A stretch of DNA of 64,000 nucleotides, from contig CP073216.1 of assembly GCA_020342235.1 (NCBI GenBank), forward strand, positions 248,001-312,000. The letters run 5' to 3'. Source of the stretch: Saccharomycopsis phalli (taxonomy: Eukaryota > Ascomycota > Saccharomycetes > Ascoideales > Saccharomycopsidaceae). The notes under the pieces are model-generated. The model was given only the letters and a program-made list of their open reading frames with translations, was not told the origin of the DNA and did no database searches. Every line of letters starts with the position of its first letter. The first letter of the stretch is position 1. Positions 1 through 64,000 of the stretch are shown here, one piece after another. The position numbers were made by a program, and so were the translations under genes.

Positions 1-2
1 CA

Positions 3-275
3 GCAGTGGTAAAGCTATGTTCCGAGAATGTTATCGACGAGTCAAATAGTTCCGAATCAAGAGTAGGGGAGCTCTTTGGTGCTCTTAACTTAATAGAGAA
101 TCTTTCTATCATGGTTCTCAGCAGTCTGGTGTTGATAGTTTATTCCAAGACTGTGGAAAAGTACTCCAAGGCATGCTTTCTTGTTTTATTTGCCTTTATA
201 GCAGTGGCTGGTGTATTGTCTTTATTTTTATCCTCAGCCTCCACGAAAAATGATATCGAGGATGATATCCAATAG
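3..275 (+). CDS. MFS-type membrane transporter, C-terminal fragment
   Basis: Only the last ~90 residues are inside the window; the frame is open to the left edge, so the start and most of the protein are missing. Two hydrophobic helices are visible (around NLIENLSIMVLSSLVLIVY and ACFLVLFAFIAVAGVLSLF), joined by a short charged loop, followed by a short acidic hydrophilic tail ending in EDDIQ. The turn VGELFGALNLIENL resembles the glycine-rich loop before the last helix pair of Tet/folate-type major facilitator transporters. The family is inferred from this pattern alone, and no substrate can be proposed. Confidence 0.55.
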   Translation, partial: AVVKLCSENVIDESNSSESRVGELFGALNLIENLSIMVLSSLVLIVYSKTVEKYSKACFLVLFAFIAVAGVLSLFLSSASTKNDIEDDIQ

Positions 276-453
276 CTTGATGTTTTATAGTACATTTTAT
301 ATTATATTTGTCAGAGAATATTACGAGTATTACGAGTATTATCAGTCTTTGTAAGTGATAGACATATATCAAAATGGTCAGGTTGTAGAAATAGTGTACT
401 TAGTCAAGCCGTGTAACAGAAGCATCAACGAATTCATAGGCAGACTTGGGTAC

Positions 454-1248
454 CTAACTGTTATTTTTCATTGTCCGTAAAATATCCATTATTTCAGCAT
501 GTGTCTTACCCTCAGATTTAGTCGCCTGTATGGTCTCTGGATCAGCTAGTCTCATAAACGGATTAAATGCGAGCTCATCCTTTATGGTGAATAAGCCGGT
601 AGTGTACTCGGTGTCTTTGACCTGAGCCTCCAATGCTTTTAACAGGCTATTTTTCTTGAGGACTGCCTTGGCAAATTTAATATTACTCTTGGTGTACTCG
701 TGCCCAGGATAAATCTTGGTGTCGTGGGCCACATTGTTTGGAATAATGTCGTTCAACACTTTATCCATTTCCTCACCAGTTCCCTCGAAGAATCTACCGC
801 ATCCAGCTGTGAATAAAGTGTCGCCGGAAAACAATGCCTTTTCCCCGGTTTTCTTATCAACGGCGTACCAGCAGATTGAGTCTTGAGTATGACAAGGGGT
901 ATGCAAAGCAGTGATTTCAATGTCAGAACCAAGCTTCAAAGTTTCCTTGTGCTTAGGAGTGTAAGTCACGTCTGGCGAGTCCTTTCCGGCGTAAAGTGGC
1001 ATAGCTTTGTGGCCCTTGGACTGCAAATATTTCAATATTCCGCTGTTTCCACCCGAGTGATCGTAATGGTGATGGGTATTCACCACTGCTGTAATGTTAA
1101 ATGACTTGTCAAGCTCTACTAACTGAGGAGTCACCTCTCCAACTTCCGCAGGGTCAATTATCCAAGTGTCTCTGGTATGGTCATCAGATAACAAATAGCA
1201 GTAATTGTCGCCATGACCCCATCTCATTGGAATAAATTTAACGTGCAT
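454..1248 (-). CDS. GLO2: hydroxyacylglutathione hydrolase (glyoxalase II)
   Basis: Hydrolyses S-D-lactoylglutathione to D-lactate and glutathione, the second step of methylglyoxal detoxification. The 264-residue protein is full length for the family. It has the metallo-beta-lactamase fold signature THHHYDH (about residues 58-64) for the binuclear metal site, followed by the expected HTPCHTQDS, FSGDTLF and YPGHEY motifs that supply further metal and substrate ligands. There is no obvious mitochondrial presequence (it begins MHVKFIPMRWGHGDNY), so the cytosolic GLO2 form is more likely than the mitochondrial GLO4 form. It is transcribed divergently from the F-box gene, with about 220 bp between the two starts. 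Confidence 0.93.
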   Translation of the reverse strand: MHVKFIPMRWGHGDNYCYLLSDDHTRDTWIIDPAEVGEVTPQLVELDKSFNITAVVNTHHHYDHSGGNSGILKYLQSKGHKAMPLYAGKDSPDVTYTPKHKETLKLGSDIEITALHTPCHTQDSICWYAVDKKTGEKALFSGDTLFTAGCGRFFEGTGEEMDKVLNDIIPNNVAHDTKIYPGHEYTKSNIKFAKAVLKKNSLLKALEAQVKDTEYTTGLFTIKDELAFNPFMRLADPETIQATKSEGKTHAEIMDILRTMKNNS

Positions 1249-1469
1249 GTTTCTGAATTGATGTGTTTGCTTCTTATTTGTTAGCCTATCCTGAGTATCT
1301 CCGTGTGTTTACGTACTTTAAATGAAAATCTGGTTGCTTTTACAAGAAAATTCATCAATGTATAGTATGTGGCAGGCTGCGGGATTCAGAAGGCCCAGTG
1401 CCGATCCCAATTGGTCAACAAAATACGGGGTAGCCATGATGGGCCATCTGTATTCTAATTGCTCATAAA

Positions 1470-3185
1470 ATGAACAAAAGTACAAATTTGGGCTGCCTAC
1501 CCGAGGAAATATGGCACATTATTCTTCTGCTAATGACACAGCAGCAATTGATCACACTAGCTTTTGTTTGCAAAGGCATTCATAAACAAGTAATGGAGCA
1601 CTTGTATTCGAGCATCATCATAACGGATGCTTATCCGTGTCAATGGCCAAGCAACAAGTTCAAAACAGTTATCGTTTACAAACTGACGGCTAAGAATACA
1701 AATTCTATTGAAAAAATTACCTCATTGACGAAAAATTTACAAACAAAACCACAATTACTTACTCATGTAAGGTCTTTTATATGCGACAACCACAAGGGCA
1801 GCAAGGAGTTGGTCAAGCTTCTAAACGTAATCACACAGGCACCTAAACTAAAAAGACTAGAATATCCTATATCCTGGTTTAAATATGTTACGTGGAATAT
1901 CAATACAAAGATCACTGGAATCAAGTCCATACAGAACTTGTTGACGCCAACAATCAGTGACATTGAAGATTTATCCAGCTACACAAACTTGACTACATTG
2001 AAGATTTTAGAGACTCCAGTTTCTAACACCATTGAAAGATACCATATGAAGCCAAATGATGTCCAAATCATGAGAAGCATAACTTCCTTGGCAATTGAAG
2101 ATACCGCCTTCTCTTCTATATTGAACCAGGAATTCACAGCTCGCAATTGTAAATTAGACAACTTGGTGTCTTTTACTTACAAGATAGATTGTTTATCAAC
2201 GCCAAAGAGAGACAAGTTTAATTTCGAGGTACTTGAAGGATTTTTGAACTTCAAGGTCATCAAGAATTTCAAGTTAGTCCTATGGTACACAGAAGATATT
2301 GAACAATATGCAATCAAGTTCCTCGAAAAGTTGAATCCTAAATTGAAAAATGTCATAAACTTTGAATTGAAAAGGAACATGCTAGCCAATACTTTTGAGA
2401 CTCCTGAGTTTAACCGGGTTTTCACCTTAACCAATTCTAATTACCAAAAGTTCTTTAACCACAACTTGGCAAATTTGAAGGTTCTCCAATTGAGTGGCAA
2501 TTATTTGAATAAAGACTATATTATTAGTCACGGCAATATGGATTCGGAATCACTCTTGGAGACGTTTAAGAAGAACTTCATGCCAATTTTTATCCATTGT
2601 CGTCAACTTCAAGTATTGATAATTGACGAATTTATTAACATTCGAAACAGCAGCAAAATGATGAAATTCTTATTTCGAAGCTGTACTAATGATCAACTAA
2701 AACAAAAGCTTCGTTTGATTGCTTCATATGGCTATTCACAGTTTTTCATTGATGCGTTTGACGACGAGTTTGACGAGAATGTCGATTCAACCGAGTATGA
2801 CTTGATTAACTATTGCTTGAAATTGTTGCGGAAAAATTACATCAAGTTCAGCTCCTTGGACGACCCTTCATATCATTTTTTGACAGGGCCAAAAGATGAC
2901 TTTATCTATGGGATTAACTATATCAAATCATTGATGAACAACGTTGACTTTCATAAAGAGTTTTTCCACAAGGACAAATCTTGGAAAATTGCCAACAAGT
3001 GTAATTGTACCTTGAATGATTATAAGTTGGTGATTCAATTGTTAGTTGAGGTGATGTCAGACTATATCAATGTTATAGCCCAGAACATAAAGTACCTTAA
3101 ATTATTAATTGTCAATGGTATCTTTTTTAGAATAACAGAAAACAAAAACGGGGAGAAATGCCATGAGCTACTATTTGATCCATAA
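1470..3185 (+). CDS. F-box protein with probable leucine-rich repeats
   Basis: Residues 10-35 (LPEEIWHIILLL followed by LITLAFVCKGIHKQV) form a clear F-box, the Skp1-binding element of SCF ubiquitin ligases. The remaining ~530 residues contain irregular leucine-rich segments such as FKTVIVYKLTAKN, LTTLKILETPV and LANLKVLQLSGNYL, compatible with a degenerate LRR substrate-binding domain. Closely related lineage-specific F-box/LRR families are common in CTG-clade yeasts and usually lack S. cerevisiae orthologues. A substrate cannot be named. The 3' end lies 40 bp from the convergent VAS1 stop. Confidence 0.75.
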   Translation: MNKSTNLGCLPEEIWHIILLLMTQQQLITLAFVCKGIHKQVMEHLYSSIIITDAYPCQWPSNKFKTVIVYKLTAKNTNSIEKITSLTKNLQTKPQLLTHVRSFICDNHKGSKELVKLLNVITQAPKLKRLEYPISWFKYVTWNINTKITGIKSIQNLLTPTISDIEDLSSYTNLTTLKILETPVSNTIERYHMKPNDVQIMRSITSLAIEDTAFSSILNQEFTARNCKLDNLVSFTYKIDCLSTPKRDKFNFEVLEGFLNFKVIKNFKLVLWYTEDIEQYAIKFLEKLNPKLKNVINFELKRNMLANTFETPEFNRVFTLTNSNYQKFFNHNLANLKVLQLSGNYLNKDYIISHGNMDSESLLETFKKNFMPIFIHCRQLQVLIIDEFINIRNSSKMMKFLFRSCTNDQLKQKLRLIASYGYSQFFIDAFDDEFDENVDSTEYDLINYCLKLLRKNYIKFSSLDDPSYHFLTGPKDDFIYGINYIKSLMNNVDFHKEFFHKDKSWKIANKCNCTLNDYKLVIQLLVEVMSDYINVIAQNIKYLKLLIVNGIFFRITENKNGEKCHELLFDP

Positions 3186-3225
3186 TATATTATGCTAGCT
3201 ATAGAATACAAGTTTCGGAAAGTGC

Positions 3226-6200
3226 TTACAATTTGAGCTTTTCCAAACTAGCAATTGTGCTTTCCAAAATTTGAATGTCAGCCTTCAAGTTTTCCAACTT
3301 TTCCAAGTTTGCCTTTTGGATTTCTGGCTTAGCCTTTTGAGCATAATCCTTAGCGCTGATAACCTTCTCGGTATTGTTCTTCGAACCTTGGGCCTTTGTA
3401 AGCTTCTTGGTGATCTTGGCAATTTGCTCGTCAATGTCAACTTGTCCCTTGACCAAAACGTGGACATTACAAGAAGAATTGACAGCGCTAGCACCACATC
3501 CACTTGGAATTTCACTGGCGCTCTTAACAACAGTGACCTTGTTTGCACCTTTAATTAACGATACAATCAACTGTTGTTGAGAGTTAGCAATCTCGTAGAT
3601 GCTCTCGTCCAATGCCTCCACATAAATCTGTGCGTTTTTGATAATGTCATATTGGGCCAAAAGAGATCTAAGGTTCTTTGTGATCTCAAGAATCAAGTCA
3701 TACTGAGTGTCAGCCTGTTTGAATTCAAAATCCTTTTCAAATTCAGGATAAGACGCAATAACAATGGACTCGGTGGTGTCATTTGGTCTTCTTGGCAATC
3801 TTTGCCACAATTCCTCAGTAACATAAGGCATGAATGGATGAATCAACTTCAAAGCACCTTCAAGACATGTGTACAAGGTGTTTCTTGCAGAAATCTTCTC
3901 TTCCTCGGTTCCTTCCAATATCAAGTATTTCGAGTTTTCGATATAAACGTCACACAACTCATTCAACCAGTATGTGTAAATGGCGTTGGTAGCAACCATG
4001 AATTCTCTGCTTTCAAGAGACTTGTTGGCCACATCAGCAGCAACGTTCAACTTGTTCAAGATCCATTTCTCGACCAAGGATTCCTTTCCAGTTGGCTTGG
4101 CCGAAGCATTTGGCACAAAATCTTTTCCCAATCTCAACAAAGCAAATTTAGTGGCCTGGTACATTTTGTTACAAAACTTTCTGTAGCCTTCAACACGGAG
4201 AATGTTCAAGTTGATGTCTCTTCCACCAGTCGTGTAGGCACAAAGAGCAAATCTCAAAGCATCAGCACCACACTCACCAATACCATTTGGATAAGACTCC
4301 TTCTGGCCGGCCTTGGCCTTTTCGATTTCTCTAGGATCCAAGTTACCATGTAATAACTTGGAATGCAACCCGTCCAAAGAGATACCGTTGATCACATCGC
4401 TAGGATCAACGACATTTCCCAATGACTTGGACATCTTTCTTCCTTGAGAATCACGGACCAAAGGATGGCAGTAAACCTCGGTGAATGGCACGTCACCAGT
4501 CAATTTTACACCCAAGATAACCATTCTAATGACCCAGTTGAAGATGATATCCCAACCAGTCTCCAACAAGGTAGTAGGGTAGAATTTGGCCATGTCGTTG
4601 GTCTTGTTTGGCCATCCCAAGGTAGCAAACGGCCACAAACCAGAGGAGAACCAAGTGTCAAGAACGTCCTCATCTTGCTCAAGAACGTATTTCTTGTTAG
4701 GGAATCTCTCCTTGGCCTTGGCGGTAGCTTCCTCCAAGTCTCTAGCAACAATCCAATAATCACCATCACCAGACTCATGGATCTCACCCTCGATCTTTAC
4801 AAACCACGCTGGGATTCTGTGTCCCCACCACAATTGTCTAGAAACACACCAGTCTCTCAATCCGTTGAGCCAGTTCAAGTACTCAGCCTCGGAGGCCTTT
4901 GGATGAATCTTGATCTTGTTGTCATGGACAGCCTTTAAGCCAAGCTTGGCCAACTCACTTTGAGAAACCCACCACTGAGGCTTCAAATATGGCTCAATCA
5001 AATCGCCGGTTCTCGTACACTTTGGAATAGCCATCTTGTTGTCCTTTTGCTCCACAAAAAGACCCTTTGCCTTGAATGCCTCAATGACCTTCTTTCTGGC
5101 ATCAAATCGTTTGATTCCAGCCCACTCGCCACAGTTTTCGTTCAAGACACCCTCCTCGGTGTAGATGTTGATGAATTCCAAGTTGTTTCTCTTACCAGTG
5201 TTGTAATCGTTCTCATCGTGTGCTGGAGTGATCTTGACCGCACCAGTACCAAACTCCATGTCAACGGTCTCAGCATCGGTGATGATTGGCAATCTTCTGT
5301 CCAAAAATGGATGGAGAGCGTACTTGCCATGCAAGTGAGTATATCTCTTATCATCTGGGTGGACAGCCACAGCAGTATCACCAAAAATGGTCTCAGGTCT
5401 GGTGGTAGCCACGACAATCTTTTCATCCGAGCCTTCAATTTGGTAAGCAAAGGAAGTAATCACACCGACTTCGACCTTCTCATCGTACCCTGGGACCTTG
5501 ACTAAAGTTCTGCCCTCATACTCGACATTCTCGATTTCGGAATTGGAGGTTGCCGATCTCAATTGAACACACCAGTTGACCAACTTGTTCTCACGGTAAA
5601 TCAAGCCGTCAGAATGCAATCTGACAAAAGCCTCGACAACGGCCTTGGATAACTCTGGCGACAAGGTGAATGCCTCCCTTGACCAATCGTAGGACGCTCC
5701 CAAGGTTGTGAATTGGTTCTTGATCTTGGCATGATACACCTCTTTCCAGTCCCAGACTTTCCCAACAAACTTCTCTCTGCCCAAGTCCTGTCTGGTGACC
5801 TTCTCCTGGGCCCACAAGTTTTTTTCTACCACAGATTGTGTGGAAATACCCGCATGGTCGAATCCCGGCAAATACAATACTGTCTTGCCCTTCATTCGGT
5901 TGTATCTCACCAACGCGTCTTGAATTGCAACAGTCAAGGCATGCCCAATGTGAAGAGCACCGGTAACATTTGGTGGTGGTGCTGGAATAGTAAATGTACC
6001 CTTTGATGAAGTGTTGCCATTGGCGTCAAGCTTAGGCTCGAAAAACCCCTTCTTGACCCACCAGTCATACCAGGAACTCTCCACGTTCTTTGGATTGTAC
6101 GACTTGAACGCTGGATCCTCCAAATCAACCAAGACTTTCTTCTCGCCCGGCTTAGTTGGGTCCACCCACTGGGGAACTGGTTCAGCTGCAGCCGGCTTGG

Positions 6201-6378
6201 CTTTTGCCTTTTTCCCTTCCTTTGGCTTAGCATTGGCTTGCTTTGCCTTTTTGGCTTCAAATTTTGCCAATTTCTCTGCCTTCTTCCGTTCCTTCTCCAA
6301 CTCCTTGGCAGTCTTTGGCTTCTTTGGTTCGCCTTCGGCAACTGGAGCTACCGGCTTTTCTGGAGTTTGTTCAGCCAT
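3226..6378 (-). CDS. VAS1: valyl-tRNA synthetase (cytosolic form from the internal AUG)
   Basis: Class Ia aminoacyl-tRNA synthetase that charges tRNA-Val. The catalytic HIGH motif appears as ALHIGHAL after PNVTG, and the KMSKS loop as GRKMSKSLGN; the long CP1 editing insertion lies between them (FGDTAVAVHPDD and related motifs). The helical anticodon-binding domain (WILNKLN onward) and a C-terminal coiled coil (ending LESTIASLEKLKL) are present. The 1050-residue length is normal. The N-terminus is the Lys/Ala-rich extension typical of the cytosolic enzyme. In yeasts one VAS1 gene supplies both cytosol and mitochondria; here the mitochondrial presequence seems to be encoded by an upstream exon (6479..6550) spliced across 6409..6478, adding 34 residues (1084 in all). 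No CTG codons were seen in the stretches scanned, consistent with high expression. Confidence 0.97.
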   Translation of the reverse strand: MAEQTPEKPVAPVAEGEPKKPKTAKELEKERKKAEKLAKFEAKKAKQANAKPKEGKKAKAKPAAAEPVPQWVDPTKPGEKKVLVDLEDPAFKSYNPKNVESSWYDWWVKKGFFEPKLDANGNTSSKGTFTIPAPPPNVTGALHIGHALTVAIQDALVRYNRMKGKTVLYLPGFDHAGISTQSVVEKNLWAQEKVTRQDLGREKFVGKVWDWKEVYHAKIKNQFTTLGASYDWSREAFTLSPELSKAVVEAFVRLHSDGLIYRENKLVNWCVQLRSATSNSEIENVEYEGRTLVKVPGYDEKVEVGVITSFAYQIEGSDEKIVVATTRPETIFGDTAVAVHPDDKRYTHLHGKYALHPFLDRRLPIITDAETVDMEFGTGAVKITPAHDENDYNTGKRNNLEFINIYTEEGVLNENCGEWAGIKRFDARKKVIEAFKAKGLFVEQKDNKMAIPKCTRTGDLIEPYLKPQWWVSQSELAKLGLKAVHDNKIKIHPKASEAEYLNWLNGLRDWCVSRQLWWGHRIPAWFVKIEGEIHESGDGDYWIVARDLEEATAKAKERFPNKKYVLEQDEDVLDTWFSSGLWPFATLGWPNKTNDMAKFYPTTLLETGWDIIFNWVIRMVILGVKLTGDVPFTEVYCHPLVRDSQGRKMSKSLGNVVDPSDVINGISLDGLHSKLLHGNLDPREIEKAKAGQKESYPNGIGECGADALRFALCAYTTGGRDINLNILRVEGYRKFCNKMYQATKFALLRLGKDFVPNASAKPTGKESLVEKWILNKLNVAADVANKSLESREFMVATNAIYTYWLNELCDVYIENSKYLILEGTEEEKISARNTLYTCLEGALKLIHPFMPYVTEELWQRLPRRPNDTTESIVIASYPEFEKDFEFKQADTQYDLILEITKNLRSLLAQYDIIKNAQIYVEALDESIYEIANSQQQLIVSLIKGANKVTVVKSASEIPSGCGASAVNSSCNVHVLVKGQVDIDEQIAKITKKLTKAQGSKNNTEKVISAKDYAQKAKPEIQKANLEKLENLKADIQILESTIASLEKLKL

Positions 6379-6550
6379 AATTCTAGAATAACTTGAAAAT
6401 GGATGTCTCTATGAATGTCAGTAAGATTCCAAAAAACAGAAATTTGAACGCAGTGGAAAACTAGTTATGATTGCTTACTCTTGACACGAAGTGGTTCGCA
6501 GTGTAAATGTGATGAAATGTTTTACTTAGCTGATGATATCTAAGTAGCAT
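6379..6550 (-). CDS. VAS1: probable mitochondrial leader of VAS1 (exon 6479..6550, intron 6409..6478, exon 6379..6408)
   Basis: Read on the minus strand, an AUG at 6550 opens 24 codons (MLLRYHQLSKTFHH...) that end exactly before a GTAAGC donor at 6478. A TACTGAC branch motif (6423..6417) and a CATAG acceptor ending at 6409 follow. The next 10 codons (RHPFSSYSRI) run in frame into the cytosolic AUG at 6378. The phase is 0 on both sides. The joined leader is rich in Arg, His, Ser and Thr with no acidic residue, a typical matrix-targeting presequence. The branch-to-acceptor spacing matches the other introns in this window. Known for the family: VAS1 makes both mitochondrial and cytosolic enzyme. 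Inferred: the spliced long mRNA makes the mitochondrial form, and transcripts starting downstream, or leaky scanning, make the cytosolic form. Confidence 0.72.
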
Positions 6551-6864
6551 TCAAAGCACAGAATCAAAGAAAATTCACCACAGTTGTAACAAAATAACGA
6601 TATAAAAAAAAGTTTACCTTTTCAATTAATCACAGAAGACTATTTTTAATTGTAAGATATAGAGCACCTTAATTTTGGAAATTCGGCCAGTGACTAATTT
6701 TTTTCACCTTGTGATTTTTACAGAATTGTGCAGCACACTACCTGGTGCGGTGTCAGATTCTACAACTGGAACAAAAACGATTAAATTAAATGCTGGAGTG
6801 GAGAATTGAACAACTATAGTTAACTGCTGGCAGCTAGAAAATATTATACGACTAACCGTGGCAG
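6551..6864. other. intergenic, VAS1 promoter region
   Basis: A/T-rich sequence between the VAS1 leader exon and the stop of the small secreted gene. It holds poly-T/poly-A runs (for example 6604-6611 and 6698-6704) but no gene. A TATACGA match to the sterol element occurs once near 6847 and is probably chance. Confidence 0.5.
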
Positions 6865-7257
6865 TCACAATGCAAGTGCATATTCGGGGACGTCAAAGTT
6901 CCCCACGTTAATGCTAGATGAAACAATATAGGGGGTGGAACTTACCACATTCACCGGCGTGGGTAGCTCGTTGAACATGATCTTATCTGCTGTAGTCGTT
7001 ACCGCAGCCATGTATTGTGTAGGGGCTTTCAGAGGACATTTGTATGACTCTGGGTAGATTGTAATAGCTTGCTGGATCACCTCATGTGTCTTTCCCAGCT
7101 TTACGATGACCGTTGGCGAGATCATGGGAAATGACATGGTTGATGACGCCGTTGGTTCGATGGTCACTGCGATTCTCTTATCAAGGATGTTGGACGGTAC
7201 TGTCATGGCATGTGCCAGTATAAAAAGCCAAGCCAGAATCGTCAAATAAAGCATCAT
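6865..7257 (-). CDS. small secreted protein precursor with Kex2 site, unknown function
   Basis: A 130-residue protein with a strong signal peptide (MMLYLTILAWLFILAHAM) and a dibasic LDKR site at residues 25-28, the classic Kex2 processing signal in yeast secreted precursors. The predicted mature part (about 102 residues) is rich in Thr, Ser, Val and Pro, has one cysteine, and no recognisable domain. There is no glycosylphosphatidylinositol signal or late transmembrane helix, so release into the medium or wall is expected. I do not recognise the family. It could be a lineage-specific secreted peptide or a cell-wall component. The signal peptide plus Kex2 site makes it more than a chance reading frame. 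Confidence 0.6.
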   Translation of the reverse strand: MMLYLTILAWLFILAHAMTVPSNILDKRIAVTIEPTASSTMSFPMISPTVIVKLGKTHEVIQQAITIYPESYKCPLKAPTQYMAAVTTTADKIMFNELPTPVNVVSSTPYIVSSSINVGNFDVPEYALAL

Positions 7258-7472
7258 CTAAAGTGTAACTTATATTTATGGGCAAATCTCATATAAATAA
7301 GGCAAAGGGATCTGGTGCCGTAAAATGTACCAATTAGTTTCATACTATTTTATGGTACACTTAGGAGAAGGGCTTAGCAGTCATCTGCACAACCGATCAA
7401 TTACACCCCAATTATGGTCTGCATGGCCATACATATATTTGAGATCTGTAACATATACAAGGCGATCCACTA

Positions 7473-8672
7473 CTATTTAGCCTTGGATTCCTCTTCCTCT
7501 TCTTCCTCATCGCTACTAGTGACCAAGAATGCGTCGTTTGCGACAGGTTCAGGTGGAACTTGGTTTAATGGCTCCCACTTCTTACCTTCTGGTTTACTCT
7601 TTTTAGGAGTTCCATACAAATCAGTAGACTCCTGTTTCGTCAATACGGGCTTCTGCGGAGTCTCCTTTTCACTCACTTCTCCCACAGTAGGAACACTTGG
7701 AAGGTCCTTATCATTATTCGTCAAAGTGATGGTCGAATACTGTTTGGTAATCTCGTTGTATTCGTCATCATAGTTTTTGTCCCGCTTGAAGGTAGACGAG
7801 CTTCTTGCTGATAACGATGGCGACCCCAACGACCCAAGGGCCCCAAATAGTTGTCCGTCTTTCTCTTTGTTGCTATTTAACTGTTCTCTTCGATCATAAT
7901 CGTATTGATTCTCTGAATTGTTGAATTCCAGAAACTGTTTCGTAAATCCCGAGAAAAAACTACCCATCTTTTGCTTAGTCTCCGCAAACCCCTGCTCAAG
8001 TTGCTTCTTAAACTGAGGCAAGTCCTCGTCTAAGAACTGATTCAATGGGTCCTCTTCGTCACTTGACACGTCGGCTCTTCTTCTTCCAGGTCTAGACGAA
8101 ACTTTTGGTCTTCCCTCTGGATGGTCCTGAAATTCCCTGGCTAATCTTCTGGCTAATCGCTCATCCTCGTGTAGTTGTTGTAACAGGTAATTTTCCTTTG
8201 GTGGCACAGCTGGCTTATCTTGTGGCTCTGGGATCTCAACCTTCGAATCTGGATCAGACAAATACAACAATGCATTGAAAGCTGGATTAAGGTTCCCCTC
8301 GCTGGCGATCAACGCAGCAATAACATACTTTTCCTCGATGGTTGGGAACGCCTCCTTGAGAGTCTTCTTGGCCTTCGCACGTGGAGACAATGGTCTCAGA
8401 GGCTTTGCCGGTGGAGTAGGCTCGGGAGTCTTTTTTAAAATAGAAACCAGCTTAACGTCTTCCAAAGAAGGGTTTGATTTCTTTTCAGGCTCCTCAATAG
8501 GCGAAGAGCTGAACGACACGCTTTTCTTCTCTACTTTCACAGCATTATCATTGATCTCGATTTCATCTGTAGGAATATCGCTCAATCCAGAACTTGGTAC
8601 TGGTTCTACCTTAACCTCGTCCTTTTCTGCTATTTCATCTTTTGCTTTGTCAGGCATTGCTATAAAATCCAA
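7473..8672 (-). CDS. CUE5: CUE-domain ubiquitin-binding autophagy receptor
   Basis: Residues around 106-148 (KKTLKEAFPTIEEKYVIAAL, ending NPAFNALLYLSDP) form a CUE domain with the invariant FP and the C-terminal di-leucine region that bind ubiquitin. The C-terminal part contains WEPL (in KKWEPLNQV), a W-x-x-L Atg8-interacting motif, followed by an acidic tail. This combination and the ~400-residue length match yeast Cue5, the adaptor that links ubiquitylated aggregates and proteasomes to Atg8 (CUET family with Tollip). The middle is low-complexity and charged. A second in-frame Met six codons in (8657) is an alternative start. Confidence 0.88.
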   Translation of the reverse strand: MDFIAMPDKAKDEIAEKDEVKVEPVPSSGLSDIPTDEIEINDNAVKVEKKSVSFSSSPIEEPEKKSNPSLEDVKLVSILKKTPEPTPPAKPLRPLSPRAKAKKTLKEAFPTIEEKYVIAALIASEGNLNPAFNALLYLSDPDSKVEIPEPQDKPAVPPKENYLLQQLHEDERLARRLAREFQDHPEGRPKVSSRPGRRRADVSSDEEDPLNQFLDEDLPQFKKQLEQGFAETKQKMGSFFSGFTKQFLEFNNSENQYDYDRREQLNSNKEKDGQLFGALGSLGSPSLSARSSSTFKRDKNYDDEYNEITKQYSTITLTNNDKDLPSVPTVGEVSEKETPQKPVLTKQESTDLYGTPKKSKPEGKKWEPLNQVPPEPVANDAFLVTSSDEEEEEEESKAK

Positions 8673-9241
8673 GACTAGGCTGGTTAGCTTTATCGCTGTT
8701 TTTATCGGCTAGTCAGCTCATAACCATGCCAGGCGGCAAACCCATCAATTGCTAAGCCTCCAAAAAGGGGCCATATAGAAGAATCCATTGAGAAAGATTG
8801 CAGAATATTATCTACGACTGATATTTACATACGGATTGCGGTCAGGCGCAGAATAAATCGTAAACAAGTTAACGCGTTCATTCCATGTTTTTTGAGTATA
8901 TATACAAGGTCATGGCAAGGTCTTCATATTTATCAGTAGAAAATTGCCCGGTTAATATATCCTTCTGTGATAGCAGTACTATATAGTGTTGTCTGTACTG
9001 TTGCTATTGTATATGCCGGTTGAAATCATATCCGGTTAACACTCCATTATATGGGCAAACGTGTCTCAATTAATTTTCATTCTCTGAATATAGATAGAAC
9101 GGGTGGTTTCTTTTAATAAATCATTTCGTGTGGACAGCAGAGATATATTAATACATTAATGACGGGTTAGAGGAATGGTAGTTAATCTCCATTACAGTAA
9201 CTCCGTCATTTAACAAATATAGTACACCGCTTTTAACTCAG
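8673..9241. other. intergenic region, CUE5 upstream
   Basis: About 570 bp upstream of CUE5 and downstream of the next minus-strand gene. A TATATATA element lies near 8896-8903. No open frame of interest, RNA gene or repeat was seen. Confidence 0.5.
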
Positions 9242-12200
9242 TTAGCACGAGTCACCGGCCTGGTCTTTGTGACCAGCTTGTAACTGACCAACAGGCTTGT
9301 TTATGTTTGGAGGCAAGTATTTCAACAACCGAGCAAACGTATCTGAACCTAGTTCGTTTCTCTGAGTAATCCCATATGTCTCCTTTTCTGCCTCCAGCAA
9401 TACTTCTTCTTCAAACAAATCGGTCTTGTCGTTTTCAAACTCCGATAAATCCTCCTCTCCAGGCATTGTCAATAATCTCTCTTCGGGGATATCCGCAATA
9501 GAGTGCAAATAAGAAGGTACTGGCCATTGGTGCTCCATGGCCACCTTGTATAACAAACTATGATGCAATTTCTGGAAATTCTGTCCATTGTCAGTCATTT
9601 CTAAATATAATTTATGACTGGCTTCCACATCCGTTTTTCCAAGAGCCAAGACCAAAGACACTTTATTCCAGAACGTAATAGGATACCCAGTCCGTTTTTG
9701 CATAAGATCCAATAATTGGATTAATCGATCAAAATATTTCCTGTCATTGTCATGGAACAGCTTTAAACTGTAACTGTAGCAAAGTCTTTCAAAACTGTTT
9801 GGTGTCAACTTTGACTTGTCAATCTTCACGCTCTTTAAGAAACTAATTAAAAAATCGCAGCCTAATTGAGGATCCTGTAATTTAAGACTTTGTTGGACAA
9901 ATTGGGTAAGAATCACATCGTTTATGTACTTGGGCAGAAACACATGGTAGGCATCCCTCTTAAGACTTTTCTGGTACTTTATTACCGTGCCAATATAATT
10001 ATCAAATAAAATCTTTAGTTCCTTGGTGGAATAGCTGTCTTTTGCCGCAAGGTATTCAAACATTGATGCATATAATATACTCAAATGCTCATTGGTAATA
10101 GTAGTGTTTTTTAGTTGGGGCTTTACTGTGGCTCTTAGTAAATTCTCAGCATAATACTCTGCTTCTAGAGAATTTTCAAGATTAATAATACCAGGTTTGC
10201 CTTCGTAAGCAAGTCGAATCAAACCTAACTTATTTGCAATTAAAAATGAAGAATTGATATTGTTAAGCGTGTCAATACTAGGATACTGCAAATAAAAATC
10301 AAAAATATCCTGGTTCGTAAAGCTGTCCGTATTTAAACTGGCAGCAATATCGTCGCTATTGGTCAGAAGTTCAATAAAATAACTCAAAATGATTTTAGGA
10401 TCACTAGAGAAAGTCAACTTTAGAATTTGGTAAATCTCTGTAAAGATATCTTTAGCCACTAACGATTTGGTTTTAAATTCGGGGTTATTGAAATTGGAGT
10501 TTTCAATATTCAAATCAATCAAAACATTCAACAATTGAAGTGAATTATTGGTCAAGCCTTTTTTCCGTAGACTAGTCACTAACAATATTATCAAATTGTT
10601 ATAACTAATTTCAATGTCCTCTTTTCCTTTAAAATATGTTGGCACTTGAACTTGCTTTCGTACAACTTTGTTCAAGTGGAGATTTAAATCAACAATCTTG
10701 GCCAAAATAGATACTGTCGACTCATAACTGATATAATCTATGGAGTAACTGATTACCACAGAAAAAATGTGCCTTAGAAGATTAGACTTGGCGCGATAGT
10801 ATTGGAAAGAGTTCAGCCTATTACTTAATTCATAGTCAAATCTCCCAATAAGCAATCCGATTAAGCGCTGCAAATATTCGTTGTTTTTATTTGAGGACTG
10901 ATACAATTCATGCAAAAGTTTCTGCTTTCCGTTATTGTTGGAGCTGATACTATTCACAATTTCGCGAGTTAAACTATCAGCTAGCAAGGTATTCTGTTTG
11001 CACTTTTTGAATATCACAGAGCAAAGAAATGAAGTTGAATACAAGTTCTGGAGCTTTGAATCAAAATAGCATTGTCGAAGATGGTCATGATTTTCTCGCA
11101 TGTAGGAATCAATGACGCGATTGTCCTTAGCTTCAAACAACGGGGTCATTAGTTTCTGATCCCATTCATATCCTGATAGTATATCCATGCGCTCTTTCCA
11201 TGTTACTTTCAGAAGTGCAGTAATGAACTTATAAGTTTCCTTGTCGCGTGAATCAAGAGCGATATTGCACTCTAGTAGGTGAATGTAGAAGTCAGGATAG
11301 TCGCTGACGGAAAGGATTTTAAGAATTAAATTCAATGTTTCAGGACGCATTTGAATCTTGTAATATTTAAAGAATTCACGGCTATCTCTGTCAAAGCATT
11401 TGGTTAAAGCTTCACTTGTAGTTGAGCCAGCATCTGAATCATTTTTAAGTAATTGATGAAAATAAGAATTTAAGTCTCGTTGGATTATATTGTTCTGTAA
11501 TGTTCTGATTTGTCTGAAGAACGCATATACTGTGCTTTTAGTCATTGCACTTGCATGATTAATCAACGAGTCAGATAGTACTTTAAACAACTCTTTGTGC
11601 ACTTTTTCTGAGCTAGGATCAAAAATATACCTCACTAGAGCCATGTTAGTGGGGCTCTTTTCAAAATGGAACATAAGACCCATGTATATATTCTGATAAC
11701 TGCTGAACTTCTCTTTCCTCGTCAGACACTTCAAAAGTGGATTTATCGAAAAAGGCGACTTCAAAAGATCCCTTTGAATGTAAATTAATAAGTTCAGAAC
11801 ATCTACCGGACTTGAGAATAATTCCTGGTTAATAATGGTGGCTAACTTATTCACAAACTGTTTTCTAAATTCTTTGGTCTCAGGCCGAACTGTCAAAAGT
11901 TGCACAGCCGAATATGAGTATTCTTGGAGAACGGCTAATAAGTCTTTTGCTGACAGCTTTTGCAACAATAATTCTCGGACATTTGAGCTCAAGTCCTTCT
12001 TGATTTGATCTAAATCCACCATGTGAGTAGCATGAGACAGAGAGTTTGAGCCATCGTTTCTTGACGTGAAGTGCCTCAGATGGTTTTTCTGATTATGAAT
12101 AGTAATATCCGAGAGCTTGTACATAGAGTATAAGGGTGAACATTTTGAAATTCGACGTTGCAAAAGTCGTATCTCTCTTGTGATCATTGAACCATTAACC

Positions 12201-12274
12201 ATGAAAATTGCCGTGAAATAAAAAGTGCAACATGCAGCTGCGGAATATAATCGCAGCAAAGAGAAAAGTTGCAA
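9242..12274 (-). CDS. large probable mitochondrial RNA-binding (PPR-like) protein
   Basis: A 1010-residue helical protein without an obvious catalytic domain. It is built from helix-rich segments with spacing like fungal pentatricopeptide repeats, for example NNSLQLLNVLIDLN, LGCDFLISFLKSVKI and FWNKVSLVLALGKTDVEASHKLYLEM. The annotated first 24 residues are hydrophobic; starting at the internal Met 30 (12187) gives MITREIRLLQRRISK, a much better matrix-targeting presequence, so I favour a later start. The length and character fit yeast mitochondrial expression factors such as Pet309, Rpm2 or Aep-type proteins, which diverge fast. I cannot tell which. It shares a ~460-bp divergent promoter with COQ9, another mitochondrial gene. 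Confidence 0.6.
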   Translation of the reverse strand: MQLFSLLRLYSAAACCTFYFTAIFMVNGSMITREIRLLQRRISKCSPLYSMYKLSDITIHNQKNHLRHFTSRNDGSNSLSHATHMVDLDQIKKDLSSNVRELLLQKLSAKDLLAVLQEYSYSAVQLLTVRPETKEFRKQFVNKLATIINQELFSSPVDVLNLLIYIQRDLLKSPFSINPLLKCLTRKEKFSSYQNIYMGLMFHFEKSPTNMALVRYIFDPSSEKVHKELFKVLSDSLINHASAMTKSTVYAFFRQIRTLQNNIIQRDLNSYFHQLLKNDSDAGSTTSEALTKCFDRDSREFFKYYKIQMRPETLNLILKILSVSDYPDFYIHLLECNIALDSRDKETYKFITALLKVTWKERMDILSGYEWDQKLMTPLFEAKDNRVIDSYMRENHDHLRQCYFDSKLQNLYSTSFLCSVIFKKCKQNTLLADSLTREIVNSISSNNNGKQKLLHELYQSSNKNNEYLQRLIGLLIGRFDYELSNRLNSFQYYRAKSNLLRHIFSVVISYSIDYISYESTVSILAKIVDLNLHLNKVVRKQVQVPTYFKGKEDIEISYNNLIILLVTSLRKKGLTNNSLQLLNVLIDLNIENSNFNNPEFKTKSLVAKDIFTEIYQILKLTFSSDPKIILSYFIELLTNSDDIAASLNTDSFTNQDIFDFYLQYPSIDTLNNINSSFLIANKLGLIRLAYEGKPGIINLENSLEAEYYAENLLRATVKPQLKNTTITNEHLSILYASMFEYLAAKDSYSTKELKILFDNYIGTVIKYQKSLKRDAYHVFLPKYINDVILTQFVQQSLKLQDPQLGCDFLISFLKSVKIDKSKLTPNSFERLCYSYSLKLFHDNDRKYFDRLIQLLDLMQKRTGYPITFWNKVSLVLALGKTDVEASHKLYLEMTDNGQNFQKLHHSLLYKVAMEHQWPVPSYLHSIADIPEERLLTMPGEEDLSEFENDKTDLFEEEVLLEAEKETYGITQRNELGSDTFARLLKYLPPNINKPVGQLQAGHKDQAGDSC

Positions 12275-12734
12275 ATCAGATTAAAATGAAATCAAAATGT
12301 ATTGTAGATCATTGGATAAGTGTAATATATTATCGTAGTGTATGATTATAAAGTATTCCTCCGGTTCAATACATTAGCTACTCAATGGCTCTATAAAAAT
12401 GATCAAGTGTCGCAAAAGTTTGATTAAAGTCTCTGGCTCAGACAGGCTACCAAGAAAGATGTTGATTAATTATTTTCAAATATACCCAATCTATATGCCA
12501 TTTGATTAGATTATACTTGATACATGTACATTGCGATAGATTACTATGCCTCTACGATGTCCAATCCTGTGGTACTAATGACTGTTTTTTAAAACTGTTT
12601 TTTACAAAAAACGAATTAAAATATCGACTTGTTGAAGACAAGAATAGAAAGTCTGGGTATTACCTGATATGTGGTTCTGTGCCCGTGCCCTGAAAAGTAA
12701 GAGGCTTGGTTCTGTAGTAGCATATGGTACCAGC
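12275..12734. other. divergent promoter region, mitochondrial gene pair
   Basis: A/T-rich spacer between the PPR-like gene and COQ9. It includes a TATAAAA at about 12392. Short open frames here lack conservation signals. If COQ9 starts at the upstream AUG (12669) the spacer is 66 bp shorter. Confidence 0.45.
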
Positions 12735-13556
12735 ATGAGTAGAATGATTACTAGAAGTTATTTGAGAGTAGGTTATTTCAGCCGAGGATTTAGCAGATTC
12801 TCTATATTGAGACAGTACCATTCCATTGGCCACTTGAACAACGACGATGTTTTGAGATCTAAGCAAACTGGTATAAAAGAGCAAATTCTCTCTATTGCAT
12901 TAAATGATTCTCTTAAAAAAGAAGGATTCAGCCAGGCAACTTTGAATAGAGCCATTGAATCATTTTGTTCAAAGGAAAAGGAGAAGTTTGGAAACCAAAA
13001 TTTGAATGTCTTGTTTGACCATTCGAACCCAAATCAAGAATTAATTAGCTGGTACCTCACACAGGCAAGGTTATCATTGAAGGAGCATTCTGAGGCCCCG
13101 GATTTTTTGGAGTTAACAAGCCAGACAGATAAATTGAAGTACTTGATTAGAAAGAGACTACAGTTTAATATTGATCATTTGATTTCCGATACTAATGCCT
13201 CGTTACACTCTAACTTGAATGGTTTGCTTGGCCATTTGGTATTGCCATCGAACATTGGTGGTTCGATAACACAATTGTACGAGTTGGCCGACGACATTCT
13301 CTACTATTCTGGAGACAAGTCTCATTCGTTTGATTGGTACGAAAAACGATTGAAGATTGCCACTATTTTTGTCAAGTGTGAGTTGTTTATGTTAACTGAT
13401 CAGTCCAGGGAATTTAACAAGACGTTTGGCTTTTTAGATGATCAATTGCGGTTTTACGATTTGGTGAATACTGCTGTTTCGAATACCCAAGAGTGGCTTA
13501 TTTTCAATGGCTTCTCGCTAATCAATTTAGTCCGAAGCCAACTTGCTAGAGGCTAA
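12735..13556 (+). CDS. COQ9: ubiquinone biosynthesis protein COQ9
   Basis: Lipid-binding protein of the mitochondrial coenzyme Q synthome, needed for Coq7 hydroxylase function. The COQ9 core is clear: LLGHLVLPSNIGGSITQLYE, then ELADDILYYSGDKSHSFDWY, YEKRLKIATIFVKCELFML and the terminal INLVRSQLARG, which closely matches the yeast C-terminus. The start at 12735 gives a basic leader (MSRMITRSYLRVGYFSRG) with an RQYHS cleavage-like region and 273 residues in total, close to the usual length. An in-frame AUG at 12669 would add 22 residues (MWFCARALKSKR...). The family is a distant TetR-like fold. Confidence 0.93.
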   Translation: MSRMITRSYLRVGYFSRGFSRFSILRQYHSIGHLNNDDVLRSKQTGIKEQILSIALNDSLKKEGFSQATLNRAIESFCSKEKEKFGNQNLNVLFDHSNPNQELISWYLTQARLSLKEHSEAPDFLELTSQTDKLKYLIRKRLQFNIDHLISDTNASLHSNLNGLLGHLVLPSNIGGSITQLYELADDILYYSGDKSHSFDWYEKRLKIATIFVKCELFMLTDQSREFNKTFGFLDDQLRFYDLVNTAVSNTQEWLIFNGFSLINLVRSQLARG

Positions 13557-13594
13557 TTTTGTACATATTAACGAGCTTATATTTAAATTCCAAA

Positions 13595-14001
13595 CTATGC
13601 AGAGGGTGTAGCAGCAGAGGCTGACTGTAGCTTTATCAACTCGTTTCTCTTTGTGTCCAAGTCTTTGTTTGTTTCCTGAAGTTTGGTTTCCACACGTTTG
13701 ATCTCATTAGTGATGAACTCAATACGCTTACTCACATTTGACTCGCTAGTTTCCAAAGACACAGGAAGCAAAATGGATCCCGTCTGTTTATATATTTTAG
13801 GCAATTCCTTAATCTTCCCCGACTCTTTATTCTTCTTTACTAATTCAAACTCATCTTGCACAATCTTGTTTTCTTGATATTGTGCCTCCAACTTCTGTCT
13901 GGCCAGAACCAACTCATTCAAAGCTAAATGTCAGCTTGAAACGCTTCAATTCTTCACTTACTATTCTGGAGCTTCGTATATTCTACCGATAAGGCTTCCA
14001 T
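13595..14001 (-). CDS. YKE2: prefoldin subunit 6, spliced (exons 14001..13962 and 13923..13595)
   Basis: Beta-type subunit of the hexameric prefoldin chaperone that delivers actin and tubulin to CCT. The two long coiled-coil helices flank the beta-hairpin segment KIYKQTGSILLPV and NVSKRIEFI, which are hallmark prefoldin-6 sequences. The contiguous frame begins only at MNELVLARQKLE, but splicing a 38-nt intron (donor GTAAGT at 13961, CTGAC branch, TAG ending at 13924) adds the first 14 residues MEALSVEYTKLQNT. That matches yeast Yke2 closely at its N-terminal helix. The total is 122 residues. It is divergent from the mS38 gene, with ~140 bp between the starts. Confidence 0.9.
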
Positions 14002-14142
14002 TTTAAACTATATGTATCGGCTGTAGAGAGTGCTTGAAACCACCCAATCCGCCAGGGCTTCATGTGTTTTTTTTTGTTACGGGTAACATGCTTTGAACGA
14101 AATTTTAACATCATCCAAGAGTGGTTGATTGAAGAAAACGCA

Positions 14143-14466
14143 ATGTATGGGGCTCTATTTAGAAGAACAGTAGCTTCAATTCCTATGAGAGCAAGTTTCA
14201 CATGGAAGCCAAGTCTTTTGCTGCCAAAATTTTTCTCCACGTCTCAGCTCACTAGCTACTTGAACGTCGAAAGTTCTGTCAATACATTTCTGCTCTTGCG
14301 GCCTTTAACGATAAATAGAGATCAAATACCTCAGGATATAAGTCAGAACATTGAGGGTTTGCAACTTGACTCGGTGTTAAGAAAGAGAAGATTGAAGATG
14401 AAGAAGCACAAGTTGAGAAAAAGAAGAAAGGCCCAACGAGCCATGAGACAAAAAATGGGCAAATAG
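14143..14466 (+). CDS. QRI5: mitochondrial small-subunit ribosomal protein mS38 (Cox24/Qri5)
   Basis: The C-terminal 30 residues (DSVLRKRRLKMKKHKLRKRR followed by KAQRAMRQKMGK) form the conserved very basic mS38/AURKAIP1 signature, which packs along the mitoribosomal small-subunit rRNA. The N-terminus MYGALFRRTVASIPMRASF is a good matrix-targeting presequence. The start at 14143 gives 107 residues, close to the ~111 of yeast Cox24. The frame is open further upstream, but that part looks unrelated. In yeast the protein is needed for COX1 mRNA processing and translation. Confidence 0.88.
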   Translation: MYGALFRRTVASIPMRASFTWKPSLLLPKFFSTSQLTSYLNVESSVNTFLLLRPLTINRDQIPQDISQNIEGLQLDSVLRKRRLKMKKHKLRKRRKAQRAMRQKMGK

Positions 14467-14742
14467 ATGGGCGATTGTGGACGTGTGTCTTTAACATGCT
14501 TTCTTGGGCTTGGTCTCTTGAACTTTTGAGAAATTGGTGCGGATACGCACCAATGTTCGATTTTCAATATTTCAAGAACTTTGATAGGCAAGTGTTAAAG
14601 TGGCATTTAAGTAAATTGTATGGCATGTATATAAACCAATATTACCAGTATTGTGCGTCTTGTAGTCTGGCCCATTGTTTGCGATTATGTAATACTTAAA
14701 ATCAGAAAGCGAACGATTCTTCAAACATTGGGGAGTCCAAAT

Positions 14743-15039
14743 ATGAGTGCCAAAGATACTGACTTCAAGATCCAAACGATTGCCAGATTATTTCAAACAG
14801 CAATATTCAAAAAGGATGGTAATATTAAAATTACCAAAAACACCTTGAAATTAGTGAATGAATATCTCAAGTTGTTTACAACCGAGGCGGTGCTTCGGTC
14901 AAATGAGCATCGAATTTCTCAAGAAAAACAGCAAGATTCTGAATTACAACTAGACACCGCTATTTCTGGAGATGAGAATAAAATTTTAGATACAAATGAT
15001 TTAGAAGCTGTGTCTGGTTTGTTGGTGTTGGACTTTTAA
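14743..15039 (+). CDS. MHF2: MHF histone-fold complex subunit 2 (CENP-X)
   Basis: A 98-residue histone-fold protein. It begins MSAKDTDFKIQTIARLFQTA, and the segment ITKNTLKLVNEYLKLFTTEA followed by VLRSNEHRI matches the CENP-X family, as does the terminal DLEAVSGLLVLDF. With Mhf1 (CENP-S) it forms a tetramer that helps FANCM/Mph1 at stalled forks and, in some species, works at kinetochores. The start at 14743 is chosen because the upstream in-frame extension is not conserved-looking. The acidic, Gln-rich linker before the last helix is longer than in the 80-residue S. cerevisiae protein. Confidence 0.88.
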   Translation: MSAKDTDFKIQTIARLFQTAIFKKDGNIKITKNTLKLVNEYLKLFTTEAVLRSNEHRISQEKQQDSELQLDTAISGDENKILDTNDLEAVSGLLVLDF

Positions 15040-15107
15040 GCTACAGGAGCACGTTCGCCCAGGACATAACATCTATTAATTTTTTTAAGGACGGTAGAAA
15101 TCTATGT

Positions 15108-15536
15108 TTATTTAAAGAATTTTCGGAGCTTATTCACCACACCGTGTCCCTTTTTCTCATCACTCTTCTCGTCTTTTGATTTTATATTTCTAATTTGATT
15201 GCCAAATCCCCCTCTTCCGATACTTCTAACAGAATTTAATGGAGTCAAACTCTGGACAACCTCCTCGTCGTTTTCGGGAATGAGAACAGGTGAGTTCTTG
15301 GCACTACCTGGGGTAGGCTTGTTGTCTTTTATATTGCCATATCCACCACGAGCAATAGAAAACTTTTTTTGGTCTGGTGGGATAGTATGGCCTGTGGAAG
15401 ATACAGGCACCAATTTCGGCGAGGATTTACTTTCCTGAGTCTGAAAGATGTTACCTCCTCCACCCCTGCCAATGTGTGTGTATGTTTTGTGTGAGGTTTG
15501 TGGCTCTAACTTTGGCGATTGGTTTCTGCTTGCCAT
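15108..15536 (-). CDS. GRGGxGN-repeat protein (DUF3602, Par32-like)
   Basis: A 142-residue, mostly disordered protein with three spaced copies of the short motif [GA]RGGxGN: HIGRGGGGNI near residue 22, SIARGGYGNI in the middle, and SIGRGGFGNQ towards the end. This is the DUF3602 family, whose best-known yeast member is Par32, a TORC1-dependent phosphoprotein that inhibits ammonium transporters under good nitrogen. Ser/Pro sites (QSPKL, SSPKL, NSPVL) would suit phosphorylation. The C-terminus is basic. It is about half the length of Par32, so orthology is uncertain. Its upstream region has CACGTGATAA at 15681-15690, joining an E-box and a GATA site. Confidence 0.7.
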   Translation of the reverse strand: MASRNQSPKLEPQTSHKTYTHIGRGGGGNIFQTQESKSSPKLVPVSSTGHTIPPDQKKFSIARGGYGNIKDNKPTPGSAKNSPVLIPENDEEVVQSLTPLNSVRSIGRGGFGNQIRNIKSKDEKSDEKKGHGVVNKLRKFFK

Positions 15537-16047
15537 TTTAAATAAGTTTTGTGAAAACGAAAGAATGTATTTCGGTCAAAACGATATTAATCCACTTTTT
15601 CTTGTGGTTGCAAGTGCATTTATTTACTCTTGAATGTGAGTAATGACGCCAGTCTTTTCGGGATTTTTTTGAGTATATTTCACGTGATAATGGTGGTGGT
15701 CATGAATTTGCCAAATGCGAGGCACTTGGTCCTTAATTGAGTACTTGGCAGAAAATTTCACTGAACATCAAAGGAATATGATGCTTGTTATGGGCTGTTA
15801 TTTAGTGTTTTTTTTTAATTAATATTTATTCATTGACCACATTTTCAGCGGCATGCATTCCTTGAGTCGTCATGTAATGATTTTATACCGTAAACCAACA
15901 CTTTTCTTGCCTGTATGCAATGTCATTTGTGGGGTTAAGTAAATGAAATTACCCTGTATTAATGATTTGCCAAAACCATCTACAGATTATTCATTGAATA
16001 AATATATTTATTTAGTCAAACTAAGCCAATATCGTTAGATTACTAGC
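15537..16047. other. intergenic region upstream of the DUF3602 gene
   Basis: About 510 bp, A/T rich. CACGTGATAA at 15681-15690 combines an E-box (Cbf1/Tye7-type) and a GATA-factor core. No gene, RNA or repeat was seen. Confidence 0.5.
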
Positions 16048-17469
16048 TTACAACATCACAATACCAACCCCACTTCCTGTCTCAGGATCAAGATCCTTGT
16101 TTCTTGAGTTTTTGTCAAACCCTCCGTCAATCTCTGGAGTTTTCCAGTTGTAGAAGTAATAGTTAAGGAACCCGTCTCCGGCTCCAAACTTCAACGACTT
16201 TAAGAATAATGTGTTATCCTGCGAACTCAATGCGTTGAATATATCCATACCCAATTGCTTAGCCAAAATGAGGGCATCAGTGATCAATTTCTCAAGACGG
16301 ACGGCCAATAATTTGTTGTTATTCTTGTCCTGTCTGCTGTGGCCAAGTCCCACCGAACTAGCATAGTAAAACAAGTATGCAATATTCAACTGGTGGTGTT
16401 TTGAATTGTCCAAGACAGTAAATGGCAATATGTAGAAGGTGAAAAAATCGGTAATGACACCCTGCTCGTTTTCCACCACATAGCAATGGACGACTTTCTT
16501 CTTTTCGTCTTTGATTTTGGAGTTTACATCCAAAAACCAGTGAGCAACTTCTTCCTTTGTGTACTTTTGGTGTAACTCATATCTCTTGTGGAATTCCGAG
16601 TACAATTTGTGAATTGCGTCCACGTCCTTCACGGTAGCACGTCTCAAACCCTTGACTAATGGCACAGTAGATGGGAGCTCATGGTACTTCACCATGTCCT
16701 CCACAGTCTTGTTCTCGGGAAGATGTGCAAATCCAACTTCATTGGCCTTTAACCAGTTGAGAGGTCTATGAGTGTAACGACATGTTGAGACAGGGGTAGG
16801 GATCACAACTCCTGCAGTGTAAAAAGCTTGCCAAATGTTCTCCAAGTTGACTCTGCGAGTGATTTCCTTGATCAATACTGGGGCCAACCGCTTACTTCTC
16901 AATTGTTTATGAATGTTGAGGAAATTAATTTCCACTGCCTTGACCTGCTTTCCACGAACCAGAGCTTCCAATGGCACCCCGGAAATAAACGCAACGAGTC
17001 TACCACTTTCCTTCACACGCACACCAACGTGCCATTGCTTTTTCCATCCAGGAGGTTTCAACGACCACTCAAAAAACTCTGGTGTGTAGTTGAATCTGAA
17101 CGTAAAAGTGTCGTCCTCAACATAATGCTCATACAACAACTTGTGGACATCACCCAAGTCTTTATCATTAGTCAAGTCCAAGGTGACCCACTCAAAACTT
17201 TTCAACATTGGAAATGGCTTCGTTGGAACATCTGAAACCAGCTTAGTGGCGTCAATTGGGCCGTTGTTCTCTGTGTTCTCTATATCATACTCAGGAACTG
17301 GTTGGGTTTTCCAGAATTTATGATCCTTCATATCCTTGTGCTGCTGCTGTTGCTCTTGAGCTTTGTTGGACTCATTGGCCTGAAGAGTAAGATGGGCAAT
17401 GAGATCCTCTATTGTCTTCTTTGGATCTCCATCGCTACCAATTACATTAACTTTCTTGTCGTCCGGCAT
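16048..17469 (-). CDS. NMT1: glycylpeptide N-tetradecanoyltransferase
   Basis: Transfers myristate from myristoyl-CoA to N-terminal glycines of Arf, Ga, Vps15 and other proteins. The 473-residue protein is full length. It carries [20 protein letters not shown], the conserved [20 protein letters not shown]-like signature, plus [13 protein letters not shown] near the acyl-CoA site and the C-terminal [14 protein letters not shown]. It ends ...VGIVML, with the C-terminal leucine whose carboxylate acts as catalytic base. The N-terminal ~80 residues are variable and hydrophilic, as usual. It is divergent from PWP1 across a 119-bp spacer. Confidence 0.97.
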   Translation of the reverse strand: [473 protein letters not shown]

Positions 17470-17548
17470 TATTTGTAATGTGTCGATTGTGTTGGTGAAC
17501 TACCAATGAATGCGGATATCAAGCGGGTAATGGATGTCCCATCTACAG

Positions 17549-17567
17549 AAAAAAAAAATTTTTTTTT
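17549..17567 (+). promoter_or_regulatory. A10T9 tract upstream of PWP1 (RRPE-like)
   Basis: A run of ten A followed by nine T lies 22-40 bp before the PWP1 AUG. The core AAAAATTTT matches the ribosomal RNA processing element found upstream of many yeast ribosome-biogenesis genes, and such a tract would also exclude nucleosomes between PWP1 and NMT1. Function is inferred. Confidence 0.4.
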
Positions 17568-17588
17568 GTTTTTATCAATCGTCAAGAC

Positions 17589-19325
17589 ATGATATCTACA
17601 AATTGCTGGGCTCCTAGGGGATTTGCCTCTGAGTTTCCGGAGAAGTATGAATTGGATGATGAGGAGATTGAGAGAATCAATGCTATGGCGAAGTTGCAGA
17701 TTGATGAGGCCAAGCAGGAGTTAGAAGAAGTCGAAAAGGAGGCCGAGGAGAAGAAAGTGTCCGCCAGCAAGCTCCAAAGCGAAGTTGAGATTGACGATGA
17801 CCTTAAAGAATATGATTTTGAGAACTATGACAACGATACTGAGGAAGGCACCAAGGTGACTTTCATGCCAGGGTTGTCTAACACAGAAGCGACCTTTGCA
17901 GAGGAAGAGGACGACGCGTTTTTAACGCTACCTACTGAAGAAGACCAGCAGGAGGAGAAGCAGGAGATGCAAATATATCCTACTGACAACATTATAATCT
18001 CAGGAAGAACTGAGGACGAAGTCTCGTACTTGGACGTGTATATCTACGATGATGGAGCAGGAGCGCCAGAAGGAGCCGAAGAAGACGAGTTTGATGCATT
18101 GGACCCAGATGCAAAGAACGGAATGGTGAGAGAAGGCAATTTGTATGTGCACCATGATATGATGTTACCGTCATTTCCTTTGTGTACTGAGTGGTTAAAC
18201 TTCAGACCAAATGGTGTGAACAGCGCGGAGAATGTCGGCAATTTTGCGGCAGTAGGCACTTTTGATCCGCAAATCGAGATCTGGAACTTGGACTGTATCG
18301 ACAAGGCGTTTCCAGATGCGATTTTGGGAGAGCCGGTGGACATTAGTGGCAAGAAGAAGAAGAAGAAGGCCAAGAAGGGTGTCCACGTGACCACCCACCA
18401 TACGGACGCGATACTTTCACTTAGCCACAACAAGGTGAACCGTGCTATTTTGGCGTCGTCGTCGGCAGACAAGACCGTGAAGTTATGGGACTTGACCTCG
18501 TGTACGGCTGCCAGAAGTTTCAAGTCCATTCACCATGAGAAGCAAGTCAGTTCTATCCAATGGCACCCAAATGTGTCGTTGAGTGGAGCTGACTCTATTT
18601 TGCTTTCCGGAGGGTACGACGGGTCTGTTTGTGTTTCTGACGTCAGAATAGCGGAGGAGAAGAACTTGTCCAAGAGATGGGCTGTCGGTGCTGGTGAGGA
18701 GGTGGAGAATGTCAGATGGGGCGGATTGGCCAACGACAACATCTTTTATGCAGGCACAGACTCGGGGGTTGTATATGCGTACGATGTCAGAAAAGAGGGC
18801 GATGCCTTGTGGAAATTGAAGGCACATGACTCGGGCATCACCTCGTTGGACTCGAATAACTTTGTTGACGGCTTATTGGTCACCAGTGGAATGGGCGACA
18901 AGCTGGTGAAGATCTGGAAGGTGCCGGTGTCGGATGCCAGCACTGCCGACATCAAGCCTAGTATGATTTTGTCCCGTGATTTGGGCGTGGGTAACGTTCT
19001 CTCGACTGCGTTTGCCTGTGATATAGAAGTCGCTGGCCACATTGCTGCTGGAGGGGTCACTGGTCCTTTGAAGGTGTGGGACGCGTTTTCCAACAAGTCG
19101 GTGCGGAAGGCCTTTAGGGAACCGTTGCGGTCTTTACAGGAAAAGGCCAGGGCTGAGGCCAGAGAGAATTCCAGAGCGTCGCGTATTTCCAGAAAATACC
19201 AGCACGAATACGAGGAGAGGGTCTTGGAGGCGGAAGGAGAGGGCGATGAGGAAGAGGAAGAGGACGACGAGGATGTTGAAGTTGACGATCAGGACGGTGA
19301 TGACTCCGAGGAGATGGAAGAATAA
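17589..19325 (+). CDS. PWP1: WD40 ribosome-biogenesis protein PWP1
   Basis: Nucleolar beta-propeller needed for 60S assembly. It begins MISTNCWAPRGFASEFPEKY, the conserved PWP1 N-terminus, followed by a charged helix and acidic linker, a Lys-rich patch near residue 256, and WD repeats from about residue 230 to 510 (for example SADKTVKLWDL and VRWGGLANDNIFYAGTDSG). The tail is a long acidic D/E run typical of the family. A CTG codon at 18903-18905 sits in MGDK-CTG-VKIW, where WD40 repeats carry Ser or Thr, so serine is the likely residue. It is convergent with FAP7 (55 bp apart). Confidence 0.95.
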   Translation: MISTNCWAPRGFASEFPEKYELDDEEIERINAMAKLQIDEAKQELEEVEKEAEEKKVSASKLQSEVEIDDDLKEYDFENYDNDTEEGTKVTFMPGLSNTEATFAEEEDDAFLTLPTEEDQQEEKQEMQIYPTDNIIISGRTEDEVSYLDVYIYDDGAGAPEGAEEDEFDALDPDAKNGMVREGNLYVHHDMMLPSFPLCTEWLNFRPNGVNSAENVGNFAAVGTFDPQIEIWNLDCIDKAFPDAILGEPVDISGKKKKKKAKKGVHVTTHHTDAILSLSHNKVNRAILASSSADKTVKLWDLTSCTAARSFKSIHHEKQVSSIQWHPNVSLSGADSILLSGGYDGSVCVSDVRIAEEKNLSKRWAVGAGEEVENVRWGGLANDNIFYAGTDSGVVYAYDVRKEGDALWKLKAHDSGITSLDSNNFVDGLLVTSGMGDKLVKIWKVPVSDASTADIKPSMILSRDLGVGNVLSTAFACDIEVAGHIAAGGVTGPLKVWDAFSNKSVRKAFREPLRSLQEKARAEARENSRASRISRKYQHEYEERVLEAEGEGDEEEEEDDEDVEVDDQDGDDSEEMEE

Positions 19326-19380
19326 TTAGCATTACGTTTAGATAAGCATTAGTTAATATTCAATGTAGACTTACTATACA

Positions 19381-19950
19381 CTACTCGGACTCCTCGTGGT
19401 CAGCCAAGTCGTTGGATACCCCTTGAGGGTGATCCTTCTTCCACAACTCGATCCACTGGAGGATTCTCGCGACGTTCTCTTCTATCTGATCGATATCGTC
19501 GCTTCTTAGCTCAATAACAACTTCGGGCTTGTAGCTATCCTGGGCTTCTTGGATAAGCACGTCCATAATCTCCACATCCAAATTTTCCTGGACCTTTGCC
19601 TCGGAGTATCCTCGGGCACTAAGTCTATCAAACAATATACTGTTGTCGCATCTCAACACTATCACCAAGTCAATCAACCGCTCAGGAAAGATCTCACAGA
19701 CATGCCAGTCGACAATCGCCCCGCCTTTTTCCAATTCAGGCTCCAAGGCATCCAAGAGCTTATCCTCATCGACGATATCCGAGTCTCTAGCGTCATCATG
19801 GCCATCAATGCATCCGTGCTCTCTGGCAAAGTCACTAATATTGAAATGTTTCAATCCCGATGCCTGCTGAAGCAACAATGCAGCATGGCTGGTTTTCCCG
19901 CTTCCAGGAGTCCCTGTGAGAATAATGTTTGGAGATGATCTTCTCGTCAT
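19381..19950 (-). CDS. FAP7: adenylate kinase/ATPase required for 20S pre-rRNA cleavage
   Basis: Homologue of Fap7/hCINAP (AK6). It works with Rps14 in the last steps of 40S maturation. The P-loop GTPGSGKT lies at residues 13-20 when the start is placed at 19950 (MTRRSSPNIILTGTP), which fits the family best; an upstream in-frame AUG at 19980 adds 10 residues. The NMP-bind helix, DWHVCEIFPERLIDLVIVLR, and LIQEAQDSYKPEVVIELRS are characteristic. The usual longer adenylate-kinase lid is absent, as in all AK6 proteins. It neighbours PWP1, another ribosome-biogenesis gene. Confidence 0.94.
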   Translation of the reverse strand: MTRRSSPNIILTGTPGSGKTSHAALLLQQASGLKHFNISDFAREHGCIDGHDDARDSDIVDEDKLLDALEPELEKGGAIVDWHVCEIFPERLIDLVIVLRCDNSILFDRLSARGYSEAKVQENLDVEIMDVLIQEAQDSYKPEVVIELRSDDIDQIEENVARILQWIELWKKDHPQGVSNDLADHEESE

Positions 19951-20110
19951 GGTAGTAAAAACTTTTATACCCGCAGTCATGGTACTTCCCTCTGTGTCAC
20001 GTGCGAGTGGTGAAGAAAAAAAGCCTCTCTACATGGAACATTTGTAAAGAGTCTCATTGTATGGATGATAATATTTCTCTAGTATTGATAAATAATTGTT
20101 GATATAAATT

Positions 20111-21099
20111 ATGTGTGAGTATCTTTTCTGAAGCAGATGCACTCCTGTGGCCGTCGATGGCGTACGATTTTAGCATTACGATTCAACTAACGTGTAGCTT
20201 TAAATTGGGGAACAGGAAATGTAAACGGGGTCAGCACGTTTGGCAACTTTGGCAACTTTGGCAACTTTGGCCAACCGAAGTTGAGCGACTCCAAGAATAA
20301 TAATGATACAATGAATAATAGAACCGACGAGGCTAACTTAGAGGTTGGACGGGCCCCAGATGGCCAAAGCCAGCCCTATCCAACAATGCCAGGTACCCTT
20401 GGTGGTGCAAATGTGAATGCCCCGCCCGGACTAAATCCTGCCGCAAAGCCAGTGAATAGCGACATGGCGCCGGGCATTGATCCCCAGCTTCCAGGACTGC
20501 AGGGGAACATGGGCAGTCCAGCTGGGTTTGTAGACAGTCAGCCAAATGCTGGCGAGCCGCAACTAACTGAAATCGAAAGATACGGGCTCCGGGGCTTGGT
20601 GCCGCTTCTAACCATGCCCAATAACGAGATAACCAAAGTTGCCATTGGTAGTGACTTGACCATGGCAGGAATGGGACTTGAAAAGGCCTCGGGTAATGAT
20701 CAGTTGTTGAGGCACTTCCAATCACCGTGGTTAGAAACGTCGATAAAAGACGTGGAACCAGCGTACCAATTACCAGAGTCTGTGCAGCAGATGAACCAGG
20801 AGAAGTACAAGTACTTACAACCGGCGGAAAACAGGTTTAGCAACTACTCGGAAGACACGTTGTTCTTCCTCTTCTACTCCAAGCCCAAGGATATCTTGCA
20901 AGAAATATCTGCGCGTGAGTTGCGCGAAAGAAGCTGGAGATTTCACAAGGGCTTGAAAGTGTGGCTAACCAAAGTCACTGAGGTGGAACCAGTTCAAGAG
21001 ACCCCGTTATCCGAAAGAGGGGTGTATACGTTCTTTGATCCGCAAATCTGGGAGAGAGTAACAAAAGAGTTTGTGTTGGAGTACAGCGCCATCTTGTGA
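20111..21099 (+). CDS. CDC36: CCR4-NOT subunit NOT2, spliced (exons 20111..20114 and 20198..21099)
   Basis: The C-terminal ~150 residues form the NOT box (DTLFFLFYSKPKDILQEISA, LRERSWRFHKGLKVWLTK, GVYTFFDPQIWERVTKEFVL) that dimerises with Not5/Not3 on the Not1 scaffold of the deadenylase complex. The large exon lacks an in-frame AUG: its frame is closed by a TAA at 20188 and contains only a later TTG. A donor GTGAGT at 20115, an ACTAAC branch at about 20185-20190 and a TAG acceptor ending at 20197 join a four-base exon (ATG plus T) to the rest, giving MSLNWGTGNVNGVSTFGNFG at the N-terminus. That region carries FGN repeats from a 9-bp tandem (20238-20271) and then a Pro/Gly/Asn-rich linker. 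Confidence 0.85.
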
Positions 21100-21157
21100 T
21101 GATCAAATGATTCTTGTATATTAATAAATACATAACTTTGCCGGATGGCTCTGTAGG

Positions 21158-22096
21158 CTACTTTGAAGCGGTCTTGGCTAATTTCCGCTCGATCTCGAAA
21201 ATCTCCAAGCACGTCTCGTTAATTGTGTCCCAGTCCTGCTCAATTTCCTGGTCCAAAGGTGCCCGTCCAACGTAAACTTCACCCCGTCCATACAAAACAT
21301 TCAATGCCTTCTTGACCCCAATTGGGCCACGTTGAGAGATGCATTCGCCGATTGTTGCGTACCGCTGATACTTGGCTGCATCAGCGTAGTTGCCTTGGCT
21401 AACAAGATTAAAAATATGCACGTAAATGTGGGGGAAGACGTTGGCCACTGCTCCAATGACACCCTTGGCACCCAAAGTCAACCCAGAAAAGAGGAGCTGT
21501 CCCATTCCCGAGATCCCAACGAAATTGTTTTTCAGGATATCCTCGTCAAGACAGATGGTGGTGTAGAATGGAATGTTTCCGTGCGTCATTTTGATCCCCA
21601 CAATATTGGCATGGCTTGACAACCGCTTGACCGTAGCCTCGTCAAGCCAAACACCATTGGAAATTTGCGGATACTGGTAGAGGATAACCGGTAGCGGCGA
21701 CTTGTCTGCTACTTCCTTGAGCCAGTTGTAAAGCCCCTCAGGCTTTTGGAGAGGCCCATAAAAGTTGCTAGGTACAACTAATGTGTAGTCTGCCCCCGCA
21801 TTTTTCTGGCCGCGGATCTCGTCAAGAGTATCTGCAAGGCAATTTTGAGCAACCCCAGCAATTATAGTTGTCTCCGGAAAATGATCCCGGTAAACCTTAA
21901 TTTCCTCGATTCTCTCCAGCCGTGTTAAACTAGTGTTTTCGCCCAAGGACCCATTAACAACCAAGCCTGTAATTCCAGACTCAATCACAAACTTGGCCTG
22001 TTCAATACAGGCGTCCCAGTCTATAGTGTAATTGTCCTTCTTGTAGAAAGTTGGTAACGGCGTATATATGCCTGCTTTAGGTGGTAGAATCGTCAT
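21158..22096 (-). CDS. dihydrodipicolinate synthase-family aldolase
   Basis: A 312-residue class I aldolase of the DHDPS/N-acetylneuraminate lyase fold. The Schiff-base lysine is seen in NIVGIKMTHG, the catalytic tyrosine in PVILYQYPQIS, and the substrate carboxylate loop in VNGSLGENTSL. Fungi do not make lysine through this enzyme; fungal members cleave 2-keto-3-deoxy sugar acids (LGA1 of galacturonate breakdown) or 4-hydroxy-2-oxoglutarate-type compounds. The exact substrate cannot be read from the sequence. Its promoter carries a palindromic CGG-N11-CCG, suggesting induction by a Zn2Cys6 activator. A MFS transporter gene lies two genes away. Confidence 0.85.
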   Translation of the reverse strand: MTILPPKAGIYTPLPTFYKKDNYTIDWDACIEQAKFVIESGITGLVVNGSLGENTSLTRLERIEEIKVYRDHFPETTIIAGVAQNCLADTLDEIRGQKNAGADYTLVVPSNFYGPLQKPEGLYNWLKEVADKSPLPVILYQYPQISNGVWLDEATVKRLSSHANIVGIKMTHGNIPFYTTICLDEDILKNNFVGISGMGQLLFSGLTLGAKGVIGAVANVFPHIYVHIFNLVSQGNYADAAKYQRYATIGECISQRGPIGVKKALNVLYGRGEVYVGRAPLDQEIEQDWDTINETCLEIFEIERKLAKTASK

Positions 22097-22136
22097 ACTT
22101 GATTCAGCAAGTAGTGGAAGCCGCTGTTATATAAAA

Positions 22137-22161
22137 GTATCGGCAACCCCGTTACCGATAC
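22137..22161. promoter_or_regulatory. palindromic CGG-N11-CCG site before the aldolase gene
   Basis: Arms GTATCGG (22137-22143) and CCGATAC (22155-22161) form a perfect 7-bp inverted repeat around an 11-bp centre. CGG-N11-CCG is the geometry bound by Gal4-type Zn2Cys6 dimers. It lies 41-65 bp upstream of the aldolase AUG, next to a TATATAA element (22127-22134). The identity of the regulator is unknown. Confidence 0.55.
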
Positions 22162-22248
22162 TACCCTAGTCGTGTTTGGTCTGCAGTGAGACAATCTTGC
22201 CATCTCGCTGTCGCACCTCTACTAGTGTTCAGTGATAAAGAACATACA

Positions 22249-23751
22249 TCATCTATGATTGCTATGTGACTGTTTTAGCTTTCCTAGAACTCGCTTCTCG
22301 AAAGAAATTAACTGAGTAGTTAAGCTTTTATTATCTAGTTTGTAAGGTGCAAGGATTTTTGTCTCCAAATCCCCGAGCTCCGCTAATCGTGTGTCCGCGA
22401 AGCCGCACAAGAAAGCATTTAAGCATGTGAATGCAAACGTACCCAGCTCAATTGTGGAGACCAGTGGCTTATTAGATGAGGGGCAACACCGCAATTGTAC
22501 ATCATCTGATTTGTCACTTTGGCCGAGGCTAAACAACTTGAGAAATCCCGTTCCCTGGACCAAGTCAACTTTTTCTACTTCACCATGAGAGTATTCTACC
22601 TGCACATCAAACGTCCGATCCGAAGACTGCGCGAATTCCCGGTACTGATTGAGAAAACTGTCCACGGAAAATGTAAGCAACAAGCTGCCCGACGGGATAA
22701 AGCCATATGTCATTGCAAACGCATCGACCAATTGCTCTGTATCGTAGGATAAAAATAGCTCGGCTTTGGACTTGATATCTCCGCTATATAGTAGTAGAAT
22801 GTCGCCGGTTTTTCTGTCTACGTCAAAGACCGTATTTCTGTCTCTAATGGAGTGATTGACAAAGTCCATCAACGGAACTAATGTAACGTCAACTACGAAA
22901 TCCTGCAAATCAGTCGCATCTACTCCATCAGCGTCACTGTCAACAGATCTGGGAATGCCAAGAGACCGTGACTTAACTGCAGAAATAGTCTGATGGAAGA
23001 CTTCTATAGGGAGAATATCCTTTCGGATCGCTTCGCCGGTGAACCCTATGATCGACTCCAACATCATGACCACCTGGTCATAAACCTGATATCTATCGGT
23101 CAAAATGCCGTACAACGCACCCTTGATTTGTGACTTTTCGGGATAGTTCTTAAAGAGCTTATACAAGAGGTCGTGCTCATCGGCATTTTCACTTACCGTC
23201 AGTAACCCTAAACAATCGAATCTAATTTGGTTGTCAAATGTGGGGATGTTGATCTTCAAGAGAAGATTAACGTACTCATCATACTCACGTAAAGGCAGCC
23301 TCAAAATAAACTCTTTCACTTCAGGAGACACGTTGGAGAGCATAAATTGAACATATCTGCTAGTACTGACAATGCTAAGCAATACATACTGAAGCTGTAC
23401 AGTTTCTGAACTGCCTTCCCTTAACGAGGTGATAATTAGCTCTTGAAATCCAGCAATGATACCCAATTCGGACACCAACTGTGACTCGTAGGTTTCCTTC
23501 CAGTTTGCTTTGTAGTACGAAGAAATCTTCGGAAGCGTGTACTTGAAGAATAATTCAACTGTAATAAGACACCCTCGTGGGATCCGTAGCAACTCACCCT
23601 CGTCATCGTGTGGCTCATAGAATAGCCCATATCCTCCAAGATCACTCTGGCCCACTGAGACACTTTTAGAAACCTTGACACCCCTCAACTTTAGGTTTTG
23701 TATTAGGATTTCCAAATCCTCTTGCGTTACACTGCTTCCTGAGTGCTGCAT
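22249..23751 (-). CDS. SET-domain protein lysine methyltransferase (RLSMT/SETD6-like)
   Basis: Has the split SET architecture of Rubisco-LSMT-type enzymes: an N-terminal SET part with LGGYGLFYEP and LLRIPRGCLITVELFFK, a long helical insert, then the catalytic core LVPLMDFVNHSIRDRNTVF (the D-x-x-NHS motif) and ELFLSYDTEQLVDAFAMTYG with the Y and YGF residues. A C-terminal substrate-binding helical domain follows. Yeast relatives are Rkm1-4, Efm1 and Ctm1, which methylate ribosomal proteins, eEF1A and cytochrome c; I cannot say which one this is. The start at Met 28 of the longest frame (23751, MQHSGSSVTQEDLEIL) is preferred; the extra 27 residues look unrelated. Confidence 0.82.
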   Translation of the reverse strand: MQHSGSSVTQEDLEILIQNLKLRGVKVSKSVSVGQSDLGGYGLFYEPHDDEGELLRIPRGCLITVELFFKYTLPKISSYYKANWKETYESQLVSELGIIAGFQELIITSLREGSSETVQLQYVLLSIVSTSRYVQFMLSNVSPEVKEFILRLPLREYDEYVNLLLKINIPTFDNQIRFDCLGLLTVSENADEHDLLYKLFKNYPEKSQIKGALYGILTDRYQVYDQVVMMLESIIGFTGEAIRKDILPIEVFHQTISAVKSRSLGIPRSVDSDADGVDATDLQDFVVDVTLVPLMDFVNHSIRDRNTVFDVDRKTGDILLLYSGDIKSKAELFLSYDTEQLVDAFAMTYGFIPSGSLLLTFSVDSFLNQYREFAQSSDRTFDVQVEYSHGEVEKVDLVQGTGFLKLFSLGQSDKSDDVQLRCCPSSNKPLVSTIELGTFAFTCLNAFLCGFADTRLAELGDLETKILAPYKLDNKSLTTQLISFEKRVLGKLKQSHSNHR

Positions 23752-23954
23752 AATGATCTCAAATATTATGGTTAGTCCCCAGAAGTTTTTCAAGTATGCA
23801 CGAGGCCCCCTTGAGCTACCTCCGTCTGTCACCGGGATAATACATTCCCCGCTATCAGGCAGTATCTCTATGCTAAGTATTACTATTATATTTTCCTAGC
23901 ATATATAAAAAATATTATTTCCGCATTTTAAAATGGTTATATTACCAATTAACA

Positions 23955-25469
23955 ATGACAAGCAAAGAATCGCTTCTGCACAGAGACGAAGCCCTGGACC
24001 CTGAGAAGCATTCCCCGGCTGCAGTTGGGTTTAAGCTGGAGGACCAAAAGGATAGAGAAGTGGAAGAACTTGCCAATAAGCATGGCATAGATCACAGGAA
24101 ATTGATGTGGAAAATCGACATTTGTGTTGTGCCCCCTCTTGCACTTCTTTATTTCTTGTCGTTCCTTGACAGAGTGAACATCTCCAATGCTAAAGTATAT
24201 GGCATTGAAAAATCCATTGGATTGGTTGATGATCAATTCAACACATGTTTGACATTATTCTTTGTGCCATATGTGTTTTTCGAAGTATTTTCAAACTATG
24301 CCTTAAAGTTCGTTCCACCACATTTATGGCTAAGTGCTTGTATTTTGTTTTTTGGCTGCGTTTCCATAGGTATGGGATTCGCCAGAAATTTTGGGCAACT
24401 TGCTGCGTGCCGTTTCTTGTTGGGAATATTTGAAAGCGGAACTTTCCCTGCCATCTTCTACATTTTGTCTAATTTCTATGCCAAAAGAGAGTCACAGCGT
24501 CGATTCAGCACGTTCTTTTCCTGTACATGTTTAGCTGGTGCTGCCGGTGGTTCGCTTGCTTATCAAATTAGAACCTTGGACGGTAAGCATGGAATTGAAA
24601 GTTGGCAATGGATTTTTATTATTGAAGGCGCCTTCACCGCCGGATTAGCCTTTGTGTTGTATTTTATTGTTCCAGATTTCCCAGAGAACTGCAGATTTCT
24701 CAAAGAAAACGAGAGACAATTCCTCAAAGAGAAATTGGCCATTTACAATGGCGACTCAGGATTTGAATTCCAATACACTCCAAAGGAGGTGTTGCTTGTT
24801 TTCAAAGACCCGCTCATATGGCTTGCTGCTCTCGCATATTTTGGCCTTATTATTCCATCATATGGATATGCCTATTTTGCAACCACAATTATAAAAATTA
24901 TGGGCTACACTGGTGCGGTGGCTAATCAGAAGTCGGTTTATCCTTGGGTATTGGCCTTTGGCTGGTCTATTGTAATTTCGTTTGTTTCTGATAGAGCGAG
25001 ATTGAGACTTCCATTTGCCCTTTTCAATAGTATCTTGGCTATTATAGGCTTGGCAATTGTCTTGGGAGCTAAAAATAGTCCAGGTGCCAGATACGCCGGC
25101 TGCTTTTTGAGTGTTACTGGTCTTTATACAGCGATGCCACTATTAGTTTGTTGGTGCTCGTTAAATTACGGTGGTCACTTGAGAAAAGCAGTGGGTTCCA
25201 GTTGGCAAATAGGTTTCGGTAATATCGGGGGGATTATTGCAACATATATTTTCTTGGCACCAGATGCACCGCGCTATGTGAAAGGATTGTCCATCAGCCT
25301 CGCGTTTGTAGTATTTTCTATGATTATGATGGGGCTCACCTTCCTTTACTATTACAAAGGCAATCAAAAGAAACAACAGCCCGAGTATATTCAACAGTAT
25401 GAGACCTTGACACCGCGAGAAAAGGCCGTCAGAGGCGATAAGAACCCTTACATTAAGTACTTATACTAA
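23955..25469 (+). CDS. MFS anion:cation symporter, Dal5/allantoate permease type
   Basis: A 504-residue transporter with twelve predicted helices. The cytosolic N-terminus ends in RKLMWKIDICVVPPLALLYF, followed by LSFLDRVNISNAKV, the D-R-x-N-I-x-N-A signature of the fungal ACS/Dal5 family. GIFESGTFPAIFYILSNFYA and PDFPENCRFL are also typical. Relatives carry allantoate, nicotinate, pantothenate, cysteine or sugar acids. The closeness to the sugar-acid-type aldolase makes an organic acid or sugar-acid substrate plausible but unproven. It shares a ~200-bp divergent promoter with the SET gene. Confidence 0.88.
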   Translation: MTSKESLLHRDEALDPEKHSPAAVGFKLEDQKDREVEELANKHGIDHRKLMWKIDICVVPPLALLYFLSFLDRVNISNAKVYGIEKSIGLVDDQFNTCLTLFFVPYVFFEVFSNYALKFVPPHLWLSACILFFGCVSIGMGFARNFGQLAACRFLLGIFESGTFPAIFYILSNFYAKRESQRRFSTFFSCTCLAGAAGGSLAYQIRTLDGKHGIESWQWIFIIEGAFTAGLAFVLYFIVPDFPENCRFLKENERQFLKEKLAIYNGDSGFEFQYTPKEVLLVFKDPLIWLAALAYFGLIIPSYGYAYFATTIIKIMGYTGAVANQKSVYPWVLAFGWSIVISFVSDRARLRLPFALFNSILAIIGLAIVLGAKNSPGARYAGCFLSVTGLYTAMPLLVCWCSLNYGGHLRKAVGSSWQIGFGNIGGIIATYIFLAPDAPRYVKGLSISLAFVVFSMIMMGLTFLYYYKGNQKKQQPEYIQQYETLTPREKAVRGDKNPYIKYLY

Positions 25470-25513
25470 TTGGTTATAATAGTTTATTTGTTCAATATAG
25501 TTTATCACGATCG

Positions 25514-28500
25514 TTACTCCGAATCAGACTGTAAGTACTCGGCGTAATCTTCTGCTGATGCAAATACTGGCAAGTCCTTCATCTTTTGTTTTCTAGACTT
25601 CTTTGATTTCCCAGAAGTTTCATCACTCCGCTTCCGCTTCTTGCTAGTCTCGATCTCTACATCTTCGTCACTACCAACCATTTCATCTGCATCCTCCTCA
25701 AACATGGCAAAGGTCTCTCCTTCAGACTCTGACTCATTGTCAAAACTGTGGAACTCATCCTCTGATCCACTCCAATTTACCTCTTTACCATCATCATCCA
25801 CACCTTCCTCTTCCTCTTCCTCTTTTTCATCTTCTTCATCATCTTCATCATCTTCTACTTCGTCATCTTCATCTTCGTTTTCATCTTCATCTTCCTGTTT
25901 CAATGCATTTACAAGGTCATCATCTGAAAATGCTTCTTCATCAAATGAGATATCCTCTTCGCTAAAATCATCGCCCTCGCCATCAATGTCAGGTCTGGAG
26001 GAAACCAAAGCTTTCCAAACTTCATCCTCATCCAAGTCACTTTCTTCACCATCGTTTTCAATAGGAATTTTAGCTTTAGTGTCCTTGTTTTTGAAAAACT
26101 CGTAGAAAAATCTCTCGTCAGGCTGAATATCATTCACATTCCGGTTAAACCAGTCCTTCATATTAACAGGGAGGTCTGCCTGCCTGTTCAAGTTTGTGGA
26201 CTTCATCAACAAGGACATTGTCTGTTCTCCAGACAAAGGCTGCATAATGGATGTCCCCTTTGTTGACCCCGAAGCTTTTGGATTCTTGTAGACAAATTTG
26301 TCCAAAAAGTGGGCCAAAGTATGCAATCCCAAGTCTGGCTTGACCAACTCCTCATTATCACCACTTGAACCCGTAAAAAGTCTCTCAGCATACAACTTCA
26401 CACTAGGATGAAAATGGTTCAAGAAAAAGGCAATCTCCCATAATGCAGTCTTGTCAGCATTGCTAAATCGTGGGTCTCGCTTGTTCATATCATAGCTTGT
26501 GTCTGGATCCACCTCTTCTAATTCATTGCCAAATAATGTCCGAATAGCTGGTTGTGCCTTTTCAAGCTGGGTTAATAAAAAGAACATACCACATACAGAC
26601 CCGATGTTCAACCAACTAGAGCAAACCTGAACAATTCTCTTTACAAAGGCCAATACTCTCTCAATATTCTGATCTTGCTTGATTGACTTGTAAAGCAAAT
26701 TAAGGTATATTCCTTGTTTTGCACTGTTAACCAATCTTTCATCAAGTAACGACTCATACAATGATCTGTAGTATCGAGCATTGTCTATGCCTTGCTTATT
26801 GATGATATGATAGATTAATGACAATGACTGTATGTTTGTGTTGAAATTTGAAGAATGCGCAATTTTATATAAACTGTCCAAATGCTCAAGATACAACTCA
26901 TTTGGGAGATCAGAGAATGGAAAGGCTCTGTTCAAACCACTCAATACAGCAGAGAACAACTTAGTGCTTTGCTCTTCTTTTATCTCGTCACTTGTCTTCT
27001 TCTCTTGCTTGACAGACTTTCCACCCTTTTTCCCCTTTTTGAAATTCTTCTTGGACTTGCTTTTACGCCCCTCAACAGTTCCTATCTCATCAACTTTTTC
27101 GTCCTTCTGAAACTGTTGCTGGGTCACTAATATCTTCTTGAATAATGAAAAATAAGCTGTAATTAACTTGTTTGCCAAATCAGTCTCCTTTCGAGTCAAA
27201 ATTGTTTGGTTAAGAGTGAGTAAAGAATAGTATTTACTATTATAATTCTCATAATTTTTGTTCAAAAAATCAATTACTGCCCTAGCAATTGTCTGCTTCA
27301 TTGCTGGATGAGCTTGTTCCAACTTCAAAATTGCATAAGAGGTCTGAGCAGCAACTTTATTATCAATGTCACCCAATTTATTGATCCCAATGGAAAGCAA
27401 ATTCTGCTCCTGCTCTGGTTTAGATGTCAACAATTCAAATATGTGTGAAACAGTGTTCTTCTTGACGTGCATCACAGAGTCATGAGAAAGCTTTTCCAAG
27501 ATCTCCACCAAGTTAAATACTTTATTCTTTAACTCATCCTCAAAGTAGAATAAAATAAGTTGCTCCTTCGACAAATTCTTGTTTAAAGGCTGGTTTTTAA
27601 AGTACTTAAGCTTTCTCTCTGACGGCAATAGACCTCCAATGAGCAAATCTTTCAACGAATTAATTGCTTGAAGAGCAGCAGTTCTTGATTTCTTTGCACA
27701 GAACGCTAACAATGTGTTAATCGACTTCAAATTATGAAGGGGGGCCTCTTGAATCATAAGTGTAAGGGATGATATCTTATCACTTAATGTACCACCTGTC
27801 AATATCTCAGTAAAAAACTTCTTCTGAGACGACTTTTTGGAAAATTCACGATAATAGGAGGCATTTTCTTCCTCAGTTAATTGCTTTGCCTTTTCGAATA
27901 ACTCTGTAATATCGTCCTTCGTTAATTTTGGGTCAAGTGTAGGTAAGCTTAATTCATCTTGGAAGTTATACCAGAACAATCCCACTGGCATAAGCAAGCC
28001 AGCTGAATTGACTTGAGTCATTTTTTTTATTTCTTGCCTCTGAGCCTCTTTACTTTGTGGTTGTTTTTTCTGTTGAACTTCGTGGTCCTCTTCTTGGGAT
28101 TTACGATTACTCGGATCATTTGGTGATTTAGTTGAACTCGGTGATTCTTCTTCTCCTTCATCCTCATCTTCGTCATCGTCTTCATCATCGTCTTCTTCTT
28201 CACCATCATCGTCTTCTTCTTCTTCTTCTTCACCATCAACTTCTTCGTCTACTTCGTCATCATTGATAGTTTGATCACCTTGCGGAAACCCCATTTGCTT
28301 AATAAAGCTTTCAAGATCACTTTTACTCAATTCCTTACTTCCCTTGGTTTCATTGAATTCTAATAACTCTTCGTCTTCTTTATTCACAAAATCATCGTCA
28401 TCGAGTCCATCGAGTATCTTTAGATCTTCCTCTGTAGCACCTAGTTCAAGTGCTTCACGACGTAAAACATCTTGCTCATTTCCTTTGGAATTGTCCCCAT

Positions 28501-28732
28501 TGACCTTTTTATTATTAGTTTTTTCCTTCTTTTCTTTCATCTTGTCTCTTCGGTTGGTCTTATTACTCTTACTTTGTTTCTTGTTAGCTACCTTTATATT
28601 AGACCCGGTTTCCAGCTTTGAATCAGCTTTTGAATGAGATTTCTTTTTGCTATCAGCGGACTCATTTTGCTTCTTAATTTTGTCGGCAATTTTATCCTTC
28701 AATGAAGCAATATTCAAACCACTACCGTCCAT
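25514..28732 (-). CDS. MAK21: 60S ribosome assembly factor MAK21/NOC1
   Basis: A large nucleolar protein that forms the Noc1-Noc2 complex in early pre-60S particles. The 1072 residues comprise a Lys-rich N-terminus, a long D/E-rich tract (about 155-200), the helical repeat core beginning SAGLLMPVGLFWYNFQDELS, the CBF/Mak21 domain (RYYRSLYESLLDERLVNSAK, KTALWEIAFFLNHFHPSVKL), and an acidic C-terminus with a bipartite basic patch (SKKRKRSDE). The length and order match S. cerevisiae Mak21 (1025). A/T-rich trinucleotide runs encode the acidic tracts. Confidence 0.95.
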   Translation of the reverse strand: MDGSGLNIASLKDKIADKIKKQNESADSKKKSHSKADSKLETGSNIKVANKKQSKSNKTNRRDKMKEKKEKTNNKKVNGDNSKGNEQDVLRREALELGATEEDLKILDGLDDDDFVNKEDEELLEFNETKGSKELSKSDLESFIKQMGFPQGDQTINDDEVDEEVDGEEEEEEDDDGEEEDDDEDDDEDEDEGEEESPSSTKSPNDPSNRKSQEEDHEVQQKKQPQSKEAQRQEIKKMTQVNSAGLLMPVGLFWYNFQDELSLPTLDPKLTKDDITELFEKAKQLTEEENASYYREFSKKSSQKKFFTEILTGGTLSDKISSLTLMIQEAPLHNLKSINTLLAFCAKKSRTAALQAINSLKDLLIGGLLPSERKLKYFKNQPLNKNLSKEQLILFYFEDELKNKVFNLVEILEKLSHDSVMHVKKNTVSHIFELLTSKPEQEQNLLSIGINKLGDIDNKVAAQTSYAILKLEQAHPAMKQTIARAVIDFLNKNYENYNSKYYSLLTLNQTILTRKETDLANKLITAYFSLFKKILVTQQQFQKDEKVDEIGTVEGRKSKSKKNFKKGKKGGKSVKQEKKTSDEIKEEQSTKLFSAVLSGLNRAFPFSDLPNELYLEHLDSLYKIAHSSNFNTNIQSLSLIYHIINKQGIDNARYYRSLYESLLDERLVNSAKQGIYLNLLYKSIKQDQNIERVLAFVKRIVQVCSSWLNIGSVCGMFFLLTQLEKAQPAIRTLFGNELEEVDPDTSYDMNKRDPRFSNADKTALWEIAFFLNHFHPSVKLYAERLFTGSSGDNEELVKPDLGLHTLAHFLDKFVYKNPKASGSTKGTSIMQPLSGEQTMSLLMKSTNLNRQADLPVNMKDWFNRNVNDIQPDERFFYEFFKNKDTKAKIPIENDGEESDLDEDEVWKALVSSRPDIDGEGDDFSEEDISFDEEAFSDDDLVNALKQEDEDENEDEDDEVEDDEDDEEDEKEEEEEEGVDDDGKEVNWSGSEDEFHSFDNESESEGETFAMFEEDADEMVGSDEDVEIETSKKRKRSDETSGKSKKSRKQKMKDLPVFASAEDYAEYLQSDSE

Positions 28733-28754
28733 CTTAAAGTGCTACTATGAATTT

Positions 28755-28770
28755 GAAAAAAAAAATTTTA
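28755..28770 (-). promoter_or_regulatory. A10T4 tract upstream of MAK21 (RRPE-like)
   Basis: A run of ten A followed by TTTT, 23-38 bp before the MAK21 AUG, matching the TGAAAAATTTT-type ribosomal RNA processing element. It also lies in the divergent spacer to the derlin gene. Assignment rests on the motif and the gene's function. Confidence 0.35.
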
Positions 28771-28839
28771 AGTCATCTTGACGGGTAACTTGAACTGTAC
28801 GTGTCAGAAAATCAAATAATCTAACATTAAACTATTAAA

Positions 28840-29694
28840 ATGGAAAAGGTTATGGATTTTTATTATTCGACGCCGCGTCTTACCAGAGTTTTAATGATAA
28901 TGACTATTTTAGGACATTTGGTTGGTCGCAGCTACTATTCACTATATGACACAGTCACCAATCCAAGCCAAGTATATCGTTGGGTTGTTAGATTCTTTCT
29001 CCCTGATCTAATGAGTCCCGCCCTAAGCTTACTCTATGATCTTTATAATTTGTATATTGTATCAACGAATTTGGAAATCAGAAAATTCAACCTATTGGCT
29101 GATTACTTTTACTATTTTATCATTGTGTGTCCGATAATGCTCTATATCAACCACATGTTCACAATATTTGATCTTCCGTGGCTCTCTCATGCGATGATTG
29201 AGTGCTTGATGTTTACTAATTCTCGGCTAATGAAAGGCACACAGGCGCAGTTTTTGTTCTTCAGATACCAATCAGAGTACCAGCCTCTTTTTTCCTTGGT
29301 AAGTGGCCTTCTCAGTTTCAATATTAACAGTACATTATTGGGAATTGTATGCGGCTACTTGTACTGTTGTTTGGAAAATAAGGACCTTGGACCATTGGCA
29401 TTTCAATTACGTGCCGTGATGAGTTGGAAGACTGGCTTGTATGCAGAATACAACGATAGTGGGTATATTCCTGCGCCAGCTTCAGTAAAATGGCTAGTTA
29501 ATTTTTTTCAAACTCTGGTTGGATCAGTTAATCAGAGCCTGGGTCCCAACGAGGGAAGACGTCTTGGGACTGTTAATGATAACGACAGTAAGAAATCCTA
29601 CATGTACACTAGACAACAGCAGGATAACAAAGCCAGTACGAGCGGGTACTCAAGCACGAGGTTTCCAGGCAAGGGTACTAAATTAGGTAGCTAA
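28840..29694 (+). CDS. derlin-family ER membrane protein (Der1/Dfm1-like)
   Basis: A 284-residue multi-pass membrane protein with the derlin N-terminus: a short amphipathic start, YYSTPRLTRVLMIMTIL, then PSQVYRWVVRFFLPDLMSPA (the W-R-x-x-T-x-F-F-like region) and YIVSTNLEIRKFN. Several hydrophobic helices follow and then a charged cytosolic tail. Derlins are rhomboid pseudoproteases that thin the ER membrane for retrotranslocation of misfolded proteins in ERAD. The long Ser/Lys/Gly-rich tail is more like Dfm1 than Der1, but no clear SHP box (F-x-G-x-G-x-x-L) was found beyond FPGKGTKLGS at the end, which is close to one. Which paralogue it is remains open. Confidence 0.75.
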   Translation: MEKVMDFYYSTPRLTRVLMIMTILGHLVGRSYYSLYDTVTNPSQVYRWVVRFFLPDLMSPALSLLYDLYNLYIVSTNLEIRKFNLLADYFYYFIIVCPIMLYINHMFTIFDLPWLSHAMIECLMFTNSRLMKGTQAQFLFFRYQSEYQPLFSLVSGLLSFNINSTLLGIVCGYLYCCLENKDLGPLAFQLRAVMSWKTGLYAEYNDSGYIPAPASVKWLVNFFQTLVGSVNQSLGPNEGRRLGTVNDNDSKKSYMYTRQQQDNKASTSGYSSTRFPGKGTKLGS

Positions 29695-29811
29695 TGTAAA
29701 GATATATTGCACATGCACATTCGGGTCGCCTCTATAGTATAGTTTTGGTATATTTTGCACATGAGCCCTGGCTCAACAATAGTGTAGAATAACAGACAGA
29801 TGCAAATCATC

Positions 29812-30953
29812 ATGACTGATTCAATAGGTAAGGGACTGTGATCCTTGTGTATTTTGATTACTAATAGGTTCTAGATAGGGTCTTTGGTAAGGCGATTAAT
29901 ATTATCAAAGCTCTTTCCACAAGATCAGGGTACGGCTCACTTCCCCGGCCACCATTGGAAGCCCGAATCGTGTTGTATGGGCTATATAAACAAGCAACTG
30001 AGGGGAACGTTGAGGGAATAATCAAGCGACCTGTTGGAAGTTCGGTGGCTGATGAAAGTGCCAAGCGAAAATGGGATGCTTGGAAGCAGTATGAAGATCT
30101 ATCAGCTTCCGAGGCAAAGCGCAAGTATATTGCGTATTTGATTGACACTATGAAGATCTACGCTAGTGGCACTCATGAGGCGCGGGAACTTCTATCGGAG
30201 TTGGAATACTTGTGGGATCAGATAAAGGATCTTGACAGTGGTGATGAGTTGGACAATGAATTCCATAAAAACGACTACAACGATCTCCTATACCAAGAGA
30301 TTTCGCATTCCTCCAACTTCAAGTCGGCTGAGGTTGATGCCGGCTCCAACATGAAAGGTAGCAGCACAGGGCAGACAAACATGCATCTACAGGATTTGTA
30401 CGAGAAGACAAACAGCAACTTTGAGGAGTTGAGGGCGCTCAGAAAAGAAATCAAGTGGGCAATTGAGAGCATGAACCAGGAGGTAAGGCAACTAAAACAG
30501 CGTGTCACTTTGCAGAGAGATGTTGCCAGTGAAATAATAGCTAACAATGCTACGCACGTTGAAAATGATGCGCAAAGCATGGTCACCTCCATGTATAGAT
30601 ACCCATTTTCAAAGGCAGGAACTTCCAGGGCCGTTTACATGCCATACACGTCAAAATCTTACCTTCATTACTCGGTCAGTGATGGTAGGGACTTGGAGTC
30701 TAATCGGTCAAAGGGATATAGAAAGAACAATGATGACGACAGACCCGGGATCTTGAAATACATTGTGATGTTTTTCTCCAGGCTCAATTCCAAGTACTCT
30801 ATTATTTCTAGTGCCAAGGCCTTGATGACAAAGATACTTATAAACGTTTCAATTTTCTATGTGCTCTTTCGCATTGCAAACAGGCGCTTCAAGCTCGTCA
30901 AGAAAGGTGACTCTGTGCAGATTAAATTAGATCTCCCGAAACGAGAGAATTAA
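29812..30953 (+). CDS. ATG37: acyl-CoA-binding peroxisomal membrane protein, Atg37/ACBD5-like, spliced (29812..29827 and 29875..30953)
   Basis: The frame begins in mid-domain unless spliced. An exon ATG..ATAG (MTDSI) ends at a GTAAGG donor (29828); TACTAAT and CTAG ending at 29874 complete a 47-nt intron, giving MTDSIDRVFGKAINIIKALS and an uninterrupted acyl-CoA-binding domain (YGSLPRPP, LYGLYKQATEGNVEG, AKRKWDAWKQYEDLS). The total is 364 residues. A coiled coil (around LRALRKEIKWAIESMNQEV) and a single C-terminal transmembrane segment (ILINVSIFYVLFRIA) follow, the layout of Atg37/ACBD5, a tail-anchored peroxisomal protein that regulates pexophagy. Palmitoyl-CoA binding is known for the family; the pexophagy role is inferred here. 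Confidence 0.83.
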
Positions 30954-31200
30954 CGAAATAAATGATTAGTATGTGTACTTGTCTTTTTCCCAGTGAATGG
31001 GCCGCGCTATTTACAATGTGAGTTTGATGCACTATTACTACTTTTTTATATATTACAGAGATAAAAGCTCGTATTGCCCATTGTTCGTCACAGACGGATT
31101 TGTATAATTGGCAATACAAAACATTGTGCCACCATGCATGTCCAAGAAACAGCATGATTACCCAGCTTCATCATCACCAGGATGCATGAAGTAATTCATT

Positions 31201-32793
31201 TTACCAACCAGGCCTTATAATAGGATCATTTGAATCTGGTCTGACTGGTTCCGGTTCTGTTTCAATCGGTGGTTCGCAATCCCAGCTTCGGGAGACACTT
31301 ACGGTAAATGGATTTCTTTCCAAGTTATACTCATTGTGTGCTATTGCGTAGCTGCATTTAATTCCCCTTGAGCCTCTTACATTAACCTTTGTTCCTAGTG
31401 TTTGAAGCTGGCTCTTTATCGGTTGGCTCTGCCATCGGCTCTGTCTTGGCAATGACATGAGATATGCAGTAAGACCAGACACATAAGATGTGGAATAGGA
31501 TGTGCCGGAAACTTCATAATACAGTAAGAGGGAACCGTCTGGGTATGGTAAAGTGAATCCTTCGCCAGGAGCATAAATTGTAACATGTGAACCCCGAAAA
31601 GAAAATGGAGCAATGGCTCGACTTTCATCGACTGATCCTACCACTATTGCTGAGTTAGAACTGCTAAAGTCATACAGGAGAGCATTATGACTTCCGGTTT
31701 TTTCATTTCCAGCTGAAATGACAAATTGAACTGTTTCATCATTTATGTCATTTTTGGTATCGTCAATAAATTTCAGCATGTAATGCTTCTCCCTCGGTTT
31801 TGGTATATCCCCTCCCATGCTCAAATTAATCACAATACCATTCTTATATTGCGCTTTATTAGCATAATAGTCATCAATCGCCCAGTCAATCATATCCATA
31901 ATGACCTCATACTTCAATGTTCCGCAACTCACTAATACCACCTGGGTGTTGGGGGCCACTCCAAAAGTTTTATGGGCAGCTAATTCTGCTGAAAGGAGTC
32001 CATGCCTAAAATCAAGTTTATTATCATATGAAGCATCAGCAAATACTCCATGGGTTCGTACTTCCTTCAGAAATCCCTTGTACCATTCCTGATACACACC
32101 TTTTCGAGGATAAGTATCCAAAATATAAATTGCTGTACCTTCACCAGCTTGACTAGAATAAGTGTACTCATAGGAGTGAGTTCTTGCCATTTCGTTGGCT
32201 TGTTGTATAGTTGACGAAAGGTCAGCCAAATGCCAATAGTTTGTATCTTTGAATGCTTGCTGTCGCTTTTCAACTAGTGCTTGATCATTAGACAGGACCT
32301 TTGTGATACTTTCACTCTGCACTATTTCAATAGCTGTGGAATCCTGGAATATCACATCGATTTGTGGATTCTTTACCATAGTATTTAACACCAGGTTAAA
32401 GTAATATCCCCCAAAAGCCACGCCTCTAGAACTGGAGTATGTCTTTCCACCATATCCTGTTGCAGTATTTTTTTTGAAATAGGCAATGATTTTAGGATCG
32501 GTTATTTTACGAAATGCAACCTTTTGGTCTTCTTCCGCAGCGGCAGTTATACGACTAATTTCTTCCTTACTAGTTCCTGATTTTAAAAAGACAATAAACG
32601 AATAAGGTACGGCAAACTCTGGGCTTTCCAATTGAATTTTTGGTCCCACGGCAACGTTTGTGTTATCAACTGCCTTTTTGCTATTCTCCTCTGAGGAAAC
32701 ACCTCCTAGAATTGTTGATTTTGAAGTGCCCTCGGGCAAGAGTAGAGAGAACGCATAAACAAGAAAGCAAAACAGAATTAGAAAAATTCTCAT
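31201..32793 (-). CDS. secreted or vacuolar subtilisin-like serine protease (S8), divergent
   Basis: Begins with a signal peptide (MRIFLILFCFLVYAFSLLL). An I9-type propeptide follows (PYSFIVFLKSGTSKEEISRI), then a subtilase domain with catalytic Asp in IYILDTYP, His in DFRHGLLSAEL, oxyanion Asn in VISAGNEKTG and Ser in SGTSYSTSYVSG. All four positions are present, so activity is possible, but the motifs are unusual: DTY instead of DTG, HGL instead of HGT, and the TP-H of the Ser motif is replaced. This resembles the divergent Rrt12/Ysp3 branch of yeast proteinase K-like proteases rather than Prb1. The tail after the domain is Pro/Glu-rich. Confidence 0.82.
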   Translation of the reverse strand: MRIFLILFCFLVYAFSLLLPEGTSKSTILGGVSSEENSKKAVDNTNVAVGPKIQLESPEFAVPYSFIVFLKSGTSKEEISRITAAAEEDQKVAFRKITDPKIIAYFKKNTATGYGGKTYSSSRGVAFGGYYFNLVLNTMVKNPQIDVIFQDSTAIEIVQSESITKVLSNDQALVEKRQQAFKDTNYWHLADLSSTIQQANEMARTHSYEYTYSSQAGEGTAIYILDTYPRKGVYQEWYKGFLKEVRTHGVFADASYDNKLDFRHGLLSAELAAHKTFGVAPNTQVVLVSCGTLKYEVIMDMIDWAIDDYYANKAQYKNGIVINLSMGGDIPKPREKHYMLKFIDDTKNDINDETVQFVISAGNEKTGSHNALLYDFSSSNSAIVVGSVDESRAIAPFSFRGSHVTIYAPGEGFTLPYPDGSLLLYYEVSGTSYSTSYVSGLTAYLMSLPRQSRWQSQPIKSQLQTLGTKVNVRGSRGIKCSYAIAHNEYNLERNPFTVSVSRSWDCEPPIETEPEPVRPDSNDPIIRPGW

Positions 32794-33228
32794 TTTGGTT
32801 TATTTAACGAACTGCGAGTCCTATGATATTTATAACACTTCATCTGAAAATTATAAAACGTACCATTGAACTAGATCTATGGAAGGAGCCTATATGTATG
32901 CGTATGTGATGCTCTGCAGGTATAATCTCATTCTTTAGATGGGAATACTGGGGAGAGGTAACAAACTAGTCAGATCGTTCATCATCCAAAAGTATACCAA
33001 TTATCGTACATGGTTACAGTTGGGGCGTAGTATTATGTCCGTTTTCTGAGAAATTCCTGTCGATTGATTATTCAAGTAATCCTTTTCCTCAAAGCCCTAT
33101 ATTTGATATATTTGGCTGAAGGGTGTAATTTGAGATATACAAAGGCACTAAACGGCATGTGATGTACTAACAAAAAACCTTAGACTGTGATCAATGATAA
33201 GGAAAAACTTAATACGTAAATACGGCCC

Positions 33229-33252
33229 ACAATATTAAATAAATAATATTGT
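33229..33252. repeat. inverted repeat, 9-bp arms
   Basis: Arms ACAATATTA and TAATATTGT are perfect complements around a 6-nt loop. It lies in the gene desert between the protease and YAP1. Purpose unknown. Confidence 0.6.
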
Positions 33253-33417
33253 AGGTTCGGAGCACAGAACTATCAGTAGCTACTATAACAATTATACATT
33301 GTTCCAATCGATACCGTAATATACATTCTGTATATAAAATCCTGAACTCAATTACTTGGAGGCAGTAAAGCCCTTTTATAAGGTATTATAGGTAGGGTAA
33401 TACTGCTCCATCCGGTT

Positions 33418-33446
33418 GTAACCACATCATCAATAATCGTGGTTAC
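33418..33446. repeat. inverted repeat GTAACCAC-N13-GTGGTTAC
   Basis: Perfect 8-bp arms around 13 bp. The left arm resembles the TGTAACCA end of the solo LTR 200 bp downstream, so it could be a remnant of a similar element, or a dimeric protein-binding site. Confidence 0.5.
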
Positions 33447-33626
33447 GAGACCAAGAACTCTGATAGGATAAGTACATTTCACTAATGTACGTCAGCATGA
33501 GAATGGATTATGTAACATTATGAAATGTAGCCGGGGCGCCCATTGGGTACATGATGGTCTCTAATTAAGACTGAATATTTTGAGCTAAAGGGATCGTTAA
33601 TAATTCTTTACAGGGTCCCAATTACC

Positions 33627-33913
33627 TGTAACCAGGAAGGTACACTTCCCTGGTTAGGAGAAATGACACAGCGGTTAGAGACCCTGGTTGTATATATGCA
33701 CGTGACGGGAGGAAGCCCGGGTTATATGTACACGTGAGAGGAATGAAGCCCTGGTAAGGGGTGAGTATAAATATACAAAGGGTGGCGTGAAGGAGGTCAC
33801 GCAAGGTTACGGTCATAATATTGTAAGCTTTCATATACGTGAATAAGGAATCATAGACGCCTTATTCAGCATAACCAGCATTCCCCGAAGTAGATCGGAT
33901 CTAACTGGTTATA
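33627..33913 (+). mobile_element. solo LTR of an LTR retrotransposon (fossil)
   Basis: A 287-bp sequence that begins TGTAACCAG and ends with its near inverse (CTGGTTATA). It is flanked by a short direct repeat: TTACC at 33622-33626 and again at 33914-33918, as expected for a 5-bp target duplication. Inside are three degenerate ~33-bp tandem units, two with CACGTG, followed by TATAAATATA (about 33766-33775), so the plus strand is the sense strand. No gag or pol sequence is present in the window, so this is a solo LTR; it looks fairly recent because the ends and the target duplication are still recognisable. The family (Ty1/copia or Ty3/gypsy) cannot be fixed from an LTR alone. It ends 11 bp before a Pol III-type element. 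Confidence 0.7.
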
Positions 33914-34247
33914 TTACCAGTAGGGGCAGGAGCATGGTCGAATTGGAGCACGTTCCATCCACGACAGAAACGGGGAACGTCCGAGGTTCGACTCCCTCTG
34001 CTGCCCCCCTTTGGTTAGCCGGCCGGGCAGGTACTTCTGTAATGGAGGGAGACCCCATAGGCGTCCAGAGTCAAACCATGAAAGACCACACTTAAGACCT
34101 CGTTGGAAGTTTTTCTGCCCATTTGAAGGGTTTTCTTTCAACACTCAACATAGCGGCGCTGCTCATAGTTCAAGCAGTGAAATATCAATCTCTTCGGAGC
34201 CTAGTATAGCTATAGACCACAAATAAATAATAATAATTACCAGTAGG
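33913..34247 (+). mobile_element. SINE-like retroposon with tRNA-like head, A/T-rich tail and 12-bp target duplications
   Basis: ATTACCAGTAGG occurs perfectly at 33913-33924 and 34236-34247, enclosing 311 bp. The insert starts with a tRNA-like region (about 33923-34006): a box A-like TGGTCGAATTGG (33935-33946), a perfect box B GGTTCGACTCC (33985-33995) 50 bp later, a 7-bp stem ACGTTCC/GGAACGT where the anticodon arm should be, and a partly paired acceptor (GGGGCAG with CTGCCCC). A ~210-bp region unrelated to tRNA follows, and the insert ends in AAATAAATAATAATA directly before the second repeat. This is the structure left by LINE-type target-primed retroposition of a Pol III RNA. A TTTTT at about 34111-34115 could stop Pol III early. 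A 5'-truncated LINE end is the main alternative. Confidence 0.7.
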
Positions 34248-34901
34248 TAGTGTACCAGAGGTTATTCCACTTTACAATAATCAACTTGTATTAGAATAGT
34301 ATAATGTCAACTTCATCTCAAACCTGGAAGTCTGCAGAATATTAAATTTAAAGAATATGGTACGGTACGTTAAATCGTTCATTTCACTAAAACCACACTG
34401 ACGCCACTTTAACTTACACATGAAGTGCCAATTCATGGAATTATTTAGGTGCTATGCCATACACGGTAATATTACGACTATGGATGATTGAATACGTTTT
34501 ATACTGGATTTGATTTAAGGAACTACCTACATATTCTCTTATTCAATACAAAAGAAACAAAAATATCCTATTATAGGTTGTTTAATTTACGTCATCCATG
34601 TTTGGCAATTCTAAAATTCAAATTTTAAAATTGCGATAACTCAATAAGATTATGAATGCAACATGATCAGTTCAGCATAGTTAGCAATTTAATAATCTAT
34701 CCATCTCATTTAATGATATAGGCAACTAGTAGGCGTGGATGGTGTGGTACTATTTATCAACTCTACTGTAATATAGTAACTAAGAATTACATCTACATCA
34801 ATCCAATTATTTCATTTATTAATCTCGACACTTCGCACAACAAGCAGTGGAACAGGAAAAAATACAAACAGAAATCATAATAAGTCATTTTAACAAGTCC
34901 A
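34248..34901. other. right part of gene desert
   Basis: About 650 bp of A/T-rich sequence between the SINE-like element and the YAP1 stop. Apart from the near-palindrome at 34605-34634 nothing recognisable was seen. Confidence 0.5.
34605..34634. repeat. 30-bp near-perfect A/T palindrome
   Basis: The sequence from GCAATT to AATTGC reads almost the same on both strands (two mismatched pairs plus the centre). It could form a cruciform or bind a dimer. No link to a gene is evident. Confidence 0.55.
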
Positions 34902-36365
34902 TCAAAGCCCCAATGATGAATCTAGAATTTTGTCAAGCTCATCCTTGTGTACAACCACCCCTTTATCCGAACACTTTGCCTTCGTCCTCAATTCTGTACA
35001 CAAACCCTCAATATCCAATTCGGAGTATTTAGGGTGTGACGTCACTCTATCCCATATTTGAGAACATTTAATCAAGTCATTTTGATTGTTTGGAACCACC
35101 TCTGGGTCAAAAAAATTGTTTTTTGATGCGGGCTTCTCAGAATTCCCAAATAAATCAATTGGGGAACTGTTATTGATATATTTTGAAATAGAGTGTTCCG
35201 TAGTAGTAGACTTTGACGACATGTCACCAGCCGGCGACAACGACGGCACTGTGCTGCCGCCTACCTGTGAGTCCGCCACTAGCCCAATCTCAAATGAATC
35301 ATAAGCAGAATGTTCAGAAGTCAAAGCACTAATTGGATCGAACTCGCTACTCACACCCAATTGGTCACTAGTCCCATCAAGTCCCTCAAACAACTGTGAT
35401 TCCACAGATGTGTCTCTATAGGAATTTGCGTTTGGGCCCTTTAAAAAATCCAAGTCATCTAAAAGCTTGTTGGACAGGTCAAAATTAAAGACCAAATTCT
35501 GATCATAGGGACTGTCAGCATTGAAAAGCGTAAGGAAATCATGGTTGGTTTCTTCACTACTTTCCTGCTTCACAGGTCCATTAGTCAAGTCTAACGAAAA
35601 ATCTTTAGCAGTAGTAGGCTTCTTAGGAACCGGATTCTCTTTATTGCCACAGGCTGACCCCAATTCATTGCAGAACGACTTCTCATTAAAGTCCTTGTCG
35701 AAATTATAATCAATAACAGAGCCCTTTGATTGGCTACTATTAATCGATATGCTGGGGCGCATATTAGTATTTCCATGATCTGAAGGGGATTCCGATGAAG
35801 ACAACAAATCCGAGCCCGGCGAAAGAGAGTTCTCCCCCTTGTACGAATTTGAGCTTTCACTGTAGCAAACACTGCTCTTCTCGGCGTTTTTCAAATTACT
35901 CCATGGAAATTCTAAGTTATAACGACCCTTGATATTCCCATTGTTGTCTGGAAGGCTCTTTTTACTACTTGCGCTAGTCTCCGTGCTAAGCTTTCTGCGT
36001 GCTTCCTCCTTGTACTTATTTAACTGTAAAGAGCCAACATTAAATTCTGATCCCCTGAATTTGTTCAACTCAGAACTCAACATTTCAACTTGCATTCGTA
36101 GGAAGTCACTCTCAGTATCCGCAGCCCTCTTCTCCTCCTCGAGCTCTTTGACCTTCTCTTCAAGCTCCTCCATTCTTTTTTGCTTTCTTTCTCGGAATGC
36201 TCGCTGGGCCGCCCGGTTTTGAGCAGTTCTTTTATTTTTTGGCTCCGAGTTTATGGGCTTACGACCAGGTCTGGAGGCCTTCTCCTTCTTCTCCATTTCT
36301 TGGCGCTTTGTCTCAACAGGCTGAATTTGGCTGAGATTTCTTTTAGCGGCAGAAGAGTCGAACAT
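34902..36365 (-). CDS. CAP1: AP-1-type bZIP oxidative-stress regulator
   Basis: Yap1/Cap1 family. The basic region NRAAQRAFRER (residues 50-60) has the Q and F/R residues that define fungal Yap factors, followed by a leucine zipper (LEEKVKELEEEKRAADTESD). A central cysteine-rich element (SFCNELGSACGNKE) and a C-terminal one (CSQIWDRVTSHP, then EGLCTELRTKAKCSDKG) supply the redox-active cysteines and the embedded Crm1 export signal. Peroxide-induced disulfides between the two hide the export signal and hold the protein in the nucleus. The 487 residues match C. albicans Cap1 (about 499). A Yap1 response element lies 128 bp upstream, suggesting autoregulation. Confidence 0.95.
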   Translation of the reverse strand: MFDSSAAKRNLSQIQPVETKRQEMEKKEKASRPGRKPINSEPKNKRTAQNRAAQRAFRERKQKRMEELEEKVKELEEEKRAADTESDFLRMQVEMLSSELNKFRGSEFNVGSLQLNKYKEEARRKLSTETSASSKKSLPDNNGNIKGRYNLEFPWSNLKNAEKSSVCYSESSNSYKGENSLSPGSDLLSSSESPSDHGNTNMRPSISINSSQSKGSVIDYNFDKDFNEKSFCNELGSACGNKENPVPKKPTTAKDFSLDLTNGPVKQESSEETNHDFLTLFNADSPYDQNLVFNFDLSNKLLDDLDFLKGPNANSYRDTSVESQLFEGLDGTSDQLGVSSEFDPISALTSEHSAYDSFEIGLVADSQVGGSTVPSLSPAGDMSSKSTTTEHSISKYINNSSPIDLFGNSEKPASKNNFFDPEVVPNNQNDLIKCSQIWDRVTSHPKYSELDIEGLCTELRTKAKCSDKGVVVHKDELDKILDSSLGL

Positions 36366-36805
36366 TTTTATATATTTAATTATTATCAGGTATCGATTCT
36401 ATATTGCGCGAACAAAAAACGCAACTAAGGATGAAAAGCCGAAGAATCAAAAAATAGATTGTGTGTGGCAATAACGTAGCTTTTGCGATGGATTACTAAT
36501 TGGGATGTCGGGGACTGTCGAACCTTTAGAATTCGAGGGTGTTTTGGCCGATCGGAGACAAGCCCAAATAACAGAACAAGTACAGTGATGCAAAAATCAA
36601 ACTAGACAATACAAAAATCAAGGGTAATATATTTAGTCGGACAATCGCCAATGGCAAATTTTAAGCCTCAAGCACAGTTTGCTGTTGTGGATACCAAACA
36701 AAAATTTCAGATGCACCCCCTATCTGACCTGTTGCATAAGTTTGATGACTCGATGAGCCAACGGGGTCTACAAGCATATGAATAATTAATTATATTAAAA
36801 TTGAT
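36366..36805. other. YAP1/CAP1 promoter region
   Basis: About 440 bp between the CAP1 start and the ERG6 stop. It holds the TTACTAA element at 36493-36499 and otherwise nothing that could be recognised. Confidence 0.5.
36493..36499 (+). promoter_or_regulatory. Yap1 response element TTACTAA
   Basis: An exact match to the yeast AP-1 site (TTACTAA) 128-134 bp upstream of the Yap1/Cap1 start codon, inside ATTACTAAT. Autoregulation is inferred. Confidence 0.55.
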
Positions 36806-37921
36806 CTACTCCTTTGCTGTCTCTGGTTTCTTTACCACGTACAACATCATTGGTGTGAATAAACCTTGCTTTCCACCTTTGACTAAGTTAATTGCGGCAT
36901 CCTCAAGAGCATCAGCAACTTTAACCGAACCCTGTGGAACAATTCTCAAGGTCTCGAGAACTCTCAAAGAGTTGGTGGTGATTTGTCTACCAATGTAAGA
37001 AGTTCTGCAGAAAGTGAAAATATCAGACAAGGTTTGCATGTACTTGTAGTCCCCTGTCAATGGATAATACCATGGGATAGGGTCGTCAGCTCTAGCCAAG
37101 TCTTTTTCGTAAACGATATCGAATCCCACGCTTCTCAAGGCCTCATTAGCCACCTCTCGCTTGCGCATCTTAGGAATTCCGTCACCAAGCTCAATTCCAT
37201 AAGCAATTTGTCTATGTTCTGGGTTGGTTTCATCGTAGTCATCGGTCATAACCCATTCATATACACCAAACACTCCACCTGGCTTCAACACCTTGTAAAT
37301 CTGTCCATAGACACCTTCCAACTGAGGTGCGTGCACAGTGGCCTCAATGGCATACACAGCATCAAAGGAATTTTCCGGAAATTCCATGTTCATAAAGTCT
37401 CCCTTGACATATGACAATCTGTCAGCCAAGTTATTCTCAACCGCATATCTGTTGGCTCTTTCAATCTGGTAGTCGTTGTTGTTCAACCCAATCACTCTGC
37501 AACCAGTGAACCGTTGAATTTCTCTGGACGGTCCACCAACACCACATCCAACATCCAAAACAGTCATGTCTTCGGTGATACCAATCTTGGAGGCAAGATA
37601 GTGCTCGTGTCTAGCACAGGCCTGTCTGAATGGCTCACCAGGGAAGTATGTTGAAAAATGGAACGAGGTACCCCAACCGTATTCGTAAAAATCTGTCACC
37701 AAATTGTAGTAGTTGTTGGTACCAGTCTTGTAATCCTTCAACCGTCTCTCTTCGGCCTCCTTATCGGTCTTACCGTCCCAATGTTGGAAGTAGCCCTCCA
37801 AAGCGACCTCTTGAGCAGTTCTATCCTTTTGAATCCATGCACCGAAACCAGTCTTAGCAGCAGACTTATTGTGGAGAGTACTAGAAAATTCTTTATCTTG
37901 TTTCTTTACGTCGACGGTCAT
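36806..37921 (-). CDS. ERG6: sterol 24-C-methyltransferase
   Basis: Adds the C-24 methyl group to zymosterol in ergosterol synthesis, in lipid droplets and the ER. The 371-residue protein has the class I SAM-binding motif [15 protein letters not shown], the sterol-methyltransferase signature [12 protein letters not shown] near residue 78, and [20 protein letters not shown]. The sterol-binding C-terminal domain is complete. Two TCGTATA elements lie 93-116 bp upstream, consistent with Upc2 control. The length is typical (376 in S. cerevisiae). Confidence 0.98.
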
Positions 37922-38013
37922 GATAATTTGTTGAAAATATCCAGAAGCTTTCGCACAACTGAAAAATACACGCTCATTATATACATATATTTTTCCCTGC
38001 TAGGCACCAAGGC

Positions 38014-38037
38014 TATACGACTAACCGACCTATACGA
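38014..38037 (-). promoter_or_regulatory. paired sterol regulatory elements (TCGTATA x2)
   Basis: TATACGA occurs at 38014-38020 and 38031-38037; on the ERG6 strand both read TCGTATA, the core bound by the Zn2Cys6 sterol regulator Upc2/Ecm22. They lie in the same orientation with a 10-bp gap, 93-116 bp upstream of the ERG6 AUG. Two exact copies in 24 bp are unlikely by chance. Confidence 0.7.
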
Positions 38038-38126
38038 GATGCAGGCCGCACCAACATAAGACAGCTGTATACGCTACATGGGAAAACCATAAGTATATTG
38101 CAATAAAAATCCAAGTAAATCATACC

Positions 38127-41100
38127 CTAAAACCCTGCCTCAAATTCCAAACGGTAACCGGCAATCTCAAAAGCCCGTAACTCAATTGGAATATGGTACT
38201 CCAACTTATTCTCCGAGAGACTGAAGCTCAACACCTCCAAATCCTCCTCCAAGTTGTTGACCTTGGTTACCTTCTTTAATGGGAGTAAGTTCTTGACGAC
38301 AATTCTAGACGTGGACTTTCCTCCCAAGGACTCGTAAGTACGCAACACCACCGACTTTGCTCTGGAAGACTCAAAGTATTCGTCTCCAGCCTCAGTACCT
38401 TGGTGGGAAGTCAATTGCTTGGCAAGTACGTTTTCGTAGTCATATTCCGCAGTCTGGTACGCCTCGTCATCATGCGCACCATAGTTGATGAATACATCCC
38501 GATCAAGCTCGTACCGCTTAATGTTAGACAAGATGACGTTTCCATGGCCGTCTAGTTTAATAAAGTCAAAGAAGCTCTCATTAAACTCGTCAACTTTACC
38601 AAACACCATATTACTGCCAAAGCCATTCTCAACCAACTCGTGTGCGGCATCTCCACTGGCATTCTTCAAAGCCTTGAGGTCATAGAAGTTCTTACCGTCC
38701 TTTTGATCCTCGTCGCCCAAGGAGTTGTGCAACAACTTGTTGTTGAAATGGTACCCAAGCTTCACCACATTGTCATTCAATGGGCCTGCATGTGGATAAA
38801 TGGCATATCTGACGAAATGCTTGTCCATGTCTGCATGTGCATCTGGTGCCTTTGGAGATCTCAACAATGAAAGTCTCATTAAGTTACCATGGGTCGAGAA
38901 CCCGTACTTTGAGTCGTTGAAGATAGTCACACCATAATTGTACTCTGAGTAGTCTGCAAACTTGTGGTGACAAACCTCAAACTTGGCAACGTCCCAACTG
39001 GTGTTGTAGTGAGTAGGTCGCTTGGTGATACCAAACTGGGTCTCATAACTAGCATACTCGTTATGGACGTCAACCGGGAACTCCACCTTCAAAAACTTGC
39101 AGTTTTCGTTCCAGTCAATGTGGTTTTCAAACTCAACGTACGACAAGTCTGCCTCGCTGTTCAACCCAGCCAACGAGATGATCGACACAATCTTGGATGG
39201 CTTGTCGGTGGTAGAGCTGGTAGGAATGTCAATCACCACTTTAACAGCGGACTTCAATGGACCGGATTCGTACTTGGTCACGGAAGACGCATTCAAGTTC
39301 TTGATACTCTCCAACGAAAACAATTCCGTGTCCCAGGCCTGCCATCCCAATGGGGTGTCATTTAACAACACAAACTGGTTAGCTCCAGTGTGATTGTCAC
39401 CGCTCTTGGTGTCCAATACTTCCTTGTTGTGGACCAAATCAAACAACGAGGTAATCACACCAGTCTTCTTGCTGATTACAGCCCTCAACTTGGCATTGCT
39501 CAACACAAAGCTCTCCTTAGTTTCAGAGAGCTCCGATGGATACTTGATCTTGCTCGTCAATGGACTCAAAAGATGGTGATTATCTGACCCATTGCTCGAG
39601 ACATAGATATAATCACCACTAGCACCCTTTTGAACAAAACTGTCAACCTTTGGATACACCTCGTAGTCCTCAGCTCCAACAAGTGATGTGACTTTTGGGA
39701 TCTTGACAACCTCCGATCGCGCCCATGGGAAAGTGTTTATCAACGAGAATTGGCCACTAGCCAACTCATCAAAGGATACAGCAGGGGATCCAGAGTACTT
39801 CTTGGACTCGGAGTCCATCACCAAGCTGCTAGCACCCAAGGTCTTCAAGGCACTCAAAATCAACTCATGGGACTTGTGGATGACATTGGACAACATTGGC
39901 TTAGCATCGTCATAGACCAACTCGATACACGAACCAGGCAAGACATCGTGGAATTGGCACAACAAGACATTTTCCCAGAAGTCATTAAGCTCGTTCTTTG
40001 GATATTTGTATGACTTCTTGAACAACGAAGCAATTGTCGAAAGATACTCCAAGTCATGCAAGTTGAACTCACTCCATCTGACAAACTTTTTGATCTTGGC
40101 TTGGGTGGTGTAAGTACCTCTGTGGAACTCGAAATACAACTCACCGTTCCAACTTGGGAGCTTACTTCCATTTGCAGTGTTAGCCAACACACTCTCATAA
40201 AAGTCATCAATGGTGGCTCCAACTTGAAGAGCTGGCATCTCGCCAACAGTGTTGGAAATACCTCTGCATCTTCTCAACTTATCAATCTGCTCAGGCGAAG
40301 GTCCACCTCCACCGTCACCATGGCCATACAACAACAAACCCTTTTGGTCGTATGCCAAGTTCTTGTGTTGGCGTAAAGATCTCCAGACATCGCCCCAATT
40401 TGCGTCCGCAGTGTAAGTGTTGTCAGGAGGCATATGTGTCAAGACTTGTGAGCCGTCAAGAGCCAACCAGTTGAAGGTAGTAAGAGGGAAGGAATTGATG
40501 TTATTCCACGACAACTTTTGAGTCAAAAATCTCGTCAAGTTAGACAAGCGACACAATTGAGGAATTTGAGAGGAGTATCCAAAAGTATCAGGCAACCAAA
40601 AGGTGTTTGAATACGATCCAAAGTTCTGTTTGAAGAACAACTGACCCTTCAAGTACTGTCTTCCCAAAGACTCACCCGAAGGCATGTTGGTGTCATTTTC
40701 GACCCACGAACCTCCAATTGGAATAAACGAGCCTTGGTCGACCTTCTCCTTGACCTTTGCAAAAGCAATTGGCGAGTCATGTTTCAACCATCTAAACTGT
40801 TGAGCTTGCGAAGCCACAAACTTATACTCGGGGTATCTGTTGATCAAGTCAACCTGAGTAGTCCAAGATCTGATAACCTTACGTTTGGTTTCGGCAAATG
40901 GCCACAACCAAGCAGTGTCGATATGGCAGTTACCAACACCAATGACATCGATTTTGTCCAAGTCGGTGTCCTTGTACGGTAATTCGGTATTGCTGTTCTT
41001 TCCCACAAATGTGGCAGCAATCTCAAGACACTTTTTGATCGACTTGGGATCATTTTCGTCAAAGGCATTCATAATCTCATTGGCAACGGCTCTAGCCTTG

Positions 41101-41879
41101 TGCTTTTGCCATGTGTCTTGCGGGAATTCCCTAGCGGAATCACCAATCTCCCAGAAATCAATGTGAAGATCTCTGGCGTCCAAGTTAGGAAGAATCAAGT
41201 CTGCCCAGCCCAATCTGAAATATCTATTTGGGTCTGGTGGGTTGATATTGTCACCGGCACCACAGCCAAACATCCCATTACAGGACATCTCCAAGTAGAA
41301 TTGGAACTCGTGGCCCTTTTCATACCATGCCTTTGGCAAAATGAATTCGGTTCTTTCACCCCCAGTGAAGGCCTGCAAAGGCTCTCCCTCGGTGGTGTAG
41401 ATTAACCCCTCATTGTCGCAATCCCACTTCCAGAGAATAACAGGCTCGGATTCCCATGCCTTTGGCACCTTCACGTGGATGTTGAACCAGTGGGTCGACC
41501 AGGAAGGACCAAAGCTTGCGCCTTTTCTGGTGCTTTTCCAGTCGTCGTGCTTCAATTTAGGGATCAAGTCCCTAAAAAGAGGACGTTCCAAGCCGGCAAC
41601 TGAGTGGACCTTCAAGGAGATGTACCCCTTGTCTAAATTGTTATCGTCCCTGCCATGGTCAATGGAAGCCCTGTTGTAGAATTTTGGTAAATTGAATTGC
41701 TTGTACTGGCCCTCGTCGACAAACTGTCTCAATCTATCAGTGTAGATGTTGTCAACATGCTTAAATACGGGGGCATTGTTGACTTGAGGATAAGTTGAAG
41801 TGTCGGAGCCTCTAGCAAGTTGAGATTGAGCCGGTGGTTGCTCAACCTCGTAGGATTGCCTTCTATGGTTACCTGTCAT
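38127..41879 (-). CDS. AMS1: vacuolar alpha-mannosidase (GH38)
   Basis: Degrades free oligosaccharides in the vacuole and is delivered by the Cvt pathway without a signal peptide. The GH38 catalytic domain shows GNCHIDTAWLWPFAETKRK (zinc ligands His and Asp) and FWLPDTFGYSSQIPQ with the nucleophile Asp, plus LLYGHGDGGGGPS. The C-terminal beta domains follow (VEFPVDVHNEYASYETQFG). No signal peptide is seen. At 1250 residues the protein is somewhat longer than S. cerevisiae Ams1 (1083). The N-terminal ~40 residues are low-complexity and hydrophilic. Confidence 0.95.
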   Translation of the reverse strand: MTGNHRRQSYEVEQPPAQSQLARGSDTSTYPQVNNAPVFKHVDNIYTDRLRQFVDEGQYKQFNLPKFYNRASIDHGRDDNNLDKGYISLKVHSVAGLERPLFRDLIPKLKHDDWKSTRKGASFGPSWSTHWFNIHVKVPKAWESEPVILWKWDCDNEGLIYTTEGEPLQAFTGGERTEFILPKAWYEKGHEFQFYLEMSCNGMFGCGAGDNINPPDPNRYFRLGWADLILPNLDARDLHIDFWEIGDSAREFPQDTWQKHKARAVANEIMNAFDENDPKSIKKCLEIAATFVGKNSNTELPYKDTDLDKIDVIGVGNCHIDTAWLWPFAETKRKVIRSWTTQVDLINRYPEYKFVASQAQQFRWLKHDSPIAFAKVKEKVDQGSFIPIGGSWVENDTNMPSGESLGRQYLKGQLFFKQNFGSYSNTFWLPDTFGYSSQIPQLCRLSNLTRFLTQKLSWNNINSFPLTTFNWLALDGSQVLTHMPPDNTYTADANWGDVWRSLRQHKNLAYDQKGLLLYGHGDGGGGPSPEQIDKLRRCRGISNTVGEMPALQVGATIDDFYESVLANTANGSKLPSWNGELYFEFHRGTYTTQAKIKKFVRWSEFNLHDLEYLSTIASLFKKSYKYPKNELNDFWENVLLCQFHDVLPGSCIELVYDDAKPMLSNVIHKSHELILSALKTLGASSLVMDSESKKYSGSPAVSFDELASGQFSLINTFPWARSEVVKIPKVTSLVGAEDYEVYPKVDSFVQKGASGDYIYVSSNGSDNHHLLSPLTSKIKYPSELSETKESFVLSNAKLRAVISKKTGVITSLFDLVHNKEVLDTKSGDNHTGANQFVLLNDTPLGWQAWDTELFSLESIKNLNASSVTKYESGPLKSAVKVVIDIPTSSTTDKPSKIVSIISLAGLNSEADLSYVEFENHIDWNENCKFLKVEFPVDVHNEYASYETQFGITKRPTHYNTSWDVAKFEVCHHKFADYSEYNYGVTIFNDSKYGFSTHGNLMRLSLLRSPKAPDAHADMDKHFVRYAIYPHAGPLNDNVVKLGYHFNNKLLHNSLGDEDQKDGKNFYDLKALKNASGDAAHELVENGFGSNMVFGKVDEFNESFFDFIKLDGHGNVILSNIKRYELDRDVFINYGAHDDEAYQTAEYDYENVLAKQLTSHQGTEAGDEYFESSRAKSVVLRTYESLGGKSTSRIVVKNLLPLKKVTKVNNLEEDLEVLSFSLSENKLEYHIPIELRAFEIAGYRLEFEAGF

Positions 41880-42564
41880 TGTAGCCTAGAAAGTGTACAA
41901 GAAAAACTGGGAGAGCAAGTATATATATATATATGCTTGTCTGCACGCCTAAGGATGCATACTGGCATGACCAGAATAGGGGGATAATGTGGAGTCTACC
42001 GAAAATCGTCGAGGGGAAAGATCCAGACTGAGAATATTGCCGGAGTTTGTTGAATTAAAATTTATTGCAAGAATTAGGCCAGTATAATGTCACCAGCGAG
42101 GTGTACGATGCTTTCCGGGAAAACAAGGAGTACATTAGGATACTTGACATTGTAGAGATACAGAGTATAGCCATTTTCTGCCGTTGGGCCATTTTTCAAC
42201 CAATTACGCCACGAATTTCCCAAATTGTACCTACAACTTTGCAGATTCACTGGGAATTTCTCAAGGATTGGGCCAGGCCACTTGGCGGGGGGTGTTCGGC
42301 GCACAGCCTTGTAAATCGCATTTTAAGACTGTCTAAGGTATGCGGTCCCCCAAATAGGTTCTGGGCGTGTTTCTGGGCCTCTGGTTAGGCCGGGTCGGGC
42401 TACTGCAGGCTCATGTTTGAAGTTTGTTTACCTTTTTGTTTTTCACCCCGACCATAAATACGTTCCGTGCTCCAAGGCCGCCCAGTCCCCCCAAAAAAAT
42501 TTCTTTCCCCCAACCAACGTTCGACCACTCACCAAGCATACGTTAACTAGGCTGGACTACCAAC
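41880..42564. other. divergent AMS1/HMO1 promoter region
   Basis: About 685 bp. An (AT)n TATA-like run lies at 41920-41934 near AMS1, and a C-rich stretch sits just before HMO1 (about 42480-42520). A 107-codon open frame at 42065-42388 shows no recognisable features and is not called. Confidence 0.5.
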
Positions 42565-43408
42565 ATGTCACAAGATTTGAAGACCACAAAAGACTCAGTA
42601 AGTAATGGATCAAATAATCACCGACAAATAATAGCCTGCCGGAGCCACTAGCCGGATGAATTTTCCGCTAGTGCCTGGTGGAGCTGTTGTTTCTGGCGAC
42701 ACGACGCGTGGATAACTAACACTGCAGTTGGTTGCTCTGTTGTTTGAGCTCTCCAAGGCCGCCAGCGATGCTGCTGGTGCCACTGTTGAATTTTTCAACA
42801 AATCCGTTAAGCTGGGATCTACCATTGAGCCGGCGGAAATCACCAAAGAGTTGGCAACCGCTTTCGAGGTTTTGACTGCAGCTGCTCAAGCAGTCAAGAC
42901 ATCCACCAACGGAGTCATTGACATTGATGACGCGTCCCCTGCTCCTAAGAAGAGAAAGGTTATCATTGATCCAAATGCTCCGAAGAAGCCGTTGACCATG
43001 TATTTCGCGTTTAGTGCCTACTGCAGAAATCATTTGAAGGACAAGCGTGAGAGATTGAACTTGCCGGTGCTTAATTCTGCCGACATGACCCAGGAAGTCA
43101 CCAGAAGATGGAACCTGTTGGGCGACTCGGAGAAGGCCAAGTGGAGAAAAGCTTACGAGGAGCAAATGGAGACGTACCAGCTGGAGAAGGACAAATACTC
43201 CCTGCAAAAAGACGAGGGCTTGACCCCAGACTTTTCCAGCTTGTCGCACAGCTACCAAGTGGATAGCACTGCCATTGACCCATACCGTGAAGACGAGGAG
43301 AGACCAAAGGCTGCTGATGCGGATGACGAGGCCCGGGACAAAAAGGACAAGAAGGACAAGAAGAAGAAGAAGGACAAGAAGAAGAAGTCCATTGTTTCCG
43401 ACGAGTGA
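42565..43408 (+). CDS. HMO1: HMG-box chromatin protein HMO1, spliced (42565..42597 and 42728..43408)
   Basis: An HMGB-type protein that binds rDNA and ribosomal-protein promoters. The first exon encodes MSQDLKTTKDS; a 130-nt intron (GTAAGT donor at 42598, ACTAAC branch, TGCAG ending 42727) joins it to LVALLFELSKAASDAAGATV, for 237 residues. The helical N-terminal box A-like domain is followed by a canonical HMG box (DPNAPKKPLTMYFAFSAYCR, VTRRWNLLGDSEKAKWRKAY) and a very Lys-rich tail (KKDKKDKKKKKDKKKKS), the layout of yeast Hmo1. One CTG codon falls in RRWN-CTG-LGDSEK and may encode Ser. Confidence 0.93.
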
Positions 43409-43454
43409 TTATTGTATAGTATGTGTTTTTATTGCGTATGTATATTAAAAAAAA

Positions 43455-45038
43455 TTATGGCCTCTTTGCGATCTTAGATCGGACTGCCTTGACCTGGGTG
43501 TAGTTGTCCAACGCGTCGACTCCCATCTCACGCCCAATTCCCGACTGGCCAAACCCTCCAAACGGAACAGACAGGTGGAAGTCGTTGTAGGTGTTGATCC
43601 AGATGGTACCCGAGTTGATTCGGTTGGCAACGTCGATGGCTTTGTTGTGGTCCACAGTGTGGATCCCAGCAGCTAAGCCGTACTGCGAGTCATTGGCCAT
43701 AGCCACGACTTCGTCGACAGTTTTAAACTTGGATACCGTGACAACCGGCCCGAAGATTTCTTCCTTGACAATCCGCATGTCTTCCCGAACATCGGCAAAC
43801 ACCGTTGGTCTGACAAAGAAACCCTTGTCTCCGGCTCGCGTGCCTCCAGTCACCAATCTCGCGCCTTCCTCTTTGCCAATCTCGACAAATTTGAGAATCT
43901 TATCGAGCTGCATCTTGGAGGTCTGTGCACCTTGGAACACGCCCTTGTCAAATGGATCTCCTACCTTGATTGATTCCGCAGCTTGCTTGAACTTCTCCAA
44001 AACCGTGTCGTAAATACCTTCTTGTATATATATTCTTGAGCCCGCACAGCACACCTCGCCGGAATTGAAGAAGATCCCAGTGATCAAGTTCGAGACAGTC
44101 TGCTCCACATCGGCATCATCAAACACGATATTTGGCGATTTTCCTCCCAATTCAAGCGTCACCTTCTTCAAATTGCTCTCTGCGGCTCCCTTCATGATAG
44201 TTCTGCCAGTCTCCGTTGACCCAGTGAAGGCAATCTTCTTGATTACCGGGTGTCGAGTAAGCCGTTCACCCACGGTTCTCCCATGCCCTGGAATAATATT
44301 CACCACCCCTGCTGGAATGCCGGCCTCCTTGACCAAATTAGAGACATAAAGTGCCGATAATGGTGTCACCTCTGCCGGTTTCAACACCACGGTATTTCCC
44401 GTGGCCAATGCAGGACCAATCTTCCACGACCACATCAAGATTGGGAAATTCCACGGGATAATCTGCCCACATACACCCAAAGGCTCTCTTCTGGTGTATG
44501 TAAAGTGCGAGTCGCCTGTCTCAATGACCCTGCCGTAGATCTTGTCAGCAAACCCAGCAGACGTCTTGATGTACTTGGCAGCTAAGGTAACATCGTAAGT
44601 AGAATGTGCCAAGGACTTCCCGTTGTCAAGAGACTCGATCCCTGCAATGACGTCCGAGTGCTCCTCAATCAACGAACCCAACTTGTACAACACTTCTGAT
44701 CTGTAGTGCGGATCAGCTGTCTTCCAGCTAGAGTTGTATGCCTGGTATGCAGCATCAACTGCAATGTCAACATCCTCTTCGTCTCCTTCATAGATGCGGG
44801 TGATTTCTTCTTCAGTGGATGGACTGATTACTGAACACACGTTTCCCAGTTTTGAAGGGATAAATTCGTTGTTGATAAATAACCCAGTGGGTTGTTGGTA
44901 TGTAATTCCACTAGGAAGTGTGACTGGCACCGATAATGGAATACTGGAGTAACGTCTACTGACGCCAAGCATCGTGGCTAACCTAGTAGCTGGTCTAAAT
45001 TTTGAGGCAGATAGCATAACTTGAAAAAGTTCCAACAT
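43455..45038 (-). CDS. mitochondrial aldehyde dehydrogenase (ALD4/ALD5 type)
   Basis: Oxidises acetaldehyde to acetate with NAD(P)+ in the matrix. The N-terminus ([20 protein letters not shown], then RRYSS) is a matrix-targeting presequence; the start can be 45038 or the Met at 45017. The core has the NAD-binding [12 protein letters not shown], the general base in [11 protein letters not shown], and the catalytic cysteine in [11 protein letters not shown], plus [20 protein letters not shown]. Length and motifs are normal for ALDH family 1/2. Assignment between ALD4 and ALD5 is not possible here. Confidence 0.94.
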
Positions 45039-45232
45039 GCCACCACCATTTTATATTATTACTAGCCGGTAGTGGTGGTATGCTTATACAGGTATCTGCA
45101 TATAGCGGGGCATTCATATACCTATTACCCTATTAATCTAAGTATGTTGTGCATGAAGCGGGGTATAAACGTTCCCATAGCTTACAAATCATACATGGGT
45201 CAGTGAAATCCAAGGTGGTATAGATTTCACAA

Positions 45233-45339
45233 TTTCAAGGACGATACTATTTCAAGATTACACTGTTTCAAGATTATACTATTCCAAGATTATACAAGAT
45301 TATACTATTCCAAGATTATACAAGACTATACAATTCCAA
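45233..45339. repeat. minisatellite overlapping the 3' end of MSW1
   Basis: Five to six head-to-tail copies of a 16-bp unit like TTTCAAGATTATACTA, two of them lengthened to 26 bp by repeating CAAGATTATA. The right end runs into the last codons and stop of MSW1 (stop 45326-45328), where TTCCAATAG in the plus strand encodes the terminal Ile-Gly-Ile. The array may therefore have grown from the 3' end of the gene. Confidence 0.75.
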
Positions 45340-46498
45340 TAGATTTCTTAACTTCCCTCATAGTCTGCACAGCAATCTCTCTAGCCTTGAGGTTTCCATC
45401 ATCCATGACTTTCTGTAAGTACGCAGGATCTTTCATTAACTCATCAAACTGATTTCGAACAGGTGATAGCCGTGAAATAATAGTATCACATACAAAGTCC
45501 TTGAGCTGCTTGTGGTCTTTAAGCGTCGACACCTGCTCAACAGTCTCATCTATAGTAGTATCATTTAAGCCACTGACAATATTTATCAAATTAGACACGC
45601 CTGGCCGGTTCACTGGATCAAAATTGAACTCGCCAGTTATAGAGTCAGTAACTGCTCTTTTCACTTTACGAGTGATTGTATCTGGATCGTCGGTTATGTA
45701 GATGCATGAACTCTGATCCGCATCAGACTTGGACATTTTCTTGCTTGGGTCCCTCAAGGACAAAATCTTCTTAGTAGGGGCTAAAATGGTCTTTGGAACC
45801 GGAAATCTAAACGTGTCTGATCCATATGTCGAATTGAAGCTATTGCAAATGTGTCTCGATAATTCCAAATGCTGGGCCTGATCATCTCCAACAGGGACAA
45901 GAGTCGACTTGTATAGTAAAATATCAGCTGCCTGTAACACTGGATACATGAAAACTCCGCTATTAGTCTTTTTTAATGCGTCTGGGTCCAAAATGGAGAC
46001 TTGCTTGGACACACCACTCTTGGACTTCCACTGTGTCATTCTATTCAAATAGCCCATTCCTGTTAGACAGCAAAGAATCCAAAACAATTCAGAATGTTCG
46101 GGAATCGTTGCCTGACTAAATAAAATCGCCTTTGAAGGCAGAATGCCCGAGGCAATTATACTGGCTATTGCTTCTCTCCGAGCTAGTTTGAACTTAACCG
46201 GATCCTTTGGGGTTGTGAGAGCATGAAGATCTGCTAGCCCAAACAAAAGTCTCGAGTCTGACAGCAGTATTTGCGGACTGTTGGAAAAGTCTCTCCATAC
46301 TTTTATTGTACCTAGATAGTTGCCAATGTGAAATCTATTTGTTGGCTGTACTAACGAAAATATCGTGGATTCGCTCGGGATTTGAATATTCGCCTTATAA
46401 TCGATTGTTTCGACGGTGGAAATTCTTCGAACTGTGTTGTATATTTTTCCGCAAAGTGACGTGTTGCGTAATCTGACCATTTGTGATTGGTGCCACAT
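45326..46498 (-). CDS. MSW1: mitochondrial tryptophanyl-tRNA synthetase
   Basis: Class Ic synthetase charging mitochondrial tRNA-Trp. The HIGH-equivalent is RFHIGNYLGTIKVW, and the KMSKS loop is SKKMSKSDADQSS. TGMGYLNRMTQWKSK, VLQAADILLYKSTLVPVGDD and QHLELSRHICNSFN are bacterial-type TrpRS signatures. The N-terminus (MWHQSQMVRLRNTSLCGKI, then YNTVRRIST) suits mitochondrial import. The 390 residues match the family. The last four codons overlap a minisatellite. Confidence 0.95.
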   Translation of the reverse strand: MWHQSQMVRLRNTSLCGKIYNTVRRISTVETIDYKANIQIPSESTIFSLVQPTNRFHIGNYLGTIKVWRDFSNSPQILLSDSRLLFGLADLHALTTPKDPVKFKLARREAIASIIASGILPSKAILFSQATIPEHSELFWILCCLTGMGYLNRMTQWKSKSGVSKQVSILDPDALKKTNSGVFMYPVLQAADILLYKSTLVPVGDDQAQHLELSRHICNSFNSTYGSDTFRFPVPKTILAPTKKILSLRDPSKKMSKSDADQSSCIYITDDPDTITRKVKRAVTDSITGEFNFDPVNRPGVSNLINIVSGLNDTTIDETVEQVSTLKDHKQLKDFVCDTIISRLSPVRNQFDELMKDPAYLQKVMDDGNLKAREIAVQTMREVKKSIGIV

Positions 46499-46702
46499 TG
46501 ATGAAGAAAATTTGAATTACAAACTATGCAGTAAAAGAACAATACAACATAGTAGTGAAAGAGACAACCTCTTTAAAAATACAAAGTAGTATGAAAGATT
46601 AATTATAATATTATGTATAACATGCTAGTCGTTAATTTGTAAATACGAATATACGTAGCTTCAACAGTCTATCCATACAATATTTACCGCCCTTTCTACC
46701 AC

Positions 46703-47242
<540 letters not shown>

Positions 47243-47533
47243 TCTATTAGTGCTGTTTGTGTATTGCAGTCCTTTGTTGATAACAAATTCGTTGTAAGTT
47301 ACAGGTGTGGCAAAAAAAAGCTATGGCCAAAGTCAGGGTGATTAGCTAAGCTGATGTAAGGATTTAAAACAATCTCTTGCAAACTGGCCTTTTCTGCGCC
47401 AATGGTCATGCGTCACCATGCACCAGTACAACGGGTCCTATGCATCATCCTTGGGAGGTAGCAAAGGTAGGCTACAGAGAGAGGATTACCATTATGCTCT
47501 GAATATATACAATTTACAAGAAATATTGACCAG

Positions 47534-48793
47534 CTAAGCCGAAAACTTTTGGCTGTAGTCAAAGAACTGGTCCCACATTCCCTTTTTATGAAGTAGAGCT
47601 AACACAAGTATTCCTGGTAATTGCCAAACCGATCCCCAAAACATCTTCTTTGCATATACTCGTGCCATTTTAACCCCCTCGCCATTCTCTGGAACAAGTA
47701 GCTTGCCGTCCTTTGAATAGTTTTTCCGCTGCTGCCACCAAAACTGGTATGACAGGAATGCAAGCCATGCATTCATAAGAAACGAGTCGGCCTGGAAGTA
47801 CCAGTCGGTGACTCCGTAGTAGCTCAAGCCAAAGCAGATTGGGAACATCAAAAGCGCGTATCTAAAGGCCACTCGGGCATTCAACCGTGGATTTTCATAC
47901 GCGGTCATCACATACCCTGCCTGCTTGTACTGGTCCTTGATGTTGTGACTGAGTGAGTTGAAGTGTGGGAACTGCCAGGCATACAATAAAGCAGACAAGC
48001 ACCAAGCTCCCGGATGCAGGAGCTGTCCAGCAGCAGCCCATCCCATTAATGGAGGGATTGCTCCAACTATGGCTCCTACCCATGTGTTCAAGATGGATTT
48101 CCGTTTAAGCGAGGTGTACGTCCAGGCATAAAGTACAATGTTCAATGCACCCAACACGGCAACCGTGGGATTTACTCCGAAATAAAGTGTGGCGACTCCA
48201 GCAGACCCCACGATCCCGGCAAATTGGTACGCCTCGACCGGTTTCACGAGCCCTCGGACCACGGGTCTGGTTGAGGTTCTCGGCATGCGCTTGTCAAACT
48301 CCGGCTCACGTCCCATGTTGATTGCGTTTGCAGACCCCGAACAGAGCCACGTTCCCGCAGTTAGGCATAATAAACTGCTGACGGTGGCAGGATATGGAGA
48401 CAATGCATAGGAGCATATCGACGAAAGGGTGACTAGCATGGTTAACGGTGGTTTGGTGAGAGTGTAGTATGCATTCAATTTCTTCTTCAATGTGACTTGG
48501 GTGGATCCCAGCGCGGGCTTTGCAGTGACGTTGAACGGAATATGATCATGTTCTGTGTTTGTAGTAGGAATCTTCTCGTCAGAGGGTTGGCAGGAAATGA
48601 CAAATTTTTTAGTGTCGTTTAATTCATGTTGAGGTAGCCAAGGTGCGTTGCGGACAAAAAAATTGTCTGCGATTGTAGACTTTGGGGTATTTGAAGACAG
48701 ATGATAACTTTTGAAAACACCAAGACTCCGGGGCTGTCGTACCCAGGAGCCAAACCCTATTATCATATTGCCATGATTAAGCCTACTAAGCAT
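47534..48793 (-). CDS. COX10: protoheme IX farnesyltransferase
   Basis: Makes heme O for cytochrome c oxidase in the inner mitochondrial membrane. The UbiA-family motifs are present: NAINMGREPEFDKRMPRTST (the N-x-x-x-D-x-x-M-x-R-T type site for the farnesyl diphosphate-Mg complex) and LYAWQFPHFNSLSHNIKDQY. About eight hydrophobic helices follow a basic presequence (MLSRLNHGNMIIGFGSWVRQ). The 419 residues are typical. It is divergent from SEM1, with only ~106 bp between the starts. Confidence 0.95.
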   Translation of the reverse strand: MLSRLNHGNMIIGFGSWVRQPRSLGVFKSYHLSSNTPKSTIADNFFVRNAPWLPQHELNDTKKFVISCQPSDEKIPTTNTEHDHIPFNVTAKPALGSTQVTLKKKLNAYYTLTKPPLTMLVTLSSICSYALSPYPATVSSLLCLTAGTWLCSGSANAINMGREPEFDKRMPRTSTRPVVRGLVKPVEAYQFAGIVGSAGVATLYFGVNPTVAVLGALNIVLYAWTYTSLKRKSILNTWVGAIVGAIPPLMGWAAAGQLLHPGAWCLSALLYAWQFPHFNSLSHNIKDQYKQAGYVMTAYENPRLNARVAFRYALLMFPICFGLSYYGVTDWYFQADSFLMNAWLAFLSYQFWWQQRKNYSKDGKLLVPENGEGVKMARVYAKKMFWGSVWQLPGILVLALLHKKGMWDQFFDYSQKFSA

Positions 48794-48899
48794 ATTGTCT
48801 GCCCTCTAGTAATTTTTAACATTTTCTGGGCCTGCGACGGGTAGGGTAACACCCGTTGAGTATTAGGCATAGTGGCGACGATTACTGGAAGCTGCAACA

Positions 48900-49240
48900 A
48901 TGTCGCGAGAAACAGAGGCGGAAAACATCGAAGCCACGCAAGCTTCTATTGTTGATTCAAAGGAGTCCAAGGAGATACAAGCGTTGGAAGAGGACGACGA
49001 GTTTGAGGATTTCCAGGAAGAGAGTACGTAGCTGTTTGCATAGTGATTTAGTATTAACCCATAGCATGGCCAAATGAAGATGATTTGGGTCATCAGGAGC
49101 AAACCAAATTGTGGGACGAGGACTGGGACGACGATGATGCCGAGGACAATTTCACGCAGCAATTAAAGTAAGTGATCCGAGAGTAGTGAAAAAGGTACTA
49201 ACAATCCAGGGAGGAATTGAGCAAGGCTCACAAGAAGTAG
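48900..49240 (+). CDS. SEM1: proteasome lid subunit SEM1/Rpn15 (DSS1), three exons
   Basis: A tiny acidic disordered protein of the 26S proteasome lid, TREX-2 and, in animals, BRCA2. Exons 48900..49023, 49065..49167 and 49210..49240 are joined through introns of 41 nt (GTACGT, ATTAAC, TAG) and 42 nt (GTAAGT, TACTAAC, CAG), giving 85 residues. The two Trp/acidic blocks of the family are present: EEDDEFEDFQEETWPNEDD and TKLWDEDWDDDDAEDNF, followed by the C-terminal helix QQLKEELSKAHKK. No single frame covers the gene. It is followed 297 bp later by RPT5, another proteasome subunit gene. Confidence 0.92.
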
Positions 49241-49502
49241 TGTCTAAATATTGAATAAATTATAATCATATTGTAACCCGGGGGTATAGTAGAGCACGGA
49301 AAGCAATTTCCGTTGGCGAGGATCTGCGTCAAGCCAAGAAGCAACAGAACCACGGAAGAAGAAGACAAAGGTGCCGAGAACACATTTGTCTCTGTAATCA
49401 AAAACGCTCGACCGAAACAGCTGGCCGAGCATTGTTCATGAGCTCAAGGACAATTCACCGTGTATCCTGCTGCATCACGTGACCGGTGTCGACTGGTTTT
49501 CA

Positions 49503-49509
49503 GTGGCAA
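49503..49509 (+). promoter_or_regulatory. PACE-like core GTGGCAA before RPT5
   Basis: AGTGGCAAG lies about 30 bp before the RPT5 AUG and shares 7 of 9 bases with the proteasome-associated control element GGTGGCAAA bound by Rpn4. A related GTGGCGA is at 48872-48878, just before SEM1. Weak evidence: the element is short and not a full match. Confidence 0.3.
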
Positions 49510-49537
49510 GTTGACAACCCAGCTTCACACTACTTAC

Positions 49538-50866
49538 ATGTCGACGTTGGAAGAACTTGACGCTTTGGAGCAAACTGCTGGGCAAGCGGCTTCAAATGAG
49601 CCAGCTGCCGTTGACGAGGACGAGGAAGTGATGAGGGAAATCATGACTGGGTCGACCAGTGACATCAAGAATAGAACTCGATTGTTGGAGAACCAGATTC
49701 GAGTAATGCGGTCGGACATGCAACGATTGCGGCACGAGAAGACGAACAAGGTGGACAAGATCAAGGAGAACAAGGAGAAGATTGAGAATAATAAGCAATT
49801 GCCGTATTTGGTCGGTACAGTAGTGGAGCTTTTAGACGTGGAAGCCGAGCAAGAGGCTACAGAGGAAGGCGCGAACATTGACTTGGATTCGACCCGGGTT
49901 GGCAAGTCTGCTGTCATCCGCACGTCTACTAGACAGACTGTGTTTTTGCCGTTGATTGGGTTGGTTGAGCCGGAGGAGTTGAAGCCAGGCGACATCATTG
50001 GGGTGAACAAGGACTCTTATTTGATCTTGGACAAGCTCCCCGCCGAGTATGACTCGCGGGTGAAGGCCATGGAGGTCGACGAGAAGCCGTCGGAGACGTA
50101 TGCTGACATTGGAGGGTTGGAGAAGCAGATTGAGGAGTTGATTGAGGCGGTGGTGTTGCCGATGCAGCAGGCGGACAAGTTTACCAAGTTGGGGATCAAG
50201 CCGCCAAAGGGCGCGTTGATGTACGGTCCGCCAGGCACGGGTAAGACGTTGCTTGCACGTGCGTGTGCTGCGAAGACGAATGCGACGTTTTTGAAGTTGG
50301 CGGCGCCGCAGTTGGTGCAGATGTTTATTGGCGACGGCGCGAAGTTGGTGCGGGATGCGTTTGAGTTGGCGAAGGAGAAGGCGCCGACTATTATATTTAT
50401 CGACGAGTTGGATGCCATTGGCACCAAGCGATTTGACTCGGACAAGAGTGGGGACCGTGAGGTTCAGAGAACCATGTTGGAGTTGTTGAACCAGTTGGAT
50501 GGGTTTGGGTCGGACGACCGGGTGAAGGTGTTGGCGGCGACGAACCGTGTCGATGTGCTTGACCCTGCGTTGTTGCGGTCCGGCCGATTGGACCGAAAGA
50601 TTGAGTTCCCGTTGCCGACCGAGGAAGGACGGGCCCAGATCTTGCAGATACATGCCCGGAAGATGAAGTGCAACGACGACATCAACTGGCAGGAGTTGGC
50701 GCGGTCTACGGATGAATTTAACGGGGCACAGTTGAAGGCCGTAGCCGTTGAGGCCGGCATGATTGCTTTACGCGGGTCGCAGAATACTATAAAGCATGAG
50801 GATTTTGTCGAGGCCATTGGCGAGGTGCAAGCTAGAAAGTCAAAGAGTGTATCGTTCTATGCATGA
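49538..50866 (+). CDS. RPT5: 26S proteasome regulatory ATPase RPT5
   Basis: AAA ATPase of the 19S base. It begins [12 protein letters not shown], then a coiled coil ([20 protein letters not shown]), an OB domain, and the AAA module with Walker A GPPGTGKT, Walker [12 protein letters not shown] and the arginine-finger region [12 protein letters not shown]. The C-terminal SFYA is the HbYX-type tail that docks into the 20S alpha ring. The full 442-residue form starts at 49538; the open frame upstream is not conserved. The last codons are copied into a downstream minisatellite. Confidence 0.97.
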
Positions 50867-51174
50867 TTAGTCAAGCAAGTCAGTGTATAGTTCTATCCAT
50901 AACCAAGTCAGAGTGTATCGTTCTATCCATAACATCAAGAGTGTATATTTCTATCCATGATTAATCCAAGAGTGTATCGTTCTATCCATAACCAAGCAAG
51001 AGTGTATCGTTCTATCCATAACCAAGTCAGTGTATAGTTCTGTCCATAACCAAGTCAGTGTATAGTTCTATCCATAACCACATCAAGCGTGTTTCGTTCT
51101 ATCCATGATTAATCCAAGAGTGTATCGTTCTATCCATAACATCAAGAGTGTTTCGTTCTATCCATAACATCAAG
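50847..51174. repeat. 30-bp minisatellite seeded from the RPT5 3' end
   Basis: Eleven head-to-tail units of 28-36 bp with core GTGTATCGTTCTATCCAT start at about 50847, 50883, 50913, 50941, 50972, 51002, 51030, 51058, 51089, 51120 and 51148. The first unit lies inside RPT5 and encodes VSFYA plus the stop; later units carry a C for the coding G and often lose the stop. The array fills the whole 320-bp spacer to the convergent PRP17 stop. Confidence 0.9.
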
Positions 51175-51187
51175 GTACCTCTGTAAC

Positions 51188-52603
51188 CTACTCCCAGTAG
51201 AAAATCGTACCCAGGGCACCACCCATGGCCACACAGCTGACTTCCTGCGGATGCGCAGCAATCGTAGTGATCATCTTGTCGTCAACTTTATACGACTTGA
51301 CAAACCGCGCAGACTTCCAGTCCCAGAAATACGCATACCCTCGCGTGCCTCCGCTCATGAGGATCTTGCCGTCGGGCGAAAACCCTAGCCCAATGGCATA
51401 CCCTGCCACCTCGTGGCCACTGAACATCTTGTTCTTGCTCGGCCTGAACCGGTCCGTCGCCTGGTACACCATGATGGTGTTGTTCATGGACTGCGCAGCA
51501 AAGTACTTGCCAGACGGATGCACCGCGACCCGGGGCATGGAGTACTGCTCAACATCAGAGATGGTCTTGATCGGGATGTTGATCCCCAAGTCCCAGACCC
51601 GAATCGTCCGGTCGTCTGAGGTGGAGAGAATCTTGGTCTCGTTGTCAATGACTCGCACCGAGTTCACCGAGTCCAAGTGGTGGTCATATGTCTGTATAAT
51701 CGCCTCGGGCGCCCGTATATCATGGTGCTGTATTCTGCCACTAGCCAACCCTACAATCACCTCGTTTTCCCCGTGGAACACCACGCAGTTGGGGTTCGAC
51801 TTCACGCGCAAATGGTACACCAGATTGCCAGTCTCCGTGTCCCACACATTCACAGCCCGGTCGTACCCACAGCTCACTAGTCCCCGGCCCAGCTTCGAAA
51901 ACGACACGTCCTTCACCGGCCTGCTATGGCCAAAGTACCCTCGGAGTAGTGCCCGGTTATGGAACGTATCGTATAGATTAATCCGGTTGTCGTTGCCCCC
52001 AGACAAGAGCAAGTGGCCGCTCCCGGGGAAAAACTCGACTTTGTTCGTCCCGCCAGCGTGCCCTCTCCACTTGAATACCTGTCGCTTGGGTATAAAACAC
52101 TCCTGTGTCCCGGCCTCTTTTTGCAAATTGATATTCAAGTCCCGAGGAACGTGCATGTAACTTCGCCCCAAGTAGTCCTTTTCCTGTTTGCCGTAAAACT
52201 TGCTCGAAAACCGGCTCGTCGGCTCGTTTTCGGCCTCTTCCTCGGGCTTGGCTGGCTCCTGGTCAGACCCAGAATCATTCGTACCAGAATCACTCGTATC
52301 GGAATCACTCGTACCAGAATCAGTGGCTCCGTCGTCGTCCACCACAGGCTGTAACTTCAATCGCTGCTTGTTCTGCTCTCGGTACAATATTTCAAACGAT
52401 GCACTGTCCAACTTCTGGGTCTCATACACTGCGTTCACCTGTCGCTTCTTTCGATTTATGGGCCCGCTATCAGCTGCTTGGAGACTAGTATTCGGTCTTT
52501 CAATCACAGTTCCAGGTGCCAAGGGGTCTTTCAAAGTGTTGAACACCGCCTGCGACTCCTCTTCGTCGCTATCAGACGAACAATACGCAGTTACCAACGA
52601 CAT
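51188..52603 (-). CDS. PRP17: WD40 second-step splicing factor PRP17/CDC40
   Basis: Acts in the second catalytic step of pre-mRNA splicing. It has the family N-terminus (MSLVTAYCSSDSDEEE), an S/D/T-rich low-complexity insert, the conserved linker DYLGRSYMHVPRDLNINLQ followed by CFIPKRQVFKWRGHAGGTNK, then seven WD repeats to the end (GALGTIFYWE). The 471 residues match yeast Cdc40 (455). A CTG codon at 51892..51890 sits in FSK-CTG-GRGLVSCGYDR, a position that is normally Ser or Asp in WD repeats, supporting a serine reading. Confidence 0.94.
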   Translation of the reverse strand: MSLVTAYCSSDSDEEESQAVFNTLKDPLAPGTVIERPNTSLQAADSGPINRKKRQVNAVYETQKLDSASFEILYREQNKQRLKLQPVVDDDGATDSGTSDSDTSDSGTNDSGSDQEPAKPEEEAENEPTSRFSSKFYGKQEKDYLGRSYMHVPRDLNINLQKEAGTQECFIPKRQVFKWRGHAGGTNKVEFFPGSGHLLLSGGNDNRINLYDTFHNRALLRGYFGHSRPVKDVSFSKLGRGLVSCGYDRAVNVWDTETGNLVYHLRVKSNPNCVVFHGENEVIVGLASGRIQHHDIRAPEAIIQTYDHHLDSVNSVRVIDNETKILSTSDDRTIRVWDLGINIPIKTISDVEQYSMPRVAVHPSGKYFAAQSMNNTIMVYQATDRFRPSKNKMFSGHEVAGYAIGLGFSPDGKILMSGGTRGYAYFWDWKSARFVKSYKVDDKMITTIAAHPQEVSCVAMGGALGTIFYWE

Positions 52604-52852
52604 GAATCTAGTCTAGATTTTTCACCATGCATCGCTCAGTGCAATGTTCCTTAAAACTACAAAGGAGCAAACAAATAACCTGAAAAAATAAAAAAATGAA
52701 ACAGGGCAAATCGCTTCCATCTATAAAAAAAATTAAATCCATGACTTTCATCCTATTATATTCCCGTGCTGCTTCACACGCTATTCCATCTTGAGCCGGG
52801 TAAGTGTGGGTTATAAACATATTTTTATTCCAGTAAACATGAATAGCGGATA

Positions 52853-55800
52853 ATGGTGGAGAAGAAGCCTTACTTGAAGTATAGGTATGAAAAGAATCAA
52901 CACAAGACATTCAAAGAACCCCGTTCTCTCATTCCGTCGCATATCATTGACACGGGGTCCCAGAAAGCATATTTCACTGCAATCTTCTTGTTGATCCAAG
53001 CATTCAAGATCCAGCAGTGTCTAATACTAAAGTCGCATGGCAATAATGGGCTAAACAATGGCTTGGACTATGACTTGTTTATTTTCATTGTCAAGTTCTT
53101 TGTCATTGACTCCGGCTTCTTGTGGCTTCTTCCAGTGTTTCGAGTCCCTGGCTTGACATTCAACCCTTTTGTCATCTTCCTACAGTCAATAACCATAACC
53201 GGGTTTACCATTCTCTTGTCATGCAATTTGCACATGTTTTTCGCCTCGATATTCTCATCGGTTTTGCAGCTGGTACATATTTCTAGCCACTCGAAACAAG
53301 CAATCAGCCGTGAGATGGCCAGTTCCAGTCCCGGTGTGCAGGTCTTGGGTTCGAATCCAGACAGTTTGAAGGACGACTTGCACTTCAAGGGCCAGAAGGT
53401 TATCAATATTGTGCCTAAGTCCACGTCCTTTTTCAATCCTTTTCATGACCAATACTGCTTGGACCTGGCATCGAGTCAAATGACAGTACCGGTAAAGTTC
53501 AATTCATCCAACGAGGTATCCTACATTGAGATATTGAACATTGATTACAATAACAAGACTACCGTGCTCAAATTCAAAAAGGACAAATTGAACAAAATGA
53601 GAGTATCAGAGAAAAGCAAGGCAAACTATCTACGCAAGGACTTGATATTGAATGGGAAAAACAACTTCATTGACAACGACATTGAGGAGACTCTTGCCAA
53701 TATCGATGCTTCTAGAATATCATTTCTTGAGGTGCCAATCGAGAAGCCAGGTCTCTACAAGATTCACAAAGCAATTGATACAAAGAACTTGCCGATTAAG
53801 GTCTACGGGTCTAGTCTAATCATTTCTGCTTGTCCAACCGCTCAAATCAAGAATAACGCTCCTGACGTTGCTCATAACTGTATTGGAGACAGAAGTAAAA
53901 TCAAAATCTCTGTCCGGGGTGTTCCGCCATTGAGAGTCAAGTATACAAAGTATGTAAATGAAATTTCCGAAACACTCGAGTCAAACTTGTTATTGCCTGA
54001 TACTGCTATTAATTCGCCATTGATTTCACAGGCAACACTATTGGATACCAAGTCTGAGAACCGTTTCTCTCTCAATGAGTTGCTACGCAATTTGGACCGA
54101 TCAACTATAGATAAATTCACCACCTGGGCCGACTCATACGATATTGATATAAACCTTGATAGTATGATGAAAGCTCCAGGAGACTTTTCATACAAGTTGG
54201 AAGAAGTCGAGGATGGTTTTGGCAATATAATCAACTTGTCAAGAATTCACGAGCAGAATTACCGGTTCAAGCACCAGAATAAATATGAAACTTTGGAAGA
54301 TTATTTGAAATCACAGCATCTATACCTGAGTTACACAGTTTATGAGTCTCCAAAATTAAAATTGGTCGATAAACTCTCCAATAAGCCGCTTATGGAGGGA
54401 CAGACAAGACATTTGAAGTTGATTATTAATGAAAATGAGCACAATGAAATTCAGAACCAAAGATTACTTGAAAAGTTCCAGCCTATCCTTGCCACGATTT
54501 CATTTGTCAGTGAATCTGGTAAGAAGCTGTCAAGTGAATTTGAGTTCAACTCCAAGAATGATTTCAAATTTATTGCAAAGGACCCCGGATCTTATAATTT
54601 GGAATCCGTGATTGTAAGCCAGTGCCCAGGAGTAATTGATGATTCTAACAACAAAATAGACATTTACCAGGCTTTCAAGCCACTGATGTCTATTATCTCC
54701 AACTCTTCCATAACTGACAAGTGTTTAGGGCAAATTGGGCTCAACTTCGATTTGTTATTCAGCGGCCTTCCACCGTTTGAAATTAAGGCATTAAGCTTCA
54801 AGGTCGAAAATGGTAAAAGGAATCTAATTGATACAAAAAGAATAAGAGTACCTCTATCAAATCGATTTCAATATGACTATGAGCCAAAGGGAGAAGGCAG
54901 CTATGAGATCCAGTTTCATTCTTTAAAGGACAGTGTATACACAAACTTTATTGAACTTACTCCAAGTGACAATTACAAGTTTTCTACTACATTGCGAGCT
55001 AAACCAGGGGCACATTTCTTAGATGTCTCAGATAGTAGAGAAACAGTTGTTAAGAAGCTTTGCTTGGGATCCGAGTCGGAGATTCTACCTGTCAAATTAT
55101 CGGGAGATGCTCCATATGAAATTACTTATGAAATAATGGAGAAAAAGACCAAACGGAGAAAGGCTTACAACTCAAAGGCCATTACTGGCAGCTTGTACGA
55201 CTTGAAACTTCCAATATTTCAAACAGGTGGAACATACATTGTTGACTTGACGTCAGTGAAAGATAAATCGGGATGCGTGGTTGTGTTAAAGGATCAAAAA
55301 ATGTCTATAGATGTTCTTCAGCAATTGCCAACTGCTGAATTTGAGGATTCTCCTGATAGTCAAATGACTACTGTGAATGGTCAAAAGATTAATCAAATCA
55401 GCATAAAAGAAGGATCCAGTGCTAAGATACCAGTAAAGTTGGTGGGGGAGAAGAATGTGCATGTGAACTACAAAGTTATTGACAATGAGGGAAATGTTAT
55501 TCGTGACTCATACATGAGCTCCTTTACAAATCACCACAACAAGCCAAAGTTTAATGGTTACATTTATGCAGAAACTGCGGGAACCTACTACTTGACGGGA
55601 GTAAAGGATAGTTATTGCATGGGGAAGATTAATGACTTTGTTCCATATAATGTTAGCTACTTTCCAAAGCCTCAAATAATAATTAAAGAAGGCCCCACAA
55701 TAACAAAGATTAAACCGAATGCCTTTCAAAAAGACGGATTATGCTTGAATGAAGAATTGAATACTATTGATTTAGAATTTAAAGGGAAGGCCCCATTCCT

Positions 55801-56938
55801 TGTTGACTACGATATTGAGTTACCAAATGGAGGAAAGATTCACCGAACTATAAAGGCATTGAGTAATATTGCCAGTATCAATATCTTGAATGATTTGAAG
55901 CCAGAAGACAGAAAGAGCGGTACTTATAAGTATTATTTCAAGTCTATTTCGGATTCAATCTACTCAAAACAAGATTTGTTGCAATTGAACAACTTCAAGT
56001 TTACTGTCCAGAGCATTAGTCAAAGTTTGTTACAAGTGCCAAATGGTAGATTTATGCACAAGAATAACTTGGTGCAAATGTGTTCTAACAACTTAAATCA
56101 GTTGAGTAACATAGATCCGTTGGAATTTTCTCTAGAGGGAAGTGCTCCATTTGAGGTACATTTGGAGTTGTACAATGAGAACTACAGTAAGTACCATAAT
56201 ATCGTATTGAAAGATATTGATGGTTCTAAATTGAGTTTAAATAAGAAAATTGTCCCTTACTTGAGTCTGGGTAATCATTTTGTCACTGTCAAGAAAATCA
56301 TAGATGGTAAAGGCTGCAAAAGAGTATTCTCTGGAGGTAGTGATTTAAGCACTATTACTTCTAGAAACGCCGAAGAATTGCTTGAGACACAAACGTTAAT
56401 TTCCATTGCAGACGCCCCAAACATTTCCAAGCTTACTGGCTCGTCGGATCTATGTATTGGTGACACCGTCAATTATAAGATCCAAGGAAATGGGCCATTC
56501 TATGTTAACTACTTGTTCAATGGAGTGAAGGGAAACACCAAGATAAACAATGTTTTTGATTTCAAGAGACAGCTTATTGATCCTGGTAAGCTAGAGATAT
56601 TGTCGCTCACGGATTCTTTTAACTGCAAGGTTGAGCTTAATGAAGAACAAAAGAGGGAGCTAGAGGTTGTGGTTCATGATAAACCTTCGGTGGAAATTAT
56701 TAATCCAAGTTTAGAAAATATTCAAGAAGGCGATGAGGTGAATATAATATTTAAATTCACAGGGACTGGGCCTTTCAATCTTATTTATCGACGATCATTT
56801 AACAATTTTAAGGATTTTGAGATCTACCACGTGAATAATATTGAAGGCAATGAATATACCATAAAGACCAGTTTGCAGGGTTCCTATGATGCTATTGAAG
56901 TGAAAGATTCTTACTGTGAAATCCGCCGACAAATTTAA
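52853..56938 (+). CDS. POM152: nuclear pore membrane protein POM152
   Basis: Membrane-ring nucleoporin. The N-terminus is cytosolic (MVEKKPYLKYRYEKNQHKTF), followed by three hydrophobic segments (AYFTAIFLLIQAFKIQQCLI; FIFIVKFFVIDSGFLWLLPV; VIFLQSITITGFTILLSCNL) and then a ~1200-residue lumenal part of repeated Ig-like domains, each with a D-x-x-C or C-x-G pattern (for example ITDKCLGQIGLNFDLLFSG and VKDSYCMGKINDFVPYN). The total of 1361 residues agrees with S. cerevisiae Pom152 (1337). It is divergent from PRP17. Confidence 0.94.
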   Translation: MVEKKPYLKYRYEKNQHKTFKEPRSLIPSHIIDTGSQKAYFTAIFLLIQAFKIQQCLILKSHGNNGLNNGLDYDLFIFIVKFFVIDSGFLWLLPVFRVPGLTFNPFVIFLQSITITGFTILLSCNLHMFFASIFSSVLQLVHISSHSKQAISREMASSSPGVQVLGSNPDSLKDDLHFKGQKVINIVPKSTSFFNPFHDQYCLDLASSQMTVPVKFNSSNEVSYIEILNIDYNNKTTVLKFKKDKLNKMRVSEKSKANYLRKDLILNGKNNFIDNDIEETLANIDASRISFLEVPIEKPGLYKIHKAIDTKNLPIKVYGSSLIISACPTAQIKNNAPDVAHNCIGDRSKIKISVRGVPPLRVKYTKYVNEISETLESNLLLPDTAINSPLISQATLLDTKSENRFSLNELLRNLDRSTIDKFTTWADSYDIDINLDSMMKAPGDFSYKLEEVEDGFGNIINLSRIHEQNYRFKHQNKYETLEDYLKSQHLYLSYTVYESPKLKLVDKLSNKPLMEGQTRHLKLIINENEHNEIQNQRLLEKFQPILATISFVSESGKKLSSEFEFNSKNDFKFIAKDPGSYNLESVIVSQCPGVIDDSNNKIDIYQAFKPLMSIISNSSITDKCLGQIGLNFDLLFSGLPPFEIKALSFKVENGKRNLIDTKRIRVPLSNRFQYDYEPKGEGSYEIQFHSLKDSVYTNFIELTPSDNYKFSTTLRAKPGAHFLDVSDSRETVVKKLCLGSESEILPVKLSGDAPYEITYEIMEKKTKRRKAYNSKAITGSLYDLKLPIFQTGGTYIVDLTSVKDKSGCVVVLKDQKMSIDVLQQLPTAEFEDSPDSQMTTVNGQKINQISIKEGSSAKIPVKLVGEKNVHVNYKVIDNEGNVIRDSYMSSFTNHHNKPKFNGYIYAETAGTYYLTGVKDSYCMGKINDFVPYNVSYFPKPQIIIKEGPTITKIKPNAFQKDGLCLNEELNTIDLEFKGKAPFLVDYDIELPNGGKIHRTIKALSNIASINILNDLKPEDRKSGTYKYYFKSISDSIYSKQDLLQLNNFKFTVQSISQSLLQVPNGRFMHKNNLVQMCSNNLNQLSNIDPLEFSLEGSAPFEVHLELYNENYSKYHNIVLKDIDGSKLSLNKKIVPYLSLGNHFVTVKKIIDGKGCKRVFSGGSDLSTITSRNAEELLETQTLISIADAPNISKLTGSSDLCIGDTVNYKIQGNGPFYVNYLFNGVKGNTKINNVFDFKRQLIDPGKLEILSLTDSFNCKVELNEEQKRELEVVVHDKPSVEIINPSLENIQEGDEVNIIFKFTGTGPFNLIYRRSFNNFKDFEIYHVNNIEGNEYTIKTSLQGSYDAIEVKDSYCEIRRQI

Positions 56939-57111
56939 CACTTCTATTTGTCAATGTTTATTTAAAAAAACCGGTGTATGGTTAAGAGATTTTTCCATGT
57001 ATTTAATCAATATATAATAATTTGTACAAGGTAATTATATCACGTGTCAATCCTCGCGATTTTGTTTTTTTTGTTCAACCACGAGTAAGTGAAACAGTAT
57101 ATTCCAGCACA

Positions 57112-58721
57112 ATGGCGCCAAAACTCAACGCAGAAAGCTTGAAGGAATCCTTAAAGCGGATATACAGTGTGTTATATGAGTATGTTGTTTGTGTTAATTT
57201 TTTTTTGGTTAATTTTCGTGGTTATTTACTAACTTAATTAGAGGCGATAAGAAGACGGGAGTACTAAAGTGTCAGTTTCCAAAGAGTATTATCAAAACGA
57301 ATCCCGAGGAAATTGTTGGTGCATATTTTGATATTGTCGAGAAGACGGAAGACAATAAGGACTTGGAGGTGCCAACAATTAGTATTGAAGAACGGTATGA
57401 CGCGAAATATTATAACTCCATATACCTGTTATTCCATGATATAAAATTGGCGTCAGTTGTCTTGATTACCAATTCACGGTTAGGATCAGAGGAATATTTG
57501 AATATTGACCATTTTTACAAGTTTGCTACTGAATTAATTTTACAGGAAGCCGGCCGATTACATTTGAACCTCAAGGAATTTCAGCAAATCACTGTCAAGG
57601 CGGAGAAGGCAGAAGATGATGATAGCAGCGACTTTGAAAATAGCGTTGTGCAGGATTTTTCCAAAATTTCGACGAGTTTCCGAGTTGCAAACGGAGAGTC
57701 GTTTTTCATTCTAACTGGGCAGAATAACTCGTTGCCGTTGTTCAGTTCCTTGAACCAGAAGTCTGAATTGGATGGAAGGGAATACGCACTTCCAGAGTCG
57801 GTTAAAAGTGTGAAGGTATTACCACATACCACGTCAGTCTCAGGTACGAATCTTTCGTTTCTTTCGCCTAATCCGCCAAAAGTTCCGGCGCCGGATATTC
57901 CACCTACTGAAATTACGCGACATCTATTTCATCCAAATTGGATTTCATTACCAAGTATTCCATGGCTTGATTTCAAGAGCAGTCACACGTTTATCCCGTT
58001 GATTGATGAAACTATCAGTGTAATAGGTTCCAAAACCAAAGGTAAGATCTATTTTGAGCAAGTGGGACTCAAGAAGTTGAGTGAGTTGAGAGACGAATAT
58101 TACAGCAAGGCAAAGGAGGCGCATGAAGAGGAAGATAATGCAGTAATAGTGACTGATGACAAAGGCAAGCATGAAGAAGAGGCTAAGGAAGAGGCCAAGG
58201 AAGAGGCCAAAGAAGAGGCCGAAGAGGAGGTCAAACAGGGTGACAATATAGAAGGATTCAAGCCAGGAACGTTGAGCATCAATCTCCAGAACTTGTATAA
58301 CTGGAGACCTAATAATAAGGTGGAGGCTGATGAGTTTGAGGCGTTTGAAAAGGGAGACGAGCAACGCTACATTAACAAATTATTGATTGATTTGAATAAG
58401 CTACGGTCAGAAAGATATCTTGTTGGGAAGGACAAGTCCAAGGTAATTAAGCCTACTAACAAAGAGGTCAGGCTATACAATAAAATCCGGCGTGCCTTGA
58501 CCGGCATCGTGATGAAGCTAGAACCAGCAGGGTTGGTGGATAACTCGGGCACTGTAAACCTCCTGAAGGATGGTGGCTTGCGATTTTCAAAGGATATACC
58601 TGCGCTTGCAACCAATTACTCTGGTACTTTGTCTGCGCCACTCCCTGTACAATACAATGGCAGAACCAATCAGAGGGTTCAGGGATTGCCTTTGCACCGG
58701 ACCTATAAGAAGAGAAAGTAG
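57112..58721 (+). CDS. RSC58: RSC chromatin-remodelling subunit RSC58, spliced (57112..57179 and 57242..58721)
   Basis: Exon 1 encodes MAPKLNAESLKESLKRIYSV; a 62-nt intron (GTATGT donor at 57180, TACTAAC, TTAG ending at 57241) joins it to GDKKTGVLKCQFPKSIIKTN. The 515-residue product has the N-terminal bromodomain-like region of Rsc58 (NSIYLLFHDIKLASVVLITN, DHFYKFATELILQEAGRL), a central PNWISLPSIPWLDF segment, and a C-terminal basic domain. A coding 12-bp tandem encodes EEAKEEAKEEAK near residue 330. It is a component of the essential RSC complex. The assignment rests on N-terminal similarity to yeast Rsc58, and the rest diverges. Confidence 0.82.
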
Positions 58722-58762
58722 GCCATATGTAATTTAATATAAACACAATAAGTACCAGTAGG

Positions 58763-59623
58763 CTACGTCACCACCTCCAAGTTTTTTCTCCGCTCGCTGT
58801 CTGCCTTTTCCTTAATTGACGCGTAACTCTTGACTCTGAGTTCCATTAATGGGTCGGGAACTAGCGTTGCCTTTGTCAACGAGGCACTGCATCCTGGAAT
58901 CGGGCAATTGTGCCGGCTGTCCAAATACTGCGTAATCAGTTCCTTGGAGAATGTATGGCCGCAACGTGTCGACGTCACGGGATTCACAAACTCCACTCTG
59001 GACAATGGACAGACCAACTCAATGGTTCCGCCTTCAACCTCGACTTCGTCGTTATCGTCCTGGTGGTCCGCTAAGTAGTCTGGTATTGGTGCCAATGGAT
59101 TTTTCACAATAAACAAACGTCGCTGGAGGTCCTTGACCGTCGGTGACGAGGTGGTGGTGGGCAGATTTTCAATCTCAGAGTCAAGCAAATCAACCAAGCT
59201 TTTCGGAGGACTGCTCATGTTCTGATAAAGCGCCAAGTTTTGATACGACAATTCCGCTTCATCAGAATACCTCTGTTTGGCGATCCGCTTTGTTGTGGCA
59301 ATAGCCTTGTCTAACCGGTCAGACTTGTCTCCCAAGGAAGACAAGCTCTTCAAGGCGGCCAAGACACTGTCGCCGATTTCCAGATCAGGCGGTATCCCAG
59401 GAACACCATCGCCAACTAAATATAAATCAGCAGCCTTCACCAACTCTGCCTCCAAATCGCGTATAATTCCTTGATTACTTGGGGCTTCAAGCTTGGTCAA
59501 TGCAATGTTTGTAGATCGGTCAATGGGAAAAACTGAGGGGAGTGCAAATGCAGCATTGGCGTCTATTATCGACTTAACATCATCACTGGTTAGCGGATCC
59601 TCGTCTGAAGGCACACCAGTCAT
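58763..59623 (-). CDS. NSE2: SUMO E3 ligase of the Smc5/6 complex
   Basis: Mms21/Nse2. The C-terminal SP-RING is clear: ELVCPLSRVEFVNPVTSTRC, GHTFSKELITQYL and CPIPGCSASL, with the Cys/His spacing of SIZ/PIAS E3 ligases but no zinc ligand in the second loop, as usual. The N-terminal ~150 residues are helical and bind Smc5. It acts in DNA repair and in SUMOylation of Smc5 and Ku. The stop lies 41 bp from the convergent RSC58 stop. Confidence 0.93.
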   Translation of the reverse strand: MTGVPSDEDPLTSDDVKSIIDANAAFALPSVFPIDRSTNIALTKLEAPSNQGIIRDLEAELVKAADLYLVGDGVPGIPPDLEIGDSVLAALKSLSSLGDKSDRLDKAIATTKRIAKQRYSDEAELSYQNLALYQNMSSPPKSLVDLLDSEIENLPTTTSSPTVKDLQRRLFIVKNPLAPIPDYLADHQDDNDEVEVEGGTIELVCPLSRVEFVNPVTSTRCGHTFSKELITQYLDSRHNCPIPGCSASLTKATLVPDPLMELRVKSYASIKEKADSERRKNLEVVT

Positions 59624-60607
59624 GATTTACCCGGTACCTTGGTATAGGAAATTCATGGCTAGACCGGAGGCCGGGTGACTGTGTTTTCCCCTCTTGTTTC
59701 AGCAAGGTTGACATGTATCCATCAAGTTGGTCTTCGTATTGTGAATCGCATCGCCTTGGTTAGGTACTTGCAAGTTGTTTTAAAAGCTACGTCATACCAA
59801 AGCCAGCAATTCACATGCAGATGAATGGAACTGCCATGCGGTAATACAAAATGATAAGATAAAAATATCAACATACCATTGATAAGGCTAATCGACTATT
59901 TCTGGGCGCTGTTTTAGATGTACCAAGGCATGTGTACATAATTAGCTTGGCCAACTGCTTGACTTCACCACAAGGGTCCTTTTGGGTTCCACTTCTATTC
60001 TGAGCAGAAAAGCAACGAGTACCTGGTTATGTGCCCGCGGTCCATCGTACGGCTCCAATAAGTGGAGTACAGGTAGCAACTGGAGAGTGCTTACAACTGG
60101 ATTACCCCAAGTTTCGGCGAAAAGGGATGTAATTGAATTTGGAAATACAGGTCAAATTAAGTTGATGACATGTAGACACTACCTGACTCAACACGCAGTT
60201 TGAGCTTGTAAGCCAACCTCTATATCACATTATCAGTCGCTCTCCTTCGTCTGCAACATGCCTAAATTGCCCTTATCTTCAACCCAAAGCATTTTGCCAA
60301 GACCTGATTATGTAAATTTAGTGCCTCGCGGATCAGTCTGCAACCGGAAATAATCGAACAAGCGCCAATTGTACTCCACAATCACACGAGCTAATACACA
60401 TCGGTAACGGTGGTCATTGTTTTGCGTTTCGTGGCAGGTAAAGTTCTCTCAGGTGAGCAACTTGATATACAACATGGGGTCCTTGACCGCATGAAACCTG
60501 CATGACTGCAAACGGATACGCATGTCTGGTACATTTTCATAGCCAATGGCTAATCCTTATATATAGTGAAATTGCTGGAAAAATTTTACTATAATTTTAA
60601 CTTGCAA
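59624..60607. other. long upstream region of the DIP5-type permease
   Basis: About 980 bp without a supported gene. It holds the GATA cluster listed separately. An open frame at 59982-60203 has no recognisable feature. Confidence 0.5.
59853..59886 (+). promoter_or_regulatory. GATA-factor site cluster
   Basis: GATAAG at 59853-59858, overlapping GATAA at 59858-59862, and GATAAG at 59881-59886. Two more lie nearer the gene on the other strand (60228-60233 and 60272-60277). These fit Gln3/Gat1-type nitrogen control of an amino acid permease. The distance to the start (720-755 bp) is large for the first group. Confidence 0.45.
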
Positions 60608-62305
60608 ATGAATACTAGCTTTGCTCCGGAATCCCGGTCCTCTGACGGGTCGGACTTGGAAAAGAATCAAGCCAAGGAATTCGTCAACCTTGCCGACGAT
60701 ATCCGTGTGGAAGAAGGTAGAAGATTAAACAGAGACTTAAAGGCTCGTCATGTTTCCATGATTGCCATCGGTGGCTCCTTGGGTACTGGACTTTTGATTG
60801 GTACGGGTTCTGCCTTGGCAAATGGTGGTCCAGGTTCGGTTTTTATCTGTTACACTGTGGTTGGACTTGTGGTGTTTGTTGTTATGAGTTCTTTGGGTGA
60901 AATGGCTACTTATATTCCTCTTCCAGATGGTTTCTCCGGTTATGCTTCCAGATTTTGTGATGATGCTCTTGGGTTTGCTGTGGGCTACAGTTATCTCTTC
61001 AAGTACTTGGTGATTACCCCAAACCAGTTGACTGCAGGTGCACTTGTGATTCAGTATTGGGTCAGTCGAGACAAGGTCAATCCCGGTGTTTGGATAACGG
61101 TGTTGTTAGTTATTATCACTTTTATTAATTACTTTGGCGTCAAGTTTTTTGGTGAATTCGAATTCTGGTTATCTTCCTTCAAGGTGATAACCGTCTTGGG
61201 ATTAATCATTTTGCTCTTTGTCTTGATGTTGGGTGGTGGCCCAACTCATGACCGAACCGGTTTCAGATACTGGGAAACTCCAGGTTCCTTTGCTGAATAC
61301 AAGACTATCAAAGGTGCAACAGGTCGTTTTGTTGCCTTTGTTTCGGTGTTTGTCAACGCGGTGTTTGCCTATTTGGGTACCGAGCTTGTGGGTGTGGTGG
61401 TCGGTGAGGCTAAAAACCCAAGAAAAAATATCCCACGGGCCATTAAACTTACCTTCTACCGAATTGCCATCTTCTATTGTGTCTCTGTCTTGTTGCTCGG
61501 ATGTTGTCTTGCTTACAACGACAAGAAGTTGGCGGCAGCCGGTAAGGCAGCGACTTCCGCCAGTGCTTCTCCATTTGTGGTGGCCATTCAAAATGCCAAG
61601 ATCAAGGCATTGCCAGATATTCTTAACGTCTGTATCTTGTTATTTGTCTTCTCTGCTTCCAACTCGGATCTTTACATTGCTTCTAGAACTTTGTATGGTT
61701 TGGCCATCAACAGAAAGGCACCACTCATCTTCTCCAAGACTAACAAGAGAGGTGTTCCATACGTGGCATTGGCATTTTCGTTCCTCTTTTGTTTGTTGGC
61801 TTACATGAACGTTGCAAAAAATTCCACTGAAGTGTTTGGCTATTTTGTCAACGTTGTCTCTGTCTTTGGTTTGTTGACTTGGATTTCTATCTTGGTTACA
61901 CACATATTTTTCATGAGAGCTTTGAAAGCACAAGGTATTGACAGAAAGAAAGACTTGGTTTATCACGCCCCTTGGCAACCATGGGCTGGCTATATTTCCT
62001 TGTTCTTGTGCATCTTAATCTGTATTGTCAAGAATTTCACCGTGTTTCTCTTTAAGTTTGACTACAAGAGCTTTATCACTGGATATATTGGAATTCCAGT
62101 GTACTTGATTTCTATTTTTGGATACAAGTTCATTATGAAGTCTAAGATGGTCAAGCCAGAGGAGGCAGACTTGTACTCTTACAAGGACATTATTGATGCC
62201 GAAGAGGAAGAGTGTAAGAGAGAAGAAGCGGAATTGATGGCACTCAGAGGAGATCAAAAGGGAGTTAGATGGTTCTACGATAAATGTTTGGGATGGATAT
62301 TCTAA
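60608..62305 (+). CDS. DIP5: dicarboxylic amino acid permease, DIP5 type
   Basis: Twelve-helix amino acid-polyamine permease of the YAT family. MIAIGGSLGTGLLIGTGSAL is the first-helix signature and SSLGEMATYIPLPDGFSGYA is typical of fungal permeases. VTPNQLTAGALVIQYW and THDRTGFRYWETPGSF are characteristic of the Dip5/Agp branch that carries glutamate and aspartate. The start at 60608 (MNTSFAPESRSSDGSDLEKN) is the usual hydrophilic N-terminus. The C-terminus has an EEEECKREEAEL tail. Substrate assignment is by family. Confidence 0.87.
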   Translation: MNTSFAPESRSSDGSDLEKNQAKEFVNLADDIRVEEGRRLNRDLKARHVSMIAIGGSLGTGLLIGTGSALANGGPGSVFICYTVVGLVVFVVMSSLGEMATYIPLPDGFSGYASRFCDDALGFAVGYSYLFKYLVITPNQLTAGALVIQYWVSRDKVNPGVWITVLLVIITFINYFGVKFFGEFEFWLSSFKVITVLGLIILLFVLMLGGGPTHDRTGFRYWETPGSFAEYKTIKGATGRFVAFVSVFVNAVFAYLGTELVGVVVGEAKNPRKNIPRAIKLTFYRIAIFYCVSVLLLGCCLAYNDKKLAAAGKAATSASASPFVVAIQNAKIKALPDILNVCILLFVFSASNSDLYIASRTLYGLAINRKAPLIFSKTNKRGVPYVALAFSFLFCLLAYMNVAKNSTEVFGYFVNVVSVFGLLTWISILVTHIFFMRALKAQGIDRKKDLVYHAPWQPWAGYISLFLCILICIVKNFTVFLFKFDYKSFITGYIGIPVYLISIFGYKFIMKSKMVKPEEADLYSYKDIIDAEEEECKREEAELMALRGDQKGVRWFYDKCLGWIF

Positions 62306-62484
62306 TTTTTAATGAATATTACTGGAATATGTGAATTCAGTGATTTGAATGCTTTTTTATACTTTTTTTAAGACTTTGTTTGTATTTTAAGTTTGTCCTT
62401 GTGGCTATGTAATTTGTGTTTATGCACCAGCATATTACTCAAATTATCTATTATACAATTAATAAATTAGAAATTATTTTAGTA

Positions 62485-64000
62485 ATGAATCTAGCTTTGA
62501 TCCTAAGCATTTGCTTGGTGTCCGTTGCTAATTCTGACAGCATTGAAACCACGGCAATTGCAGCCCAAACCTTCAACTACTCTGAAGTGACAAAGGATCA
62601 AAGCGTACCGGAATTCAATAATATTATACAGAAATGGGAAAATAATTTGGAAACACTCAAAGAAATAGACACCGGTGAAAAGGAAGGTGTCGCCTTGCTT
62701 AATAGGCGTGGTGATGATTGTCTTCCTCAAGATCCCGAAAGTCTATTAAAAGTTGAAAATAAAAATTACAATGAAATCACGGTTAACTTCTTCAACGATA
62801 CTGATTCTGAGCTATCCGGTGCTTTATTTTGGAAAAGGGAGAATACCGAAGAAAAATATTTAGAGGAAAGCACTAGTGTAGATAGTAAAGAGGCAGATAA
62901 GAGTAATAATGCTGAAATAATCAATAAAGACATATTTGTGGACAGTAATGGTACCAGTAGAAGTCTTAGAGAGCAAGAAGTTGATGTGCAAACTAACCAT
63001 GAAGAAATGTTGCAGAGTGAGCTACAACATGGATATTTAAATTCAGGCACTAGAAAGCAGCCAAAAACTAAGAAAGAGAAAGAGAATGAAGCTGCAATGG
63101 CAGCAGAAAAAATATTAGAAAAGGCCAAAAAGAAAAGTACTTCATTGAACTCGTTAAAGGGTCCTCTCAAGTCAGGAATCAAAATTATAAATGGCCAACC
63201 TACAAGACCAATGAATGGCAAGAAAAGCGAGAAGATCAAAAAGACAACAAAGATTTTTCAATCAGTTGTACCTGATGAAATCAAGCAATATCTATTGACC
63301 GATAATTACAATTTTGTTCCTGGCATGCAAAACTTTTCAGAAGTTAGCAAGGCAGACTGGAAATCGTTTATATACTATGACAGTAAAGACGACTGTACCG
63401 ACTGGGAGGATTATGACAAACACGACCAGTATGAGGAAGACTGTGACAAGATTGATAAAATTAAAGAATTTATACATGATTTAATGAAAGAGTTACACAG
63501 AGAAAAAAGAGAGGCTATTATGGAAATTGTTAATATTCTATGCCACATTAACGAAGGGAAGCACAAGGGTATTCACTTCTTATTGAAATTGGTGATGATC
63601 TTGGGAGAAGAAGGAATGCTCGTTTTAAAGGCTCTTATTGTGTTGATGCACCGATTGATTGAAGCAGGGTTAGATGGCATCAAAATGGTTCTCTTTGCAA
63701 TAATTGAAATCGAGGATGCGGTGTTGCAGCAATTTGAAGATGATTGTGAATGTAAGTGTGATTGCCCCAAAAAAAGAGGTGCCATATTGAGCCATCTTCA
63801 AATGATATTTTTTCGCCCCCAAGCGCAGACTGTTTGGAAGTCAGAAGAGTTGGTTCGTCATTTGAAGGAGCTATTTTTCATTGAAGAAAACAACGGTGAC
63901 TGTTGGTGTGACTGTTTTTGTGACGACAGGAAAAACCAGTTGTTTCATGCCTACAACATTAATGAAGTGGACTTGTCCGCTAGTCCATACATGGTTGATG
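62485..64000 (+). CDS. secreted cysteine-rich protein precursor, 3' end beyond the window
   Basis: The frame opens at 62485 and runs to the right edge without a stop (505 codons so far), so no terminated reading frame covers it. It begins with a signal peptide (MNLALILSICLVSVANS). Dibasic sites occur at residues 74-75 (NRRG), 117-118 (WKRE) and 430-431 (KKRG), as in Kex2-processed precursors. A Lys/Glu-rich linker precedes an acidic region (DDCTDWEDYDKHDQYEEDC), an amphipathic helical stretch (about 363-415) and two clusters with identical spacing, C-x-C-x-C-x-C at residues 421-427 and 473-479 (CECKCDC and CWCDCFC). I do not recognise the family; metal binding or a disulfide-rich structure are both possible. 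Confidence 0.72.
   Translation, partial: MNLALILSICLVSVANSDSIETTAIAAQTFNYSEVTKDQSVPEFNNIIQKWENNLETLKEIDTGEKEGVALLNRRGDDCLPQDPESLLKVENKNYNEITVNFFNDTDSELSGALFWKRENTEEKYLEESTSVDSKEADKSNNAEIINKDIFVDSNGTSRSLREQEVDVQTNHEEMLQSELQHGYLNSGTRKQPKTKKEKENEAAMAAEKILEKAKKKSTSLNSLKGPLKSGIKIINGQPTRPMNGKKSEKIKKTTKIFQSVVPDEIKQYLLTDNYNFVPGMQNFSEVSKADWKSFIYYDSKDDCTDWEDYDKHDQYEEDCDKIDKIKEFIHDLMKELHREKREAIMEIVNILCHINEGKHKGIHFLLKLVMILGEEGMLVLKALIVLMHRLIEAGLDGIKMVLFAIIEIEDAVLQQFEDDCECKCDCPKKRGAILSHLQMIFFRPQAQTVWKSEELVRHLKELFFIEENNGDCWCDCFCDDRKNQLFHAYNINEVDLSASPYMVD

Follow-up and report, generated by a model that had tools for sequence, protein, structure and literature searches.

The window analysed in this work, by which we mean the whole stretch of 64,000 bases, has a G+C content of 42.1% and contains no N. 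Two of its genes, both on the minus strand, frame the locus of interest: a subtilase-like gene at 31201-32793 (Peptidase_S8, 75.5 bits), which reads away from the element described below, and a bZIP/PAP1 gene at 34902-36365, which reads towards it. The subtilase-like protein is divergent and has, by eye, a signal-like start. Pfam scans covered 29 of the 36 open reading frames of at least 150 amino acids and returned ordinary yeast families or, for five frames, none; the seven frames outside the scan overlap other genes. Among the proteins recognised in this way are a NOT2/3/5 protein at 20311 and a Der1-like protein at 28840. At 21158-22096 the window encodes a DHDPS-family protein, in a yeast, and this family is best known from bacteria. 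There are also two arrays of short repeats. A minisatellite at 50843-51174 (ten copies of units of about 28 bp, 80% matches, core TTCTATCCATAAC) overlaps the end of the RPT5 frame and fills the gap to a PRP17-like gene, and tandem repeats of 16 and 26 bp at 45222-45339 run from the 3' end of a Trp/Tyr-type tRNA-synthetase gene (45326-46498, minus strand) into the adjoining gap.

The genetic code of the host was judged from the 25 open reading frames taken as genes, where CTG makes up 61 of the 1,342 codons that the standard code assigns to leucine. Pfam scores with CTG read as leucine or as serine were compared for ten proteins, one of which had no match at all. On the change from leucine to serine the scores rose for DHDPS (124 to 126.8), Aldedh (600.2 to 602.2), UbiA (169.7 to 169.9), tRNA-synt_1b (201.9 to 204.2), zf-Nse (65.5 to 67.5), Peptidase_S8 (75.5 to 77.5), Ig_Pom152 (159.4 to 161.4) and Ig-like_Pom152_1 (75 to 78.5), and Ig-like_POM152 went down from 133.1 to 132.6. 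In two WD40 proteins serine lowered several propeller models, with the largest drop for WD40_WDHD1_1st (114.5 to 95.3); THOC3 went up in the first of these proteins (116.8 to 121.6) and down in the second (70.3 to 68), and the WD40 model went up in both (109.5 to 112.5 and 57.7 to 59.1). Alanine, tried for seven of the ten proteins, scored about equal to serine, and the two are not separated. Most of the scores thus gain from a reading of CTG other than leucine, so that leucine is disfavoured and the view of the host as a budding yeast with CTG reassignment is supported.

Between the two genes that frame the locus, perfect 12-bp direct repeats, ATTACCAGTAGG, flank a body of 311 bp, and this 12-mer has no further occurrence on either strand of the 64-kb window. 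The features of the locus are these:

33904-33921, no strand: imperfect palindrome ACTGGTTAT/ATTACCAGT, eight of nine pairs, with its centre between 33912 and 33913, the left end of the duplicated target
33913-33924, plus strand: left copy of the putative target-site duplication, ATTACCAGTAGG, from sequence and repeat searches
33923-34007, plus strand: head, a long hairpin GGGGCAG...CTGCCCC, weakly tRNA-like, from folding and from ARAGORN at 80%
33925-34235, plus strand: body of the putative inserted element, 311 bp
33935-33946, plus strand: box A, TGGTCGAATTGG, by match to the consensus
33950-33980, plus strand: 7-bp stem ACGTTCC/GGAACGT closing a 17-nt loop; resembles an anticodon arm enlarged by an insertion of about 10 nt
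33985-33995, plus strand: box B, GGTTCGACTCC, a perfect match to the consensus
34008-34220, plus strand: part of the body with no tRNA likeness, Rfam family or excess RNA structure
34110-34114, plus strand: internal TTTTT, a possible weak Pol III terminator
34221-34235, plus strand: A/T-rich 3' tail AAATAAATAATAATA, 15 nt, 0% G+C
34236-34247, plus strand: right copy of the putative target-site duplication, ATTACCAGTAGG, from sequence and repeat searches

The anatomy proposed in the first-pass annotation, that is a 311-bp insert between perfect 12-bp repeats with a perfect box B and an anticodon-arm-like stem at its left end and an A/T tail at its right end, is borne out in each of these parts; in the stem, 33950-33956 pairs perfectly with 33974-33980 over 7 bp. 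Box A had been described as box A-like, which understates it: it is present and agrees with the consensus, TRGYNNARNNGG, at all fixed positions. The promoter head abuts the left repeat and the tail directly abuts the right one, and the element ends are GG...TA. Its 5' end can be placed only to within about 2 nt, because the left hairpin arm begins with two G (33923-33924) that fall within the direct repeat.

Could such an arrangement arise by chance? In 60 simulations of a 64-kb stretch with the dinucleotide composition of the window, pairs of repeats of at least 12 bases occurred on average 0.12 times at a spacing of 311-335 bp and 2.5 times at a spacing of 100-700 bp. The real window contains 24 at the wider spacing. 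The minisatellite near 51000 accounts for 18 of these, and the ATTACCAGTAGG pair is one of the remaining six; with six pairs outside the minisatellite against 2.5 expected, the 12-bp repeat is by itself not extreme. A random 12-mer recurs within 350 bp to its right with p = 4.5e-5, or about 3e-4 over seven offsets, and among the real 12-mers of the window 7 of 63,627 do likewise, one being this repeat itself. What is extreme, unlike the repeat alone, is the placement of the repeats at both exact ends. As for the promoter boxes, a pair of box A and box B at a spacing of 20-65 bp is found once in the window, both strands included, and in none of 200 order-2 simulations, with box A alone seen 13 times (13.4 expected) and box B alone twice (0.105 expected). 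The second perfect box B, GGTTCGAATCC at 53348-53358, lies inside a POM152-like reading frame and is without a box A in range. As the features were picked after the sequence had been read, all of these figures are guides and not tests.

More questions concern the origin of the head. The distance from box A to box B is 38 nt, a spacing typical of tRNA genes, and as a match of sequence the presence of a Pol III type-2 promoter in the head is certain. The region 33923-34012 folds at -39.2 kcal/mol (z -2.58), which one of 200 shuffles equalled. The best fold is not a cloverleaf but a single long hairpin that pairs the region of box A with that of box B; when the fold is constrained to a cloverleaf with anticodon and T arm, it reaches -30.4 kcal/mol against the -39.2 kcal/mol of the hairpin. 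A tRNA was found in the head neither by Rfam, down to E 10, nor by ARAGORN at its default or 90% setting. At 80% ARAGORN found a tRNA-like fold in the head and also in 10 of 500 shuffles, and shuffles passed in 92 of 500 cases at 70% and in 139 of 500 at 60%. Among the matches listed by relaxed ARAGORN on 550 bp, the head was called as tRNA-Gly(ccc) with a 10-nt 'intron', but further tRNAs were called beyond its limits or on the opposite strand, and the match in the head is therefore weak. The candidate parent anticodons would be CCA, as read by eye, or CCC with the 10-nt intron-like insert, as read by ARAGORN. The first-pass annotation had placed the element among tRNA-derived, LINE-mobilised SINEs. 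The anatomy gives good support to the retroposition of an RNA that carried its Pol III promoter internally; the origin of the head from a tRNA, with no Rfam or default ARAGORN match, is only weakly supported.

The rest of the body carries few marks of its own. In the region 34010-34235 structure does not exceed that of shuffles (z 0.61; 144 of 200 fold equally well), nor does it over the full length of 311 nt (z 0.12; matched by 49 of 100 shuffles). Rfam gave for the body a single chance-level match, with an E value of 0.96 and under its gathering score, and over the whole window no matches at gathering scores. At E values up to 10 there were three matches to other families, all far under their gathering scores, and none for the head alone; the models of RNase P, MRP, SRP, U6 and tRNA gave no match beyond chance at the same limit. 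An unstructured body with no Rfam family may be compatible with the body of a SINE, unlike RNase P, SRP or another structural RNA. The longest stop-free run in the body is 99 codons, a length reached by 5.75% of 2000 resampled sequences, and the longest open reading frame with an ATG which overlaps the body encodes 53 amino acids; we found no convincing coding frame in the body, which could still encode short peptides. Would Pol III read such an element to its end? In yeasts Pol III terminates efficiently only at about six or more T. The runs of at least four T within 33913-34600 are TTTTT at 34110, TTTT at 34131 and TTTT at 34497. Given the need of yeast Pol III for about six T, the TTTTT at 34110 may be leaky. 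With this run inside the body and no run of at least four T past the element until 34497, Pol III cannot be relied on to make a full-length RNA that stops at the tail. The caution of the first-pass annotation, that the internal TTTTT argues against efficient full-length transcription, stands in a milder form.

When the element and one repeat are removed, the reconstructed empty site reads CTAACTGGTTAT, ATTACCAGTAGG and TAGTG in succession, and the left end of the duplicated target coincides with the centre of the palindrome. Palindromes of at least eight of nine pairs occur at 9 of 63,659 centres (1.4e-4) in the window minus the element and one repeat, this site included, and at the other nick of the target the symmetry is one of nine pairs. 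Nine of the 168 CTGGT motifs of the window lie within 33400-34300, two of them in the repeat copies. The palindrome came to our attention only once the site had been studied, and it lies where CTGGT is frequent. It therefore weighs less than its raw frequency implies, and part of the symmetry of the target may come from this local abundance.

Other observations can be made upstream of the target. The CTGGT motifs frequent in 33600-33930 are perhaps regulatory sites of the subtilase-like gene, and an inverted repeat, TAACCAGGAAGGT/ACTTCCCTGGTTA, is found at 33629-33656. We considered an upstream solo LTR at 33651-33880 (TGGTTA...TAACCAGCA, with TG...CA ends) and rejected it, as four such candidates occur in about 1.28 kb, which is the chance level. 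This LTR-like stretch contains TTCCC repeats and an internal TATAAATA and lies 32 bp upstream of the duplicated target.

Neither blastn nor nhmmer (next best E 4.6) found a second copy of the 311-bp body in the 64-kb window, and the Pfam scans of the 29 window frames gave no reverse transcriptase family. The inference of the first-pass annotation, that a LINE in this genome mobilises a family of Pol III RNAs, therefore stands as a conjecture. In a collection of genome contigs, one stretch, from the bacterial bin L001 (Opitutaceae), contains an exact 21-mer of the head. We take this as chance: beyond the 21-mer there are blastn matches of 7-18 bases only and no tRNA, and the neighbourhood reads as bacterial coding DNA. 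Four exact patterns had no occurrence each in viral contigs, and plasmid and phage collections gave no match at E up to 1; none of the collections searched here is expected to contain yeast DNA, and these outcomes therefore carry little weight.

How does the element compare with known ones? SINEs are common in animals and plants. For the budding yeasts (Saccharomycotina) none was described among the best-ranked matches of a search of mostly open-access literature, nor in the accessible parts of PMC6416283, PMC5911963, PMC5499181 and PMC3248453. In filamentous fungi, the accessible part of PMC5063351 describes AfuSINE2 of Aspergillus fumigatus, with a length of 140-493 bp and target duplications of 4-14 bp, and names Foxy and MgSINE as further SINEs. 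The present element resembles the tRNA-derived SINEs of that account in its 5' Pol III promoter and its body unrelated to tRNA; it differs from them in its CTG-reassigned yeast host, in its one copy in the window and in its weak tRNA likeness. A possible kind of helper is Zorro3, an active LINE of the L1 clade in the CTG yeast Candida albicans, whose genomic copies, according to the available text of PMC3510499, tend to have flanking poly(A) tracts and to enter them. Insertion into poly(A), as expected of an event driven by Zorro3, is not what we see here: the target, ACTGGTTATATTACCAGTAGG, is no poly(A) tract, and the tail is a mixture of A and T. In a CTG yeast a Zorro3-like helper would come to mind first, but the preference of Zorro3 for poly(A) against the different site found here would call for a different LINE. 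A further comparison can be made with Yarrowia, which is a different yeast lineage. Ylli is a budding-yeast LINE, of Yarrowia lipolytica, and the authors of the W29 assembly paper raise, as a speculation, a role of LINEs in the dispersal of Pol III genes in this species, but the accessible part of that paper describes no actual SINE (PMC5014426); a survey of 56 Yarrowia strains does not contain 'SINE' or 'SINEs' as a whole word (PMC9865632).

Judged from its sequence, the locus is probably best explained by a single insertion of a SINE-type retroposon or, at the least, of a retroposed Pol III transcript, through target-primed reverse transcription (TPRT) of the LINE type. Several of the features by which tRNA-type SINEs are recognised are found here, namely box A and box B at the 5' end, duplications at the exact ends, an A/T tail and no convincing reading frame. 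Repeat and head adjoin at one end and repeat and tail at the other, an arrangement that no single chance event would produce; the head is more stable than nearly all of its shuffles, the body does not resemble a conserved structural RNA, and the insertion point is the palindrome's centre. Against the SINE reading are the one copy in the window, the lack of a LINE among the scanned frames, the lack of a tRNA match in Rfam and in default ARAGORN, the TTTTT inside the body and the preference of the head for a hairpin over a cloverleaf. The same single copy is what one would see if a host Pol III RNA had been moved just once by a LINE, leaving a processed ncRNA pseudogene and no self-amplifying family. 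An internal promoter and TPRT-like ends would look identical in that case, and this is the main rival, although an unlikely one, since no parent ncRNA is visible for a body with neither an Rfam match above chance nor excess structure. Could the locus instead be a resident ncRNA gene, read by Pol III from an A/B-box leader as are yeast RNase P RNA and snR52, with 12-bp repeats at its flanks through chance alone? The good A and B boxes at a tRNA-like spacing would fit, and chance-type repeats do occur, as the six pairs outside the minisatellite against 2.5 expected illustrate. However, 12-bp repeats placed exactly at the two ends have a chance of about 3e-4, the Rfam models of RNase P, MRP, SRP and other RNAs stayed at chance level, and the body is unstructured and has no strong terminator; we regard such a gene as quite unlikely.

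Flanking duplications can also arise with no element at all, when a fragment of DNA or RNA is captured in the repair of a staggered double-strand break and the filled-in overhangs become the 12-bp repeats. A palindromic site could be fragile and so favour this, but such capture gives no reason to expect that one end would coincide exactly with a promoter head and the opposite end with an A/T tail, and we hold it to be improbable. The least probable alternative, in our opinion a very remote one, is a solo LTR or terminal-repeat element with an internal tRNA-like sequence, of the Helenus type, or else a DNA transposon or MITE. Helenus elements have terminal repeats with tRNA-like LTRs and are reported, in the accessible part of PMC10886601, from fungi, animals and plants, the fungal ones being those of rust fungi and some Agaricomycetes, with duplications of 5 bp in fungi. 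They share with the present element a tRNA-like promoter sequence within a small non-autonomous element. Unlike them, this element lacks an LTR structure: its duplication is 12 bp, where Helenus and solo LTRs have 4-5 bp, its ends are not TG...CA, and among the repeats listed for 33400-34500 there is no inverted pair formed by the ends of the body.

If the element is a SINE-type retroposon, Pol III would read it from its 5' end, and the reverse transcriptase/endonuclease of a LINE located elsewhere in the genome would act in trans and bind the 3' tail of the RNA. The enzyme would then nick the bottom strand at the centre of the ACTGGTTAT/ATTACCAGT palindrome and copy the RNA from the 3' end so formed; the top strand would be cut 12 bp away, and repair would double these 12 bp. 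Because it carries its own promoter, the element copy could in turn serve as a new source. With its repeats still perfect and its boxes intact, the insertion seems to be a recent one. It lies upstream of the subtilase-like gene and downstream of the bZIP gene, and it probably has no host function. A bolder and rather doubtful idea is that this CTG-reassigned yeast harbours a young SINE/LINE pair and that the endonuclease of this pair favours palindromes prone to form cruciforms, which it nicks at their centre of symmetry. Were this true, the pair would be the first SINE system known to us in Saccharomycotina, with an unusual rule of target choice, and the palindromic target offers a specific and cheap prediction for other copies.

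What would the finding mean? Family status and the partner LINE decide between a first budding-yeast SINE and a curiosity: if the body is single-copy, it is merely an odd retrocopy, and if the element is confirmed, it is a known kind of element in a new clade. With a SINE present in a CTG yeast, the partnership of SINEs and LINEs would reach the budding yeasts, some of which carry LINEs, and a compact genome would become available in which to study Pol III transcription of SINEs, their recognition by the LINE enzyme and the choice of target.
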